DNA from: an uncultured Acidimicrobiales bacterium
GTDB taxonomy: Bacteria > Actinomycetota > Acidimicrobiia > Acidimicrobiales > SZUA-35
Direction of reading: 5' to 3'
Assembly (NCBI GenBank): GCA_938029215.1
Contig: CALHFG010000093.1
Coordinates: forward strand, 1-64,000
DNA: 64,000 nt
Shown here in pieces: positions 1 through 64,000 of the stretch (position 1 is the stretch's first letter; each line of letters opens with the position of its first letter). The position numbers and the translations under genes were made by a program. The notes beneath the pieces are model-generated. The model had not been told where the DNA came from, ran no database searches, and saw only the letters and a program-made list of their open reading frames with translations.

Positions 1-234
1 AATGTCCTGGTCCACGATTTCGATCAGCTCCGCAGTCACTACCACCTGGCCCGAAGCCACCATCTCGAGCGATCCGACTCCGGAGGAATCGCCACCAGTC
101 AGAGCCAGCAGCTGCAAGCCGAAGTACACGACGACCGCGACAATGCCGCCGAGTACCGCCAGGCTGGCGAAAACGCAGCCTCCAACGGCTCCGGTCTTCT
201 TGCCGAAATCCTCCATCGGATTCCAGTGTCCCAC
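1..234 (-). CDS. Partial small membrane protein, truncated by left window edge (reads VGHWNPMEDFGKKTGAVGGCVFASLAVLGGIVAVVVYFGLQLLAL...)
   Basis: Manual reverse-strand reading; no stop to the window edge; hydrophobic TM segment; absent from the ORF track because it is open at the edge. Start could be GTG at 234 or ATG at 216. Confidence 0.5.
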   Translation of the reverse strand, partial: MGHWNPMEDFGKKTGAVGGCVFASLAVLGGIVAVVVYFGLQLLALTGGDSSGVGSLEMVASGQVVVTAELIEIVDQDI

Positions 235-354
235 GCTGCGATGGTCAAGAACCGTTAGCGTCGAGTGCCGTGTTTCGGCCGACTTCTGGCTGGCGAAAAA
301 TGACCGAGGGGTAACCGGTTCCTGAGCGACACCGACAGTGGCGCGTGGTTACAG

Positions 355-1950
355 TTGGCCTCAATGACGGGGATAGGGGTTTGGACAAGCGCGGAATCAC
401 CAAACTTTGGACCTCACATCTCGGCCGCAATCCACCGAGTTCGCGAGACCGCATTCGTGCTGCAGGATCCCAACACCGGCCAGTTTGGCTTGGGTATCGG
501 CGGTCACCTGGAAACAAGCGGTGCTGGCCCGTGGCCGGTGTCGGCCGTGCTCGCACCGATGTATCCCGAATGGCTGGGTGACCGAAGCTTCACCGAGATT
601 CACCGCACACGCTTCCCCTATGTCACCGGCGCCATGGCTAATGGGATCGCTACCACTCGGCTGGTCATCTCGATGGCGCGGGCGGGGTGCCTGGGCTTCT
701 TCGGAGCCGGCGGTCTGCACTTTGACCGCGTTCGGGTGGCGGTAGATGAGCTGAACGAAACTCTGGGAGAGGACCTCCCGTGGGGATGCAACCTCATTCA
801 CTCTCCCAACGAGCCAGCCCTCGAAGAGGCCGTGGCCGATCTCTACATCCGGCAGAGGGTACGGAAGGTCTCCGCCGCGGCGTACATGTCGCTTACCCCC
901 GCCATCGTTCGCTACGCCTACAGCGGCATCTACCTAGATGGCAACGGCGTTGTTCAGCGACCCAACATGGTGTTTGCAAAGATCTCTCGGCCCGAAGTAG
1001 CCCGCTACTTCATGAACCCCGCCCCAAAGCCCATGCTCGACACGCTGGTTGCGGGCGGGAAGTTGACCGCGGCCGAAGCCCAGTTGGCTCAAACCCTGCC
1101 GGTGGCCGAAGATTTCATCGTCGAGTCCGACAGTGGGGGCCATACCGACAATCGGCCGTTGGCACCGCTGTTCTCCTCTATACAAGTAGTGAGGGACGAG
1201 TCGGTAGCGATCCACGGAAGACCGATCCGTCTCGGCGCGGCCGGCGGAATCGGAACCCCTCAGGCCGTGGCCTCAGCCTTTGCGCTCGGAGCATCGTTCG
1301 TGCTCACCGGCACAGTGAACGAGGCGTGCATCGAGAGCGGCCTGTCTCCAGCAGGCAAGGAGATGTTGGCCACCGCAGACATTGCCGACGTCACGATGGC
1401 GCCGGCCGCTGACATGTTCGAACTTGGTGTCGAATTGCAGGTGCTGAAGCGTGGCACGATGTTCGCCCCGCGGTCCAAACAGCTCTACCAGGTGTACCGG
1501 TCCTACCCGTCGCTCGATTCCATTCCGCCCGACATCGCTCGCGAACTGGAAACCAACGTGCTCAACATGACCTTGGACCAGTGTTGGGCGACCACCAGGG
1601 CCTTCTGGATGGACCGCGACCCCGACCAAGTGGCTAAGGCCGAGGCCGACCAACGGCACAAGATGGCGCTCACGTTCCGCAGCTACCTCGGCCTTTCGAG
1701 CCGGTGGGCGATCGACGGCGAAGCCGATCGGCAGCTGGACTATCAGATCTGGTGTGGCCCGGCGATGGGAGCCTTCAACCAGTGGACCGCAGGAACGTTT
1801 CTGGCCGAGCCCGCCAACAGAACCGCGGTCCAGGTGGCCCTAAATCTGCTTGAAGGGGCCGCGGTAGTAACCCGAGCGCACCAACTTCGGTCTTATGGGG
1901 TGCCGGTGCCTTCCGAGGCCTTCAACTACCGACCACGACTCCTCGAGTAG
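355..1950 (+). CDS. pfaD: PfaD-like trans-acting enoyl reductase of PUFA synthase (2-nitropropane dioxygenase-like FMN TIM barrel)
   Basis: Protein reads like the PfaD family (GAMANGIATTRLVISMARAGCLGFFGAGGL, ESDSGGHTDNRPL, RLGAAGGIGTPQAVASAFALGASFVLTGTVNEACIESG) and lies directly upstream of the multidomain synthase genes. TTG start at 355 or ATG at 364. Confidence 0.9.
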   Translation: MASMTGIGVWTSAESPNFGPHISAAIHRVRETAFVLQDPNTGQFGLGIGGHLETSGAGPWPVSAVLAPMYPEWLGDRSFTEIHRTRFPYVTGAMANGIATTRLVISMARAGCLGFFGAGGLHFDRVRVAVDELNETLGEDLPWGCNLIHSPNEPALEEAVADLYIRQRVRKVSAAAYMSLTPAIVRYAYSGIYLDGNGVVQRPNMVFAKISRPEVARYFMNPAPKPMLDTLVAGGKLTAAEAQLAQTLPVAEDFIVESDSGGHTDNRPLAPLFSSIQVVRDESVAIHGRPIRLGAAGGIGTPQAVASAFALGASFVLTGTVNEACIESGLSPAGKEMLATADIADVTMAPAADMFELGVELQVLKRGTMFAPRSKQLYQVYRSYPSLDSIPPDIARELETNVLNMTLDQCWATTRAFWMDRDPDQVAKAEADQRHKMALTFRSYLGLSSRWAIDGEADRQLDYQIWCGPAMGAFNQWTAGTFLAEPANRTAVQVALNLLEGAAVVTRAHQLRSYGVPVPSEAFNYRPRLLE

Positions 1951-1989
1951 AACTCGAACGACTCCGCTTCCGTCGTGTGAACCATTCAT

Positions 1990-2021
1990 CGCGCAACGCC
2001 CATTTCGCGCAACGCACATTT
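1990..2021. repeat. 16-bp tandem duplication (cgcgcaacgcccattt / cgcgcaacgcacattt) in the leader of the PfaA-like gene
   Basis: Two adjacent copies with one mismatch, ending about 10 bp before the ATG at 2032. Confidence 0.85.
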
Positions 2022-2031
2022 CAAGGACAAC

Positions 2032-5000
2032 ATGCCCTCCAACGACAAGCCCAGCAAGACCACGGAAAAGCTGGGACGTCAACCCATAGCGGTGGTCGGG
2101 GTCTCGGCGCTGTTCCCGGGCTCGGTCGATTCCACCGGTTTCTGGGCTGACATTCTCGATGGCACCGATCGGATGACCGATGTGCCCGCCAGTCACTGGC
2201 TGATCGAGGATCACTACGACGGCGACATGTTCGCACCCGACAAGACCTATGGCCGACGAGGTGGCTTCCTCGACACCGTCGACCTCGACGTGATGAAGTT
2301 CGGCATTCCTCCGACTGTCGTTCCTTCCACCGACACCGCCCAGCTGTTGGCTCTCATCGTTGCCCAGCGGGTGCTCGACGACGCCACCACCGGCCAATTC
2401 TCTGAGCTCGACCGGTCCCGAGCATCGGTGATCTTGGGCGTGACGTCCGGACAAGAACTGTTGGGCTCCATGGCCAGTCGAATGAACCGGCCCATGTGGC
2501 TGCAGGGCATGCGTCGGGCCGGTGTTCCCGAAGATGTAGCCCAAGCGGCCTGTGCCGAGATCGCCGATCTTCACCCCGAATGGACAGAGAGCACCTTTCC
2601 CGGACTTTTGGGGAACGTCGTGGCCGGTCGCATTGCCAATCGATTGGATCTTGGTGGAACCAACTGCGTGACCGACGCCGCATGTGCGTCGTCGTTCTCG
2701 GCGCTGTCTATGGGCGTCAACGAGCTGTACCTGGGGGACAGCGATCTGGTGATCGCCGGTGGTGTCGACACCATGAACGACATCTTCATGTACATGTGTT
2801 TCTCCAAGACGCCGGCCCTGTCGAAATCTGAAGACATCCGACCGTTCTCCGACCAAGCAGACGGAACCATGCTCGGTGAAGGCATCGGTATGGTCGCCCT
2901 CAAGCGGTTATCCGATGCGGAACGTGATGGCAACCACATCTACTGCGTGATCAATGGTGTTGGGTCCAGTTCCGACGGCCGTTCCAAGAGCGTTTACGCC
3001 CCGGTATCAGCCGGCCAGGCTCGGGCACTGTCCAACGCGTATGAGAAGACCAGCTATGGCCCCGACACGGTCGAGTTGATCGAAGCGCACGGCACCGGAA
3101 CCGTGGCCGGTGATGCGGCAGAGTTCGGAGGACTCCAGATCGCCTTCGATGCTGCGGGCCGTCAAGACCGCCAATGGTGCGCCCTCGGGTCGGTGAAGAG
3201 CCAGATCGGTCACACCAAAGCCGCGGCCGGCGCCGCAGGCCTGTTCAAAGTGGTGATGGCGTTGCACCACAAGGTGCTACCCCAAACCGCGAAGATCGAT
3301 ACCCCAAACCCCAAGCTTGACCTCGAGAACTCTCCGTTCAGTCTCAACTCCACCAGCCGACCCTGGGTTCGGGGCAGTGACCACGAGCGCCGCGGCTCGG
3401 TCAGCTCGTTTGGCTTCGGCGGATCCAATTTTCATGTGGCTTTGTCGGAGTACACCGGTCCCGGTGTTCAGGCTCCACGCCTTCGTACCAGCGACTCCGA
3501 ACTGGTGGTGCTTACCGGCCCCGATGGCGCCGCAGTGGTCGCACGGGCAACGGAGTGTCTCGAAGCGGCAACGATCGATGGCTACCTTCAGTGGCTGGCG
3601 CAGTCGACTCAGCTCCAGTTCGATGCCACCGATCATGCTCGATTGGCACTGGTGGCCAGCGACGAAGCCGATCTGCGCTCCAAGCTCGAAGATGCGATCG
3701 CTCACATCACCCGCTCACCCGACGAGGCCTTTTCCACTCCGAGCAAGATTCACTACGGCATCGGTCAAGCCGACGGCGACATCGCCTTTGTCTTTCCCGG
3801 CCAGGGAAGCCAGTACGTGGGGATGGGCGCCGAGCTGGCAATGCACTACGGCGAAGCGATGGGTGCTTGGGATGCCGCTGCCGACATCGATTGGGAAGAT
3901 ACACCGTTGCAGTCGGTGGTCTTCCCGCCAACGTCGTTTGTTGCAGGGGGAGCTACGGCACAGCAGGACCTCCTCACCGCCACCCAGTGGGCACAGCCAG
4001 CCATCGGTGCCACCAGCCTGAGCATGCTTCGGCTGCTTCGGTCCTGTGGCGTTTCTCCCTCGCTGGTCGGCGGCCATAGCTTTGGCGAGATCACCGCGCT
4101 CCATGCCGCGGGCGTGCTTTCTGAGACCGACACGATTCGTGTCGCGCGTAAACGAGGCGAGCTTATGGCCGAGGCCGCCCAGGCTCCCGGGTCGATGACC
4201 GCCGTGGCTCGAACGATCGACGAGGTCCGAGCGCTCGTGGAGGCCTCGGGGATCGACGTGGTAGTGGCCAACCACAACAGCCACACGCAGGTGGTGCTTT
4301 CTGGAGCGACTGATGAGATCGAGCGGATGGAGGCTCGTCTGAAGGACGAGGGGATCACGGCGAAACGGTTGCCGGTGGCCACCGCCTTCCATTCGCCAAT
4401 CGTCAGTGGGGCCAGTCAAGAGTTCACGGCCTTCCTGCAGGACATCGACTTCGGCAGCGCCGAGCTGTCGGTATACGGCAACGAGACCGCTCAGCCTTAC
4501 CCCGGCAAACCCAAGGCGATGCGGAAGCAGTTGGGACGCCAGCTGGCGAACTCGGTCCGGTTCGTCGAGATGATCGAAGACATGTACGCCAACGGCGCGC
4601 GAACGTTCGTGGAGGTCGGCCCCGGCTCCACTCTCACCGGACTCATTGGCAAGATTCTCAAGGGTCACGAGCATCGGGCAATCGCAACCGACCGTCGGAA
4701 GCAGTCGGGGCTGGCTCCGTTCCTCGATGCGTTCGCTCAGCTGGCAGTCAGCGGTGCATCGGTCGACTTCGGTCCGCTTTGGTCTGAATACGGCTCACTG
4801 CAAGACCCACATCAGACCGACAAGCCCAAGCTGGCCATTGGCATCAACGGCGCAAACTACGGATCTCCCTATCCGCCCCAGGATCTCGCCGAACTTGCTG
4901 GTCCCAACTCTTCTCCGCCGGCGCCAGCGCCAGCGGTCGCCGCGGCCAACAGCAATGGGCATGCGCCACGCACGGGTCCCGAGCCTGACACCAAACCGTC

Positions 5001-7425
5001 CCCCCTGCCCGCCACTGCAAAACCCGCTGGCGCCGCGCAACAACCGACCCGCAGTTCTCAGCCCGCTCGCACTTCAACGACTCCGTCGTTGAACGCACCG
5101 TCACCGAAAGCACCGTCACCGAAAGCTCCCATGGAAACGCTCCCAACCCGAACAGCCTCGCCCGCCACCCTCAATGGCTCGTCTCCGTCCCCGGCGTCGG
5201 CGAACACGCTGGCCGCCTTTGCCGCCATACAACAGCAGACCGCCGAAGCTCACGCCGAGTACCTGCGGACCGTGGCTCAGGTCCACACCGCGTTCCTCGC
5301 AACGACCCAGCAGAGCATTGCCGTCCTCGGCCAGCTTTCAGGCGTTGATACCCCGATCGCCCCCGCACTCGAAACACCCCAGGCCCTCGCCGCTCCGGCG
5401 CCGATCACCGCGGTCCCAAGTCCGCCGGTCCCTGCCCCAACGGTTGCACCCAGCCCGGCACCTGCGCCGACGGTGCCAGCGGCACCTGCCGCCGTGATGC
5501 CAGCGGCACCTGCGCCGACGGTGCCTGCCCCTGTTGTGGCTGCGCCGAAGGTGCCTGCTCCTGTTGTGTCTGCTCCTGTTGTGTCTGCTGCTCCGGTTTC
5601 GGTTGGTGGTGGGGTTGATGGTGATGGGTTGATGGGTGTGTTGTTGGGGGTGGTGTCGGAGAAGACGGGGTATCCGTCGGAGATGTTGACGATGGGTATG
5701 GAGCTTGAGGGGGATCTTGGTATTGATTCGATCAAGCGGGTGGAGATTTTGTCGGCGATGCAGGATGAGGTTCCGTCGTTGCCTGAGGTTGATGCGGGGG
5801 TGATGGCGGAGTTGGTGACGTTGGGTCAGATTGTTGATTACATGTCCGGCCAAATTGCGTCCTCATCGCCACCGGGATCCAACGGTCACGATCCGACAGG
5901 GTCGGGTCATTTCACGACAACCGAGGCTGACGCTGCCCTCGGTCGTTTCGCACTTAGCAGCGTCACCGCCCCCGCCACCGGCTCCCCAATTCCCGGCCTC
6001 ACCGCCGGACCTATCGCCGTCACCAACGACGGCGGCGGCATTGGTGCATCGCTGGTAGCGCTCTTGAACAACCAAGGTGCAGTCGCCCAACTGGTCGATA
6101 CGCCGGACTCGTCACACCGCGGGGTCATCTTCCTCGGCGGCCTCGCCGACATGGACAACATCATCCAGGCAGCCGGGGTGAACCGAGCCGCGTTCGCTGC
6201 GGCTCGATCGGCCGCTCCATCTGTTCAGGACGGCGGAATGTTCGTCACTGTCACCGACCTCGGCGGCACGTTCGGGGTCCATCCAGGCATCGGTGGTTCC
6301 GATCCTCTCCGATCATGGAGCGCCGGGCTCACTGGATTGGCCCGGACGGCAGCAATCGAATGGCCCAAGGCTGGGGTGCGGGCAATCGACATCGATCGCG
6401 GCGGGCGCGACGCCGATGCCATCGCAGCCGCACTCGCGGCCGAGCTTTTTGCCGGCGGTCCAGAATCTGAGGTCGGCCTCGCCGCCGACGGCACCCGATC
6501 AACGCTCGTGAGCACCAGATGCGCTGTGGAACACGGCCCGCAACTTCTGGGCAGCGACGACGTCATTGTCGTATCTGGCGGTGGTCGTGGTGTCACCGCA
6601 TCCACCATGATTGAGCTGGCCGCCGCAACGGGGGCAACGTTTGTGCTGCTCGGACGGTCGGCCCAAACGATCGAAGCGGATCTGTATGAGTCGGCGTCCG
6701 ACGATGCCGCACTGAAGCGCATACTCCTCCAGGAAGCCACTTCGTCTGGCGAGAAGGTCACGCCCGCCGAGCTCAACAAGCGGGCCAACGCAATACGTGC
6801 CAACCGCGAGATCAGCGACACGGTGGCAGCAATCGAAAGAGTCGGTGGCCAGGCTCGTTACCTGTCCGTGGACGTCACCGATCGTGCGGCCGTCGCGGCG
6901 ACTCTCGGTCAGGTCCGATCTCAGTTTGGTCCTATCACGGGCCTCGTCCACGGTGCGGGAGTTCTCGCCGACAAACTCATTGCCGACAAAACCGATGAAC
7001 AGTTTGATCTTGTGTTTGACACCAAGGTCGGCGGGCTGCAGTCGCTTCTCGAAGCGACGGTCGGCGATCCGCTGAAACTGTTGTGCTTCTTTTCCTCGGT
7101 GGCCGCTCGGACCGGCAACCAAGGTCAGGCCGACTACGCCATGGCCAACGAAGTCCTGAACAAGGTTGCCCAAACCGAACGTCATGGTCGAGGGACGGCG
7201 TGTGTGGTGAAATCGCTTGGCTGGGGCCCCTGGGAAGGCGGAATGGTCAGCCCAGCACTCAAGGCGCACTTCGAATCGATGGGCGTGAGCCTCATACCCG
7301 TTGACGTCGGCGCCCGCATGCTGGTCGATGAGATCGCCAGCCCGCAGACCGACGATGTCGAGTTGGTCCTTGGCGGCGGCGTACTGCCCGAGAACGGAAC
7401 AGCGGTCGGGGTAGCTCGGGCGTGA
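2032..7425 (+). CDS. pfaA: PUFA synthase subunit, PfaA/Pfa2-like: KS - AT - (Pro/Ala linker) - single ACP - KR
   Basis: KS (TDAACASSFSALSMG, EAHGTGT, GSVKSQIGHTKAAAG), malonyl-type AT (FVFPGQGSQYVGMG, GGHSFGEITALHAAGV), ACP (LGIDSIKRVEIL), KR (VVSGGGRGVTASTMIELA, GLVHGAGVLADKLI, SSVAARTGNQGQADYAMANEVLN). Confidence 0.93.
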   Translation: MPSNDKPSKTTEKLGRQPIAVVGVSALFPGSVDSTGFWADILDGTDRMTDVPASHWLIEDHYDGDMFAPDKTYGRRGGFLDTVDLDVMKFGIPPTVVPSTDTAQLLALIVAQRVLDDATTGQFSELDRSRASVILGVTSGQELLGSMASRMNRPMWLQGMRRAGVPEDVAQAACAEIADLHPEWTESTFPGLLGNVVAGRIANRLDLGGTNCVTDAACASSFSALSMGVNELYLGDSDLVIAGGVDTMNDIFMYMCFSKTPALSKSEDIRPFSDQADGTMLGEGIGMVALKRLSDAERDGNHIYCVINGVGSSSDGRSKSVYAPVSAGQARALSNAYEKTSYGPDTVELIEAHGTGTVAGDAAEFGGLQIAFDAAGRQDRQWCALGSVKSQIGHTKAAAGAAGLFKVVMALHHKVLPQTAKIDTPNPKLDLENSPFSLNSTSRPWVRGSDHERRGSVSSFGFGGSNFHVALSEYTGPGVQAPRLRTSDSELVVLTGPDGAAVVARATECLEAATIDGYLQWLAQSTQLQFDATDHARLALVASDEADLRSKLEDAIAHITRSPDEAFSTPSKIHYGIGQADGDIAFVFPGQGSQYVGMGAELAMHYGEAMGAWDAAADIDWEDTPLQSVVFPPTSFVAGGATAQQDLLTATQWAQPAIGATSLSMLRLLRSCGVSPSLVGGHSFGEITALHAAGVLSETDTIRVARKRGELMAEAAQAPGSMTAVARTIDEVRALVEASGIDVVVANHNSHTQVVLSGATDEIERMEARLKDEGITAKRLPVATAFHSPIVSGASQEFTAFLQDIDFGSAELSVYGNETAQPYPGKPKAMRKQLGRQLANSVRFVEMIEDMYANGARTFVEVGPGSTLTGLIGKILKGHEHRAIATDRRKQSGLAPFLDAFAQLAVSGASVDFGPLWSEYGSLQDPHQTDKPKLAIGINGANYGSPYPPQDLAELAGPNSSPPAPAPAVAAANSNGHAPRTGPEPDTKPSPLPATAKPAGAAQQPTRSSQPARTSTTPSLNAPSPKAPSPKAPMETLPTRTASPATLNGSSPSPASANTLAAFAAIQQQTAEAHAEYLRTVAQVHTAFLATTQQSIAVLGQLSGVDTPIAPALETPQALAAPAPITAVPSPPVPAPTVAPSPAPAPTVPAAPAAVMPAAPAPTVPAPVVAAPKVPAPVVSAPVVSAAPVSVGGGVDGDGLMGVLLGVVSEKTGYPSEMLTMGMELEGDLGIDSIKRVEILSAMQDEVPSLPEVDAGVMAELVTLGQIVDYMSGQIASSSPPGSNGHDPTGSGHFTTTEADAALGRFALSSVTAPATGSPIPGLTAGPIAVTNDGGGIGASLVALLNNQGAVAQLVDTPDSSHRGVIFLGGLADMDNIIQAAGVNRAAFAAARSAAPSVQDGGMFVTVTDLGGTFGVHPGIGGSDPLRSWSAGLTGLARTAAIEWPKAGVRAIDIDRGGRDADAIAAALAAELFAGGPESEVGLAADGTRSTLVSTRCAVEHGPQLLGSDDVIVVSGGGRGVTASTMIELAAATGATFVLLGRSAQTIEADLYESASDDAALKRILLQEATSSGEKVTPAELNKRANAIRANREISDTVAAIERVGGQARYLSVDVTDRAAVAATLGQVRSQFGPITGLVHGAGVLADKLIADKTDEQFDLVFDTKVGGLQSLLEATVGDPLKLLCFFSSVAARTGNQGQADYAMANEVLNKVAQTERHGRGTACVVKSLGWGPWEGGMVSPALKAHFESMGVSLIPVDVGARMLVDEIASPQTDDVELVLGGGVLPENGTAVGVARA
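5095..5124. repeat. 15-bp tandem duplication (gcaccgtcaccgaaa x2) in the PfaA inter-domain linker
   Basis: Two perfect adjacent copies, encoding APSPKAPSPK. Confidence 0.85.
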
Positions 7426-10400
7426 CACGAGGGAACAACCCGCCCGAAGAGGACCTTGTCGTGCCGTTCCCTCCAGTAGCGATCGTGGGGAGGGCCTGTC
7501 TACTTCCCGGCGCATCCTCACCCGAAGAACTTTGGGATGCTGTTGTCAACGGTCGTGACCTCGTTGGCACGGTTCCTGCCGATCGTTGGGGGATGGCGCC
7601 GGCCGATGTCCTTTCCAATTCGCCGCAACCGGACCGCACCTGGTCTGACCGCGGGGGTTACGTGGAGGGCTTCGACAAGATCTTCTCCCCAGACGGGTTC
7701 AGGGTGCCGGCAGGGGATATCGCAGGTCTCGACCCTGTATTCCAATGGACGTTGCATACCGCGCGAGAAGCGTTGCGCGACGCCGGTCATAGCGAGGCGG
7801 ACCCGGCTCGGTTTGGGGCGGTGTTCGGCAACCTGTCGTTCCCCTCCGCACAGATGGCTGCGTTTACCCAGGCCGTCACCATCGAAGGCCTGGCGGGGTA
7901 TGGACCGGAGGCTCTCGATGCCGCCAACCTTCAGACGCCCGATGCTCGAAACCGGTTCACCTCAGGCCTTCCAGCCCTCATCTTGGAACGAGCGCTCGGG
8001 CTGGGATCGGGTGCTGTCGCCCTCGACGCCGCCTGCGCCAGCAGCCTGTACGCAATCAAGCTGGCCTGTGATCGACTGCATGATGGCTCGGCTGATCTCA
8101 TGCTCGCCGGTGCCGTCAACAGCGCAGATGACCTGTGCATCCATCTTGGATTCTCGGCGCTCACCGCTCTTAGCCGCACGGGGCAATCACGCCCGTTCAA
8201 CAACCAGGCCGACGGCCTGGTCCCAGCCGAAGGCTGTGGCTTCGTGGCGCTCAAGCTCCTCGACTCCGCCCGTGCCGACGGCGACACGATCCACGGAATC
8301 ATCCGAGGTGTCGGACTATCCAATGACGGCCGGGGCCGAGGCCTTCTGGTGCCCTCGAGCGATGGGCAAACCCGGGCGATTTCCCAGGCGATAGATCAGG
8401 CAGGCATCGACCCTGCCACCGTCTCACTGCTGGAGTGTCACGCCACTGGCACCCAGGTAGGGGACCGCACAGAAATCGCCTCGTCGGCGGAGGTGTACCG
8501 GCAGTGTTCCGGGCTCCCGATCGGCAGTCTGAAATCGAACCTTGGACACCTGATCACCGCGGCCGGCGTTGCTGGCCTCATCAAGGTGCTCGAGGCGATG
8601 CGGCACCAGACGAGGCCACCAACTCTTCATGTCGAGCGCCCGATCCCCGAGGTGAAGGGCTCACCATTCCGATTGTTGGCGGACGCGGAACCGTGGGATC
8701 GCACGCTGACCAACGCCGGGGTGTTGCGAGCTGGCGTCTCCGCGTTTGGGTTCGGCGGAAACAACGCGCATCTGATCGTTGAGGAGCCAGGCGAGGCATG
8801 CACACCAGAACCGCTCGCACCCGAAAGACCTTCGGCCCCGATCGCCATCGTCGGCATCGGCGTCACCGCAGCTGCGGCGGTCGGACGAGCCTCGTTTGCG
8901 GATGCGTTGATCTCTCAGCGAGCCTGTCTCGATGACGACGGTCAGGGCTCGATGGATGCTGTGTCGCTCGCCCTGAAAGGTCAGAAGTTCCCGCCGAACG
9001 ATCTCAAAAAGACTCTGACCCAACAGTTGGCGATGCTCCAGGTCACCGACGAAGCGATCGCCGACGCCGGTCCACTGCCGAACGCATCTACCGGGGTCTA
9101 TGTCGGCATGGGCACCGACCCTGAAGCAGCCCGGTTCGGGGTTCGTTGGCGGCTGGCAACGATGGCCAAGCACTGGGGTGCCGACGATGATTGGTTGGCT
9201 GTTGCACGGGATGAAGTCGGGTCACCTCTCGACGCCGCCGGGGTGCTGGGAACCATGCCCAACATCGTGGCTAACCGTCTGAACAGCCAGCACGACCTGG
9301 CGGGACCAAGCTTTACCGTGAGCTCGGAGGAGCGCAGCGGAATCGATGCAATCAACCTGGCTGCCAGGGCGCTTCGGGTCGGCGAAATAGACGCGGCCCT
9401 CGTGGGCGCGGTGGATCTATCGTGTGAACCGGTTCACCAGGTTGCCAGCGACGCGTGCCTTCCGCCAGATCGCCAAACCCCTGGTGATGCCGCAGTGATG
9501 CTCATCTTGAAGCGTCTCGACGATGCCGAACGAGACCAGAACACCGTGTATGCGGTTCTCACCGACGGACGGACCGACCGTTCGGGACGCCCGCAATCCG
9601 ACCGCCCCGATCTTCAATTGGGTTTGGCCGACGGCGCGCGATCGGTGAACCACCTCTTCGGTCACGCTCACGCCGCCTCGGGTCTCCTGCACGTAGCTGC
9701 GGCTGCGATTTCGTTGCATCATCGCGTGGAGCCCGGAAACGCGCCACTGTTGCCCAGCAACCCAGGCACAGGAACCGGCCTGGCGCCCGGCGTGGGGCCC
9801 CGAACCGCCTCGGTCGTTGTCGACGCGATGGACGGCATCATGTCGTCGTCAATTCTGTTGGCCGAAGCTTCGAACCACCCCGCTCCCTCATCCGTTGCAC
9901 CACCAACCGTTCATGTGTTCTCCGGTCGAGACGCCGCCGAAGTTGTGAGGAACGCCAGGGCGGGCCTGGAGTCAGACGGAGGGCCAGCCCGCCTGGTAGT
10001 CATTGCCGATGGAGTGACCCAACGAGCCGAACGAATCGAGCGAGGGTGCGACCACATCGAGCACGGAAATCCTGCGGGTGTTGGCGTTCACTTTCAAGCT
10101 TCGCCGATTTCGGGCGAGCTTGGGTTCGTCTACACCGCCGCAGGAGCCGCATACACCGGGATGGGGGAGCAACTGTTGCGGGCCATGCCCGAACTGGTGG
10201 ACCCGGTGGGGGAGCGCTTTCCGCTGAGAGATATGGCGGGATGGGTCTATGGCGAAGGAGCGGCCGCCGACCGGCAGACATCTCCCGACGATTACCTGTG
10301 GGGATCGTCGCTGCTGTGTCAAGCGCACACCGTGCTGTCGAGGGACGTTCTGAAACTCCAGCCCACCGCGGCCATCGGATACTCATCTGGTGAGACCAAC

Positions 10401-13400
10401 AGCCTGCATGCGCTCGGCATATGGGGCGACATGGACGCAATGCGCGCCGACATCGCCGACTGCCGGATGATGACCTACGAACTGGGTGTCGACTTCGCCG
10501 CCATCGCGCGAGCCTGGGGCACCGAACACGCCGACTGGGCGATGTGGAACGTGTTGGCACCGCGAGCCGAAGTGGAAGCGGCGGTTAGCGCGGAAGATCG
10601 TGTCCATATCGCGATCATCAACACCGAGACCGACCTCGTCATCGGTGGCGATTCCGATCGTTGTGATGCCGTTGTTGCGGCCCTAGGTGCCCGTCGATGC
10701 CGACCGGTTGGCTACAACCTGGCGTGTCACGTGCCAGAAGTTGCCGCAGCCTTCCATCAGCCCTGGGTCGACGTCCACACCCGGGCGGTGACGCCCCAAC
10801 CCGGGCTCCGGGTGTACTCCAACGGCGTCAACGGTGCCTACGAGGTGAGCACCGAGGCGTGCGCCGACGCAATCACCCGCCAAGCGGAAACCACGCTCGA
10901 CTTTCCGGCCACCATCGATGCTGCATATGCCGACGGGGTTCACGTGTTCGTCGAACATGGTCCCGCCGGCGCCTGCACGAACTTCATTGGTCAAATCCTC
11001 GCCGGCCGGCCCCACCTTGCGGTTCAGCTGGACCGGCGAGGGCGAAACGTCCAGCAGGTGTATGACGCCGCTGCCGCGCTGCTTGCCGCCGGAGTCGACG
11101 TCGATCACCGAGCCCTCGGCGATCGGCTGCGGGCTACACCACCCGCGGAGTCCGATGCAGACGGACCCGTCATGGCGTTCCCAGCCCATCCCGACCCGGT
11201 CCGCCTCCCGCCTCGCCCGACCGCCGCTGTTGCTGGGCAGTCGCAGCAGGCTGGGCAGTCGCAGCAGGCTGGGCGAGCACAAATTCATCAGGCTTCGACG
11301 CCACCTGTTAGGAGAACTGAGACATCAATGAACGGCTCGCCTGCACAGCTCATGGCCCCCGCGCCGACCCTCCCGTCGGTCTTTTCACCGGTCCCGCCCA
11401 TCGGGCCAGACGACAAGCCAGATCCTGTTGACCCTCACCACGATGCGGCGGTTGTCATCCAACAGCATGTCGACACCGCAGCCGGTTTGCATAGTCAATT
11501 TCTTCAGCAGCAAGCGGCGATACACCAACAGTTTCTCCAGATGAGAGCAGCGCTCCCGTCGATCGATGCCGATGCGGAGATCCACCCCCACCAGCCGGTA
11601 ACCCTTCCTCCTCCAGCCGCAACGCCGCCGACGGTCACACCGCCTCGCGAGCCCAAGACGGATTCGAAAACCGGTCCGCAGTGGAACAAGGAGCAGCTGA
11701 AGATTCATTCGTCCGGTCGGATCGCCGACCTCTTTGGGCCGATGTTCGAGCCCCAGTCTGCCCGCACGATCCAGTGTCGAATGCCGGAGCCGCCCTTGCT
11801 TTTGGCCGACCGAGTCACCGGACTTGTGGCAGACCCTGGTGTCCTAGGCAAAGGGACCATTTGGACCGAGACCGACGTGCACGCCGATTCGTGGTATCTG
11901 AACGACGGCTACATGCCGGCCGGTTTCATGATCGAAAGCGGTCAGGCTGACCTGATGCTCATTAGCTATATGGGCATCGACCTTCCCGGAGTCGGTGCGG
12001 TCGCCACCGAAGCCGAACGTTCCTATCGACTTTTGGGATGCACCCTTACCTACCACGGCGACCTTCCATCACCCGGCGAGACACTCGAGTATGAGATTCG
12101 GATCACCGGACACGCACAACACGGCGGCATCCGGATCTTCTTCTTCGAGTACGACTGCACCGTGAACGGCGAGCCGCGGTTGACCGTCCGCGACGCGCAA
12201 GCCGGCTTTTTCAACGCGACCGAACTCGCTGAAGCGTTAGGGGTTCTGTGGACTCCCGAGACCGGTCGCGCCGACCTACGTCCGGATGCCCGCGTCGACC
12301 CGCCTGCGATCACCGGTACCAAGTCGTCGTTCTCTCGCAGCGATGTTGTGGCCTTCAGCGAAGGTCGAGTGGTCGAATGCTTCGGCCCCGAGTATGCATG
12401 GACCCACACCCACACTCGAACGCCCAGCATTCAGTCCGGCCCCCAGCTCTTCATCGACGAAGTCACTCAGTTCGACCCCATGGGAGGGCCCTGGGGTCGA
12501 GGGTTCATGCGTTGTGAAACGACGATTGCCGACGACGCGTGGTTCTTCGACGGCCACTTCAAGAACGATCCGTGCATGCCCGGCAACTTCATGGTCGAAG
12601 CTTGCATTGAAGCCCTTTCGTTCTATCTGGCCGGCTTGGGGTTCACCGCCCAACGCGACGGTTGGCGATTCCAGCCCCTGCCCGATCAGCCGTTTGAATT
12701 GAAGTGTCGGGGTGAGATCAATCCCCAAACCAATCACGTTGCCTACGAGGTGCATGTGGAAGAGGTCCACGCCGGTCCTCACCCAACGGTCATTTGCGAT
12801 GTGGTGGGATATGTCGACGGCAAAGCTGCGTTTCATGCTCACCGCATCGGTGTGGAGCTGGTGCCGGATTGGCCGCTCACCTCAATGCCAGAACTGTATG
12901 AGCACGTGGTTGAGCCCGGGCCGGTCGCCACCGATTCTGAAGGTTTCCCATTCGATTGGAAGGCCATGATTTCCTGCGCCTGGGGTCGGCCTTCGGAGGC
13001 ATTCGGTTCGATGTACCGAATGTTCGACGGAACCCGCCGCTCGCCGCGGCTGCCCGGCGAGCCGTACCACTTCATCAGTCGAATTACCGAGGTGAACGGG
13101 GAGCTAAACGTCTGCGAAGCAGGAATGAAGATCGTCTGCGAATACGACATTCCCGACGACGCGTGGTACTTCGATGAAAACGGCACCGAGACAATGCCGT
13201 TTGCTGTGCTCCTCGAGGCGGCGCTGCAGCCCTGTGGATGGGTTGCGTCCGCTGTAGGTTCGTCCACCGGGTACGAGGACGACATGTTGTTCCGAAATCT
13301 CGACGGAACAGGAACCTTGGTTGACGAACTAACGCGGACCGCTGGCACGCTGACCACTCGGGTCGAGCTAACAAGTGTTTCTGTTGCTGGTGGCATGGTC

Positions 13401-15860
13401 ATCGAGGGGTTCGACGTCGAGTGTCTCCTGGGGGACCGGGTGGTCTACCGGATGGACACCGTCTTCGGCTTCTTCCCCCCGGATGCCTTCGACAATCAAG
13501 TGGGGCTCCCGATCACGGACGTTCATCGAGCCCGCCTCAACTCGAGCGGCCCCCATAGTCACACGGTCGATCTCACGGTGGAACCCGAGCGATACGTGGG
13601 GGGCTCGGCTCGCCTGGCCGCCCCGATGCTGCGAATGCTCGATCGCGCCACGCACGTTCGGGGAGCGGGCGCAGCCGGCCTAGGAGTGGTTCGCGGCGAG
13701 AAGGACGTCGACATAACCGAATGGTTTTTCAAGGCCCACTTTTTCCAAGACCCGGTGCAACCGGGATCGCTGGGAATCGAAGCCCTCCTCCAGCTGCTGC
13801 AGTTCTTCATGCTCGACACCAACATGGCAGCGCCGGGCGCAGAGTTCGAACCGATCATGTTGGGCACGCCAATGTCGTGGAAGTATCGCGGTCAGGTCAC
13901 CCCAAAGAATTCGCTGATCTCTTCAACGATGGAGATCACCGAGGTCGGAAGCGACGAGCGCGGTCCCTTCGTTATCGGCACCGGTTCCCTCTGGTGCGAC
14001 GGCCTCCGAATTTACGAGGTTTCGAACATGGGTATGCGTCTCAAGGATGTGCCCTCGCCCGACTCGCGCTTTGAGCTCAGAAGTGATGTGCCACTCGATC
14101 ACGCAAAGCATGCGCTTCGTACGTATTGGCAGCCTCGGCGAGCCACGCCAACCGACTGGCTGGGCGATGACCTGATGGATGGTCTCGTCGATCGGTACGT
14201 CAACCGAATCATCATGCCGAGTCCGGAGTCGCTGGACAAGCTCCAGGGTCGGTCGGTCATCTTTCTTGCCAACCATCAGGTCCAGATCGAGTCGCTCATC
14301 GTTTCGAACCTGCTGCCAGCCCTCACGGGCGTGAGCATGACCACGGTGGCGAATGCCAAGCATCAACGGCGATGGATTGGACAAGTAATCGAGAACCTCG
14401 ACTCGTTCCCCGGAGCCACCGCCGTTGATCAGATCGCCTATTTCGATCAATCCCGACCCGACACGATGCTGGACCTCATCGATTTGGTCCGCCAACGAAT
14501 GCTTGCCGGGCCGTACTCGTTCTTTGTGCACATCGACGGAACCCGATCCCAGAGCTGTCGAACACCCACCCAACGGTGTAGTTCGGTCTTCATCGATCTT
14601 GCAATGGAGATGAACGTTCCGATCGTCCCCATGCGATTCACCGGTGGTCTCCCGGTTGAACCGATCGCAGGCAAGTCCGAGTTTGGCGTAGGTCATCGAC
14701 CCCAGGATTACTGGCTGGGGGAGTTCATCGAGCCCGACACCTTGCGCTCCATGCCACTTCGACAACGCGTCGATCACATCGTTGGAGCAATCAACGACCT
14801 GGCCATGCCGAACGCTGTCGAGCAGCCGCTGCTGCCCGATCCCGAGTTTGCCGAGACGGTTCAACAATGGCAGCTCGAGTCGGGAACCGGGGAGGTGTTC
14901 GCCGCGATGTGGACCCTTCTGTCCCAGCAAGTAAGTCCTGGTCCTGACACCCGAGCTCTCGTGGAAGCCGCGCGTTCGGGCGTACTTCGCTCCGACGGTA
15001 CCGAGCGGGGTGATTGGCTAGCGAGGACCGGCAAGCTGTTTCTCGGAATGGATCGATCGACCACGACCTCGCATCGAATTGTGGTGAACCGAACCAGTCA
15101 CCCGCACCTGGCCGATCACGCGATCAACGACGTACCCGTCGTTCCGGTTGTATACGCGCTGGAGTGGTTCGCCCGTCAGGCCAACCAGCACCTGCGGGGG
15201 TACGGGTTGGCCGAGCTCACCGGTCTGAAGGTTCTCAAGGGCATTGTCGCCCCTCACTTCTTTGCCGACGGTGACCTGCATCTCCTTGTTTCCGCAACGA
15301 CGGTGAAAGCCGCCGATGAACCGGTCTTGCTATTGGAACTCGCCGACGAGATCAGCGGGAGAGTTCACTATCGGTGCTCGGCACGGCTAACACCAGATGG
15401 CGGAACCGTTGCATCACCGATTACCGATCGAGCATTCACCAGCCCGACCGCTTCGTCGGGCCTATCCCACTACTCCACCGGTGTGCTCTTTCATGGCCCG
15501 GCGTTCCACGTAATCACCGCCGCTCCCGTCGTTGCAGCCGATGGAATGCATGCGTCGATGGTCGGTCTCCTCGGCCGAGGTTGGCCATCGGAAGCGTGGG
15601 TCTCGGACCCAGCGCTACTCGACGGTGGCTTGCAACTTGCGCTTCTGTGGACCGATCACCTGTTGGGCGGGCCGTCGCTACCTACGTCGGTCGGTGCAGT
15701 TCGAATCTTCGGTGGTCCCGTCGAAGGGCCGGTGGCTGCGACCCTCACGGCTCGGAGTTCAAATGCCAACCGGGCGATCTGCGACGTTTCGTTCAAAACC
15801 GGCACGGGCGTGTTGGTGGCGGAGATGATTGGCGTCGAAACCCACCGGCTCCTTGCCTGA
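7422..15860 (+). CDS. pfaC: PUFA synthase subunit, PfaC/Pfa3-like: KS - CLF - AT - two double-hotdog FabA-like DH regions - AGPAT (PlsC-like) - C-terminal PKS_DH-like domain
   Basis: KS (ALDAACASSLYAIKLA, ECHATGT, GSLKSNLGHLITAAG); CLF with the active-site Cys replaced (FTVSSEERSGIDAINLA); AT (LGFVYTAAGAAYTGMG, GYSSGETNSLHALGI); FabA-like DH motifs (GHFKNDPCMPGNFMVEA, AHFFQDPVQPGSLGIEALLQ); PlsC-like (FLANHQVQIESLIVSNLL, FVHIDGTRS, VPIVPMRFTGG); PKS_DH-like C-terminus (LADHAINDVPVVPVVYALEWFARQ, FHGPAFHVI, DPALLDGGLQLALLW). Overlaps the upstream gene by 4 nt. Confidence 0.92.
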   Translation: MTRGNNPPEEDLVVPFPPVAIVGRACLLPGASSPEELWDAVVNGRDLVGTVPADRWGMAPADVLSNSPQPDRTWSDRGGYVEGFDKIFSPDGFRVPAGDIAGLDPVFQWTLHTAREALRDAGHSEADPARFGAVFGNLSFPSAQMAAFTQAVTIEGLAGYGPEALDAANLQTPDARNRFTSGLPALILERALGLGSGAVALDAACASSLYAIKLACDRLHDGSADLMLAGAVNSADDLCIHLGFSALTALSRTGQSRPFNNQADGLVPAEGCGFVALKLLDSARADGDTIHGIIRGVGLSNDGRGRGLLVPSSDGQTRAISQAIDQAGIDPATVSLLECHATGTQVGDRTEIASSAEVYRQCSGLPIGSLKSNLGHLITAAGVAGLIKVLEAMRHQTRPPTLHVERPIPEVKGSPFRLLADAEPWDRTLTNAGVLRAGVSAFGFGGNNAHLIVEEPGEACTPEPLAPERPSAPIAIVGIGVTAAAAVGRASFADALISQRACLDDDGQGSMDAVSLALKGQKFPPNDLKKTLTQQLAMLQVTDEAIADAGPLPNASTGVYVGMGTDPEAARFGVRWRLATMAKHWGADDDWLAVARDEVGSPLDAAGVLGTMPNIVANRLNSQHDLAGPSFTVSSEERSGIDAINLAARALRVGEIDAALVGAVDLSCEPVHQVASDACLPPDRQTPGDAAVMLILKRLDDAERDQNTVYAVLTDGRTDRSGRPQSDRPDLQLGLADGARSVNHLFGHAHAASGLLHVAAAAISLHHRVEPGNAPLLPSNPGTGTGLAPGVGPRTASVVVDAMDGIMSSSILLAEASNHPAPSSVAPPTVHVFSGRDAAEVVRNARAGLESDGGPARLVVIADGVTQRAERIERGCDHIEHGNPAGVGVHFQASPISGELGFVYTAAGAAYTGMGEQLLRAMPELVDPVGERFPLRDMAGWVYGEGAAADRQTSPDDYLWGSSLLCQAHTVLSRDVLKLQPTAAIGYSSGETNSLHALGIWGDMDAMRADIADCRMMTYELGVDFAAIARAWGTEHADWAMWNVLAPRAEVEAAVSAEDRVHIAIINTETDLVIGGDSDRCDAVVAALGARRCRPVGYNLACHVPEVAAAFHQPWVDVHTRAVTPQPGLRVYSNGVNGAYEVSTEACADAITRQAETTLDFPATIDAAYADGVHVFVEHGPAGACTNFIGQILAGRPHLAVQLDRRGRNVQQVYDAAAALLAAGVDVDHRALGDRLRATPPAESDADGPVMAFPAHPDPVRLPPRPTAAVAGQSQQAGQSQQAGRAQIHQASTPPVRRTETSMNGSPAQLMAPAPTLPSVFSPVPPIGPDDKPDPVDPHHDAAVVIQQHVDTAAGLHSQFLQQQAAIHQQFLQMRAALPSIDADAEIHPHQPVTLPPPAATPPTVTPPREPKTDSKTGPQWNKEQLKIHSSGRIADLFGPMFEPQSARTIQCRMPEPPLLLADRVTGLVADPGVLGKGTIWTETDVHADSWYLNDGYMPAGFMIESGQADLMLISYMGIDLPGVGAVATEAERSYRLLGCTLTYHGDLPSPGETLEYEIRITGHAQHGGIRIFFFEYDCTVNGEPRLTVRDAQAGFFNATELAEALGVLWTPETGRADLRPDARVDPPAITGTKSSFSRSDVVAFSEGRVVECFGPEYAWTHTHTRTPSIQSGPQLFIDEVTQFDPMGGPWGRGFMRCETTIADDAWFFDGHFKNDPCMPGNFMVEACIEALSFYLAGLGFTAQRDGWRFQPLPDQPFELKCRGEINPQTNHVAYEVHVEEVHAGPHPTVICDVVGYVDGKAAFHAHRIGVELVPDWPLTSMPELYEHVVEPGPVATDSEGFPFDWKAMISCAWGRPSEAFGSMYRMFDGTRRSPRLPGEPYHFISRITEVNGELNVCEAGMKIVCEYDIPDDAWYFDENGTETMPFAVLLEAALQPCGWVASAVGSSTGYEDDMLFRNLDGTGTLVDELTRTAGTLTTRVELTSVSVAGGMVIEGFDVECLLGDRVVYRMDTVFGFFPPDAFDNQVGLPITDVHRARLNSSGPHSHTVDLTVEPERYVGGSARLAAPMLRMLDRATHVRGAGAAGLGVVRGEKDVDITEWFFKAHFFQDPVQPGSLGIEALLQLLQFFMLDTNMAAPGAEFEPIMLGTPMSWKYRGQVTPKNSLISSTMEITEVGSDERGPFVIGTGSLWCDGLRIYEVSNMGMRLKDVPSPDSRFELRSDVPLDHAKHALRTYWQPRRATPTDWLGDDLMDGLVDRYVNRIIMPSPESLDKLQGRSVIFLANHQVQIESLIVSNLLPALTGVSMTTVANAKHQRRWIGQVIENLDSFPGATAVDQIAYFDQSRPDTMLDLIDLVRQRMLAGPYSFFVHIDGTRSQSCRTPTQRCSSVFIDLAMEMNVPIVPMRFTGGLPVEPIAGKSEFGVGHRPQDYWLGEFIEPDTLRSMPLRQRVDHIVGAINDLAMPNAVEQPLLPDPEFAETVQQWQLESGTGEVFAAMWTLLSQQVSPGPDTRALVEAARSGVLRSDGTERGDWLARTGKLFLGMDRSTTTSHRIVVNRTSHPHLADHAINDVPVVPVVYALEWFARQANQHLRGYGLAELTGLKVLKGIVAPHFFADGDLHLLVSATTVKAADEPVLLLELADEISGRVHYRCSARLTPDGGTVASPITDRAFTSPTASSGLSHYSTGVLFHGPAFHVITAAPVVAADGMHASMVGLLGRGWPSEAWVSDPALLDGGLQLALLWTDHLLGGPSLPTSVGAVRIFGGPVEGPVAATLTARSSNANRAICDVSFKTGTGVLVAEMIGVETHRLLA
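11232..11267. repeat. 18-bp perfect tandem repeat (gctgggcagtcgcagcag x2, plus partial third) in the AT-DH linker
   Basis: Encodes AGQSQQAGQSQQAGRAQ. Confidence 0.85.
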
Positions 15861-15912
15861 GCGGCCATCGGTCAGAAATAAAGTGCGATCACTTTCGACC
15901 CGTTGAAAGAGT

Positions 15913-18060
15913 GTGGATAATCGCATCTCTCGTTTCGTCATCGGCATGTTGCTTTGCCTGGCCATGACCGTTGTTGCCGTTCCGCCTGCTGACGCAGTCG
16001 ATGGGCTAGCGATTCGGTCGACCACATCGTTCGTTGTTGACCCCGTCGACGAGTCGATTCGAGTCGACGCTACGTATTCGGTCACCAACGTGACACCGGA
16101 CCGACGGACGAGCCGCGGTATCACCCAGTACTACTACAGCGGACTGTCGGTGCCCGTGCCGGCGGAAGCGGTGGATGTCGGCGCCGTTCGGTCCGACGGT
16201 CGTACGCTCAATGTGAGCTTCGATGAAGAGGACGCCGATCAGTTCAGTCGGTTTGCTGCAGTCTCGTTCGGACGCAATGTGTTCTATCGAAAGACCACGA
16301 CCTTCACGGTGTCATACCGGTTGCCATCGGGGGCGGCGCGATCGGACGACTCGGGCGTCCGAGTCAATCCGGCTTACGCCGTTTTCGGCGCCTACGGCGT
16401 CGGCGACCCCAATGCGGTGACGGTCCGGGTTGAAGTGCCGGCCGACTTTGATGTGACGGTCGAGGGAGGATCGGCTGAACTCGTAGAACAGGATGGTGTA
16501 AAGGTCTACGAGGTTGCCGACATCGAAAACCCGGAGGACTTTTTCCTGTTCGTGGTGGCTCGAAACGATGACGCCCTGTCACGTCGGGTGGTCGACATCG
16601 GTGACGATCGCAAGGTAGAGATTCTGCACTGGCCCGGCGACACCGAGTGGGCAGACTTCGTTGAGAACGAACTCGAGACAGGCTTCGTGGAGTTACAGGA
16701 ACTGATCGGGCAACCGTTTGAGGACCAGAACCTGGAGATTATCGAGTCGGTCGATCCCTCCCTGCAGGGCTATGCCGGCTGGTATATCCCCGAAGACGAG
16801 TTGATCGAGGTCAGTGAGGATCTTGACCGATCGCTGATCTTGCACGAACTCTCCCACGCCTGGTTCAACGGCGATCTCTTTCAGGAACGTTGGATCACCG
16901 AAGGCCTGGCCGAGGAGTACTCCAGCCGCGCCTTGGAGGCATCCGGGGAGCGGCTTGACTGGCCAGCAGCCCCGTGGGGCAGTGAGAAGGACCGTCAGCA
17001 GCTGAACCGGTGGAACCCCTTTGTCGTCCCCGAAGACGAGCGTTTCGAGGTCGAACGCTATGGCTACAACACGTCCTGGTACGTCATTCGCCAACTCACC
17101 GATGAGATTGGCGTGGAGGCCATGAGCGAAGTCATCGATTCGGTGATGGACGGTGTCACGGCCTATCCAGGCGATGGCGAGGCCGAACCAGCGACCGGAA
17201 TCGACAACAACTGGCGCCGCTTCCTGGATCTTCTCCAAGAGCAGGAGGAGTCTGAAGAAGCCGAGGATCTCTTCAGGAAGTTCGTGGTCACCGATTCTCA
17301 GAAGACCGTTCTCGATCGACGAGCTGAAGTGAGGCTCCGCTACCAGGAGGTGCAGACCGAGGGGGCTGAATGGGCACCCCCGGTTGGTCTTCGGGAACTC
17401 ATGACTATTTGGAGGTTCGTTGATATCGACGACAGTTTCGACGCGATTTCGGAAACTCTCGCCGCCCGAGACCAGCTAGCCGAACAAAGCAACCCGTTGG
17501 AATTGACCGTCCCCGCGTCGCTCGAGGCGAGCTATGAAGGCGCCGAGGAGGTCGAGGACCTCGTCGATCTCACCGCCGAACTCCAAGGGTACGAACTGGC
17601 GGCGGGAACGATTGCGACCGCCGAAGCCGAGATGGCTGCTGACCGCGGGGTCATCGAACGCATCGGTCTCATCGACACCGACTACAACCCTTTGCTGCAG
17701 TCGGCCCGGTCGAGCTTCGAGGCAGGTTCTCCCCAGTCTGCAATCGGCGACGCTGAGAACTTGATCGCCGGGTTTGCGGCCGCCCAAGAACGCGGCACGG
17801 AACGGACGCTCTATGCGGGGGCTGCGCTGCTCGCCTTCGGGATGCTGGTTCTCGCGGCTGTGATATGGCGCCGACGGCGACGGACGCCAGAAGATGAGAG
17901 CGCTCCGAATTCAACGTTGGTCGAGGACAAGATTGGGGCAACGGCGACGGAGGTTCCGGCTATGGAACCGGCGAGTTCTTGGGTAGCTCCGGAACTGTCG
18001 GCCTCGTTTGGGACCACACCACGCGAGCCGGGCGGCGCACCCCCCTCTAGCGGGAGCTAG
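15913..18060 (+). CDS. Secreted/membrane-anchored zinc peptidase-like protein (HELSHAW motif), C-terminal TM helix
   Basis: N-terminal signal-like hydrophobic segment, LILHELSHAWFNGDLFQERWITEGLAEEYSS, C-terminal TM followed by WRRRRR. Confidence 0.7.
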   Translation: MDNRISRFVIGMLLCLAMTVVAVPPADAVDGLAIRSTTSFVVDPVDESIRVDATYSVTNVTPDRRTSRGITQYYYSGLSVPVPAEAVDVGAVRSDGRTLNVSFDEEDADQFSRFAAVSFGRNVFYRKTTTFTVSYRLPSGAARSDDSGVRVNPAYAVFGAYGVGDPNAVTVRVEVPADFDVTVEGGSAELVEQDGVKVYEVADIENPEDFFLFVVARNDDALSRRVVDIGDDRKVEILHWPGDTEWADFVENELETGFVELQELIGQPFEDQNLEIIESVDPSLQGYAGWYIPEDELIEVSEDLDRSLILHELSHAWFNGDLFQERWITEGLAEEYSSRALEASGERLDWPAAPWGSEKDRQQLNRWNPFVVPEDERFEVERYGYNTSWYVIRQLTDEIGVEAMSEVIDSVMDGVTAYPGDGEAEPATGIDNNWRRFLDLLQEQEESEEAEDLFRKFVVTDSQKTVLDRRAEVRLRYQEVQTEGAEWAPPVGLRELMTIWRFVDIDDSFDAISETLAARDQLAEQSNPLELTVPASLEASYEGAEEVEDLVDLTAELQGYELAAGTIATAEAEMAADRGVIERIGLIDTDYNPLLQSARSSFEAGSPQSAIGDAENLIAGFAAAQERGTERTLYAGAALLAFGMLVLAAVIWRRRRRTPEDESAPNSTLVEDKIGATATEVPAMEPASSWVAPELSASFGTTPREPGGAPPSSGS

Positions 18061-18118
18061 TCGGCCAGCGCCAGTCGAATAGTTTCCGGTCCTGACGGGG
18101 CTCGGCGTAGTCTCTTGC

Positions 18119-19333
18119 ATGAGCGAATTGTCGGCAGAGATTGCGGTCATAGGTCTGGGTCTCATCGGCTCGGCGGCTATGAGGCACCTGGTGCTCGCTG
18201 GCAGATCTGTGGTCGGCATCGGTCCGGCGGAACCGGCCGACTGGGCCGTCCACGACGGACCATATGCGAGCCACTATGACAACGGGCGTATCACCAGACG
18301 CCTGGACGCTCGCCGAGAGTGGGCGATCCTCGCTCGCCGAGCGATCGAGCAGTACTCCACGATCGAAGCAGAATCAGGCATCGCATTTCACAACCCGGCC
18401 GGCCTCACGTTTGTACGCAAAGACCCCGAGGGCATAGCCAACCAGCGTGATGTTATTGATCACCTTGGATTGCCGGTGACCATTGGGAAAACCGAATTAG
18501 GCGACGGACCCCGCCATTACTCCTTCCCGGACAACTGGACAACCCTCACCGAACCAGCTCCGGCCGGCGCCATCGATCCTCGGGCGATGGTTAGGGCCCA
18601 AGTGATCGCCTCCGAGCGTCACGGCGCCACCGTCGTCGGGGAGCCCGCCCGTGTGCTTCGCCGAAGTGAATCAGGGTGGCGGATCGAAACGGCAACGAGC
18701 ACCGTTGAGGCCAGTTCGGTACTGCTTGCCACGGGCGCCTACCTACAGGACCTCCACGATCTGGAGGTTCAGGCCAGCGTTCGACCCGAAGCCGTCATTC
18801 TCGGCAGGATCTCCGACGGCGAGGCGGAGCGGTTGTCGGACCTCGAATCAGTCATCTATCTGCTTGACCACCCGCAGATCGACGACGTCTACGTGTGTCC
18901 GCCGGTGCGGTATCCCGATGGTCACGTTCACATCAAAATGGGAGGTTCACACACCGCCGCCCGCGAGATGACCACGGAGTTGGCCAAACGAAAGTGGATG
19001 GCTGGTTCCGATGCCGACGAGCAGTTGTCCGTCATGACCGAGGTCCTGACCACGATCTTGCCCGACGTGGCATTCGAGTCCTTCCAGATGAAGCCCTGTC
19101 TCATAACCGACACCGCCTCAGGTCTTCCCTACGTGGACATTCTCGCCCGAGGTCTCTACATGGCTGCTGGGGGAAACGGCCACGCCGCAAAGAGTGCCGA
19201 CGGGATTGGCGCGCTCGCGTCGGAGCTCATTTTGAACGAGGGTGGCTGGACCGATCCTGAACTGGCGAGGGACGCCTTTGCGGTTCGACTCGGCTCATGG
19301 TCGCCGAGCGAGGGCTCACGCCACGGCAACTGA
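18119..19333 (+). CDS. FAD-dependent oxidoreductase (DAO / sarcosine oxidase-like family)
   Basis: N-terminal Rossmann pattern IAVIGLGLIGSAAMRHLVLAGRSVVGI and C-terminal GLYMAAGGNGHAAKSADGIG. Confidence 0.85.
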   Translation: MSELSAEIAVIGLGLIGSAAMRHLVLAGRSVVGIGPAEPADWAVHDGPYASHYDNGRITRRLDARREWAILARRAIEQYSTIEAESGIAFHNPAGLTFVRKDPEGIANQRDVIDHLGLPVTIGKTELGDGPRHYSFPDNWTTLTEPAPAGAIDPRAMVRAQVIASERHGATVVGEPARVLRRSESGWRIETATSTVEASSVLLATGAYLQDLHDLEVQASVRPEAVILGRISDGEAERLSDLESVIYLLDHPQIDDVYVCPPVRYPDGHVHIKMGGSHTAAREMTTELAKRKWMAGSDADEQLSVMTEVLTTILPDVAFESFQMKPCLITDTASGLPYVDILARGLYMAAGGNGHAAKSADGIGALASELILNEGGWTDPELARDAFAVRLGSWSPSEGSRHGN

Positions 19334-20086
19334 TCAGTTGGGGGAGCTGGCGTAGACGATTCGCTCCGATGGCCCGGCGGGCTCGGTAGCGACCGTCTCG
19401 ATGCTCACCGCAAACCCGTCGGCGTCGGTTGGATCAACGTCCCAGGTTTGGTCGACCTCCTGTTGGTCGGGATCTCGGACGAAGCCGACAAACTCTGCGC
19501 CGCCGTCTACGAGCTTCCAGAGAACATAGATCTCGTCTTCACCGTCGAGCGGCACAAAGTCCTGATCGATAAAGCCGACTCTTCCCAGCGCGGCCGACTC
19601 GGCCAGCTGGGCCGGAGGGGCGTTGTCTGCAAGGTTTGTCAACGCAACCGTGGCGAGGTCGGAGGCGGCCGCCAGTTCGGCCGTAGGTGAGGTGCCGGTG
19701 CGACCGAGAACAGCGATGCTTCCCGCTATTACCGCCAACGCAGCTGCCAGTGCGAACAACGCGGCTCGGCTCCGTGACTCCGATCGACCTGCATCGTGGA
19801 CCGGACGGGGATCGACACCGGCCGGATCGGAGAGCTGGTCGGGGAGTGCCATCAACCGATCCATCAGATCGTCGCTGACCGGACTTTGCTCATCGAGCAC
19901 CGAAAGCGCCCCGGCTCCGCGTTGGAGGTTGGAGACTTCGGTCTGACAGTCATCACACGCGGAGAGATGTCGGGAGTATGCGTCGTATTCGTCGTCGGAC
20001 AGTGCGCCCAAAACGAACACGCCAGCGAGTTCATGCATGGACTCGAACTCTTCAGATTCCATCGATTTCACCCACCAATCTCGCAA
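19334..20086 (-). CDS. Anti-sigma factor (RskA-like, zinc-finger HxxxCxxC)
   Basis: HLSACDDCQTEV zinc finger, single TM, directly downstream of an ECF sigma gene; actual start probably internal (MESEEFESM). Confidence 0.85.
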   Translation of the reverse strand: MRDWWVKSMESEEFESMHELAGVFVLGALSDDEYDAYSRHLSACDDCQTEVSNLQRGAGALSVLDEQSPVSDDLMDRLMALPDQLSDPAGVDPRPVHDAGRSESRSRAALFALAAALAVIAGSIAVLGRTGTSPTAELAAASDLATVALTNLADNAPPAQLAESAALGRVGFIDQDFVPLDGEDEIYVLWKLVDGGAEFVGFVRDPDQQEVDQTWDVDPTDADGFAVSIETVATEPAGPSERIVYASSPN

Positions 20087-20690
20087 GCTGTTGCAGCCCT
20101 CGTCGGATCCGGGACTTCACTGTTCCTTCCGGCTCACCGAGCCGTTCCGCTACCTCTACGTACGTAAGGCCTTCGAAGTACGCCAATTCGATCGCCTTTC
20201 GTTGAGATTCACCCAATTGATCGAGTGCAGCCCGAACCTCGGACTGTCGCTCTTTCCGTTCCATTTCTTTACCAACGGTCGGCGAGACAGCGGCAAGCTG
20301 TTGTTTCATTGAGGTCGCGATTCTGGCGTGGCGGCCTTCGACTCGTAGATGATCGATGCTGGCATTGCGGGTGAGGATCGTCAGCCACGCGAACAAGTTG
20401 CCACGTTGAGCATCGAACTGAGCTGCCTTGGTCCACAGGTTGGAAAACACGACCTGGGCGACGTCCTCGGCCGCCTGGGGATTCTGGGTCAACTTGAGGG
20501 CCCTGCTGTACACAAACGACCCGTACTCTGACACCACGGTGGCGAAGGCGTTTCGGTCTTGCTGGGCGACACGGCGAACAAGGTTGTTTGCCTCGACCGA
20601 GCTCAGCGAGCCCGGATCTGTGAAGCCCTCTGCCACCGCCCAATCATGCCTTCGCTTCGGATCATTGCCACCGGGCCACCCTGACGCCAA
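20052..20690 (-). CDS. ECF-family RNA polymerase sigma factor (SigK-like)
   Basis: Sigma-70 region 2 (NLFAWLTILTRNASIDHLR) and region 4 (QRKAIELAYFEGLTYVEVAERLGEPEGTVKSRIRRGLQQL). Confidence 0.92.
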   Translation of the reverse strand: MASGWPGGNDPKRRHDWAVAEGFTDPGSLSSVEANNLVRRVAQQDRNAFATVVSEYGSFVYSRALKLTQNPQAAEDVAQVVFSNLWTKAAQFDAQRGNLFAWLTILTRNASIDHLRVEGRHARIATSMKQQLAAVSPTVGKEMERKERQSEVRAALDQLGESQRKAIELAYFEGLTYVEVAERLGEPEGTVKSRIRRGLQQLARLVGEIDGI

Positions 20691-20805
20691 CGGGCCGGCC
20701 TAGGTCCGATGGCCTATTTCTGACGAGCGGTGTCCCCTACGAGTGCCCTGTCATGCGTAGAAGTCTTGTGACCACGAGGTCGCACGGAGATCGACGGAGG
20801 TCGCC

Positions 20806-22953
20806 ATGACTACCGCAACCTGGACTGCAACCCGCTCGCGCAAGCGGGGCGCGGTCGCACCCATCGGAACGCCCACATACCCGGGTCTCACGCGCCTGGA
20901 CTCGTTGTCTCGGCAGTATCGACAATTCGACGCCGACGCCGCTCCCGGGGGAAACATTTCCCTACTACTGCGAGGCGGGGACTACTTCGGTATCTACGTG
21001 GAGGTCTCCACCAACCGTGGGCGACGCCAGTTCAAGTTCATCCCCACCGATGCCCGCCCCCGACGCCGTCACGGCTATCGGTATCTGGCCGGCCTCGGGG
21101 CAACCGTTCGTGACGGGCAGTTGAATCCTCGGGTTCTGACGCTGGGCGCGATCGTCCGTGCAGTCGAGCCCGGCGTCGTGATCACTGAGGTCCGGTCGGT
21201 CTTTGTTCGAGTTCGTGGTCAGTTGGATATCTCGATGGACCGTGCACCTGTAGCGGGCATCGAGCCAGCGCCCACGCCCACCACTTCGGTCCCAACGCCC
21301 GATACTCCACCGACGTCGCCCTCCGCCACCTCGACGACAACCTCGATCACAACAACGTCTATCGCAACAACCTCGACCAGCACAGGATCGCCCGTCCCGG
21401 TCGACCCCGACGGTCCGATACGCACCGCAGCCGCGGTGCGGTTCCTTAATCAGGCAACCTTTGGGGCAAGCCACGCGGCAATCACTGAACTGCAGAGTAT
21501 TGGGACCTACCAGGCGTGGATCGAGGCCCAGATGCGGGCACCGATCTCGCTGACCCAGCCATGGACCGAAGCCAACTCGAACGGATCGAATTCGGCGTAC
21601 CGGCACTACGTCTGGTGGGAGAACGCTCTCACGGGGCCAGACCAGCTCCGACAGCGAATAGCGTTCGCTCTGAGCCAGATCTTCGTGATCTCCGATCTCG
21701 ACTACCTCCTCAGCAATGGCCAGTACGGGGTCACCCAGTACTACGACATGCTGGCCAGGAACGCGTTCGGCAACTTCCGAGACCTGCTCGAGGAAGTGAC
21801 GTTGCACCCCGTCATGGGGATCTACCTCAGCATGGTTCGAAACCAGCGGGCTGATCCCGTTCGAAATATCCGTCCCGATGAGAACTTCGCTCGGGAAGTA
21901 CTCCAGCTGTTCAGCATCGGGCTGTACGAGCTGTCATCGGATGGAACGGTTCAGACACGTTCAGGAGTGCCTATTCCGTCGTTCGATCAAGAAACCGTCG
22001 AGAACTTCGCCAGAGTCTTTACCGGTTGGAACTTTGCCGACACCGGTTCGTGGGACTCGAACCGCGCTCGCGATCTCCGCTTGCCGATGACGCCGTTCGA
22101 GGACTACCACGACACCTCTGCCAAGACCCTTTTGCGGGGCACAACCCTGCCAGCTGGCCAAGGTGCTCGCGAGGATCTCGGGGCCGCGTTGGACAACATC
22201 TTCGACCATCCCAATGTTGGCCCATTCATCGCACGACAACTCATCCAAAAGTTGGTGACGAGCAATCCGAGTTCGGGATATGTGGGCCGAGTGGCCGCCG
22301 CGTTCAACAACAACGGTTCAGGAGTTAGAGGCGACCTCGGGGCGGTGGTGAACGCCATCCTCATTGACCCAGAGGCTCGCTCCGGCCATAGGACGGACCC
22401 GACAACCTTCGGCAAGGTCAAAGAACCGATCATGCGTCTCACCCAACTGTGGCGAGCGTTCGACGCCTTCCCAGGTCCAACCGCTGAGGGCCGGTACCGA
22501 ACTCGCTTCAGAACTCTGGATGCAATCAGCTCGGTGTTCGGTCAGGCGGTGCTCGAATCTCCGTCGGTCTTCAACTTCTTTCGGCCCGACCATCCGCTGG
22601 AGCCCGGCGGTGCCTTGGTTGCGCCGGAAAGCCAGATCCTCTCCGAGGTCAACTTGGCGACGACCAACAACATGCTGTTCGCCCAGGTCTATGGCCTGAA
22701 CAACCGAGTGGAAGGCCAGGGAAATCAAACGTTCATCACAATTGATCGAGAGATGCAGCTGGCATCTAACCCCGTTGAGCTTGTGGACCATCTGAACGAC
22801 CTGTTGATGGCCGGATCGCTCTCATCTGACTTTCGAACCGCGCTGGTCCAGCACCTGAACACCCATCCAAGCGACGACGAAGGGCTCCTCTACCGGGTCA
22901 TGGACGGCATCTTCTGCATCGTTGCCTCTCCCTTCCATCACGTCCAACAGTGA
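20806..22953 (+). CDS. DUF1800 family protein with N-terminal extra domain and Thr/Ser/Pro-rich linker
   Basis: DUF1800-like core (RFLNQATFGASHAAITELQSIGTYQAWIEAQM, NFAREVLQLFSIGLYELSSDGT); low-complexity TSTTTSITTTSIATTSTS linker; followed by its usual DUF1501 partner. Confidence 0.85.
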   Translation: MTTATWTATRSRKRGAVAPIGTPTYPGLTRLDSLSRQYRQFDADAAPGGNISLLLRGGDYFGIYVEVSTNRGRRQFKFIPTDARPRRRHGYRYLAGLGATVRDGQLNPRVLTLGAIVRAVEPGVVITEVRSVFVRVRGQLDISMDRAPVAGIEPAPTPTTSVPTPDTPPTSPSATSTTTSITTTSIATTSTSTGSPVPVDPDGPIRTAAAVRFLNQATFGASHAAITELQSIGTYQAWIEAQMRAPISLTQPWTEANSNGSNSAYRHYVWWENALTGPDQLRQRIAFALSQIFVISDLDYLLSNGQYGVTQYYDMLARNAFGNFRDLLEEVTLHPVMGIYLSMVRNQRADPVRNIRPDENFAREVLQLFSIGLYELSSDGTVQTRSGVPIPSFDQETVENFARVFTGWNFADTGSWDSNRARDLRLPMTPFEDYHDTSAKTLLRGTTLPAGQGAREDLGAALDNIFDHPNVGPFIARQLIQKLVTSNPSSGYVGRVAAAFNNNGSGVRGDLGAVVNAILIDPEARSGHRTDPTTFGKVKEPIMRLTQLWRAFDAFPGPTAEGRYRTRFRTLDAISSVFGQAVLESPSVFNFFRPDHPLEPGGALVAPESQILSEVNLATTNNMLFAQVYGLNNRVEGQGNQTFITIDREMQLASNPVELVDHLNDLLMAGSLSSDFRTALVQHLNTHPSDDEGLLYRVMDGIFCIVASPFHHVQQ

Positions 22954-24383
22954 GAAACGAGTTCACGACCATGACGAACCAGCCAGCCAAATCCCACCAG
23001 AACCTCCAAATATCTCGGCGCCGCTTTCTCTCGGTAGCAGGTGCTGCCGGAGCGGGTGTCGCAATGGCAACCTTGCCCTTCAGGCAGTCGGTGGCCCATG
23101 CCCAGGGTGATGCTCGAAGTCTCGTCTGCGTTTTCCTCTCCGGAGGTGCGGATTCAGCCAACATGTTCGTCCCACTCGGGTACGGCGAGAGCGGCAAGGA
23201 CTACGGGACATATCGGGCGACCCGCGGTGCGTTAGCGATTTCGCAAGACTCGCTGATCCCGTTTGCAAACGGAGATTTTGGGTTCCATCCCGGACTTCCG
23301 GGCCTGGCCGCCATCGCTCAGCAGAATCGGCTCGCCGTGATCCAGAACGTCGGACCGCTTGCCCGGCCCACGACACGGGCCGACGTTGAGGCGCAGAGGT
23401 CCCTTCCCGAAACGCTGTTTGCTCACGACGCACAGGCGAAGCTCTGGCAAACCGCTCGACCCACACTGACAAGCTCGCGAGGGTGGGGCGGTTCGATCGG
23501 GGCCGCAATCAACGGAGCAGCAGATATCGCTCCAGCCTTCTCGATCGGAGGTTCTAACATCTGGCAGTCGGCCCAAGGAGCTCCCTACACCCGACTGTCG
23601 CCGACCGTGTCGATCGAACGGCTCAACGGGTACGACGCATCCACCCGATCGTGGATTCCGTCCTTCGGTGGCGTGGAGGAGGTTCTGGGACAGTCGATTC
23701 GTCTTGCCCGCCAATCGGGGTCCGCCCTCGAACGGGCAATGGGTGACTCGATGGAGCACGCCATCCTGACGACCGAGCGGCTCCAGGCCGCGACGGCGAA
23801 CTCGGCCGACAACAACGTGGGAATGGACGAGATTGGCGGAAATCGCCTAGGTCTTCAGCTGCAGATGGTGGCGCGTCTGATTCGCAATCGAGAAGCCCTC
23901 GGGATGTCGCGACAGGTGTTCTTTGTTCGCATGGGCGGCTGGGATACCCACGGCGAACAAGCAACACGATTCCCGGCCCTTCTTCGTCAGTTCGACCAGG
24001 CGCTGACGTCATTCAACCAAGGTCTCGACTTCCTCGGAGTTGCGGACTCGGTCACTACGTTCACCGCGTCCGACTTTGGGCGCACACTCACCAGCAACGG
24101 CGACGGGACTGACCACGGATGGGGTGGGCATGCGTTTGTCATGGGCGGAGCGGTACGACCCGGCACCTATGGCACCTTTCCGAGCCATGCCGTGGTCGAC
24201 AATCCCGACGACACCGGTGATCGGCGAAGCAATTTCGCCGGTCGGATCATTCCGACAACCGCTGTGGCCCAGTACGGGGCCACGCTGGCTCGGTGGATGG
24301 GACTGAGCGAGACCCAGCTCGACCGAGCCTTCCCAGAGCTGGGCAATTTCGCGAGCCGTGACCTTGGTTTCCTGAACAGCTAG
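22950..24383 (+). CDS. DUF1501 family protein with Tat-like signal (SRRRFLSVAGAAGAG)
   Basis: RR signal motif, FLSGGADSANMFVP, GGWDTHGEQ; overlaps the upstream DUF1800 gene by 4 nt. Confidence 0.88.
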   Translation: MRNEFTTMTNQPAKSHQNLQISRRRFLSVAGAAGAGVAMATLPFRQSVAHAQGDARSLVCVFLSGGADSANMFVPLGYGESGKDYGTYRATRGALAISQDSLIPFANGDFGFHPGLPGLAAIAQQNRLAVIQNVGPLARPTTRADVEAQRSLPETLFAHDAQAKLWQTARPTLTSSRGWGGSIGAAINGAADIAPAFSIGGSNIWQSAQGAPYTRLSPTVSIERLNGYDASTRSWIPSFGGVEEVLGQSIRLARQSGSALERAMGDSMEHAILTTERLQAATANSADNNVGMDEIGGNRLGLQLQMVARLIRNREALGMSRQVFFVRMGGWDTHGEQATRFPALLRQFDQALTSFNQGLDFLGVADSVTTFTASDFGRTLTSNGDGTDHGWGGHAFVMGGAVRPGTYGTFPSHAVVDNPDDTGDRRSNFAGRIIPTTAVAQYGATLARWMGLSETQLDRAFPELGNFASRDLGFLNS

Positions 24384-24413
24384 GTTCCGAAGCTCCCAGG
24401 GGTTCGGGTAGGA

Positions 24414-25409
24414 CTAGATCGCAGCGAGTCGACCCGCGGTCTCGGTCAGGCGGGACCGGATCTCATCGGTCTCCGGGCCACCGTCGACGATCTCAAGGTC
24501 ATAGACCATCGCCAGTTGGGCGATCTGGCCGGTTGCCTGCCCAATCCCGGACACTTTCATTTCGAACTCGACAAATCCACCGACCTCAGAGGCCGTCTCA
24601 TCGGCATACCACGGAACCCGGTCGTGGAGCTCCTGCAGGGTGGTGGCTACTCGCAACGTGACGGTGATCGATTGATTGCCGCCGAGGTTTGACGCAACGA
24701 ATGCCGCGGGGTCACCACCGGGGATGGGCCGCTGGTTGAAGCGGACCCCTGCCAGCCGAGCGTTGGTCATTCTGTCGAGCCGAAATGTCCGCCAGTCCTC
24801 CCGTCGACTGTCCCAGGCGAGCAGATACCAGCGTTGATCGATCGCCACGAGTCGGTGCGGTTCCACCAGGCGCTCGGTCTCATCGCCGGCCTTGCTCAGG
24901 TACGTGAAACGCATTTCTTCTGAGTCCCGGCACGCCGCAGTTGCGACCAGAATCGTATTGACGTCGGCTTGTTCGCGTTGCGATCTTGGCCATCGGTAGG
25001 TGGAAACGTTCGACGTAATTGCGTTCGTTCGGCGTCGAATTCGATCCGGAAGTAGCGCTTCCAGTTTGGCGAGCGCACGGAGCGCCGTTTCTTCGATGCC
25101 TTCAACCGGAGCCGACGTCGCAGACCACAGACCGACGGCCAGCGCAACGGCCTCGTCGTCATTCAGCATGAGCGGTGGGAGATCGCTGCCGGCGGCCAGT
25201 TGATACCCACCTTCGACGCCGGGTGTGGCGTCCACCGGGTAGCCGAGACCGCGGAGTCGGTCGATGTCGCGCCGAACGGTGCGCTCGGTGACTCCCAGGT
25301 CGCTTGCCAATTCGCTGCTTCGCAATCGGCGGTGGGTCTGCAGCATCGACAACAGCTGGAGCACTCGGGATGTTGGATCGGTTCGTCCCGCAGCCGGATC
25401 TTTTTCCAT
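24414..25409 (-). CDS. HTH/WYL-domain transcriptional regulator
   Basis: N-terminal DeoR-like HTH (SRVLQLLSMLQTHRRLRSSELASDLGVTERTVRRDIDRLRGLGYPVDATPGVEGGYQL) and WYL domain (QRWYLLAWDSRREDWRTFRLDRM); ATG at 25409 preferred over the longer ORF start. Confidence 0.88.
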   Translation of the reverse strand: MEKDPAAGRTDPTSRVLQLLSMLQTHRRLRSSELASDLGVTERTVRRDIDRLRGLGYPVDATPGVEGGYQLAAGSDLPPLMLNDDEAVALAVGLWSATSAPVEGIEETALRALAKLEALLPDRIRRRTNAITSNVSTYRWPRSQREQADVNTILVATAACRDSEEMRFTYLSKAGDETERLVEPHRLVAIDQRWYLLAWDSRREDWRTFRLDRMTNARLAGVRFNQRPIPGGDPAAFVASNLGGNQSITVTLRVATTLQELHDRVPWYADETASEVGGFVEFEMKVSGIGQATGQIAQLAMVYDLEIVDGGPETDEIRSRLTETAGRLAAI

Positions 25410-25464
25410 TTTCTGATCATCCTCACATTGCGGACAGATTCTGACCCTTTCTAGTGTGGCGTTC

Positions 25465-26487
25465 ATGCTCACAAACACCTCCCCGGCAATAGAGGCCCAC
25501 GGGCTAAGCAAGCGTTTTGGTGACGTCGTCGCACTGGATGGACTGGACCTCGAGGTCCAGCCGGGGCGAGTCCTGGGTTTGCTCGGTCCCAACGGCGCCG
25601 GCAAGACAACTGCGGTGTCGATTCTCACCACACTGCTCGAACCCGATAGTGGCTCGGCCACCATCGCGGGGGCTGACCTCGCGACCCAACCGGGTTTGGT
25701 TCGGGAGCGGATCGGTCTGTCGGGCCAATACGCAGCCGTCGATGAGGTGCTCACCGGCCGTGAGAACCTCCAGATGATCGGCCGGCTCTATCATCTGGGC
25801 AAGAAGGCTGCCAAGGCTCGCGCCCAAGAACTCCTCGAGCGATTCGAACTCACCGATGCTGCCGATCGGCCAGCCAAGGGGTATTCGGGAGGAATGCGGC
25901 GTCGTTTGGATCTCGCCGGCTCGTTGGTAGCGGCGTCGCCGGTCTTGTTTCTCGACGAGCCGACCACCGGCCTTGACCCACGCAGTCGTTTGGAGCTCTG
26001 GGACATCATTCGAGAGCTGGTAGCCGACGGCACCACGCTCCTGCTCACGACCCAGTACCTGGAGGAGGCCGATCAGCTCGCCAACGACATCGTCGTTATC
26101 GACAAAGGACGAGCGATCGCACGCGGCACCAGCGATGAACTGAAAGCCCAGATGGGAGGCGAGCGGCTCGAACTGATCATCAGCGATGAAGCCGATCTGG
26201 ACCGAGCGAAGTCTTTGCTGGCGGCCCACACGCCGTCGGGTCGGGTCGATGATGTAGAAGTTCGTCCCTCCACCCGCACCCTATTGAGCCCGGTCGCCCA
26301 CGGCATTGAGACGCTCGCGGCGGTCATCGACCAGCTCGGCTCGAACCGAATTGCCGTATCCGACATTGGGCTTCGCCGACCCACTCTCGACGACGTCTTC
26401 CTCACGCTCACCGGCGAACCTGCCGCCCAAAGCCCCAAGCCAACAGACCCGGCTGCTACCGCCCTAACAGAAACGATTAACGCATGA
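25465..26487 (+). CDS. ABC transporter ATP-binding protein, DrrA-like
   Basis: Walker A GPNGAGKTTAV, signature YSGGMRRRLDLAGSL, Walker B VLFLDEPTTGLDP; followed by an ABC-2 permease. Confidence 0.93.
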   Translation: MLTNTSPAIEAHGLSKRFGDVVALDGLDLEVQPGRVLGLLGPNGAGKTTAVSILTTLLEPDSGSATIAGADLATQPGLVRERIGLSGQYAAVDEVLTGRENLQMIGRLYHLGKKAAKARAQELLERFELTDAADRPAKGYSGGMRRRLDLAGSLVAASPVLFLDEPTTGLDPRSRLELWDIIRELVADGTTLLLTTQYLEEADQLANDIVVIDKGRAIARGTSDELKAQMGGERLELIISDEADLDRAKSLLAAHTPSGRVDDVEVRPSTRTLLSPVAHGIETLAAVIDQLGSNRIAVSDIGLRRPTLDDVFLTLTGEPAAQSPKPTDPAATALTETINA

Positions 26488-27287
26488 CCTCCCTCGCCCA
26501 CACCGTGAACGACATCGCTGTCGTCGCCCATCGCAACGTGATCAAGATCACCCGGGTTCCCGAGGTTCTGGTGTTCGTTCTTCTGTCGCCGATCATGTTT
26601 GTCTTGCTGTTTGCGTACGTCTTCGGCAACTCAATCAACATCGAAGGAGTCAGCTATCGCGAGTTCTTGATCGCTGGAATTTTCGCCCAAACGGTGGCCT
26701 TCGGCGCAACGTTTACTGGCGCGGGGATTGCTGAAGATATGCAGAAGGGAATCATCGACCGCTTCCGTTCGCTGCCGATGTCGCGCTCGGCAGTACTGGT
26801 GGGGCGAACCCTCAGTGATGTGATTTACAACGTGCTGTCGCTCATCATCATGTCGCTCACCGGCCTGCTCGTGGGGTGGCGGATCAGGGGATCAATTCTC
26901 GAAGCGTTGGGCGGCTTCCTGCTACTGATCACCTTCGCCTACGCCCTTTCGTGGGTGATGGCCTATGTCGCTCTCCACGTCCCGAGCCCCGAGGTGATCA
27001 ACAATGCCTCGTTCATGGTGATCTTTCCGCTCACGTTCATCGCTAACACCTTTGTTCCGTCCGACGATCTTCCCGGACCGCTGCGGACCTTTGCTGAGTG
27101 GAACCCGGTGTCATCGGTAACCCAAGCGTCACGCGAACTCTTTGGCAACATCCCTGCCGGGACGCCCGAACCCACGGCCTGGCCTCTCGCCAACCCGGTC
27201 ATATACACGCTCATCTGGTCCGTCGTGATCGTCGCGATCTTCCTGCCGCTGAGCGTCAACCGATACAGCAAACGGGCCAAGGGGTAA
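26484..27287 (+). CDS. ABC-2 type permease, DrrB-like
   Basis: Multi-TM protein, 4-nt overlap with the ATPase, ABC-2 motif pattern (FMVIFPLTFIANTFVPSDDLPGPLRTFAEWNPVS). Confidence 0.92.
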   Translation: MTSLAHTVNDIAVVAHRNVIKITRVPEVLVFVLLSPIMFVLLFAYVFGNSINIEGVSYREFLIAGIFAQTVAFGATFTGAGIAEDMQKGIIDRFRSLPMSRSAVLVGRTLSDVIYNVLSLIIMSLTGLLVGWRIRGSILEALGGFLLLITFAYALSWVMAYVALHVPSPEVINNASFMVIFPLTFIANTFVPSDDLPGPLRTFAEWNPVSSVTQASRELFGNIPAGTPEPTAWPLANPVIYTLIWSVVIVAIFLPLSVNRYSKRAKG

Positions 27288-27295
27288 TGCTCGTA

Positions 27296-27320
27296 GGGAC
27301 GGGGCCGATGGCCCCGCCCC
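27296..27320. terminator. Bidirectional terminator hairpin between convergent genes
   Basis: gggacggggcc-gat-ggccccgcccc, 10 of 11 positions paired, between convergent stops at 27287 and 27325. Confidence 0.75.
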
Positions 27321-27324
27321 TGTG

Positions 27325-28116
27325 TTAGCTGCGATCTCCCGAGTCACCCAGGTAGATACGAGCGTTGCCGTTGGTTCCCAGCCGCTCCATGGCCTCGATC
27401 TCTCGAAGCCGCAGAAGCGCAGGGTTGTCGGCGTATGCCTGGGCGCCCTCGGCGCGGAGCCGTAGCTCATCGGCCTCGGACTCGGCCTCGATCCGTGCGA
27501 TCTCGGCGTCGGACTCGGCCCGAATGCGTCGAGACTCCGCATCGGTTCGGGCCTCCACCAGCTTGGCCTCAGACAGACGCTCGGTCGACAAAACCTGGTT
27601 CATGATCGTCTGAAGGTTTCCCGGAAACACCAGGTCCTTCACATCCGAACGCAGGATCTCTACGCCATAGTTTGCAGCCTCGGCCTGGACCTCACCCAGG
27701 ATGTCGGTCGATAGCTGGTTCCGGTTGGTCAAAATGGCTTCCAACGTCATCGTTGCCAGCGATCGACGGGCCGCCAGCTGTACGTCGGAGTACAAACGGT
27801 CCTCATACGACGCCACCCGCTGCATCGCCGCAACAGGATCGGTCACCTGGAACTGGGTCACCATCGTGACTCGAACCGCGACCTTGTCCGAGGTCAGGAT
27901 CTCCTGACCCTTGATCGTAAGCTCCCGCTGACGCATATCGATCAGCCGGACACGAACATCGGGGCCCTTGCGAAAGAACGTGCGCTGCTTGATCTCGTGG
28001 CGGCCAGCTTCCAACACGTCGGTGAGACGGCCATCCTCATATCGAAGACCCCGATGGGTGTCCTCGATGACGATCGACGTCGGTCTGTTGTACTGCATAG
28101 TGTTGGTGTGGTTCAT
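27325..28116 (-). CDS. SPFH/Band 7 (slipin/stomatin-like) protein
   Basis: SPFH pattern (VRLIDMRQRELTIKGQEILTSDKVAVRVTMVTQFQVTDPVAAM) with C-terminal coiled coil; ATG at 28116 preceded by GGAGG. Confidence 0.85.
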   Translation of the reverse strand: MNHTNTMQYNRPTSIVIEDTHRGLRYEDGRLTDVLEAGRHEIKQRTFFRKGPDVRVRLIDMRQRELTIKGQEILTSDKVAVRVTMVTQFQVTDPVAAMQRVASYEDRLYSDVQLAARRSLATMTLEAILTNRNQLSTDILGEVQAEAANYGVEILRSDVKDLVFPGNLQTIMNQVLSTERLSEAKLVEARTDAESRRIRAESDAEIARIEAESEADELRLRAEGAQAYADNPALLRLREIEAMERLGTNGNARIYLGDSGDRS

Positions 28117-28358
28117 CGCGCACCTCCATGGCGAGCGGGTAGTCGATTGCGAAATTGGTACCGGGACAGGACCCGATGTGAGGGACGGCATTAGTCAAGA
28201 CAGGAGAGTCGAGAGACGGGAGTCGAACCCGTCGTAGGTAGCCACGTTGAGTGCCGCCTCTGAGTGCCGCCGGCACCGGGGGTCACCGTAAAGCATGCCG
28301 ACCGATCGCGCTCCGGAATTATTGGTTCGATCCCGAACCGCAGACCTAGATTGACTTG

Positions 28359-28778
28359 ATGAGCCCTGATCTTGTCGTCGGAATGAAGCACAGCATCACC
28401 TACACGGTGCCCGAGACCAAGACCGTGCCGCATGTCTATGAAGACTCCGGCGACTTTGCCGTTATGCCTGCCGTTTTTGCGACCGCGTTCTTAGTTGGGC
28501 TGTTGGAGCGAGCGTGCCTTGAAGCACTGATTCCCTACCTCGACTGGCCCAACGAGCAGACGGTCGGTACCCACATCAATGTGTCGCACACCGCTGCGAC
28601 CCCACCCGGGTTAACCGTCACCGTCAACGTTGAATTGATCGAGATCGACCGGCGGCGATTGCTCTTCAGGGTCGCAGCCAACGACGGGGTCGACGACATC
28701 AGCACCGGAACCCACGAACGATTCGTCATCGATGCAGCCAAGTTCACCGCCGGGGTCGCCGCGAAGGCAGCAGGTTAA
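28359..28778 (+). CDS. Thioesterase, fluoroacetyl-CoA thioesterase (FlK)-like hotdog family
   Basis: GMKHSITYTVPETKTVPHV...VMPAVFATAFLVGLLERACLEALIPYL...VGTHINVSHTAATPPGLTVTV. Confidence 0.8.
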   Translation: MSPDLVVGMKHSITYTVPETKTVPHVYEDSGDFAVMPAVFATAFLVGLLERACLEALIPYLDWPNEQTVGTHINVSHTAATPPGLTVTVNVELIEIDRRRLLFRVAANDGVDDISTGTHERFVIDAAKFTAGVAAKAAG

Positions 28779-28905
28779 GCATCGGGCCTTGGCCTCCCGG
28801 CCGCATGCGCAATCAAGGGGAGCAAGATCACGCAGGGGCCGGGAGGAGTGGTTAACCCGCACGAACAACGCTATGTGGCTCACATTTCGCCTGTGTAAAC
28901 ACAGA

Positions 28906-30306
28906 ATGAACAGACGCCGCACCATTGAAGTCCGGTTGTGCTTTGATCTTGTGGTGCCAACAGGTAGTGGGAGAGTTGCTGCCGTTGTTCTTTCAATGGT
29001 GGCGGCCGGCTGCTCGACTACCACCTCCGTTGACGCTCCGATCGTCGCCGGTGTGACCCAGTTGACCGATGCCGCTGCCCCTAGCTCCGCCGCACCAACA
29101 TCGATCGAAGTCCCCGAGACCTCAACCCAACCGATGCCGACGACCCAAGTCGTGCCGACGCCCACATCTACACCCACACCGCGGTCTGAACTCGACGCAG
29201 ATCTCGCGTGGATTTCAGCAAGTCTGGGATCGAATGTGCAGATTTCTGCTTCGGTACGCACGCTGGATGGTGCCGAGATATGGGCGCTGAACGCGCATTC
29301 GCGTCTGCATCCCGCCTCGAACCAGAAGCTCGTGGTGGCCGCCGGCGTTCTGGAACTGCTCGATTCCGAGCATCGCTTCACCACCGAAGTCTCGATCGAC
29401 GCTGATAGCCCTGGGTCTCTGTTTGTGCGGGCTGGAGGCGATCCGACGATGACCTCGGTGCGGCTCGCCGAGCTAGCGAATGAGGTGGCTGCTGCGACCT
29501 CGGGATCGTTTGATCGTTTGGTTGTGGATACCGGTCGGTGGCAGACCGCATACCGGGCGCCGGGGTGGCAGGACTGGCATATCCCCACCTACGTCGGTCC
29601 GTTGAGCGCGTTCATGCTGGACGACAACCGCTGGAACAAGTCGGAGGATTTCATCGCGGCGCCAGACTTGACAAACGCCAGCCGATTCGCCTCGCTGTTG
29701 CGATCCGCCGGTGTGGCCGGAGGCCTCGTTCCCGAACTGGGCTCGGCGCCGCAGTCGGGCACCGTTGTGGCTGCTTCCGCATCCCAACCGGTGGGACGCC
29801 TGGTGGTGTCGATGATGAGATCCAGCGACAACCAGACCGCTGACGCCCTGGTGAGAGAGCTTGATGCGGTGGGTGGCAGCGGGGCAACTACCTCCGGAGG
29901 CCTCAATCGGATCCGTTCCGCGCTGCGCTCGTCTGGCGTCACGCTCGACGGAATCGACGGCGATGGGTCCGGGTTGAGCAGGGCCAATCTTCGTTCCGCC
30001 TCTGAGTGGACGGGACTCCTGGCGACGGTGACCGACGAGCCCTGGTTTGACGACTTTCACACCGCGCTCCCGGTCGCCGGTCGGTCGGGCACGCTGTCGG
30101 CCCGATTGCAAGCTGTGCCGACCTTGGGGAACGTACGGGCCAAGACCGGCACGATCATCGGCGGTCGGTCGCTGTCGGGCTACCTCACCCTGGCGTCCGG
30201 CGAAGACGTGGCCTTCAGCATCGTGGTGAACGGCGATGGGAGTCATGACATGCTCGACGAGATCGATCGCTGGGTCGAGGCGCTCGCAGCCGGAACGCTC
30301 AGCTAG
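28906..30306 (+). CDS. D-alanyl-D-alanine carboxypeptidase/endopeptidase, peptidase S13 (DacB-like PBP)
   Basis: SxxK in HPASNQKLVVAAG, SxN in SSDNQTADALVREL, KTG in VRAKTGTIIGGRSLSGYL; lipoprotein-like N-terminus. Confidence 0.88.
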   Translation: MNRRRTIEVRLCFDLVVPTGSGRVAAVVLSMVAAGCSTTTSVDAPIVAGVTQLTDAAAPSSAAPTSIEVPETSTQPMPTTQVVPTPTSTPTPRSELDADLAWISASLGSNVQISASVRTLDGAEIWALNAHSRLHPASNQKLVVAAGVLELLDSEHRFTTEVSIDADSPGSLFVRAGGDPTMTSVRLAELANEVAAATSGSFDRLVVDTGRWQTAYRAPGWQDWHIPTYVGPLSAFMLDDNRWNKSEDFIAAPDLTNASRFASLLRSAGVAGGLVPELGSAPQSGTVVAASASQPVGRLVVSMMRSSDNQTADALVRELDAVGGSGATTSGGLNRIRSALRSSGVTLDGIDGDGSGLSRANLRSASEWTGLLATVTDEPWFDDFHTALPVAGRSGTLSARLQAVPTLGNVRAKTGTIIGGRSLSGYLTLASGEDVAFSIVVNGDGSHDMLDEIDRWVEALAAGTLS

Positions 30307-31790
30307 TGCACCCGCGAACTGGGCTCTTGGGACGCGAGTTCGGTGTGTTTGCGAAGGTTCCAAAGAGGGAAGACCGCCAAACACATCACCACGAATCCGA
30401 CGATTGCCACGGTGGCGAAGCCCTCCCGAACCGCATCGGCGATCTGTGGTCCAGCATCGATGTCTTCGCCGGCCAAAAGCTGCTGAACCGGCTCTACCGA
30501 TCCCAGGTTCTGGCCAACCACCAGGAGCAGGATGGCCCCGCCGCCTGCGGTACCTAAGGTAAATCCTTGGTTGCGCATGAACTGATGAGCCGCACCAGCT
30601 CGACCGATCTGGCGCGGTTCGGTGCAGTCTCGCAGCAATGACCACGCCGAGTTTGTGGCGAGGCCGATCCCGGCACCGCCAGCGAACAGTCCCGCGAAAA
30701 CCCCCGCCACCGGCCAGTCGAGCAGTCCGAACGTTGCGGTTGCTGCAGACCCAACAATCCCGGCGGCTAGTCCAACGGTCATGACGTCCACGCCGGTCAT
30801 CCGGGCCTGCAGAACGCTGGAAAGATTGGCGCCGCTGGTCCATCCCATGATGAAAAACAAGACCGCCCACGCGGCCGAGTCGGCCGACCACCCACGCCCA
30901 GCCGACACATACAACGTCACGTAGATGTTGGTTCCGAACGCAGCAGCGATCATCAGCGAAGGGGTGAGCCCGAGGCTTCGGTAGGGGTGTCCGGCGACAT
31001 GCTCGAGGCGAAGGACCGGCCGTTCCACTCGTCGGGCCCGAACCACAAAGAGTCCAACCGCCAAGGCAGTGATCCCCAGAAGCGGGATGGACCGGACACC
31101 GAGCTCGTCGACGGCGGCGATCGTGCAGAAGGTGACGACACCCGCCAGGGCTGCGCCAATCCAGTCGATCGACGGCGCTTCGGCACCGGGTTGACGCTCG
31201 GGGAAGGTGTCCCGGCCAGCCACTAGGCAGGTGAGGCCGAGCGGAAGGTTCACGAAGAAGATCCATCGCCACGACGCAACATTGAGCAGGAGTGCGGCCA
31301 GTGCAGGAGCAGTGGCACCCATCAAACCCCAGATGGTCGAGTTGGCTGCAAAGGCTCGTGGCGTGAGCGATGTGGGATAGGCCAGGCTGACGGCGGCGAT
31401 ACTGCTCGCGAAGAGCCCACCCGACGCAGCTCCCTGTATTAGGCGGAGGACGATCAGCACAAAGATGTTGCTAGCCAAGCCCGCCCCGAAGCCAGTGACG
31501 GTGAAAAGGATGGTGGCCGCGACGAAGACCCGGCGGGACCCGACGGCATCGACCAGGGGCCCGGCGATAATCGTGCTCAGACCCGACGCAAAGAGGTACG
31601 AGGTCACGATCCAGGGGAGAAGATCGATTCGACCAAGGTCTGCAGCCAACTGGGGGAGTGCCGCCGCGACCGCAGTCCCCTCGAAGGCGACAACGGCGAC
31701 GCCCATGTAGATCGCCACCGAAATCTTGCGGTACTGCGGCGACAACAGACCGGGTTCGGATGGCACCCGACCACGGTATCGACGCGACAA
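30303..31790 (-). CDS. MFS transporter (DHA2-like drug:H+ antiporter type)
   Basis: Multiple TM helices, FEGTAVAAALPQLAADLG...WIVTSYLFASGLSTIIAGPLVDAVGSRRVF; true start probably internal. Confidence 0.88.
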   Translation of the reverse strand: MSRRYRGRVPSEPGLLSPQYRKISVAIYMGVAVVAFEGTAVAAALPQLAADLGRIDLLPWIVTSYLFASGLSTIIAGPLVDAVGSRRVFVAATILFTVTGFGAGLASNIFVLIVLRLIQGAASGGLFASSIAAVSLAYPTSLTPRAFAANSTIWGLMGATAPALAALLLNVASWRWIFFVNLPLGLTCLVAGRDTFPERQPGAEAPSIDWIGAALAGVVTFCTIAAVDELGVRSIPLLGITALAVGLFVVRARRVERPVLRLEHVAGHPYRSLGLTPSLMIAAAFGTNIYVTLYVSAGRGWSADSAAWAVLFFIMGWTSGANLSSVLQARMTGVDVMTVGLAAGIVGSAATATFGLLDWPVAGVFAGLFAGGAGIGLATNSAWSLLRDCTEPRQIGRAGAAHQFMRNQGFTLGTAGGGAILLLVVGQNLGSVEPVQQLLAGEDIDAGPQIADAVREGFATVAIVGFVVMCLAVFPLWNLRKHTELASQEPSSRVH

Positions 31791-31825
31791 AGGGGCTCCC
31801 TTCGGTAGTGAAGGAAACCCCTTTG
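31788..31825 (-). terminator. Hairpin terminator of the ArsR/AHSA1 operon
   Basis: CAAAGGGG...CCCCTTTG stem, located just after the stop of the minus-strand gene ending at 31838. Confidence 0.6.
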
Positions 31826-31837
31826 ACGTTGGTGTGC

Positions 31838-32314
31838 TTAGCCTGCCAGTTTGGCTTCGAGCTTGTCGATGGCCATCTTCCAGCCGCCGGCCCCGGGGGA
31901 GTCCTCGGGAACACCGACGTGGGTCATGACCATCTTGGTTCCGCCGTCAGCCGCACTGAGTTCGACAACGACCTGGGTCTCCATCGGAGTTCCCGCGGGC
32001 ATCCCCATGGACTCCGGTGTGAGTGGTGTGCCGTCGGCATCGCACAGCGCATCGGTATACACCAGCCGTGACGTTGGCTCGACCTCGGTGAACGTGCCGG
32101 TGAACCACATCTCCATCGGCCCGTTGGGGGTTTCCATCGCCATGCAGATCAACCGTTTGCCGCCGACCTGAACGTCCATGTCTGCCGTGGGAATGCTGGC
32201 ACCCATGGGGCCGTACCACGAGCCGAAGTGCTCGCCTTCGGTCCACATCTGCCACACCAGTTCGATAGGTGCGTCGAAGGTTCGTTCGATCACTGTTTGC
32301 GGGATTTCACTCAT
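31838..32314 (-). CDS. SRPBCC / AHSA1 family protein
   Basis: VIERTFDAPIELVWQMWTEGEHFGSWYGP...WKMAIDKLEAKL; ATGA overlap with upstream arsR-like gene. Confidence 0.9.
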   Translation of the reverse strand: MSEIPQTVIERTFDAPIELVWQMWTEGEHFGSWYGPMGASIPTADMDVQVGGKRLICMAMETPNGPMEMWFTGTFTEVEPTSRLVYTDALCDADGTPLTPESMGMPAGTPMETQVVVELSAADGGTKMVMTHVGVPEDSPGAGGWKMAIDKLEAKLAG

Positions 32315-32667
32315 GGTTGAGTCTCTTTCTGCTTGCCTTGTAGTTGTTCTAGATAGGTGTCGAGGCGGTCGAAGCTGGCTTCCCAGACCGCACGATATTG
32401 CTCGGCCCAGTCCGAGACTTCTTGGAGCGGTGCAGCGTCGATGCGGCACGGCCGGTATTGAGCTCGCTGGGTCTGGGTAATGAGTCCGGCCCGCTCCAGC
32501 ACCTTGATGTGCTTGGATATCGCCGGTAGCGACATGTCGAAGGGCTCGGCGAGTTCGTTGACACTGGCTTCACCATCGACGAGGCGACCAAGAATCGCCC
32601 GCCGAGTTGAGTTTGCGAGTGCGGCAAACGTTGCGTCGAGACGGTCATCGATCGTTGCGGTTGTCAT
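32311..32667 (-). CDS. ArsR-family HTH transcriptional regulator
   Basis: FAALANSTRRAILGRLVDGEASVNELAEPFDMSLPAISKHIKVLERAGLI. Confidence 0.93.
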   Translation of the reverse strand: MTTATIDDRLDATFAALANSTRRAILGRLVDGEASVNELAEPFDMSLPAISKHIKVLERAGLITQTQRAQYRPCRIDAAPLQEVSDWAEQYRAVWEASFDRLDTYLEQLQGKQKETQP

Positions 32668-32844
32668 GCGTGGCCTCGCTTTCTCGAAGTTGCCGATTCT
32701 CGATCGATCATGATTAACCTTTGGGTTAATTAACTGATCAGTAAACTATGGCTACCCGAGGCCCGTGTCAAGCCCAAAACGAGAACTGGTGCCCGGCCCA
32801 CCGGTTCGGGTGGTCGGACACCAGTAGTTGGACCGGTGCGTTGG

Positions 32845-33405
32845 TCAGCAGGCTCGGCCGGCCATCCCCGCCATCTTGGTGACGATGTCAGCATCGTCTG
32901 CGGTAGCGACTTCGGCATCGAAGATTCCAGGGCGACGAGCTCCATCGCCAAATGCCTTGATGCCGTGGTAGGCACCAGCAGCAAGATCAGACGGAACAAC
33001 CGGCGTCTGATTGAGGGCGGTCGCAAGGTCCCAGGTGTGGACGGTGACATCCATGGTCATGATCTGCAGTGAGTTGTCGAGTGGTTGTTCTCCACCGAAA
33101 CCCTGAACGATCGTTTGGAGCGCGCCCGGCTGATCAAGAGCGGCCAGCACTGCATCTCTCGCCTCGGCCCACGACTCCTGTGGGTTGGCACCCGCAACCT
33201 CGGCCTCTGCCATCTCTGCGGGTCCATCGGCGCCGGCGGCCTGGCTACGGACGCGTTTCAGGCCAAAGATCGTGTGTCCCAAGACCTCGCGGGCACTCCA
33301 AGCCTCGCACGGAGACTGGGCGTCCCAGTCGCTATCGGAGGCCCGATTGACCACGGCATCCATCGCATAGATCGCCTTTGTGTAGTTTCGAAGATTGTCG
33401 CTCAT
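32845..33405 (-). CDS. TIGR03086-like / DinB-like metal-binding protein (mycothiol-dependent maleylpyruvate isomerase fold)
   Basis: VVNRASDSDWDAQSPCEAWSAREVLGHTIFGLKRV...MTMDVTVHTWDLATALNQ. Confidence 0.85.
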   Translation of the reverse strand: MSDNLRNYTKAIYAMDAVVNRASDSDWDAQSPCEAWSAREVLGHTIFGLKRVRSQAAGADGPAEMAEAEVAGANPQESWAEARDAVLAALDQPGALQTIVQGFGGEQPLDNSLQIMTMDVTVHTWDLATALNQTPVVPSDLAAGAYHGIKAFGDGARRPGIFDAEVATADDADIVTKMAGMAGRAC

Positions 33406-33476
33406 GGCGTCAGTACATCAGCGAGTGGAAGCTCTGGCAACGGGGAGTCTCTTCTTGGGCTTGCGGGTAGTTTCGA

Positions 33477-34598
33477 GTGATGGCTGTTCGGGTGGGTGTT
33501 TTTGGGACGAGTTGGTGGGCGGACACGATGTATCTGCCGCCGCTGACCAACCATCCGGATGCCCAGGTTGTTGCGGTGTGTGGACGTCGAGCGGAGCCCG
33601 CCGAAGAGTTTGCGTCCCAGTGGGACATCCCACATTGGTTCACCGACCCAGAAACGATGTTGCAGGAGGTCGAACTGGACGCCGTGGTTATCGCTACCGC
33701 GAACGACAGCCACCACCCGCTCGCACTATTGGCCCTGCAGCACGGATTGCACGTCTTGTGCGAAAAGCCGCTGGCACTCGATGCAACTCAAGGGGCCGAA
33801 ATGGTCCAAGCCGCGGCGGCGTCGAATGCGATCACATTGGTGCCGTTCACCTATCACTACATGCCGGTTAACCAGTGGGTTCAACGGCTGGTGGCGGAGG
33901 GCTACGTGGGCAGGCCGCTGCACGCGAACCTGCGGTACTACACCGGCTTTGGATTCGACGACAGCTACTCGTGGCGATTCGATCGAGAGATCGCGGGTTC
34001 GGGAATCATTGGTGACATCGGGTCCCACTTCATCCACCTCGCGCGCTTTTTGCTAGGAGAGGAAGAAACATCAATCTCGTGCATGGCGTCCACCTTCACC
34101 GAACGCCCGGCCCGCCCCAACGGCACCGAGTATGAGCGCCTGGAAGACAGCGCGGCCATGAACATCCGGTACCGATCTGGGGCGTATGGAATCATCCAGG
34201 TTAGTTCAGTCTGCTGGGAGGGAACCCCGTTTGGGCAGACCCACCATCTTGAGATACACGGAGATGCTGGGACAATCTATGCCACCTGCGACTGGGACAC
34301 GGTCCAAGAGGTTCGCGGTGTGAAGCGTGGCGAGGACGGGGGACCGCACGCTCTCCCGATCCCTGATGACATCTGGAATGGCGTGCGCCGCGACACTGTC
34401 CACAACACCTATCGGGACCTGTTCCGCAACACCGATGTCATGACCCGCGGCTGGGTGACCGCGATTTCTGAGGGTCGACCAATCTCGCCCGACTTTGCCG
34501 AAGGGCAGTCGATCCAGCGGGTCCTTGACGCCGCAGTCGAGAGCGCCGCCACGGGAGGGTGTCCTATCTCGTTGGCTCAACCCGAGGAGCAGAGTTAA
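33477..34598 (+). CDS. Gfo/Idh/MocA family NAD(P)-dependent oxidoreductase
   Basis: RVGVFGTSWWADTMYLPPLTNHPDAQVVAVCGR...HVLCEKPLALD (CEKP). Confidence 0.92.
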   Translation: MMAVRVGVFGTSWWADTMYLPPLTNHPDAQVVAVCGRRAEPAEEFASQWDIPHWFTDPETMLQEVELDAVVIATANDSHHPLALLALQHGLHVLCEKPLALDATQGAEMVQAAAASNAITLVPFTYHYMPVNQWVQRLVAEGYVGRPLHANLRYYTGFGFDDSYSWRFDREIAGSGIIGDIGSHFIHLARFLLGEEETSISCMASTFTERPARPNGTEYERLEDSAAMNIRYRSGAYGIIQVSSVCWEGTPFGQTHHLEIHGDAGTIYATCDWDTVQEVRGVKRGEDGGPHALPIPDDIWNGVRRDTVHNTYRDLFRNTDVMTRGWVTAISEGRPISPDFAEGQSIQRVLDAAVESAATGGCPISLAQPEEQS

Positions 34599-35029
34599 GG
34601 AGACTCGAGCAGCTCCTTCAGCCGTTGATAGTCGGCCTTCACCGACCGCCGGACCAGAAGCTTCGTCAACGGGTTGAAAAGTTTCATCAGGCCACCCGGC
34701 TCTCCGGCCACAATGGCCCTCACGACACAGCTTTCGTTCGTCGTTGGCGTGACGGCGCGCGTTATGTCCAACGGGAAGGTGCTCTTGGTGGAGATGATGC
34801 GAATGTGGCGCCCCGGTTCGAACTCGGTGACCCGGAAACTACTCAAGATCTCCTTGCCGCCGAATCCTGCGACCTGGTCGTAGGTGGACCCCACCGCAAT
34901 CGGCGGAGCGCTTGTCCACACACACGATTGCATCCCCTTCTGCCACGTGGTGTTCAGGCTCATGTCGCTGACTACCTCAAACACTTCGCTTGCTGGCCGG
35001 TCAATCGCAATATCGGTCTGGAGGCGCAC
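34595..35029 (-). CDS. SRPBCC (polyketide cyclase/START-like) protein
   Basis: IAIDRPASEVFEVVSDMSLNTTWQKGMQS... pattern. Confidence 0.8.
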   Translation of the reverse strand: MRLQTDIAIDRPASEVFEVVSDMSLNTTWQKGMQSCVWTSAPPIAVGSTYDQVAGFGGKEILSSFRVTEFEPGRHIRIISTKSTFPLDITRAVTPTTNESCVVRAIVAGEPGGLMKLFNPLTKLLVRRSVKADYQRLKELLESP

Positions 35030-35121
35030 GTGCGCAGACTAACAGCGACGCTGTCGAGCGTCAGTGGCCGATCCGTTTGGCCCATTCAAGGTTTTTCCTC
35101 AATAGGCCGAACGATCTACCA

Positions 35122-36336
35122 ATGTTTACTTCTGCCGCTCGCCTCTCCGCCCCTCTTGCTGCCCTTCTGATGGTAGGCACGGCCGTTCTCGGTTTCGGCT
35201 CTGCGGCTTCGGCCGCTGAGGCCGATTCGATTCAGGCTGTCTATGTCGTCGCCAGTGATGTCACGCCGGTTGCCAACCGCCAAAGTGCTATCGCCGCCAA
35301 TATCGAAACGGTGAACCAGTGGTTCGCGGAACAAACGGGCGGTCGGACCCCAATCTTCAATCGAGACGGAGCCGGTTCGATTTCGGTGCCCATCGTGACA
35401 TTGGCCGAATCAAAGGCCACGATCGCCGGTTCCTTGGACGGTGACGCAACATTCGAAGCCCAAATCGAAGCCGCCGTCGCTGGCGCAAGCGACAGTCGAT
35501 TGTTCATCGTCTACGAAGGGACCGAGTCCAGCGGAGCTTGTGGCTATGCCGGCCGTCTGTTGGTGATCCCAACCGAGAACTGCAACATATTCCCAAACGC
35601 ATCGGCGAGGTTTCCCTACGGCATCACCTACTTGATGGCCCATGAGCTGACGCACATGCTCGGTGCGGTTCCGTCGTGTGCTCCGAACTACCTCCCCGGC
35701 GGTCACCTCACCGGTGATCCTCGAGACATTCTCTATCAGCCCACTGCAACGACGCCGGGACGCGACTGGCAGAACCTCATGCTCGATCCCGGCAATGACG
35801 ACTACTTCAACCACGGCCGCAGCGACTGTCGCGACATTGCCGATAGCCCACTGCTGTCCGCCGCACCCGATACCGAACCACCAGTCACCGACCCGTCGGG
35901 CTTCAACGGAGCGATGTCGACGGCGACAACCATCGAGGAACTACGGGCGTCGACCACCTACAAGCCCGCCGAGCACGGCGACATCCTTCGGCTCTATCGA
36001 GCGGTGTTTAACCGAGAGCCTGATGTTGCGGGAGCGAAGTACTGGATCGACGAGATCGCCGAGGGCCGGAACGTGGGCTTTGAAGAAATCGTGACCTACA
36101 TCGCTACGCCGGATCAGCCTGAGTTCGCGGCCGCCTACGCCGACGTCGCAACGAATTCCCAGTTCCTTACCCGGGTCTATGACAACATGCTCGGCCGGGT
36201 GCCGGACGTCGACGGGTTCAACTATTGGCTCGGGCTCATGGACAATAGCGGCCTTACCCGACCTGAAGCTGTGCGCTGGGTCTCGGAGAGTCAGGAATTC
36301 GAGAACCTCTACCCGTACGAAGCGCTGGTCCGGTAG
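35122..36336 (+). CDS. Secreted protein: metalloprotease-like region (MAHELTHMLGAV) plus C-terminal DUF4214 domain
   Basis: Signal peptide; HELTH motif; DUF4214 motifs (LRLYRAVFNREPDVAGAKYWIDEI, VYDNMLGRVPDVDGFNYWLGLMD). Confidence 0.75.
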   Translation: MFTSAARLSAPLAALLMVGTAVLGFGSAASAAEADSIQAVYVVASDVTPVANRQSAIAANIETVNQWFAEQTGGRTPIFNRDGAGSISVPIVTLAESKATIAGSLDGDATFEAQIEAAVAGASDSRLFIVYEGTESSGACGYAGRLLVIPTENCNIFPNASARFPYGITYLMAHELTHMLGAVPSCAPNYLPGGHLTGDPRDILYQPTATTPGRDWQNLMLDPGNDDYFNHGRSDCRDIADSPLLSAAPDTEPPVTDPSGFNGAMSTATTIEELRASTTYKPAEHGDILRLYRAVFNREPDVAGAKYWIDEIAEGRNVGFEEIVTYIATPDQPEFAAAYADVATNSQFLTRVYDNMLGRVPDVDGFNYWLGLMDNSGLTRPEAVRWVSESQEFENLYPYEALVR

Positions 36337-36366
36337 GGCTACAACCTGGTCCGGTAGGGCTACAAC
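36325..36366. repeat. Perfect 21-bp tandem duplication (ctggtccggtagggctacaac x2) spanning the stop codon of the DUF4214 gene
   Basis: Two adjacent identical copies, in frame, each containing TAG. Confidence 0.92.
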
Positions 36367-36445
36367 AACGTGGTGAAGCTGATGCGGTTGTTGGCCGCCC
36401 TGGCGTCGATGGCTTCCTGGCTCGAACCCTTGTCTTCGGGGAACG

Positions 36446-37210
36446 CTAACTGGCTCTGGCCGAGGCCGGATCGCAGCTCTGGGTTTCAAACGCCAACAGC
36501 AGTGACTCCGCCTCCTCGTCGAGTGGCTCAAAAATCCCATTGGGCGAGAGTATGAACAACAAGTCCAGACGACCGGCCACGATATGGCCGACCGCGATAT
36601 CCGAGCCTGTCAGTTCTGAGGTGGTCGGCCCGGCGAACACGAGAAACCTTCCGGGCAGCTGGGGCGACTCGTCGGCAAGCTGACAGGTCTGCTGGACCCG
36701 CACTTCAAACAGCGAAGCGAACGGATAGGAGTTGATGAACTCAGCGCTGTTCGTCACGAAGAACACGGTCTCGTGGCGAGGTAAACGAACGTTCTCGGGA
36801 TTGTTGCCGTGAAGGTTTGTGCCATCGACGAGATCCAACCAATAGTCACGACCGGCTTGGTCATAATTCCGGCCGAGAACATTGCTGTACATCTCGGTCA
36901 CGAACTCTTCATTGGTCTTGTCTGCGTAGGTGTTGGCCCACTCTTGAGATTCGGCCATGAATCCGGCAATCGCAAAGACCGAGAATCCTCGGTTGTTGAT
37001 GTCTATCCAGTACTTTGCTCCGTCGAGGTCGGGAGCGCGGCCAAAGATTGCTTGATACAAGCGCAGGATCTGAGCGTGAGATTTCTGGTCGTAGTCGAAC
37101 TGGTCGAGAAGATCTTCGATCGACGTTGCATCCTCGACAGCGGCGCCCGCCGGGGCGACAGCACTCAGCAGGAGAAAAACCGTAACCAACGCCGCTATCG
37201 ATCTCCGCAT
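36446..37210 (-). CDS. Secreted DUF4214-domain protein
   Basis: Signal peptide (ALVTVFLLLSAVAPAGAA) and DUF4214 motifs (ILRLYQAIFGRAPDLDGAKYWIDI, MYSNVLGRNYDQAGRDYWLDLVDG). Confidence 0.78.
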   Translation of the reverse strand: MRRSIAALVTVFLLLSAVAPAGAAVEDATSIEDLLDQFDYDQKSHAQILRLYQAIFGRAPDLDGAKYWIDINNRGFSVFAIAGFMAESQEWANTYADKTNEEFVTEMYSNVLGRNYDQAGRDYWLDLVDGTNLHGNNPENVRLPRHETVFFVTNSAEFINSYPFASLFEVRVQQTCQLADESPQLPGRFLVFAGPTTSELTGSDIAVGHIVAGRLDLLFILSPNGIFEPLDEEAESLLLAFETQSCDPASARAS

Positions 37211-37270
37211 ACGGGAATAGTACGAACTGCACCGGTCTCGGCCAAATTAAGATTCTCTGCAAAACGCAAA

Positions 37271-37297
37271 GAACCGCCGGCAAAGCCGACGGTTCCT
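37271..37297 (-). terminator. Intrinsic terminator-like hairpin downstream of the cold-shock gene
   Basis: On minus strand GGAACCGTCGGC-TTT-GCCGGCGGTTC followed by TTTGCGTTTTGC. Confidence 0.65.
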
Positions 37298-37317
37298 TAC
37301 CTATTCGAATTCGGTGA

Positions 37318-37515
37318 TCAGACGACGCGAACGTTCTGAGCCTCGTCACCCTTACGGCCGGGGGCGACGTCGAACTCTACGGTCTGACCTTCGTCAAGTG
37401 ACTTGTAGCCGTCACCCGCAATGTTGGAGTAGTGAACGAAGATGTCGTCCTCTCCGTCACGTGAGATGAAGCCGAAACCTTTTTCGACGTTGAAGAACTT
37501 AACTTTTCCTTGCAT
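37318..37515 (-). CDS. Cold-shock protein (CspA family)
   Basis: [32 protein letters not shown]. Confidence 0.97.
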
Positions 37516-37766
37516 ATCTGTCTTTCGATTTGAGCAAACCTGATGTCGCTCCTACATCTACCCTAGGTCGCTCAGGCCCCAAACCTCCAATTGTTTGACA
37601 GAGGATCCTGAGACTGACCCGAATTTGCCGGCCTGACCAGCAAATCCGCAGGTCAACGGCGAATGGTCCCAGATCGTCCCGAAGGTCCACTTTTGGCCCG
37701 TCGGTGTTCACTAGGGTCTGTTGCGAAATCATTACGGCGAACATCCCTAAGGCGCGACAGATTCCA

Positions 37767-39050
37767 ATGAAAACGAAATTGCTCACTCTTCTTTGCGCGG
37801 CCCTCATGGCTGCGTTGACCGCCGCGGTGGCTCCCTCGGTCGCCTCGGCCCAGGAACGTCCCACGTGTGAGAGGTCTGATTCTGATCCTGATGGGGATGG
37901 CTGGGGTTGGGAGAATGGCCGGAGTTGCAAGGTGGCTCCGAACCAGCCGACGAACGATGGCCATCCCACATGTGAACGATCCGATTCGGATCCTGATGGT
38001 GACGGGTGGGGTTGGGAGAACGGTCGCAGCTGCAAGGTGCGTCCCGGTCAGGCTGGGCCCGCTAATGGGGGACATCCCACGTGTGAGCGGTCTGATTCGG
38101 ATCCTGATGGCGACGGGTGGGGTTGGGAGAACGGTCGCAGCTGCAAGGTGGCGCCCGGTCAACCCACCCAACCAAACAATCCTCCGGCTCCGGCGCCCCA
38201 ACCGGGTATGTCCAGCACGACCAGCCCGATCCACGGCTTTGCTGGTCCGGACTGTGTGGGGCCCACAAACAACCACAACCCGCCCAACATGCGATTCGGC
38301 GACTTCATCTTGATGAACAACGCCTGGAATGCAGGAGCGTCCAACGGTCAGTGGTGGCAATGTACGTCTCTCAAGGCCAACCCGAACGGCTCGGTGGCCG
38401 CACGCTGGAGCTACGACTGGCTCAACGAATGGAACGTCAACGGGCCCGTCTGGTCCGTGAAGTCCTATCCCGAGGTGATCTACGGCGCGAAGTCTCGCGG
38501 TGAGGTGTCGGCCGACAAAGCGACCACCGGTTTGCCCGAGCGGTACCGGAACCTCGACGACTTCCGGATCGATTTCGCCTACAGCAGCTCAGAGACCACC
38601 AAACGCAGCAAGACCGTGAACGGCAAGACGGTGTATGGCGAAAAGAACGTGGCAATCGAGAGCTTCTTCCACAGCAGCTGCGACATTCGGCGCGGCGCCA
38701 GTGGCTCGAACCGCACCTACGAGATCATGGTGTGGCTGGACCACGGACCCGAACGGAAGCCAAACGGGCAGTCGGGCTATAAGGGCGATGTCACCATCGA
38801 TGGGCTGCGGTGGGAGGTCTGGACCAAGGGAGCCAAAGATCCTGGCTACATCGCGTTCTATGCCAAGAGTCCCGTGCGTTCCGGATCTCTGGAGTGGAAC
38901 GACTTCATCGATTGGGCCCGGAACAACGGTGCGGCCCGAGGAACGCGCCCGTTCAATGACGACTGGTGTATGGGCAACATCCTGTTCGGCACCGAGATCT
39001 GGTGGGGTGAGGGCGAGTTCTCGCTCGATTACCTCCGGATCAGCCGTTAG
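37767..39050 (+). CDS. Secreted GH12-like endoglucanase with three N-terminal Cys-rich DPDGDGWGWENGRSC repeats
   Basis: Signal peptide; three near-identical PTCERSDSDPDGDGWGWENGRSCKV units; C-terminal domain with GH12-like features (NNAWNA, YEIMVWLDHG, ILFGTEIWWGEGEFSLDYLRI). Confidence 0.75.
   Translation: MKTKLLTLLCAALMAALTAAVAPSVASAQERPTCERSDSDPDGDGWGWENGRSCKVAPNQPTNDGHPTCERSDSDPDGDGWGWENGRSCKVRPGQAGPANGGHPTCERSDSDPDGDGWGWENGRSCKVAPGQPTQPNNPPAPAPQPGMSSTTSPIHGFAGPDCVGPTNNHNPPNMRFGDFILMNNAWNAGASNGQWWQCTSLKANPNGSVAARWSYDWLNEWNVNGPVWSVKSYPEVIYGAKSRGEVSADKATTGLPERYRNLDDFRIDFAYSSSETTKRSKTVNGKTVYGEKNVAIESFFHSSCDIRRGASGSNRTYEIMVWLDHGPERKPNGQSGYKGDVTIDGLRWEVWTKGAKDPGYIAFYAKSPVRSGSLEWNDFIDWARNNGAARGTRPFNDDWCMGNILFGTEIWWGEGEFSLDYLRISR
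37860..38150 (+). repeat. Three 75-bp coding repeats (about 37860-37934, 37965-38039, 38076-38150)
   Basis: Identical 25-aa translation in all three copies with a few synonymous differences. Confidence 0.93.
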
Positions 39051-39134
39051 AGCAATCTCCGACCGCAGTCGGGTTGGGCGCTGAGAGGAAGCTGTGAGAG
39101 TCTGGAAGTGCGACTCTCGAAAGCAGCTCCTGGA

Positions 39135-40574
39135 ATGGTTGACAAGCACGCATCACTAAACCCGGGACCACCGACCACCGTCGTACTGTTCGGCGCCACC
39201 GGTGACCTGTCCAAGCGAAAGCTGATACCCGGCCTGTTCCGGCTGACGACCAATGAACTGCTGCCCCATCTGCGAATCGTGGGGACCTCGCTCGACGATC
39301 ACACCCAGGAGTCTTTCCTGAACTTCGCTCGAGAGTCCCTGGCCCAATTCGAGGGGAATATCTCCGATGAAGAGTGGGCCAACTTCGCTCGACGTCTCAC
39401 CTGGGCACCGGGTGGCACCGCCAAGGCGCTGAAGAAAGCCGTCGCCAAAGCCGAAGCCGGGTTGGACGAGCCTCAGAATCGATTGCACTACCTCTCCGTA
39501 CCGCCTCAAGCCGCGCTGGCCGTGATCAAGACCTTGGATCAGGCCGGGCTTGCAGAGGGGGCCCGAATCGTGATGGAGAAGCCCTTCGGTACCGATCTGG
39601 AAAGCGCCCGCCGTCTCAATGCGTCGGTGCACGAAGTGTTCGACGAAGAACAAGTCTTCCGCATCGATCACTTCCTCGGCAAAGAGGCCGCCCTCAACAT
39701 CTTGGCGTTCCGGTTTGCGAACGGGCTGTTCGAGCCGATCTGGCACCGGAACATGATCGACCACATCCAGATCGACGTGCCCGAGGCATTGGGCCTAGAA
39801 CAGCGAGCTGCTTTCTATGAGGCGACCGGCGCCTACCGAGACATGGTGGTCACCCATCTGCTGCAGGTGATGGCCTTTACCGCTATGGAGGCTCCTACGT
39901 CGTTGGCGCCAGCCGCGATTACCGAGGAGAAAAACAAGGTATTCCGGTCCATGTTGCCCATCGGCCCCGACGACGTCGTCCGGGGCCAATACTCCGGCTA
40001 CCGAAACGAAGATGGCGTCGACCCCGAATCGGAAACCGAAACGTTCATTGCCCTTCGGTGCTTTGTCGACAACTGGCGGTGGGCAGGCGTCCCGTTCTAC
40101 CTGCGCACCGGCAAGAACATGGCCGAAGGGATGCGGATCATCTCCATCGCCTTCAAAGAGCCACCCAAGTCGATGTTCCCACCAGGATCCGGAATTGGGC
40201 AGTCGGGCCCGGACCACCTCACCTTCGACCTGGCCGACGAATCCAAGATGTCGCTGTCGTTCTATGGCAAGCGGCCGGGGCCGGGGTTTCGGCTCGACAA
40301 ACTCTCGATGCAGTTCTCGGTAGGGGAGACCAACAGCTCCGCGCATGTCCTTGAGGCGTACGAGCGGTTGATTCTCGACGCGGTTCGCGGCGATCGAACC
40401 CTCTTCACCACCGCCGCTGGTGTTGAACGCCTTTGGGAAGTATCCAAAGAGCTGATCTCTGACCCACCTCCGGTCCGGCCCTACGCCAAGGGAACCTGGG
40501 GACCAAACCAGATTCACCAACTCATTGCCCCTCGCGCTTGGCGCCTTCCCTTCGAACGTGCCTGGAGGGGCTAG
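39135..40574 (+). CDS. zwf: Glucose-6-phosphate 1-dehydrogenase
   Basis: [48 protein letters not shown]. Confidence 0.96.
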
Positions 40575-40628
40575 GGGTTCTGCGTTCTGGACTGAATCCG
40601 ATGCGCAACGTGTGCCAGGATCGTGGCC

Positions 40629-41372
40629 ATGAGCGAATTGGGCACGATCGCATGGGCGGAACGCACGGGCGGCAAGATAACCGATGCCGACAAGCAGGAA
40701 CTGAATAGCCGGCTCGGCGCGGTGTTCGAGGCTGCGGCTCGACCGGCACCGGAGTTCCCGCTCGACGCAACATTCGAATCGTTGGCCCCTCCTGATAGTG
40801 AGCTTTGCGTCGAGGCGTCAGCGCTCTGGAATTTGGTTGCGCCGGAGTGGCTGGCGGCTCACGGCTATCGCACCTGGTACTTTGCGCGTGCGCTGGCCGA
40901 GCTCGACGCAATCGAGGTCGATCCGGAACTGCTCTATGTGGCATCGATTCTTCACGACCTCGGGCTCACCAAGCACGCCGTCCCAAGCAACGCGACGCCG
41001 TGCTATGCGATCAACGGAGGCCGCGAGGCAGGACTTCTGACGGCCGGACATCGCAGTCGAGAAGATGCCGACGTGGTCTATGAAGCGATCGCCATGCACC
41101 TCAACGTGAGCGTGTCGATCGACGACGGCGAGGTCGCGTACCTTGTGGCCGCCGGAACTTTGATCGACGTAACGGGTCCCCGACTGCAGCTCCTTCCCAA
41201 CGAACTGTTGGCGGCGATTCTCGTAGAACATCCGCGTGGTGAGTTCGCCGACAAGATCAGCACCGTGATGCACAAATGTGCGGCCCGGTACCCCGACACG
41301 CGGTGCGGCTACATCGGTAATGATCTCAACTTCGATGAGCTCGCCAAGCAGCATCCTCTCGACTCGGTGTGA
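40629..41372 (+). CDS. HD-domain protein (cyanamide hydratase/diguanylate-type HD-like)
   Basis: LYVASILHDLGLTKHA HD motif with downstream helical HD fold. Confidence 0.8.
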   Translation: MSELGTIAWAERTGGKITDADKQELNSRLGAVFEAAARPAPEFPLDATFESLAPPDSELCVEASALWNLVAPEWLAAHGYRTWYFARALAELDAIEVDPELLYVASILHDLGLTKHAVPSNATPCYAINGGREAGLLTAGHRSREDADVVYEAIAMHLNVSVSIDDGEVAYLVAAGTLIDVTGPRLQLLPNELLAAILVEHPRGEFADKISTVMHKCAARYPDTRCGYIGNDLNFDELAKQHPLDSV

Positions 41373-41425
41373 ACCCCTGACCTGGGGCGCTGTTCAACCC
41401 TCAGTCACACGAATAGAGTTTCTCG

Positions 41426-42127
41426 ATGGAACCGCTCCCTGAAGATTGGACTCGAGCCCTCGCTGTCGTGGCTCACCCCGATGACATGGAGTACGGAGCG
41501 GCTTGCGCGGTCGCAAAGTGGACCGGGGCTGGCAAGGATGTGCGGTACCTGTTGGTGACCCGAGGTGAGGCTGGCATTGCAGCGATGCATCCTGAAGAGT
41601 CGATTCGGGCTCGGGCCGGTGAACAGGAACGGAGCTGCGCCGCTGTTGGAGTCGAGAATCTCGAGTTCTTGGATTACTCCGACGGTTTGGTCGTCGAGGG
41701 GCTCGAACTACGTCGAGACCTGGCGGCTGCCATACGTGCCCACCAGCCGGAGGTCTTGATCTCGATCAATCATCGGGACTCCTGGGGAGGTCCAAGCTGG
41801 AACCACGCCGATCACCGCGCCGTCGGGCGATCACTCATCGATGCCGCCCGGGACGCCGGCAACCCGTGGATCTTTACCGATGCTGGTCCTGCGTGGTCCG
41901 GCACTCGGTTCATCGCGTTCAATGCGTCACCGCAGTCGGGCCACTTTGTGGAGGTCTCCGAGGCCCACGTTCAGGCGGGGATCGCCTCGCTGGAGTGCCA
42001 CGCGATATACCTAGAGAATCTCGACGAGCCCCCCGATCCGACGGCCATGATTCAGGGCGCGGCAGAGGCCTCGGGGGCAGTCAACGGCGTGCCGCTCGGA
42101 ATCAATTTCGAGCTGGTATTCGTCTAG
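41426..42127 (+). CDS. PIG-L/LmbE family deacetylase
   Basis: ALAVVAHPDDMEYGAACAVAKWTGAGKDVRYLLVTRGEAG (AHPDD motif) and NHADHRAVG. Confidence 0.93.
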   Translation: MEPLPEDWTRALAVVAHPDDMEYGAACAVAKWTGAGKDVRYLLVTRGEAGIAAMHPEESIRARAGEQERSCAAVGVENLEFLDYSDGLVVEGLELRRDLAAAIRAHQPEVLISINHRDSWGGPSWNHADHRAVGRSLIDAARDAGNPWIFTDAGPAWSGTRFIAFNASPQSGHFVEVSEAHVQAGIASLECHAIYLENLDEPPDPTAMIQGAAEASGAVNGVPLGINFELVFV

Positions 42128-42209
42128 TCAGACAACAAGGCGTGTTTGCAGCTGCCTACACGAGCTGGGAAAGTCTTTCCCCGACGGTACGCAGGGCTAG
42201 GTTCTAGCC

Positions 42210-43361
42210 ATGAAAACGCGCGCTGCCATCTTGTGGGATCAGGGCCAGGAATGGACGGTGGAAGAGATCACACTTGGTGCTCCTGAGCCCACGGAACTGA
42301 TCATAAAGACCGCTTTCGCGGGCCTTTGCCACTCCGATGAACATCTGGTGACGGGCGACATCGCAATCCCTCCCGAAGCTGTTGAGGCAATGGGGGCGCC
42401 TCACTTCCTTCCCTGCATCGGTGGGCATGAGGGCTCTGGTGTTGTTGTCGAGGTGGGTTCGGCGGTGTCTGGCGTCGTCGTTGGTGACCATGTGTCGGTG
42501 AGCTTTGTTCCTTCGTGTGGCACCTGCCATTGGTGTGCATCGGGTCGTCAAAACCTGTGCGACATGGGCGCTGGCACTCTGGCGTCGGGGATGTTGTCTG
42601 ACGGCCAATATCGACATCACAGCAGTGACGGCACGCCGCTCAATCGCATAGCGCAGCTGGGCACCTTCTCAGAGCACATGCTCGTTCATGAGGCGTCGGT
42701 TATCAAGGTCGATCGCGATCTGCCGCTGGATGTCGTTTCACTCGTTTCGTGCGGTGTCGCGACCGGGGTGGGATCGGCGCAGAACCGAGCCGGCGTTTCC
42801 TCGGGTGACACGGTAGTGGTTGTGGGGATCGGCGGAATCGGGGCCAACGCAGTGCAAGGGGCTCGCATGGCGGGAGCAGCGAACATCGTCGCCGTCGACA
42901 CCAATTCGCGGCGAATGGAGAAGGCTCAAGAGTTTGGCGCAACCCACTTCTTTTCCTCGTTTGCCGAGGCGATCGCGGCGGTGTCGGAAATGACGCAGGG
43001 CATCATGGCAGACTCGTGCATTCTGACACCCGGCGTCACCACCGGGGACCTGATCGAACCAGCGATGAACGTAATCTCAAAAGACGGCACCGTGGTCGTC
43101 ACGGGCCTCGCCCCGATGCACCAGCGCGAGGTCACCATGGATCTGTTCAATCTGGCGATGTGGAACAAGGAGATCAAGGGGACCATCTTTGGCTCAGGGT
43201 CTCCCCGCGTCGAAATCCCTCGCTTGCTCCGCCAGTATCGACAAGGTCAATTGAAGCTCCACGAACTAATCACCCGAACTTATTCCTTGGACCAGATCAA
43301 CGAGGGCTACCAAGACATGCGAGACGGGAAGAACATCCGAGGCGTCATCGCGTTTAGCTAG
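42210..43361 (+). CDS. Zinc-dependent (NDMA-dependent-type) alcohol dehydrogenase
   Basis: GHEGSGVVVEVGSAV, CGTCHWCASGRQNLC structural Zn site, GIGGIGANAVQGARMAGA. Confidence 0.92.
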   Translation: MKTRAAILWDQGQEWTVEEITLGAPEPTELIIKTAFAGLCHSDEHLVTGDIAIPPEAVEAMGAPHFLPCIGGHEGSGVVVEVGSAVSGVVVGDHVSVSFVPSCGTCHWCASGRQNLCDMGAGTLASGMLSDGQYRHHSSDGTPLNRIAQLGTFSEHMLVHEASVIKVDRDLPLDVVSLVSCGVATGVGSAQNRAGVSSGDTVVVVGIGGIGANAVQGARMAGAANIVAVDTNSRRMEKAQEFGATHFFSSFAEAIAAVSEMTQGIMADSCILTPGVTTGDLIEPAMNVISKDGTVVVTGLAPMHQREVTMDLFNLAMWNKEIKGTIFGSGSPRVEIPRLLRQYRQGQLKLHELITRTYSLDQINEGYQDMRDGKNIRGVIAFS

Positions 43362-43376
43362 ACCCGGCGCCAAGAC

Positions 43377-43799
43377 CTACTTGCGTTCGGCCGCGGTTTT
43401 GATAGCCAGGTTCTCTGCTTCGAGTGAGACAAGCGCTCGCTTTCGCATTGCTCGCTCGACCAAGCTCGCACCCAGGCCGGAGACCTCCAGCGTGAGCTCG
43501 TTTCGGCAACCCTTCTTCTCGCGTTTGACCCTGTGGGTGGCCGTCAGTGTGCTGAGGCCCAATTTTCGCTTCCAGGCGAAGACCCTTTTCTTGTGGTCAA
43601 CCTGAGTCACGGTCCACACCGCAGCGAGGAGATCGGGCTGCCACAGCTTGAACTGATCGCCGGGTTCTAGTTCGCCTGGAACTAAACGCTCGAGCTTCTC
43701 GATCGTCGGCGTGATGTTCGGCAGGTTGTCGATGTTGGTCGTTATCTCCCAGACCCGAGGAACCGGCGCATTGATCTTGATCGAATGGGAAATAGACAC
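43377..43799 (-). CDS. SRPBCC family protein
   Basis: SISHSIKINAPVPRVWEITTNIDNLPNITPTIEKLERL; GTG start at 43799 preferred. Confidence 0.75.
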   Translation of the reverse strand: MSISHSIKINAPVPRVWEITTNIDNLPNITPTIEKLERLVPGELEPGDQFKLWQPDLLAAVWTVTQVDHKKRVFAWKRKLGLSTLTATHRVKREKKGCRNELTLEVSGLGASLVERAMRKRALVSLEAENLAIKTAAERK

Positions 43800-43955
43800 C
43801 GCCGTAAGGCTAGTTGCTCGTGTGTGCGGCCGAGACGGCGTCACGATCTATCGGCGGCTGTTTCGCGGACATTTGGAATAGTTTGTCTGGCCGTCGCGTT
43901 TGTAGCCGTGGCTGTTGTGTGGCAGTCACGCTGAGAAAGGCCTATTGTCCGTACT

Positions 43956-44435
43956 ATGTTTGATGTACTACCTGAACGATTGCCATGGTTCGTGGGCGGG
44001 CCGGTTCTTGGTCTTCTCATTGTCGGCCTGTTTGTCGTTGCCAATCAGCCCCTTGGCGCCAGCGGTGCCTATGTTCAAACCAGCGGGCTTTTCCGTCGCC
44101 GCGAGGGGGTCGTCATTTGGCGGGTGTGGTATTTCGTTGGGCTCTTCCTCGGCGGAGTGCTCGCCACCCAAGTCCTGCGCGACCCAGCCGGTTTTCGCAG
44201 CGGGTACGACGCCCTCCGCGATGTGTTCCCCTTGGCGGTGACGGTGCCTCTGGTCTTTGGGGGCGCAACTCTGCTTGGCTATGGCGCAGCGGTCGCCGGC
44301 GGCTGCACGTCGGGTCATGGGATGTGTGGCACCGCCCAGCGATCGCCGGCAAGCATGGCCGTTACCGCGACCTTCATGGTCACGGCAATCGCCACCACAT
44401 TCTTCCTTAGCCTCGTCACTGGAGGTGCGCTGTGA
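43956..44435 (+). CDS. YeeE/YedE family half-size (thiosulfate/sulfur compound) transporter protein
   Basis: TM protein with GYGAAVAGGCTSGHGMCGTAQRS. Confidence 0.85.
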   Translation: MFDVLPERLPWFVGGPVLGLLIVGLFVVANQPLGASGAYVQTSGLFRRREGVVIWRVWYFVGLFLGGVLATQVLRDPAGFRSGYDALRDVFPLAVTVPLVFGGATLLGYGAAVAGGCTSGHGMCGTAQRSPASMAVTATFMVTAIATTFFLSLVTGGAL

Positions 44436-44914
44436 GCAGCGGAATCAACGGTCGCAAGGCGATGACCATGAACCTCACCGGGTTGGCGTTCGGCATCATG
44501 TTCGGAGCTGTGCTTGGCGCCTCCAACCTTCATGAGTACGACACGATTCACGCGATGCTCGCCTTTGAAGAGCTGGATGTGTTCTTCTTTATGGGTTCGG
44601 CGATCCTGGTTTCGGCGCCGCTGTTGTGGTTGCTTGAACGGCGCGGTCTGAGCACCCCGCTAGGGGGAAAGCTCACCCTGTCGCGTTCGATGCCCGAAAA
44701 GCATCACCTCAAGGGCGGCGCGCTGTTTGGGATCGGTTGGGCGATCGCGGGCACGTGTCCGGCACCGACACTTGTCATGATCTCATCCGGTGCGTGGCTT
44801 GGACTTATCTCACTTCCGGGAATCTTCCTCGGTCTGCATCTTCGGGAACGTGAGCAAAAACGATCGCTCGAGAAGCTCGTATCCGTCGTCGAAGATCAAT
44901 CGGCAGGGGTCTGA
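44432..44914 (+). CDS. DUF6691 / YeeE-YedE family half-size membrane protein
   Basis: TM protein with LKGGALFGIGWAIAGTCPAPTLVM; 4-nt overlap with upstream partner. Confidence 0.85.
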   Translation: MSSGINGRKAMTMNLTGLAFGIMFGAVLGASNLHEYDTIHAMLAFEELDVFFFMGSAILVSAPLLWLLERRGLSTPLGGKLTLSRSMPEKHHLKGGALFGIGWAIAGTCPAPTLVMISSGAWLGLISLPGIFLGLHLREREQKRSLEKLVSVVEDQSAGV

Positions 44915-44954
44915 GGGCGGGGGCTATTGACTGGTGGGTCGGATGACCGCTTGC

Positions 44955-44990
44955 CGAGACATTCAGACAATTGTCAGGTAATGTACGCCA
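44955..44990. promoter_or_regulatory. Palindrome-containing promoter/operator upstream of GntR gene (ACATTcagACAATTGTcaggtAATGT)
   Basis: GACAATTGTC 10-bp palindrome inside an imperfect larger inverted repeat ACATT...AATGT just upstream of the ATG at 44994. Confidence 0.45.
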
Positions 44991-44993
44991 CGC

Positions 44994-45758
44994 ATGACAA
45001 TCAATGAACTGGACCGCAACAGCCCCTTGCCTTTGTGGGCTCAACTCGAAGGAGAGCTGAAGCGTCGGCTCGACGCGGGCGAGTTCGCCGACGGGGCGTT
45101 CCCTACCGACCTTCAGCTCACCGAGGCCTATGGCGTGAGCCGGCACACGGTGCGCGAGGCCATTCGGCATTTGAACAAGACCGGCTTTCTGAAGCGGGAA
45201 CGCGGTCGCGGCACCGTTGTAAATCGTGCTGAGTTCGAACAGTCGCTCGGCACGCTTTACAGCTTGTTCCAATCCGTGGAGTCGAGCGGCGTCGAGCAGA
45301 CCAGTTCGGTGCTGCAGTTGGAAGTTGTGAAGGATTCTGCTGCGGCGGCTCATCTCAGCCTGCCCGAGGATGCAGATCTGGTTCTGCTCGCTCGGCTTCG
45401 TATGGCTGGCGGTGCCCCACTAGCTGTCGATCGGGCGTGGATGCCCGCGAGCATCGGGCACGTCCTGCTGGATCGCGACTGGTCTCACACGGCGCTGTAC
45501 GCAGAGCTGCGAAAGGCGAAGAAACCGGTCCCGAGCCAGGGCTGGGAACGGTTGACCCCAACGATCCCTGGAGCCTCGGACCGCAAGCTGCTTGGCCTGC
45601 GCAAGGTTGATGCCGCGTTCTATCTGGAACGTCTGGGATGTGACTCGGACAACAAGCCCGTCGAGTGGCGGACAACTGTGATTCGGGGCGACCGGTACCG
45701 CTTCGTCACCGACTGGTCCGCCGGTACCTCTACCGCCCTTCGCCCAAGCGCTTCCTGA
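44994..45758 (+). CDS. GntR-family regulator with UTRA domain
   Basis: LPLWAQLEGELKRRLDAGEFADGAFPTDLQLTEAYGVSRHTVREAIRHLNKTGFLKRERGRGTVV plus UTRA-like C-terminus. Confidence 0.93.
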   Translation: MTINELDRNSPLPLWAQLEGELKRRLDAGEFADGAFPTDLQLTEAYGVSRHTVREAIRHLNKTGFLKRERGRGTVVNRAEFEQSLGTLYSLFQSVESSGVEQTSSVLQLEVVKDSAAAAHLSLPEDADLVLLARLRMAGGAPLAVDRAWMPASIGHVLLDRDWSHTALYAELRKAKKPVPSQGWERLTPTIPGASDRKLLGLRKVDAAFYLERLGCDSDNKPVEWRTTVIRGDRYRFVTDWSAGTSTALRPSAS

Positions 45759-45872
45759 GAACCCTGGTTGCCGGGGTTCTGAACGGCAGCGGTTGACGTG
45801 AACGACAAATGACCGTACATTTGCACTAAGGGATGTGGCGTGTGCCACTCAAACCGCAAAGGCATCGATGTC

Positions 45873-47246
45873 ATGATCTTCGAACAGCACTACTTGGATT
45901 GCCTCTCACAGGCGTCGTATTTCATCGGCGACGAAACGACCGGGCGGGCGATCCTGGTCGATCCGCGCCGCGACATCGAGCCGTATCTTGAAACGGCGTC
46001 GCAGCATGGAATGACGATCGAGATGGTCATCGAAACCCATCTCCATGCTGACTTCCTGTCTGGTCATCTTGAGACCGCTGCGGCGACCGGGGCCACAATC
46101 GCCTTCGGGTCGAAAGCTGAGACCGAGTTCGAGTCACGGAAGCTGGCCCATGGTGAGCGCATCAACCTCGGCGAGGTGGAGCTCGAAATCCGCCACACAC
46201 CGGGTCACACGCCGGAGTCGATCAGCGTCGTCGTTTATGAGAACGCGCAGGATGAGGTGCCGTATGGTGTCTTGACCGGCGACTGCCTCTTCATCGGCGA
46301 CGTCGGTCGGCCGGACCTTCTTTCTTCTGTCGGAGTCACGTCGAACGAGCTCGCCGGCCAGCTCTATGACTCGCTTCACGAGCAGCTGATGACCCTGCCC
46401 GACGAGACCCGGTTGTACCCCGCCCATGGTGCGGGATCGGCATGCGGTAAGAATCTGTCGAGCGACACCGTTTCTACCATCGGTTGCCAACGCAAAGACA
46501 ACTACGCCGTCCAGCCCATGAGCAAAGATGAGTTCATCGAGGTGGTGACCGCGGGCCAAACCGCTCCTCCTGCGTACTTCAGCTTCGAAGCGGTGCTGAA
46601 CAAGCAGAACCACGGCGTCCTCGACCCCACCGAAGCTCCTTCGGTTCTCTCCCTCGAAGACGTACTTCGGCATCAGGCTGAGGGCGCCGTCATCCTCGAT
46701 ACCCGCGAACCTCCAGTGTTCGCCCAGGGTCACCTGCCCGACTCGATCAACGTTGGTCTATCGGGTCGGTTCTCCGAGTTTTCCGGAGGCATCATCTCAC
46801 ACGATGTGCCGATCGTCCTCGTCACCGAGGAAGGGCGCGAGCTCGAGTCTCGCGTTCGACTGGCCCGGATCGGGTTCGACAACGTCGTCGGTGCCCTCGA
46901 TAGGTCCGTCTCGGCGATCGAAGGGTCAACCCTGTCGGTGATGCCACGGGTCGATGTCGAAGGTTTGATCCAGGCTCGAGCCTCGGTGGAAGATCTGCAG
47001 TTGGTCGATGTTCGGCAACCGGGTGAAACCGCCAACGGCACGGTGGAGGGGGCGATCGTGATCCCGCTCACACAGCTCAACACTCGCATCGAAGAACTCG
47101 ACATGGACCGCCCAACGATCGTCTATTGCGCCGGAGGTTTCCGGTCCATGATTGCGGCCAGTCGAATGAAGGAAGCCGGGTTCGCTGACGTCTCTGACCT
47201 CATTGGTGGCTACGGAGCGTGGAGTTCCCAGATGGTCTCGGCCTGA
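45873..47246 (+). CDS. MBL-fold hydrolase (ETHE1/persulfide dioxygenase-like) fused to two rhodanese domains
   Basis: THLHADFLSGH metal site; rhodanese-like domains, the last with IVYCAGGFRSMIAA. Confidence 0.92.
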   Translation: MIFEQHYLDCLSQASYFIGDETTGRAILVDPRRDIEPYLETASQHGMTIEMVIETHLHADFLSGHLETAAATGATIAFGSKAETEFESRKLAHGERINLGEVELEIRHTPGHTPESISVVVYENAQDEVPYGVLTGDCLFIGDVGRPDLLSSVGVTSNELAGQLYDSLHEQLMTLPDETRLYPAHGAGSACGKNLSSDTVSTIGCQRKDNYAVQPMSKDEFIEVVTAGQTAPPAYFSFEAVLNKQNHGVLDPTEAPSVLSLEDVLRHQAEGAVILDTREPPVFAQGHLPDSINVGLSGRFSEFSGGIISHDVPIVLVTEEGRELESRVRLARIGFDNVVGALDRSVSAIEGSTLSVMPRVDVEGLIQARASVEDLQLVDVRQPGETANGTVEGAIVIPLTQLNTRIEELDMDRPTIVYCAGGFRSMIAASRMKEAGFADVSDLIGGYGAWSSQMVSA

Positions 47247-47259
47247 CGGGTCTGGGGAA

Positions 47260-47307
47260 CCGGGCCCTTTCTTCACCACGTTCCTCTGGTGAACCCAAAG
47301 GGCTCGG
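47260..47307. promoter_or_regulatory. Long two-segment hairpin (possible terminator/attenuator) between the MBL-rhodanese gene and the redoxin gene
   Basis: CCGGGCCCTTT...AAAGGGCTCGG (11 pairs including one G-U) enclosing TTCACCA...TGGTGAA (7 bp). Confidence 0.65.
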
Positions 47308-47336
47308 TCCCGGACGCGTCGCGGTAGGGTCCAGTT

Positions 47337-48416
47337 GTGCTCACGACCGGTGTCCTTTCTTCCGACCAGCTGGCTTACATGGGCTGGGAATTGAAACCCG
47401 AGGGACTCTGTCGGGCCGACCGTTGCGTGCCACTGCCAGCAGATATTGATCGCTCCGCCCTGCCGGCGGCCGTCGTCGCCGACCGCTTGGGGATGCCCAT
47501 CCTGACCGACCCGAACTCGGGCGTATCGGCGATCGGTCCCGAGGCTGGACAGCCTCCGCTGGCGTCTAACGTTCTACCCCCTCTCACGCTCGCAGACTTT
47601 GAGGGAAACCCGTTCGACCTCACCCAGATGCACGGACGTAAGTCGCTTCTCATGGCGTGGGCGTCGTGGTGAGGCTGCCGTGACAGCCTGCCCGGGTGGC
47701 AGGCACTGAATGAAGAAACCGCCCCGCTTGGCTTGGACATCGTTCCGATCTCGCTCGACATCGACCCCGAGCTGGCGCGTTATTACACCGGCAAGGCGAC
47801 TGCGCTGACCCACCTGATCGATACCGATCACATCACCACCGAGGCGCTCGGCTTCACCAACGTTCCCATGGCGCTCTGGGTCGACGAGCACGGCATCATC
47901 GTGCGCGGCCCCGAAAGCGCATCGGTGGAGCGGTCATCGCTTAAAGATATGGAGATCGACGAGTCATGGCCCGAGCGCCTCAAGAGTCAGCTCTCGGTAG
48001 CGAAGTCGATTCCCTCGAACCCGGACGCGTACCGGGCCGCCGTACTGGACTGGGCCCGAAACGGATCAGCTTCGAAATTTGTGTTGAGCGAAGCCGAGAT
48101 CGTTGGCCGGTTGTCACCTCGGCACCGCGATGAGGCCGAAGCGGTAGCTGCATTCGAGCTTGGCCAGTACCTCTATCACCAGGCGGGCGGTGGAGCCCCA
48201 GGGGTGAGTGCCGCCCGGAGCTGGTGGCAAAGAGCTCACGACCTCGATCCCGACAACTGGACCTACAAGCGGCAAGCCTGGGTTTTGGTAACCACCGCAG
48301 AGGGGCAGCCGCCTGACCTCATGCAGGGACCCAACGATGTGTTTAGCGGCAACTGGCTCGACGATGTGATCGCAAACGGTGGGGGAGAAGCGTATTCGAC
48401 CCCTTCCGGGATCTAG
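47337..48416 (+). CDS. ResA/redoxin-like thioredoxin-fold protein; candidate selenoprotein with in-frame TGA (47670-47672) read as Sec in WASW-U-GCR
   Basis: ORF-track entries 47337..47672 and 47733..48416 are in the same frame; no other stop lies between them; the joined translation ...SLLMAWASW[U]GCRDSLPGWQALNEETAPLGLDIVPISLDIDPEL... is continuous redoxin-like sequence. Confidence 0.82.
47682..47708 (+). promoter_or_regulatory. Candidate bacterial SECIS hairpin downstream of the in-frame TGA
   Basis: GCCTGCC-CGGGT-GGCAGGC (7-bp perfect stem, 5-nt loop); loop G residues are 22-24 nt after the TGA. Confidence 0.65.
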
Positions 48417-48435
48417 TGCCGGTGGAGATGGACTG

Positions 48436-49095
48436 ATGGGCTTCCTCACCGCCGCTGACGGTCACCGCTTTGATGCCTACGAAGTGCACCCTCCCAGTGC
48501 GACCGCTTCGGTCGTGATCGTGCAGGAGATCTTCGGTGTCAACCCGCATATTCGATCGGTCGTCGACCGATATGCAGCCATGGGGTACCGAACGATTGCG
48601 CCGGCCCTGTTTGACCGCGTGCAGCCAAACACCGAGTTGGAGTACACCAGCGACGGGATTTCCCGGGGTCGTGAAATCCGGGCCGCCATCCAGTGGGACG
48701 ATTCAATGCTCGACGTCGCCGCTGCGGTCGACCGCGTGGCCGAGACAGGTCCCGTCGGGATTGTTGGTTTTTGCTACGGCGGATCGATCGCCTGGCTTGC
48801 GGCGCACAGTCTGGCGGTGTCAGCCGCAGTCGGATACTACGGGGGCCAGATCAACCTGTTCCGTGGAAAGGAACCTCGAGTGCCCGTCCAGCTCCACTTC
48901 GGGGCCAACGATCGCGGGATTCCGCTGGAATCGGTGGCGGAGGTCGCGGCGATGCATCCCGACATCGAGATCCATGTGTACGACGACGCCGATCACGGGT
49001 TCAACTGCGACGCCCGCGCGTCCTACCACCAGCCTTCTGCCGACCTTGCGAGCGGACGTACCCTTCGGTTCCTTAAGGAAGCCGGTGTGGCATAG
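48436..49095 (+). CDS. Dienelactone hydrolase family protein
   Basis: VVIVQEIFGVNPHIRSVVDRYAAMGY, GIVGFCYGGSIAW (GFCYGG nucleophile motif), DDADHGF. Confidence 0.93.
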   Translation: MGFLTAADGHRFDAYEVHPPSATASVVIVQEIFGVNPHIRSVVDRYAAMGYRTIAPALFDRVQPNTELEYTSDGISRGREIRAAIQWDDSMLDVAAAVDRVAETGPVGIVGFCYGGSIAWLAAHSLAVSAAVGYYGGQINLFRGKEPRVPVQLHFGANDRGIPLESVAEVAAMHPDIEIHVYDDADHGFNCDARASYHQPSADLASGRTLRFLKEAGVA

Positions 49096-50167
49096 CGCCC
49101 GTGTCACTGCGTACCCCAAAGGTCAACGTGAACCGAGTTCCGTGATCGTGACCCGGGATCGGGGACACCACGTCTATTCTCCCGTGCGCCTCGGCGACCT
49201 GTTTGACGATTGCGAGTCCGATGCCGGAACCTTCGCCGTCACCGCGGAAATATCGTTCGAAGATGCGGTCCAGCTGACCTTCCCCGATGCCCGGTCCGTA
49301 GTCGGTCACCGAGATGGAAGCCGGTGGGCCGGAGTCAATATCGACGTCGATAGCGCCGTCTGGTGGTGAGAATCGGCTGGCGTTGTCGACCAGGTTGCTC
49401 AGCGCCCTCTCCATGCTCGCGCCATGGATTCCCAGCAGCAGGCGATCCGGTCCGTTCACTCGGACTGGTGTGCCGTTGGACAACATGCGGTGACGTGTGA
49501 CGACACGGTCGACGATCGCAACCAGATCGTTGTCGGTTTGGCGGACCGTGTTCTGGCGGTCGTGGGCGGCGGACAGAAGTTCCTCGACCGTTAGGTTCAG
49601 CCGGGAAATCAGCGCTTCGCCCCGCAGGGTGCTCTCACGGTATTCCTCTAGCGACGGACTCGGATTGCTCAGAATGACCTCGTTGTTGATGGCCAGAGCG
49701 GCCAGCGGCGTGCGCAGTTCGTGACTGGTGTCCTCCACGAGCCGACGCTGAACCTCTGCAGACTCCGCCAGCCGTTGGAGCATTCGGTCGAACCCGTCGG
49801 CGAGAGCCTGGACTTCTCGGGACTCTCCGGTCAGCTCGATTCGTCGGCCCAGCGAGGACTCCTCGATTGCGTTCGTTGCTTCGGTTAGCTGAATCAGCGG
49901 ACGAACGGCTCGGCGCGACCACCACCAGATGCCAGCCACCGCCGCCGCAGCGAGCACGAGCGCAGCCAGGGGAACAACTGCCGGCACCGTGCTCTCGCTG
50001 GTGGTACCCAGCGTTGCGCTGTGGCCAGCCGTGGGTTGTTCGAAGACCTCATCGCTGTTGCTGGCGGCGAAGACCACTCCAAGCAACAACACGAGTGGCA
50101 GCAAGGCCGAGCCGAGTCCCATAAGCAAGAGTTGCTGTCTGAGAGATTGCGTCCGGAAACTTCTCAT
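49073..50167 (-). CDS. Sensor histidine kinase
   Basis: HAMP-like region, DTSHELRTPLAALAINNEVI H-box, FERYFRGDGEGSGIGLAIVKQVAEAHGG-type ATPase boxes. Confidence 0.93.
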   Translation of the reverse strand: MRSFRTQSLRQQLLLMGLGSALLPLVLLLGVVFAASNSDEVFEQPTAGHSATLGTTSESTVPAVVPLAALVLAAAAVAGIWWWSRRAVRPLIQLTEATNAIEESSLGRRIELTGESREVQALADGFDRMLQRLAESAEVQRRLVEDTSHELRTPLAALAINNEVILSNPSPSLEEYRESTLRGEALISRLNLTVEELLSAAHDRQNTVRQTDNDLVAIVDRVVTRHRMLSNGTPVRVNGPDRLLLGIHGASMERALSNLVDNASRFSPPDGAIDVDIDSGPPASISVTDYGPGIGEGQLDRIFERYFRGDGEGSGIGLAIVKQVAEAHGRIDVVSPIPGHDHGTRFTLTFGVRSDTGAMPHRLP

Positions 50168-50859
50168 GTCTCCTCCAACGCATCGGGGGCAAGGCGATAG
50201 CCAACTCCCTTTATTGTCTCGATCATTGCGGGAGCTCCTAGCTTTCTTCGCAGTCGGCTCAGGATGACACGGACGCTGCCGGTGAACGCGTCGGCGTTGG
50301 CGTCCCAGCAGTGCTCCAACAGATCTTCGGCCGAGACGACCTGACCGGGCCGGGTGCAGAAATGGAGCAGCACGGCGAATTCTCGCCCGGTCAGATTTAC
50401 TTCTTGGCCGGCCCGTTGAACGTGGTGGGAAACGGGATCGACGGCTAGGTCGCCGACTGTCATTGTGCCCGCCACTGGTTCGCCACGACGAGCGAGGGCT
50501 CGCAGCCTCGCCGCCAGTTCAGCGATCTTGAATGGCTTGATGAGGTAGTCGTCCGCGCCAGCGTCCAGTCCCGCAACTCGATGCTGAACAGCATCTCGTG
50601 CGGTGAGGATAAGGATCCGTTCGGGCCGTTGAAGATCTAGTTCCGGGCTGTTGGGCGACCGGAGTCGCCGACAAAGCTCCAGGCCATCACCATCAGGAAG
50701 TCCAAGATCCAAACAAACAACGTCGTAGCGGGTGGTGAGCAGATGGTCCTCGGCGGCAGCAACCGTCGCCGCGTGATCGACGGCAAGGTGCTCCTGTCTC
50801 AGCCCGATAAGCACCACCTTGGCCAAGTCGGCGTCGTCTTCGACCAACAAAACTCGCAT
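50164..50859 (-). CDS. OmpR/PhoB-family response regulator
   Basis: MRVLLVEDDADLAKVVLIGL, VVCLDLGLPDGDGLELC, winged helix LTGREFAVLLHFCTRPGQVVSAEDLLEHCWD; ATG at 50859. Confidence 0.94.
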   Translation of the reverse strand: MRVLLVEDDADLAKVVLIGLRQEHLAVDHAATVAAAEDHLLTTRYDVVCLDLGLPDGDGLELCRRLRSPNSPELDLQRPERILILTARDAVQHRVAGLDAGADDYLIKPFKIAELAARLRALARRGEPVAGTMTVGDLAVDPVSHHVQRAGQEVNLTGREFAVLLHFCTRPGQVVSAEDLLEHCWDANADAFTGSVRVILSRLRRKLGAPAMIETIKGVGYRLAPDALEET

Positions 50860-50873
50860 CGGTATCGAGTTTG

Positions 50874-53324
50874 TCAGAGCATCGCCGGCCCGGACAGGTC
50901 CGAGGCGGACCTGCTCACCGTCCAGCCCACGACGCCAGCGAGCGCCGGGAACAGTACGACCATGCTCACCAGCGTTGACCATGGCACCACAAAGTTGATG
51001 CTGAACTCTTCAGCCGAGAGCAGAGCGATAAGCGGCAGGTAACCGATCGCGACGCCAGCCAACGCTCCACAGCCGGCAAGAATCGCTGCGATCGAAGCCG
51101 CGAGTGAACGGGTGTTTCGAGGGCTGGCACCGATCGCTACAAGCGTCTTCAGGTCACCGGACAGCTCGGCCACAAAGAGCCCCACGGCCGCAAAGGCGAT
51201 GCCAACGCCAATGGTCAATCCGGCCGCGAGGGCTATCTGTCGCAGACCTGAGGAAGGTTGGGGCTCCTGACTGAACTCCAACAAAAGCTCCGGACCCACC
51301 GCAGTGCGGAGCGCAGCCCTTTCTTCAGCCGAAAGCGGGGAGCTCCCCGATACATGCCACCCCAATCCGACCCGTTCGAAGCCGAGATTCCCAACAAGGT
51401 CGGGGGCGATAAGAAGGTCTGGAATGCGCGAGATCTGTGGCCATGCCGGATCCACCGCTATAGGAGCTCCGTCCCCCAGAATGCCGTTGCTCACCATCAC
51501 GAACTCGTCTGACCTTGCGATCGCCGGAGCCGAGCCGAGAAGGTCAGCTTCGATTCCCAGCGCAGTGAGCAATTCAGGACTGCCAATCCAAGAATCCCCG
51601 ACCACATAGCTGATCTCATTCCCGTTGCTATCGAACGTGCCAAAGCCATAGGTGTCACAGACCAAGCACTGGTCGCTCGCCGGACGACCAGACAACACCG
51701 GTTCGACCCCGAGGGTTGGGCCGAGTGCATCGAAATCCCACTGCTCGACGAGCGGATTCGGGGCGACCGCGGCCTCGATCCGGACGAGGGCGAGAGTTGG
51801 ATCCACCTCGAGAACTCGGTGGCGGGCATCGTCCAGTGCCGCTTGGTCGAGTCCGGAAGGGATACGTGATCCACCGTCATCCGCGCCGGGCAGCCACGCG
51901 ATGAAGGTCGACTCTGCAACGTTTGGTCCTTTCGCAGACGCCCGTTCGTCGAGCGCGGTCGTCACCACAGCGATGCCGACCGGTAGTGACAGCGCCAATG
52001 CCAGGGCTGCCACGATTGCGGCCGATCGCCGATTGCTGCGCTCGATCGCTCGGCCCGCCATTCGTGGCACCAGCTGGAACCGTTTGGTCCATCTTCCCGC
52101 CGTGCGAACGATGATCGGAGACGTCAACAAGACTCCGATCGGGGCCAACAACACCCCGAGCAGTGCCAGCAGGGGATTGAGTCGCGCAAACCCGAAGGCC
52201 AGGGCTAGCCCACCGAGGACCGCACCGACGAGACCAACGAACGCGAGGCGTCCAACCGCGGCCGGTTTGGGGCGTTGCGATGTGAGCAGCGCGGCGACGG
52301 GGACTTCCGACAGTGGACGCGCCGGCCATCGCGACGCCAGGCTTGCCACAACAACTGCCAGAACAGCGTTGAACACGACGATCACCCATGGAAGGTCAAA
52401 TTGCACTCTGTGGCCAACCGAGGCTTCCAATCGAGGCAGCAGCACTGCAACGGCGGCCGCCGCAGTCCCAAGTCCGCACACGACCCCAACGATGCCGACA
52501 ATCGCACCAGACAATGTGGCCGCCGATTTCAGCATCTTCGGCGTTGCCCCGGCTGCAGCTAGCAGTCCGTACTGGCGCGATCGACGCTGGGCGATCACCT
52601 GAAATCCTGCGCCCACCAACAACGCCACTTCAACCATGCCAAGTATCGAGATCACCCCAGCTCCTAGCGTCACGGCCGTGCGAACCGACGGTCCATCGGC
52701 CGAGCTAATGCTGACCGCTCCTTCGCTTGGAAGCGGCAGCTGTCGAGGGTCTCCGTCCACGAGAAACTCGAGGCTTCGTTCCGACTCTCGAAGTCCAAAG
52801 CTGTCTAGCGACGTAAGAAACACGAACTCCTGATCGAGGCGGGTTGGATTCTCTACAACACCAACGACGGTTAGCCGCCTGCCGTCGATCGTAAGCCCGT
52901 CTCCGACAGCCGGACCGTCGACTAGGGCTCGGTCCGATAGCGCCACCTCGGTCTCGTCGGTTGGCCATCTGCCGTTGGTGATTTCGGCTAGAGGCGAGGT
53001 GACTTCGTTGAACGGATCCATCACGATGGCTGTGACACGTTGGGCCGAACCATCGACGGCCAGCGTCGCCGATTCCCGTCGACCCCATGCGAACCTGCCT
53101 TTTGTCAGTGCGGCCTCGGTGTCAGCCGGAGAATCCGTCATGACGGCGAATTGGCCGTTTCCGAATTGGCTTTGCGGCGGCTCGGCCAGGTTAAACGCGG
53201 TGACAGAACCGCCGACGGACAGAGCGACGCCGGATGCGACGAGCAGAACGATTACCAGGTACTGCCTCCACTCCCGGCGTAGTGTGCGTTGGTTCATCTT
53301 CCAAAGCAGGGATCGTGCGCTCAT
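50874..53324 (-). CDS. FtsX/MacB-like ABC transporter permease (two FtsX-type halves)
   Basis: 816 aa, multiple TM helices, adjacent to LolD/MacB-like ATPase with 4-nt overlap. Confidence 0.88.
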   Translation of the reverse strand: MSARSLLWKMNQRTLRREWRQYLVIVLLVASGVALSVGGSVTAFNLAEPPQSQFGNGQFAVMTDSPADTEAALTKGRFAWGRRESATLAVDGSAQRVTAIVMDPFNEVTSPLAEITNGRWPTDETEVALSDRALVDGPAVGDGLTIDGRRLTVVGVVENPTRLDQEFVFLTSLDSFGLRESERSLEFLVDGDPRQLPLPSEGAVSISSADGPSVRTAVTLGAGVISILGMVEVALLVGAGFQVIAQRRSRQYGLLAAAGATPKMLKSAATLSGAIVGIVGVVCGLGTAAAAVAVLLPRLEASVGHRVQFDLPWVIVVFNAVLAVVVASLASRWPARPLSEVPVAALLTSQRPKPAAVGRLAFVGLVGAVLGGLALAFGFARLNPLLALLGVLLAPIGVLLTSPIIVRTAGRWTKRFQLVPRMAGRAIERSNRRSAAIVAALALALSLPVGIAVVTTALDERASAKGPNVAESTFIAWLPGADDGGSRIPSGLDQAALDDARHRVLEVDPTLALVRIEAAVAPNPLVEQWDFDALGPTLGVEPVLSGRPASDQCLVCDTYGFGTFDSNGNEISYVVGDSWIGSPELLTALGIEADLLGSAPAIARSDEFVMVSNGILGDGAPIAVDPAWPQISRIPDLLIAPDLVGNLGFERVGLGWHVSGSSPLSAEERAALRTAVGPELLLEFSQEPQPSSGLRQIALAAGLTIGVGIAFAAVGLFVAELSGDLKTLVAIGASPRNTRSLAASIAAILAGCGALAGVAIGYLPLIALLSAEEFSINFVVPWSTLVSMVVLFPALAGVVGWTVSRSASDLSGPAML

Positions 53325-54004
53325 GATCCACTCACTTCAACCGCGCCGTCGCGTAACCGAACCGTCCGGTCGGCGAGGCTCGCCACGGCCTCGTTGTGTG
53401 TCACGACCACGACGCAGCGGCTGGGCGAGCATGCGTCTCTGATTAGGCGCATGATGTTCTCACCCGTGGTCGAGTCGAGCGCTCCGGTCGGTTCATCGGC
53501 GAGAAGGAGTCGCCTGTCGCCAACGAGTGCTCGAGCGATTGCCACACGCTGTTGTTCACCACCCGATAGGTCGTCCGGGAACGCTCGGAGTCGATCGGCC
53601 AGGCCAACCTCGACTAAGCGTTCTTTCGCCTCGGAGCGAGCGCGTTTGGCAGGCACACCATCCAGCTCCAGCGGAGCGGATACGTTCTCGAGGGCGTTGA
53701 GCCCACTCAGCAGGTTCAGGCCCTGGAAGACAAATCCGATGTGTTTGCGGCGAATCTCGGCTACTCCGGTGGGAGACAACCCAGCCATGTCAATGCCGTT
53801 GACCTCAACCGTTCCGCTGGTTGGAGAATCGAGACCGCCTGCGATGGTTAGCAACGTCGACTTTCCCGAGCCGCTGGGCCCCATGATGGCGACCATTTCG
53901 CCTGCCGTAACGCTGAAGTTTGCGCCCTTCAGCGCCGTGGTGCTGTTCGGCGACGTGCCGAAGGTTCTGGAGACTGCGTTCATTCTCAGCGGTAAAGGTT
54001 GCAT
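53321..54004 (-). CDS. ABC transporter ATP-binding protein (MacB/LolD-like)
   Basis: GPSGSGKSTLLTIAGGLD, LSGGEQQRVAIARAL, LLLADEPTGALDSTTG. Confidence 0.95.
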   Translation of the reverse strand: MQPLPLRMNAVSRTFGTSPNSTTALKGANFSVTAGEMVAIMGPSGSGKSTLLTIAGGLDSPTSGTVEVNGIDMAGLSPTGVAEIRRKHIGFVFQGLNLLSGLNALENVSAPLELDGVPAKRARSEAKERLVEVGLADRLRAFPDDLSGGEQQRVAIARALVGDRRLLLADEPTGALDSTTGENIMRLIRDACSPSRCVVVVTHNEAVASLADRTVRLRDGAVEVSGS

Positions 54005-54057
54005 ACCTCCACGCTGAACAAGCGGTTGTTAACCGAACGTGAACGACGGTTGGTTCG

Positions 54058-54819
54058 TCATGGTTCCGGTTGGGCGATTGCCGCCGGACTGAACCCGTAC
54101 GGCAGTTCGAGGCGGTGAGCAGCTAGCAGTTGGCTATCGGCGAGGACCTCCGGGGTTGGTCCGTCGGCGACGACACGGCCGTTGCTGATAATGACCGACC
54201 GCGGGCAGAGCTCCAATGCCAGGGGGAGGTCATGAGTGATCACAAGCTGGGTTAGATCGAGCGACTTCAAGAGATTGGCGAGCTCCCTTCGGCCGAACGG
54301 GTCCAGGCCGCTGGTTGGCTCGTCGAGCACCAGAACGTCGGGATGCATGGCCAGCACCGTGGCGATCGCGACTCGCCGTTTCTCGCCACCGCTGAGATGA
54401 TGAGGGGTCCGGTCCACGAAGTCGATGGCGTCGACTGCGTCTAGAGCCTCACGAACTCTTTCGGCCTGCTGTTCCTTGGTGAGGCCGAGATTCGCTGGGC
54501 CGAACGCCACGTCCTCGCGAACCGTTGGCATGAACAACTGGTCGTCAGCGTTCTGAAACACCATCCCGACGCGTCGTCGAATCTCACTGAGATTGTCCTC
54601 GTTGATCGGGATCCCATTGACTTTGATCGAACCGGCCTGCAGCTCAAGCACCCCGTTGAGGTGAAGCGCCAGGGTGGTTTTGCCAGCACCGTTGGGGCCT
54701 AGGAGCGCCACTTTCTCTCCCGGCTTCACCGTCATCGACAGTTGGTCGAGAACGGCGTGGCCGTTGGGGTAGGAAAAGGTGAGGTCTTCGACAGCGACAG
54801 ATTCGGGGGTGGAGTGCAT
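54058..54819 (-). CDS. cbiO: ECF transporter ATPase, CbiO-like
   Basis: LLGPNGAGKTTLALHLNGVL, LSGGEKRRVAIATVLAM, VLVLDEPTSGLDPFGRREL; operon with CbiQ- and CbiM-like genes. Confidence 0.92.
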   Translation of the reverse strand: MHSTPESVAVEDLTFSYPNGHAVLDQLSMTVKPGEKVALLGPNGAGKTTLALHLNGVLELQAGSIKVNGIPINEDNLSEIRRRVGMVFQNADDQLFMPTVREDVAFGPANLGLTKEQQAERVREALDAVDAIDFVDRTPHHLSGGEKRRVAIATVLAMHPDVLVLDEPTSGLDPFGRRELANLLKSLDLTQLVITHDLPLALELCPRSVIISNGRVVADGPTPEVLADSQLLAAHRLELPYGFSPAAIAQPEP

Positions 54820-54826
54820 AGGCGTC

Positions 54827-55585
54827 CTAGGTGAGCAGGGCGAGGGTCGCCAGTGAGAGGGAGATGGCGCCAGCGGCAGCGCTCAGCAACCAATCCGACA
54901 AAGTTGCGGCCCGGTGGTCCATTTGGGGCATTGTGCCGGTGAACCCACGGGCGAGCATTGCGCCGTGCACCCGTTCACCGCGTTCATAGGAGCGCACGAA
55001 CATCGCTCCCGCGGAGGTGGCGATTGGTTTGGCTTGCCAAAGCCAGCGTGGGTCGTGGCCGCGGGCGGTCATCGCGACCCGAACCCGAGCCATCTCCTCG
55101 ACTATGAGGTCGAGGTATCGAAACATGAACGCCACGATCGACACAATGACCGTTGGCACTCGGAGACGGCCGAGGCCGCGGACGACGTCCGGGATCGGGG
55201 TGGAGCCAGCCAACACCAAGCTGGCGCCGGTTCCCAAGGTTGCCTTGGCGATTACGTTCCAGCTGGCCCACAACCCCTCGATGGACAGCCCTATGCCGAG
55301 GACCTGGGTTTGGTCGCCACCCGCAATCAGCGGGATGAACAGTGCGAATCCAACGAATGGGAGCACGGCCGCAAAACGGACAACAGCCTGACGTACGCGG
55401 TAGCCGGTGATTCGCATGGCTAGGGCGACGACAACCGCGTTGAGAGCGAACGCCCACACCGCAGTGCGAGGCGTGATCGACACGCCGACTGCGAAGAGGA
55501 ACGCTCCGACGATCTTGGCTTCCGGCGCCAGCCGGTGAATCGGCGAGGTTCCGGGGAGCAGGAGATGTTGGTGTGCACCTGCCAT
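54827..55585 (-). CDS. cbiQ: ECF transporter T component, CbiQ-like
   Basis: SPIHRLAPEAKIVGAFLFAVGVSITPR and MARVRVAMTARGHDPR Ala-Arg-Gly motif. Confidence 0.9.
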   Translation of the reverse strand: MAGAHQHLLLPGTSPIHRLAPEAKIVGAFLFAVGVSITPRTAVWAFALNAVVVALAMRITGYRVRQAVVRFAAVLPFVGFALFIPLIAGGDQTQVLGIGLSIEGLWASWNVIAKATLGTGASLVLAGSTPIPDVVRGLGRLRVPTVIVSIVAFMFRYLDLIVEEMARVRVAMTARGHDPRWLWQAKPIATSAGAMFVRSYERGERVHGAMLARGFTGTMPQMDHRAATLSDWLLSAAAGAISLSLATLALLT

Positions 55586-55588
55586 GGT

Positions 55589-56596
55589 TTATGCCGGAGC
55601 CGGCTTGCGACGGCGACGTTCGCCAACGGCGAAGAACAGGCCGTAGCCGACGGTCATTGCGATTGCAGTCCCAGAGAAGCCCGCTATTGCCAGGCTTGCG
55701 GATTCGTTCGCTACGCCGCTAACGGCGTAGTCGGCGAAGACCCCGCTGTCCAGCAGGTGTTCCTCTGCCTGGTCGGCAAACCCGGTCTCTTCGGCAACGG
55801 TCTCGAGCCCGTCGGGCGAGTCCACCGCGAATTGACTGACGACGGTTGCCATGACGATCGACGCCAGGATCCCGCCGATGACAAAGGTGCGCATTGGGAC
55901 CGGGGAGCGGTCTGCGACGATTTCGCGGTCGAGGTCGGCGATTCCATGAACAAGGTCTGGGCGAGAGGCGACAACCGCGCCTATTGCAAGTGCGGTGATG
56001 CAGCCTTCGCCGATCCCGATCAACAGGTGCACGCCGACCATGGCAGTGAAGACGTTGTCGAAGTCGATCGGTGCCGTGGCCCCAAACAACCATTCGACGC
56101 TAAACGCCATTGCAGACAGAACGACCGAGGCTGCTGCGGCCAAGCCGGCCGCACCGATGATCCCCCCGGCGTTGTTGGGCATGAGTTTTCGGGCAAGCAG
56201 AAACACCGCGTAGCCACCGAACGCGGTAACGATCGCCATGTTGAGAATGTTGTAACCCAGTGCGCTCAGGCCACCGTCGGCGAACAGCAGCGACTGCACC
56301 ACCACAACGATCGTGACCACCAGCGCGCCGGTTGCGGGGCCGAGCAGGATAGCCGCCAACGCTCCTCCGAGAAGGTGGCCGGTGGTGCCAGCCGCAACAG
56401 GAAAGTTGAACATCTGTGCCGCAAAAATGAACGCCGCGGCAATTCCTGCCAGCGGGATTTGCTTGTCTTTGAGCTCGCGGCCGCTCTGGCGCAATGCAAA
56501 CCCCACGACGGCAAAGGAGATTGCCGCGGTGGCGATAGCAACAGGGGTAGACAAGAAGCCGTCGGGGGCGTGAAGGGCAAAGAACAAGCGGAGCAC
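55589..56596 (-). CDS. cbiM: CbiM-like cobalt/nickel ECF S component with C-terminal PDGLE/CbiN-like segment
   Basis: HAPDGFLSTPVAIA, GALAAILLGPATGALVVTIVVVVQSLLFADGGLSALGYNILNMAIV; SPDGLETVAEETGF in the C-terminal half. Confidence 0.9.
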   Translation of the reverse strand: MLRLFFALHAPDGFLSTPVAIATAAISFAVVGFALRQSGRELKDKQIPLAGIAAAFIFAAQMFNFPVAAGTTGHLLGGALAAILLGPATGALVVTIVVVVQSLLFADGGLSALGYNILNMAIVTAFGGYAVFLLARKLMPNNAGGIIGAAGLAAAASVVLSAMAFSVEWLFGATAPIDFDNVFTAMVGVHLLIGIGEGCITALAIGAVVASRPDLVHGIADLDREIVADRSPVPMRTFVIGGILASIVMATVVSQFAVDSPDGLETVAEETGFADQAEEHLLDSGVFADYAVSGVANESASLAIAGFSGTAIAMTVGYGLFFAVGERRRRKPAPA

Positions 56597-56665
56597 CTCT
56601 GGTGTGGACGAGCCCTCAACCTAGAGCCGCCGAATCGCTTTCTGCAAATGATTCGCAAAAAGCCC

Positions 56666-57769
56666 TCAGGTGGGGACGACGTCAATGATTCCGATCGATG
56701 GCCGAGCTCCAAGCCTGATCTGGGGGGCGTGGTGGCGCTCACGCCCGACGCCCGTAGAAACATAGATTGGGCTTCCGAACAACTCGTGCAGTCCTCCGGC
56801 ACCGACAGTTCGCGGCACATCGGAAAGTGTTAATGGTGGCCCAAAGAACGGGATACTGACCTGTCCGCCGTGGGTGTGGCCGGCCACAACCAAGTCAACC
56901 GGGGTCCCGCGAACTCTGAAAATTTCATCGGGCTGATGACCCAGAAGGATTCGCATGTCGGCCCCGACCTGGCCGGTGAGCTGTCGGATCGTGCGCGCGG
57001 CACCAAACTCGTCGTCGCCAAACAGCGTGATGCCGGCGATTTGAAGTGAGGTTTCCCCGATCGTGATCTCCGCGATCCGGTTGTCCAGCACCCGAACGCC
57101 GGTATCACCGGTGATTCTTACCAAGCCAGCGACGGTGTCGGTATTGCCGTTGACTGCAATGACGTGTGGCACCCCTTCGTCCAGTCGTTTCATGGCGGCT
57201 GCGAACTCGGGCCACCGTTCATCGAACTCGGTTGGCGACATATGCCAAAAGTCGCCCGGGATGAGCACGATGTCTGGCTGGTGAGCGATCAACTCGTCGA
57301 TGGCATTGTTTTCATAGCCACCGATCGATGTTGTTTGAAGATCGGCGAGGACCCCAATGCGGAACGTGTTCTTGGCATTGGGCGCCGCGAGGGTGACATG
57401 GTCTACGCGGAGCCAAACCGGTTCAACTCGGGTGGTGTACATCCCGAGCGGCGCCAGGAACAGCAATGCGCACAGCGCGACGGCCAGCGGCTTCGGTACC
57501 GGTGTTGCGCCGAAGAGGGTCACCGCCGCAGCAACCGGGATAGCGACGACGCTGAGGAGGTAGATCAAATGCACCAAGGCAAAGAAATCAAACCCGGCAA
57601 TAACGACCGTTCCGATCATGGCAATCACCGTTCCGGTGACGCCGATGGCCAACGCTCGAAGCGTGGCGATCCACGCGTTCGAACCGCTGCGCAGCGAATG
57701 GGCCGCGCCGGCGCCTGCGGTGAGCCCGAGGAGAAGTGAGCTGGCGAGAGTGAAGAAGTTGAGCGACAT
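56666..57769 (-). CDS. Membrane-anchored calcineurin-like metallophosphoesterase
   Basis: N-terminal TM helices; GVLADLQ, VLIPGDFWH, VNGNTD, LLGHQPD, VAGHTHGGQV. Confidence 0.92.
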   Translation of the reverse strand: MSLNFFTLASSLLLGLTAGAGAAHSLRSGSNAWIATLRALAIGVTGTVIAMIGTVVIAGFDFFALVHLIYLLSVVAIPVAAAVTLFGATPVPKPLAVALCALLFLAPLGMYTTRVEPVWLRVDHVTLAAPNAKNTFRIGVLADLQTTSIGGYENNAIDELIAHQPDIVLIPGDFWHMSPTEFDERWPEFAAAMKRLDEGVPHVIAVNGNTDTVAGLVRITGDTGVRVLDNRIAEITIGETSLQIAGITLFGDDEFGAARTIRQLTGQVGADMRILLGHQPDEIFRVRGTPVDLVVAGHTHGGQVSIPFFGPPLTLSDVPRTVGAGGLHELFGSPIYVSTGVGRERHHAPQIRLGARPSIGIIDVVPT

Positions 57770-57788
57770 TGGTGACTGGGCTTTGGAA

Positions 57789-58352
57789 CTACCGCGACCC
57801 GAGACCGTTGACCAGGGTGTCGACGATCATCTCGATTTCTTCGGGCGTGGTGGTGATCCCGCGGAAGAGTGTCCGGGCCATCACGGGTCCGCCGACAACA
57901 TCGCAGAGAATCTCGATCGGCACCGAACCACCGATTTCACCGCGCTCGCGGGCTCGTTCAATCACGGTTCGCAGGGGCCGCATCCGCTCGAACTCCAGCG
58001 CTTCCCGCATCTTGGCCAAGTCTGGATCCGATGCAGCGCGCGACTTCAAGTCGAACATCATTGAAGACATTTCAGGCTGGCACATAATCGAAACCGCGAT
58101 GTTGTACATCTGCACCAGATCACCCCGCAGGCTGCCGGTGTCGGGAGCATCGATTTCGGTGACGACATTGCGAATGACGTCGATCAGGAGATCGTTCGCC
58201 GACGGCCAGTTTCGATAGATCGTGGTCTTTGCCACTCCTGATCGAGCGACGACCGCATCGATGGTGAAGCCGGGTATTCCCTCCGAACCGACGACAGCCA
58301 TCGCTGCATCGAGCGCCTTTTGGCGAGCTTCAGGACTTCGTGGACGGGCCAT
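57789..58352 (-). CDS. TetR-family transcriptional regulator
   Basis: MARPRSPEARQKALDAAMAVVGSEGIPGFTIDAVVARSGVAKTTIYRNWPSANDLLIDV. Confidence 0.94.
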   Translation of the reverse strand: MARPRSPEARQKALDAAMAVVGSEGIPGFTIDAVVARSGVAKTTIYRNWPSANDLLIDVIRNVVTEIDAPDTGSLRGDLVQMYNIAVSIMCQPEMSSMMFDLKSRAASDPDLAKMREALEFERMRPLRTVIERARERGEIGGSVPIEILCDVVGGPVMARTLFRGITTTPEEIEMIVDTLVNGLGSR

Positions 58353-58449
58353 AACGACCACAAGAGTACAGAGTCGATCACCAACTATCGGGGTCAGAGC
58401 TTCTGTCGCGGCACTTCCGTGACGCGCGTTGGCGCCCTACCGTTGGCCT

Positions 58450-59157
58450 ATGGCAAACGTAGCGATCGTGACCGGAGCAAGCAGGGGCATTGGGAGAGCG
58501 GTGGCCGAGGCGCTTCATATCGACGGCTTCGAGCTCCTGACCGCAAGCCGTTCGGCCGTAGATGTTCCCGCCGAACGCTGGACTCATGTGGTGGCCGATC
58601 TCGGCACCAGCGATGGTCTTGAAGCTCTTCTCGGTCACCCATTGGCCGGAAGGGCCAGCGTGCTTGTGAACAACGTCGGTCATATCCAAGCGGTCGGCGG
58701 TGTCGCCGCCGAGTCGACCGATGCGGTGCGGGCAACGTTCGACACCAACGTGTTTGGGCCGATCGAGGCGTGTCGGCGGCTTGCCCCCAAAATCGCAGCT
58801 CAGGGTGCGGGGTCGATCGTGAACCTGTCGTCTATCTACGGGCCGATCTCGCCAGCGCCGGCAGTTCTGAGCTACGCCGCCAGTAAGGCAGCCCTGGCGG
58901 CGGTAACCCAGTCACTGGCGCTCGAACTGGCAGGTCAGGGAGTTCGCGTGAACGCTGTTCTGCCGGGGAATATCGATACCGATATGACCCGTGGTGGGGG
59001 AGAGGAGTACGTCGGTCAGGTGGTGGGTCGGACCCCGCTCGGCCGGTTGGGCCGAACCCAGGACATAACGCACGCAGTGCGTTTTCTGATCGATGCCAGC
59101 TTCGTGACCGGGCATCTGCTGGTTGTCGACGGTGGCATTTCGCTCGTCGGAGGCTGA
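58450..59157 (+). CDS. Short-chain dehydrogenase/reductase
   Basis: VAIVTGASRGIGRAVAEAL, NNVGH, SYAASKAAL, HLLVVDGGISL. Confidence 0.95.
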   Translation: MANVAIVTGASRGIGRAVAEALHIDGFELLTASRSAVDVPAERWTHVVADLGTSDGLEALLGHPLAGRASVLVNNVGHIQAVGGVAAESTDAVRATFDTNVFGPIEACRRLAPKIAAQGAGSIVNLSSIYGPISPAPAVLSYAASKAALAAVTQSLALELAGQGVRVNAVLPGNIDTDMTRGGGEEYVGQVVGRTPLGRLGRTQDITHAVRFLIDASFVTGHLLVVDGGISLVGG

Positions 59158-59267
59158 GACACACGTCACCCAGAAAATCGAGTGACAAGTGCGCAAGGAT
59201 CGGCTTACGCTACGAAGCAGTATCGATACAGCCCGGTATCGAATTGCTCAACCCGAGGAGCCCACCA

Positions 59268-61637
59268 ATGTACGCACGACTTGGACGCTGGTGTTACAAC
59301 CATTCATGGCAGGTGCTGGCTACATGGATTGGAATCCTGATCGCAGCTGGTGTCTCGATCGGAACGATCGGCCCGGCCTACGACGGCAGCTTTGAGATCC
59401 CCGAGTCCGAGTCCGCCGATGGTTTCGCCATCATCGACGAGAACTTCGGCGGTCTCGGTTCGGGCCTCCAGGGGACCATCGTGATCAAGGCAGAACAGGG
59501 TCTCGCTGACCCCGCCGTTCAGGCGGCCGTGACCGACTACATCGGAGAGCTCCTGGCCGAGTCAGGCGACGGCGAAGAGTTCGAGGGCATGCAAATCCTG
59601 TCGCCGTACGACCCTGGCGGCGAACGTCAGATCGCCCCCGACGGAACCATTGGCTTTGCGTCGGTCAGTCTGCCCCAGACGACCGATGGCACGGCCGCAT
59701 CGCTGATGGGCGTTGAAATGCACGAGCGAATCGTCGATGGTGAACTGGGGCAGATCCCAGGTCTTCAGGTTGAGATCGGTGGTGCTGCCCTCGCCGAGTT
59801 CGAGCCGCCGGAGTCTGAGCTTCTCGGGCTGGCTTTCGCCGTTGTTGTGCTGATCGTTGCGATGGGTTCGGTGGTCGCCATGGGCACCACCATCGGCGTT
59901 GCGGTCATTGGCGTGGGAATCGGCGGAATCGCGATCGCGCTGTTATCGAACATCACGAGCGTCCCCGATTTCGCGTCGACGATCGGTCTGATGATTGGCC
60001 TGGGTGTCGGGATCGACTACGCGCTGTTCATCGTCACTCGGTACCGAGAGGCACTGGCCGAGGGCTTCGACAGCGAAGGCGCCACGATCGTTGCGATCGA
60101 CACGGCCGGACGATCAGTCATCTTCGCCGGCGCCACTGTGGTGGTATCGCTCCTTGGTCTGTTGCTGGTTGGGCTGCCCTTCATCACCGGCCTCGGGTAC
60201 GGGGCAGCTATCACCGTCGCAATCGTGATGATCTCGTCAGTAACGCTGCTACCAGCCGCTCTGGGGCTGGTGAGAGACAAGGTCAACGTCACCCGGTGGC
60301 GCGGCATGATCGCTTCGGGACTCGTGGCCTTCGCACTGCTGGGCCTGGGCCTGAGCATTTCGCCGTTCCTGATCGGTTTGCCGCTTGCGCTCGTGGTAGC
60401 GATCGCCGGCTACATGCCGTTCGCCGGTCCCTTGAAGAAGGAACTGCCGCCTCGCAAGGAGGTGGCCATTCGAGACACCGTTTGGTACCGCTGGAGTCGC
60501 CGCATCCAAGCCCGCCCATGGGCGTGGGCAATCGGCGGAACAGCCATCCTTCTGCTCCTCACGTCGCCATTGCTCGCCCTCAATATGGGATTCTCCGATG
60601 AGGGGAACTTCCCGGAAGAGACGACCACTCGGAAGGCGTACGACATCTTGGCCGATGGTTTCGGTGCCGGGTCGAACGGCCCCTTCCTCATCGTTACCGA
60701 GGTCACCAGCCCGGCAGACTTCGAGACCCTGCAGGGTCTCAGCGCCGCCCTCAATCAGACCGGCAACGTGCAGTTCGCCAGCCCTCCCATTCCAAACGAT
60801 CCCCAGAATCCGACGGCAGCAATGATCCAGCTGCAGCCGACGAGCGCCCCGCAGGACTCCGAGACTGAGGCTTTGGTCGAAACCTTGCGATCAGAGGTCA
60901 TCCCTGCTGCTGTGGCAGGCACGGACCTGAGCCCGAAACTCACCGGCATCACCGCAGCCAACATCGACTTCACCGGATTCCTCGGCGGTCGCATTCTGCT
61001 GTTCTTCGGTGTCGTGCTGGCCCTGAGCTTCCTGCTGCTGATGACCGTGTTCCGATCGATCATGGTGCCCCTCAAGGCCGTCATCATGAACATGCTGAGC
61101 ATCGGTGCCGCCTACGGCATTGTGGTGGCGATCTTCCAGTGGGGTTGGGGTGGAAGCCTGCTGGGAATCGAACCTGCACCGATCGAGCCTTTCATCCCGA
61201 TGATGATGTTCGCCATCGTCTTCGGCTTGTCGATGGACTATGAAGTCTTCCTGCTGTCGCGGGTGAAAGAAGAGTACGAACGCACCGGCGACCCCGTGAA
61301 CTCGGTCGCCGACGGTTTGGCCATGACCGCCCGAGTCATCACCGCTGCGGCGGCGATCATGGTGGTCGTCTTCGGAAGCTTCCTCTTTGAAGACAACCGG
61401 ATCATCAAACTCTTTGGCCTCGGACTGTCGATGGCGGTATTCATCGACGCAACCCTGGTTCGAATGCTCCTCGTGCCCTCAACAATGCAGCTTCTCGGTG
61501 CCCGCAACTGGTGGCTGCCCGGCTGGCTGGATCGCCTCTTGCCCAACCTCAACGTTGAGGGCGGACACCACGAGCCGCCCACCGGCCCCGATGTCGACGA
61601 GACCGACTTCGACGTCCCGGTCCTGCAACCCCAATAG
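59268..61637 (+). CDS. MMPL family (RND superfamily) transporter
   Basis: Two halves each with TM bundles; GVGIDYALFIVTRYREAL and GLSMDYEVFLLSRVKEEYE motifs. Confidence 0.94.
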   Translation: MYARLGRWCYNHSWQVLATWIGILIAAGVSIGTIGPAYDGSFEIPESESADGFAIIDENFGGLGSGLQGTIVIKAEQGLADPAVQAAVTDYIGELLAESGDGEEFEGMQILSPYDPGGERQIAPDGTIGFASVSLPQTTDGTAASLMGVEMHERIVDGELGQIPGLQVEIGGAALAEFEPPESELLGLAFAVVVLIVAMGSVVAMGTTIGVAVIGVGIGGIAIALLSNITSVPDFASTIGLMIGLGVGIDYALFIVTRYREALAEGFDSEGATIVAIDTAGRSVIFAGATVVVSLLGLLLVGLPFITGLGYGAAITVAIVMISSVTLLPAALGLVRDKVNVTRWRGMIASGLVAFALLGLGLSISPFLIGLPLALVVAIAGYMPFAGPLKKELPPRKEVAIRDTVWYRWSRRIQARPWAWAIGGTAILLLLTSPLLALNMGFSDEGNFPEETTTRKAYDILADGFGAGSNGPFLIVTEVTSPADFETLQGLSAALNQTGNVQFASPPIPNDPQNPTAAMIQLQPTSAPQDSETEALVETLRSEVIPAAVAGTDLSPKLTGITAANIDFTGFLGGRILLFFGVVLALSFLLLMTVFRSIMVPLKAVIMNMLSIGAAYGIVVAIFQWGWGGSLLGIEPAPIEPFIPMMMFAIVFGLSMDYEVFLLSRVKEEYERTGDPVNSVADGLAMTARVITAAAAIMVVVFGSFLFEDNRIIKLFGLGLSMAVFIDATLVRMLLVPSTMQLLGARNWWLPGWLDRLLPNLNVEGGHHEPPTGPDVDETDFDVPVLQPQ

Positions 61638-61731
61638 CACACCCGGTGCCGGGTGCATTTGCTGCACCCAACACAATCGAGCGGTTCGGCTACGTTTTGC
61701 AGATCGCCGCTAGTCACTGGTCAATAGATGA

Positions 61732-62259
61732 ATGAACCGGATGGCCGAGCCTGGTGATAGCGCGCCCGAGTCGGCGCCACGGCAGCATTGGCTTGGGGTT
61801 CTGCTCGCGGCCGCAGCGGTCGTGCTGATTGGTGTTGCTTGGTTTGGGATGAGCCACTTGCTGTTCCCAGTCGAGCCTCGTGCGGATGTGTTCGGCGGAG
61901 GCTTTTCACATAGCACCGGGTCGTGGCTTTTGGATGACGGAAGCGGATCGGTTGCCTATGACATGCCCGTTCAGGTCAAAGCGGGCCTTTCACCACAAAT
62001 CTTGTCCGTCGACGACGTGCCCGGCCTGCGGGTACGAGGCGTGAGACTCGACTCGCCGAATGTTGTCACGAGCGATATGGAGACAGCAGTGTTCCCGGCT
62101 GAGCTCGACTCATCCACGACGTCGATTCTGTTCGTTTTCGACTTTGACGACTGCTCCGAAGTGCCTGCGACTCTCGACCTTGCCGCACGATTCGATGGTC
62201 CGCTGTTTGTCGAACGTTCGCTTGTTTTCTACGACATCGACTCCACGATTAGGTGCTGA
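61732..62259 (+). CDS. Hypothetical protein with one N-terminal TM helix
   Basis: Intact ORF, TM segment WLGVLLAAAAVVLIGVAWFGM; no recognised domain. Confidence 0.6.
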   Translation: MNRMAEPGDSAPESAPRQHWLGVLLAAAAVVLIGVAWFGMSHLLFPVEPRADVFGGGFSHSTGSWLLDDGSGSVAYDMPVQVKAGLSPQILSVDDVPGLRVRGVRLDSPNVVTSDMETAVFPAELDSSTTSILFVFDFDDCSEVPATLDLAARFDGPLFVERSLVFYDIDSTIRC

Positions 62260-62283
62260 CACCTCCGTAGGCGACGACTGTGC

Positions 62284-63261
62284 CTACTCGCCCTGGACGA
62301 CGCCTTGGCTCTGTAGATAGCTGATCGTCGGATACTTGGGTGGGTTGCCAGGGCCGTGACAGCTAGGTAGGCACTCCATGGGGTAGTCGGCGTTGGCGTT
62401 AAAGAAGAACGGGACCGAGTAGCGGTCGACGTCGCTGAGGTTTCGAGCGAAGTGACGGGTGCTGAGAACCCGATCGTTCGACCACTGACGGAGTAGTTCG
62501 CCACTGTTGACCACGAACGCGTCTTCGAGCACTGGGGCGTTGATCCACTGCTGCCGACGCTCGCTGAAGATCGTGAGCCCGGGGCCGCCCTGAAGCAGCA
62601 GGGTGAAGAAGGTGGTGTCCACATGGGGCGCGATGCCAAAGCCCTTCTCTTCTGGGGCCGGTGGGTAATGAGACAGCCTTAGGCGAGCGAGGGGATGGGT
62701 GAAGGCGTCTGCGAAGAAGTCCTCTTCGAGGTCAAGGGCCGCGGCGTAGACCGGGACAAGCCGAAGCGCCACTTCCGAAACCAGCCCGTGGTAGCGCTCG
62801 ACCGCTTCGCGGAAGCCGGGAAGTGCCGCGTCGTCGGGCCACTGGTTTTGGTTGAATCCGTTGTCTCGGTCGGTCTTGATGATGAGCGCTTCGTTGAGGT
62901 TGCCTGCATCGCGTCGGGGGAGTTTGCGATGGCCCACCTCGAGGTAGCCCGAGCCGGCCAATGGCCACCCTCGGTCCATTGCGAGGGAGGCTTTGGTGGC
63001 TGAATCGAGAGCATGAAAAGTCTCGGTCCAGGAGAGAATCGACGCCAGCTCCTCCGACGCAATCCCGTGGCCGATGAGCTGAAAGAAACCCACTTCCTCA
63101 GACGCGGTGCGCAACGTCGCCGCGGCGGAACCCGGATCTTTGGTCAGGTCAACGATGGGGATATCTCCCGGCTCAGCCTCCACAGGCGAACTCGTATCCC
63201 ACCGCGCCGATTCGGCTTGTAACGCCCGTTCTTTCGCCTGGGGATCAAACGCCATGGCCAT
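62284..63261 (-). CDS. 2-oxoglutarate/Fe(II)-dependent oxygenase (isopenicillin N synthase-like)
   Basis: IPIVDLTKDP, HVDTTFFTLLLQGGPGLTIF, metal ligands HxD, RHFARNLSDVDRYSVPFFFN. Confidence 0.92.
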   Translation of the reverse strand: MAMAFDPQAKERALQAESARWDTSSPVEAEPGDIPIVDLTKDPGSAAATLRTASEEVGFFQLIGHGIASEELASILSWTETFHALDSATKASLAMDRGWPLAGSGYLEVGHRKLPRRDAGNLNEALIIKTDRDNGFNQNQWPDDAALPGFREAVERYHGLVSEVALRLVPVYAAALDLEEDFFADAFTHPLARLRLSHYPPAPEEKGFGIAPHVDTTFFTLLLQGGPGLTIFSERRQQWINAPVLEDAFVVNSGELLRQWSNDRVLSTRHFARNLSDVDRYSVPFFFNANADYPMECLPSCHGPGNPPKYPTISYLQSQGVVQGE

Positions 63262-63279
63262 GGTTGGAGCGTACGCCGC

Positions 63280-63435
63280 TCAATCTCTCCCGCCCACGAG
63301 GAATGCAGCACAGCCCAACATCCATACGGCCGCACCGGCGATGGTCAACCAGTCGCCATCGCGAGCACCGATCACGAGAAACAAGACGCCGCTCAGGCTG
63401 AACATCGCCCATCCAAAGCGGTCATAGCCGGTCAC
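63280..63435 (-). CDS. Small (51 aa) two-TM membrane protein, VTGYDRFGWAMFSLSGVLFLVIGARDGDWLTIAGAAVWMLGCAAFLVGGRD
   Basis: Manual translation; below the ORF-track length cut-off; sits about 10 bp downstream of the MFS stop and just upstream of the oxygenase gene. Confidence 0.5.
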   Translation of the reverse strand: MTGYDRFGWAMFSLSGVLFLVIGARDGDWLTIAGAAVWMLGCAAFLVGGRD

Positions 63436-63444
63436 CGAAAGATC

Positions 63445-64000
63445 TTAGAAGAACGGGCTTACGAACACCGCAGGTTCGGGTTCGGGCACCGGCTCTGCCG
63501 GCGGGCCCATTCGTAGTGCCCGCATGGCCCACATCCCAACGAGCGGTCCGGGGGCCAGCATGAGGAACGCCCATCCCCATCCGTGTGCGTCCCGGACGAT
63601 AGGAACGAGGAAGATCGTGAACACCGTTAAGACAAAGCCTGCTGCGAGTTGCATGGTGAGGGCAGTCCCGATGTAGGCCGGTGGGCACGTCTCGGTCACG
63701 ATGGTTGAGAATTGTGCGCTATCGGCGACGACCCAGAAACCCCAGACCAAGCCGATTGCGATCACGATGGGTCGAGGCGCATCCACGAGGAAACCAATGA
63801 CAACGGCTACCGACCCGGACCATCTCATAGCGAGTGCAGCTGCTTCGGACCGCGTTCGACGGTCGCTCACGAGACCGGCATAGACCGAACCAGCGGCTCC
63901 TGACGCGATCACCGCAAATGCCGCGAAGCTTGCCTGCCGTGCCGTCCCAAGTACGTCGGTATAGAAGGCGGCGATCCAGGCCCACATGGCGTAGAGCTCC
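63445..64000 (-). CDS. MFS transporter, partial (N-terminus beyond the right window edge)
   Basis: Repeated TM helices, SVYAGLVSDRRTRSEAAALAMRWSG; reading continues upstream of the listed Met (ELYAMWAWIAAFY). Confidence 0.8.
   Translation of the reverse strand, partial: ELYAMWAWIAAFYTDVLGTARQASFAAFAVIASGAAGSVYAGLVSDRRTRSEAAALAMRWSGSVAVVIGFLVDAPRPIVIAIGLVWGFWVVADSAQFSTIVTETCPPAYIGTALTMQLAAGFVLTVFTIFLVPIVRDAHGWGWAFLMLAPGPLVGMWAMRALRMGPPAEPVPEPEPAVFVSPFF

Follow-up and report, generated by a model that had tools for sequence, protein, structure and literature searches.

Known UGC-containing redoxins

Redoxin selenoproteins with a U-G-C motif form an already catalogued family, which has been in print since 2008, when the GOS survey reported 46 Sec sequences of a 'Prx-like (UGC-containing)' selenoprotein that was relatively commoner in non-marine samples (PMC2398784). 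More recently, Table 1 of a 2026 review lists a 'UGC-containing TlpA disulfide reductase family protein' (PMC13188914). NCBIfam holds the curated long form as the equivalog NF041054 (WAxxUGC_long, "ResA-like WAxxUGC motif-containing protein"). A redoxin/TlpA fold with a U-G-C motif is common to the two printed entries and the locus described here; those entries consist of motif and counts only. Our literature search found no paper on 'WAxxUGC' or on Acidimicrobiia selenoproteins.

The locus lies in a window (the whole stretch of DNA that was analysed, 64,000 nucleotides) from an uncultured Acidimicrobiales bacterium. To what is in print it adds an invariant pair of N-terminal cysteines (CxxxxC) and a C-terminal region that resembles TPR, as well as the lack of a visible signal peptide or membrane anchor and of conserved gene neighbours.

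A redoxin gene split by one in-frame TGA

On inspection of the open reading frames of the window, two on the forward strand, 47337-47672 (GTG start, ending in TGA at 47670-47672) and 47733-48416, were found to share one frame. The 20 codons between them (47673-47732) contain no stop, and the second frame is called from 47733 because this is where the first start codon (TTG) past the TGA lies. The sequence-only reading of this DNA was therefore right that the TGA is the sole stop ahead of TAG 48414-48416. Reading through it yields a complete gene of 359 residues (47337-48416), with GTG as its start, or possibly ATG 47379, and TAG as its stop.

The joined protein matches NF041054 over nearly the whole profile (residues 13-354, profile positions 14-349 of 354) with 379.9 bits, above the curated cut-off of 300 (E 1.3e-113), and has at 47658-47678 the sequence WASW-TGA-GC, which corresponds to the WAxx-U-G-C motif by which the family is defined. 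The ResA-like WAxxUG family named in the sequence-only reading does exist, then, and the window protein, as WASWUGC with Sec at the same position, shows no real difference from it, although its identity to the relatives found is at most about 65%. Judged by coding-likeness on both sides of the TGA, this pair was third among the 404 TGA-separated pairs of open frames in the window; the test for a homologous family that extends across the TGA covered this pair, and the ranking of the other candidates is by coding-likeness. It is because both flanks match one curated full-length family that the joined frame goes beyond chance. In comparison with the nearest relatives, conservation of the codons 3' of the TGA equals or exceeds that of the codons 5' of it, with an excess of third-position changes. 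What standard annotation cuts in two is, from its sequence, almost certainly a single gene whose active-site TGA would be read as selenocysteine (residue 112). Genes of this kind are easy to overlook in the MAGs of actinobacteria, as standard gene calling breaks them up or shortens them.

Selenocysteine and cysteine share one column

An NF041054 member above the cut-off was found in 34 of 149 genomes from the order, and the matches listed above the cut-off have exactly one internal TGA each. Further family loci came from Acidimicrobiales, Ilumatobacter and other Actinomycetota, and from single MAGs labelled Acidobacteria and Chloroflexota. The sequence-only reading had proposed a comparison of homologues at the position of the TGA, and exactly there the 62 aligned rows show TGA (55 rows, four of which are longer versions of loci that also stand in another row) or Cys (seven rows) and no other residue, three fragments that lack the column having been left aside. 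Sequencing error as the source of the TGA can be excluded in practice, because about 50 genomes, each assembled separately, have the same TGA.

SelA is present in 55 of the 61 genomes that hold the family. Five of the six genomes lacking it (G002, G022, G023, G112 and G141) have the Cys form; the sixth, G001, has the TGA form and is 84% complete, so that its lack of SelA probably reflects incompleteness. Counted by form, SelA accompanies the TGA in 53 of 54 genomes and is missing from five of the seven genomes with Cys (Fisher P 2e-5, not corrected for phylogeny, the TGA form of unfetched loci being taken from the count of one internal TGA per match). The collected set represents a clean case in which Sec/Cys exchange tracks the presence of selA within one order. 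Two Cys-form members, L068 and L071, occur in SelA-positive genomes (G144 and G047, respectively), which indicates that loss of the pathway does not by itself account for the switch between Sec and Cys.

The least credible alternative is a pseudogene, in which a Cys redoxin was broken by a nonsense mutation from TGC or TGT to TGA: only one base separates these codons and Cys homologues do exist, but recurrence of the TGA in the same column of 55 aligned rows, which represent numerous families within the order as well as one Chloroflexota MAG, refutes it, and both the protein-level constraint still acting on codons 3' of the TGA and the association of the TGA form with SelA speak against it as well.

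Selenocysteine machinery of the source genome

The source genome (3.94 Mb in 144 contigs, 94.6% complete) contains all four of the genes, selA, selB, selC and selD, whose presence the sequence-only reading had suggested checking. SelA is encoded at C46:15434-16510 (338.8 bits), with SelB directly downstream, starting at C46:16570 (279.6 bits), and SelD at C80:13983-14864 (272.4 bits). The tRNA-Sec gene lies at C58:11659-11750 (65.3 bits versus a gathering score of 47), and its anticodon is TCA according to ARAGORN.

One may also consider that the TGA is read as Trp, Gly or Cys, the genetic code being altered or the stop simply read through, and codes in which TGA is a sense codon are well established. 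However, the rhodanese-type gene just upstream terminates with a TGA (47244-47246), the only alternative residue at the column is Cys, the analogue of Sec, and the genome has a full Sec pathway. On these three grounds a changed code was rejected, and we consider any such reading very improbable.

A SECIS-type hairpin within the coding region

Selenocysteine insertion, the reading that we prefer, calls attention to a hairpin that begins 13 nt after the TGA, GCCUGCC-CGGGU-GGCAGGC (47686-47704, forward strand, loop 47693-47697), with a fold energy of -14.4 kcal/mol. It lies 3' of the UGA and inside the coding region, the location by which a SECIS is recognised here. All 51 TGA-form sequences examined have a CUGCC-NGKNU-GGCAG hairpin, or a paired variant of it, at a constant distance from the TGA, with CGGGU, CGUGU, AGGUU and GGUCU among the loop variants. 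The collected set provides a well-constrained SECIS consensus for the order.

Because the LPxWQ residues encoded by this stretch are themselves conserved, we compared its codons with codon use in the rest of the same genes. The Leu codon is CTG in 50 of 51 sequences, where 19.0 would be expected; CCC was found in 40 of 51 (expected 23.1), GTG in 23 of 27 (12.3) and CAG in 49 of 50 (37.1), which points to strong constraint on the choice among synonymous codons. The Ala codon that follows CAG (47703-47705 in the window) is GCA in 26 of 38 cases, against an expected 4.5; its third base falls outside the hairpin, so that the constraint may extend beyond the stem-loop. Compensatory changes were also seen: L023, the sole sequence with TTG, is also the sole one with CAA, two synonymous changes that keep the stem paired and leave the protein unaltered, and L061 has a second double change in the stem. 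With so little variation in the stem, covariation counts remain small, and part of this low variation is accounted for by the conserved LPxWQ residues. In the seven Cys copies, CTG is found in three and the stem Pro has been lost in four.

Compared with shuffled versions of itself, the 45-base stretch taken whole showed no extra stability (z -0.10), and the isolated 23-base hairpin gave z -2.26. Neither the window nor the SECIS stretch matched any Rfam family, even at E up to 10. Genome-wide, the loop pattern TGCCNGKNTGGCA had nine matches versus 13 in the reversed control, so that selenoproteins cannot be located by this pattern alone; the site in the window is the only match where a TGA is flanked on either side by a long open frame.

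It is very likely that SelB directs Sec insertion at this UGA via the in-gene SECIS. With a ribosome at UGA 47670, the complex of SelB, GTP and Sec-tRNA, recruited by the hairpin at 47686-47704, would insert selenocysteine, and when selenium is lacking translation would end at the UGA and leave a fragment of 111 residues. Support at the level of sequence comes from the in-frame TGA, homology, Sec/Cys exchange, the complete Sec machinery, constraint on the hairpin and the predicted fold, and with all of these in hand we regard 47337-48416, with high confidence, as a genuine selenoprotein gene and a member of the NF041054 family.

Fold and probable chemistry

Pfam places Redoxin and AhpC-TSA over residues 79-190, within a thioredoxin-fold domain of residues 79-192 (47571-47912) that has an Asn-Val-Pro (cis-Pro) motif at Pro177. 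An AlphaFold2 model built from 49 relatives has a mean pLDDT of 94.6 and a pTM of 0.91; its best solved match in Foldseek is ResA (2f9s, E 8.9e-9, rmsd 1.8), the best solved folds overall being of ResA/TlpA/CcmG type. Likewise, the best sequence matches among solved chains are thioredoxin-family or TlpA-type proteins. The proposal of a thioredoxin/ResA-type fold for the joined protein is in agreement with all three analyses.

Aligned to 3kcm and ResA-type chains, the TGA residue takes the place of the N-terminal catalytic Cys and Cys114 that of the resolving Cys, the spacing between the two being one residue shorter. The sequence-only reading was thus correct in placing the TGA at the nucleophilic Cys, but the motif, Sec112-Gly-Cys114 (47670-47678), is of the C-x-C type rather than the C-x-x-C of ResA. 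The protein has in common with ResA, TlpA and CcmG the thioredoxin fold, the position of the active site and the cis-Pro, whereas it has U-x-C where membership of ResA/TlpA calls for C-x-x-C, and carries in addition an N-terminal CxxxxC module and a TPR-like C-terminal region. ResA and TlpA are exported or anchored proteins. Here, no strongly hydrophobic segment that could act as signal peptide or N-terminal membrane anchor was found in the first 60 residues (maximal 19-residue Kyte-Doolittle mean 1.0, a crude test), and the WAxxUGC product is probably cytosolic.

From fold, motif and homology, redoxin chemistry is likely: the selenolate of Sec112 would attack an oxidised substrate (a disulfide, sulfenate or peroxide), Cys114 would resolve the intermediate as an Se-S bond, and an electron donor would then restore the enzyme. 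For the reaction itself we lean towards disulfide exchange. A selenoprotein with mainly peroxidase activity, akin to peroxiredoxins, rather than thiol-disulfide exchange, is a less probable choice, though one suggested by Pfam AhpC-TSA and Redoxin matches in 49 of 49 members, by weak GSHPx matches in 34 of the 49, and by the name 'Prx-like' given to the UGC type in 2008 (PMC2398784). Against it stand the ResA/TlpA/CcmG type of the closest solved folds, the thioredoxin-family and TlpA-type proteins that head the solved-chain matches, and the placement of Sec at the N-terminal Cys of a CxxC site, with the resolving Cys two residues on.

Modules outside the redoxin domain and gene neighbourhood

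The N-terminal module (47337-47561) has the signature GWxxKPEGxCxxxxCVPL, in which Cys25 (47409-47411) and Cys30 (47424-47426) are invariant in 49 of 49 relatives. Its residues have no Pfam match and are modelled by AlphaFold2 as short strands. Altogether, the residues invariant in the 49 sequences are C25, C30, U/C112, G113, C114, L118, W121, D162, P177, W239 and R312. The Cys25/Cys30 pair may act as an internal relay or form a structural disulfide. An alternative with nearly even chances is that this hairpin serves as a metal-binding or structural element and plays no part in an electron relay: in the model both cysteines lie in, or next to, neighbouring short strands (23-26 and 29-31), but their strict invariance together with U112/C114 in 49 sequences, across Sec and Cys forms, fits a working redox pair just as well.

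The C-terminal region (47919-48413) is helical (model helices 201-352) and TPR-like at around residues 270-304: TPR_2 of Pfam was found in 29 of the 49 relatives, and profile matches include TPR chains. It may serve as a docking surface for a partner. As a more tentative proposal, WAxxUGC proteins could be distinct three-module redox enzymes, in which the N-terminal CxxxxC hairpin feeds electrons to the U-G-C site and the TPR-like region selects a dedicated partner, in a cytosolic Sec-dependent pathway of Acidimicrobiia not described biochemically. The invariant CxxxxC together with U-G-C constitutes a concrete biochemical hypothesis for the family.

A search of plasmids for the family gave only weak TlpA-like matches and one fragment resembling the C-terminal region. 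The latter, on a Rhodococcus qingshengii plasmid (NZ_CP063236.1, L098:6001-6288), is 45% identical to residues 213-315, has no thioredoxin domain, and overlaps a small 'hypothetical protein' of that plasmid.

Ninety bases upstream of the selenoprotein gene, 45840-47246 encodes a metallo-beta-lactamase fold with rhodanese domains, of the persulfide dioxygenase/sulfurtransferase type, and downstream lies a dienelactone hydrolase gene. Over 21 related loci the flanking genes do not recur, except for a response regulator beside L056, and we therefore consider neither neighbour to be linked to the selenoprotein gene. As neighbours are not common to the relatives, genome context gives no hint of the substrate.

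Other putative selenoprotein genes

The Sec pathway of the source genome is predicted to serve other genes too. In a formate dehydrogenase alpha gene (FdhA, L094:1741; contig C26, match 32829-34706), the canonical Sec site, DSCNRT-U-HAPSVVG, has an in-frame TGA, and after it comes a hairpin whose loop, GGUCU, also occurs as the loop region in the SECIS of E. coli formate dehydrogenase. About 50 N-terminal profile positions of FdhA are absent from the frame that bears the TGA. The second gene (L097:1717; contig C142, match 32027-32479) encodes a UGSC-like protein with the TGA in MGC-U-GSC, followed by a GC-rich hairpin; it scores 48.6 bits against UGSC_fam NF041046, below the cut-off of 125, and may represent a divergent branch of that family.
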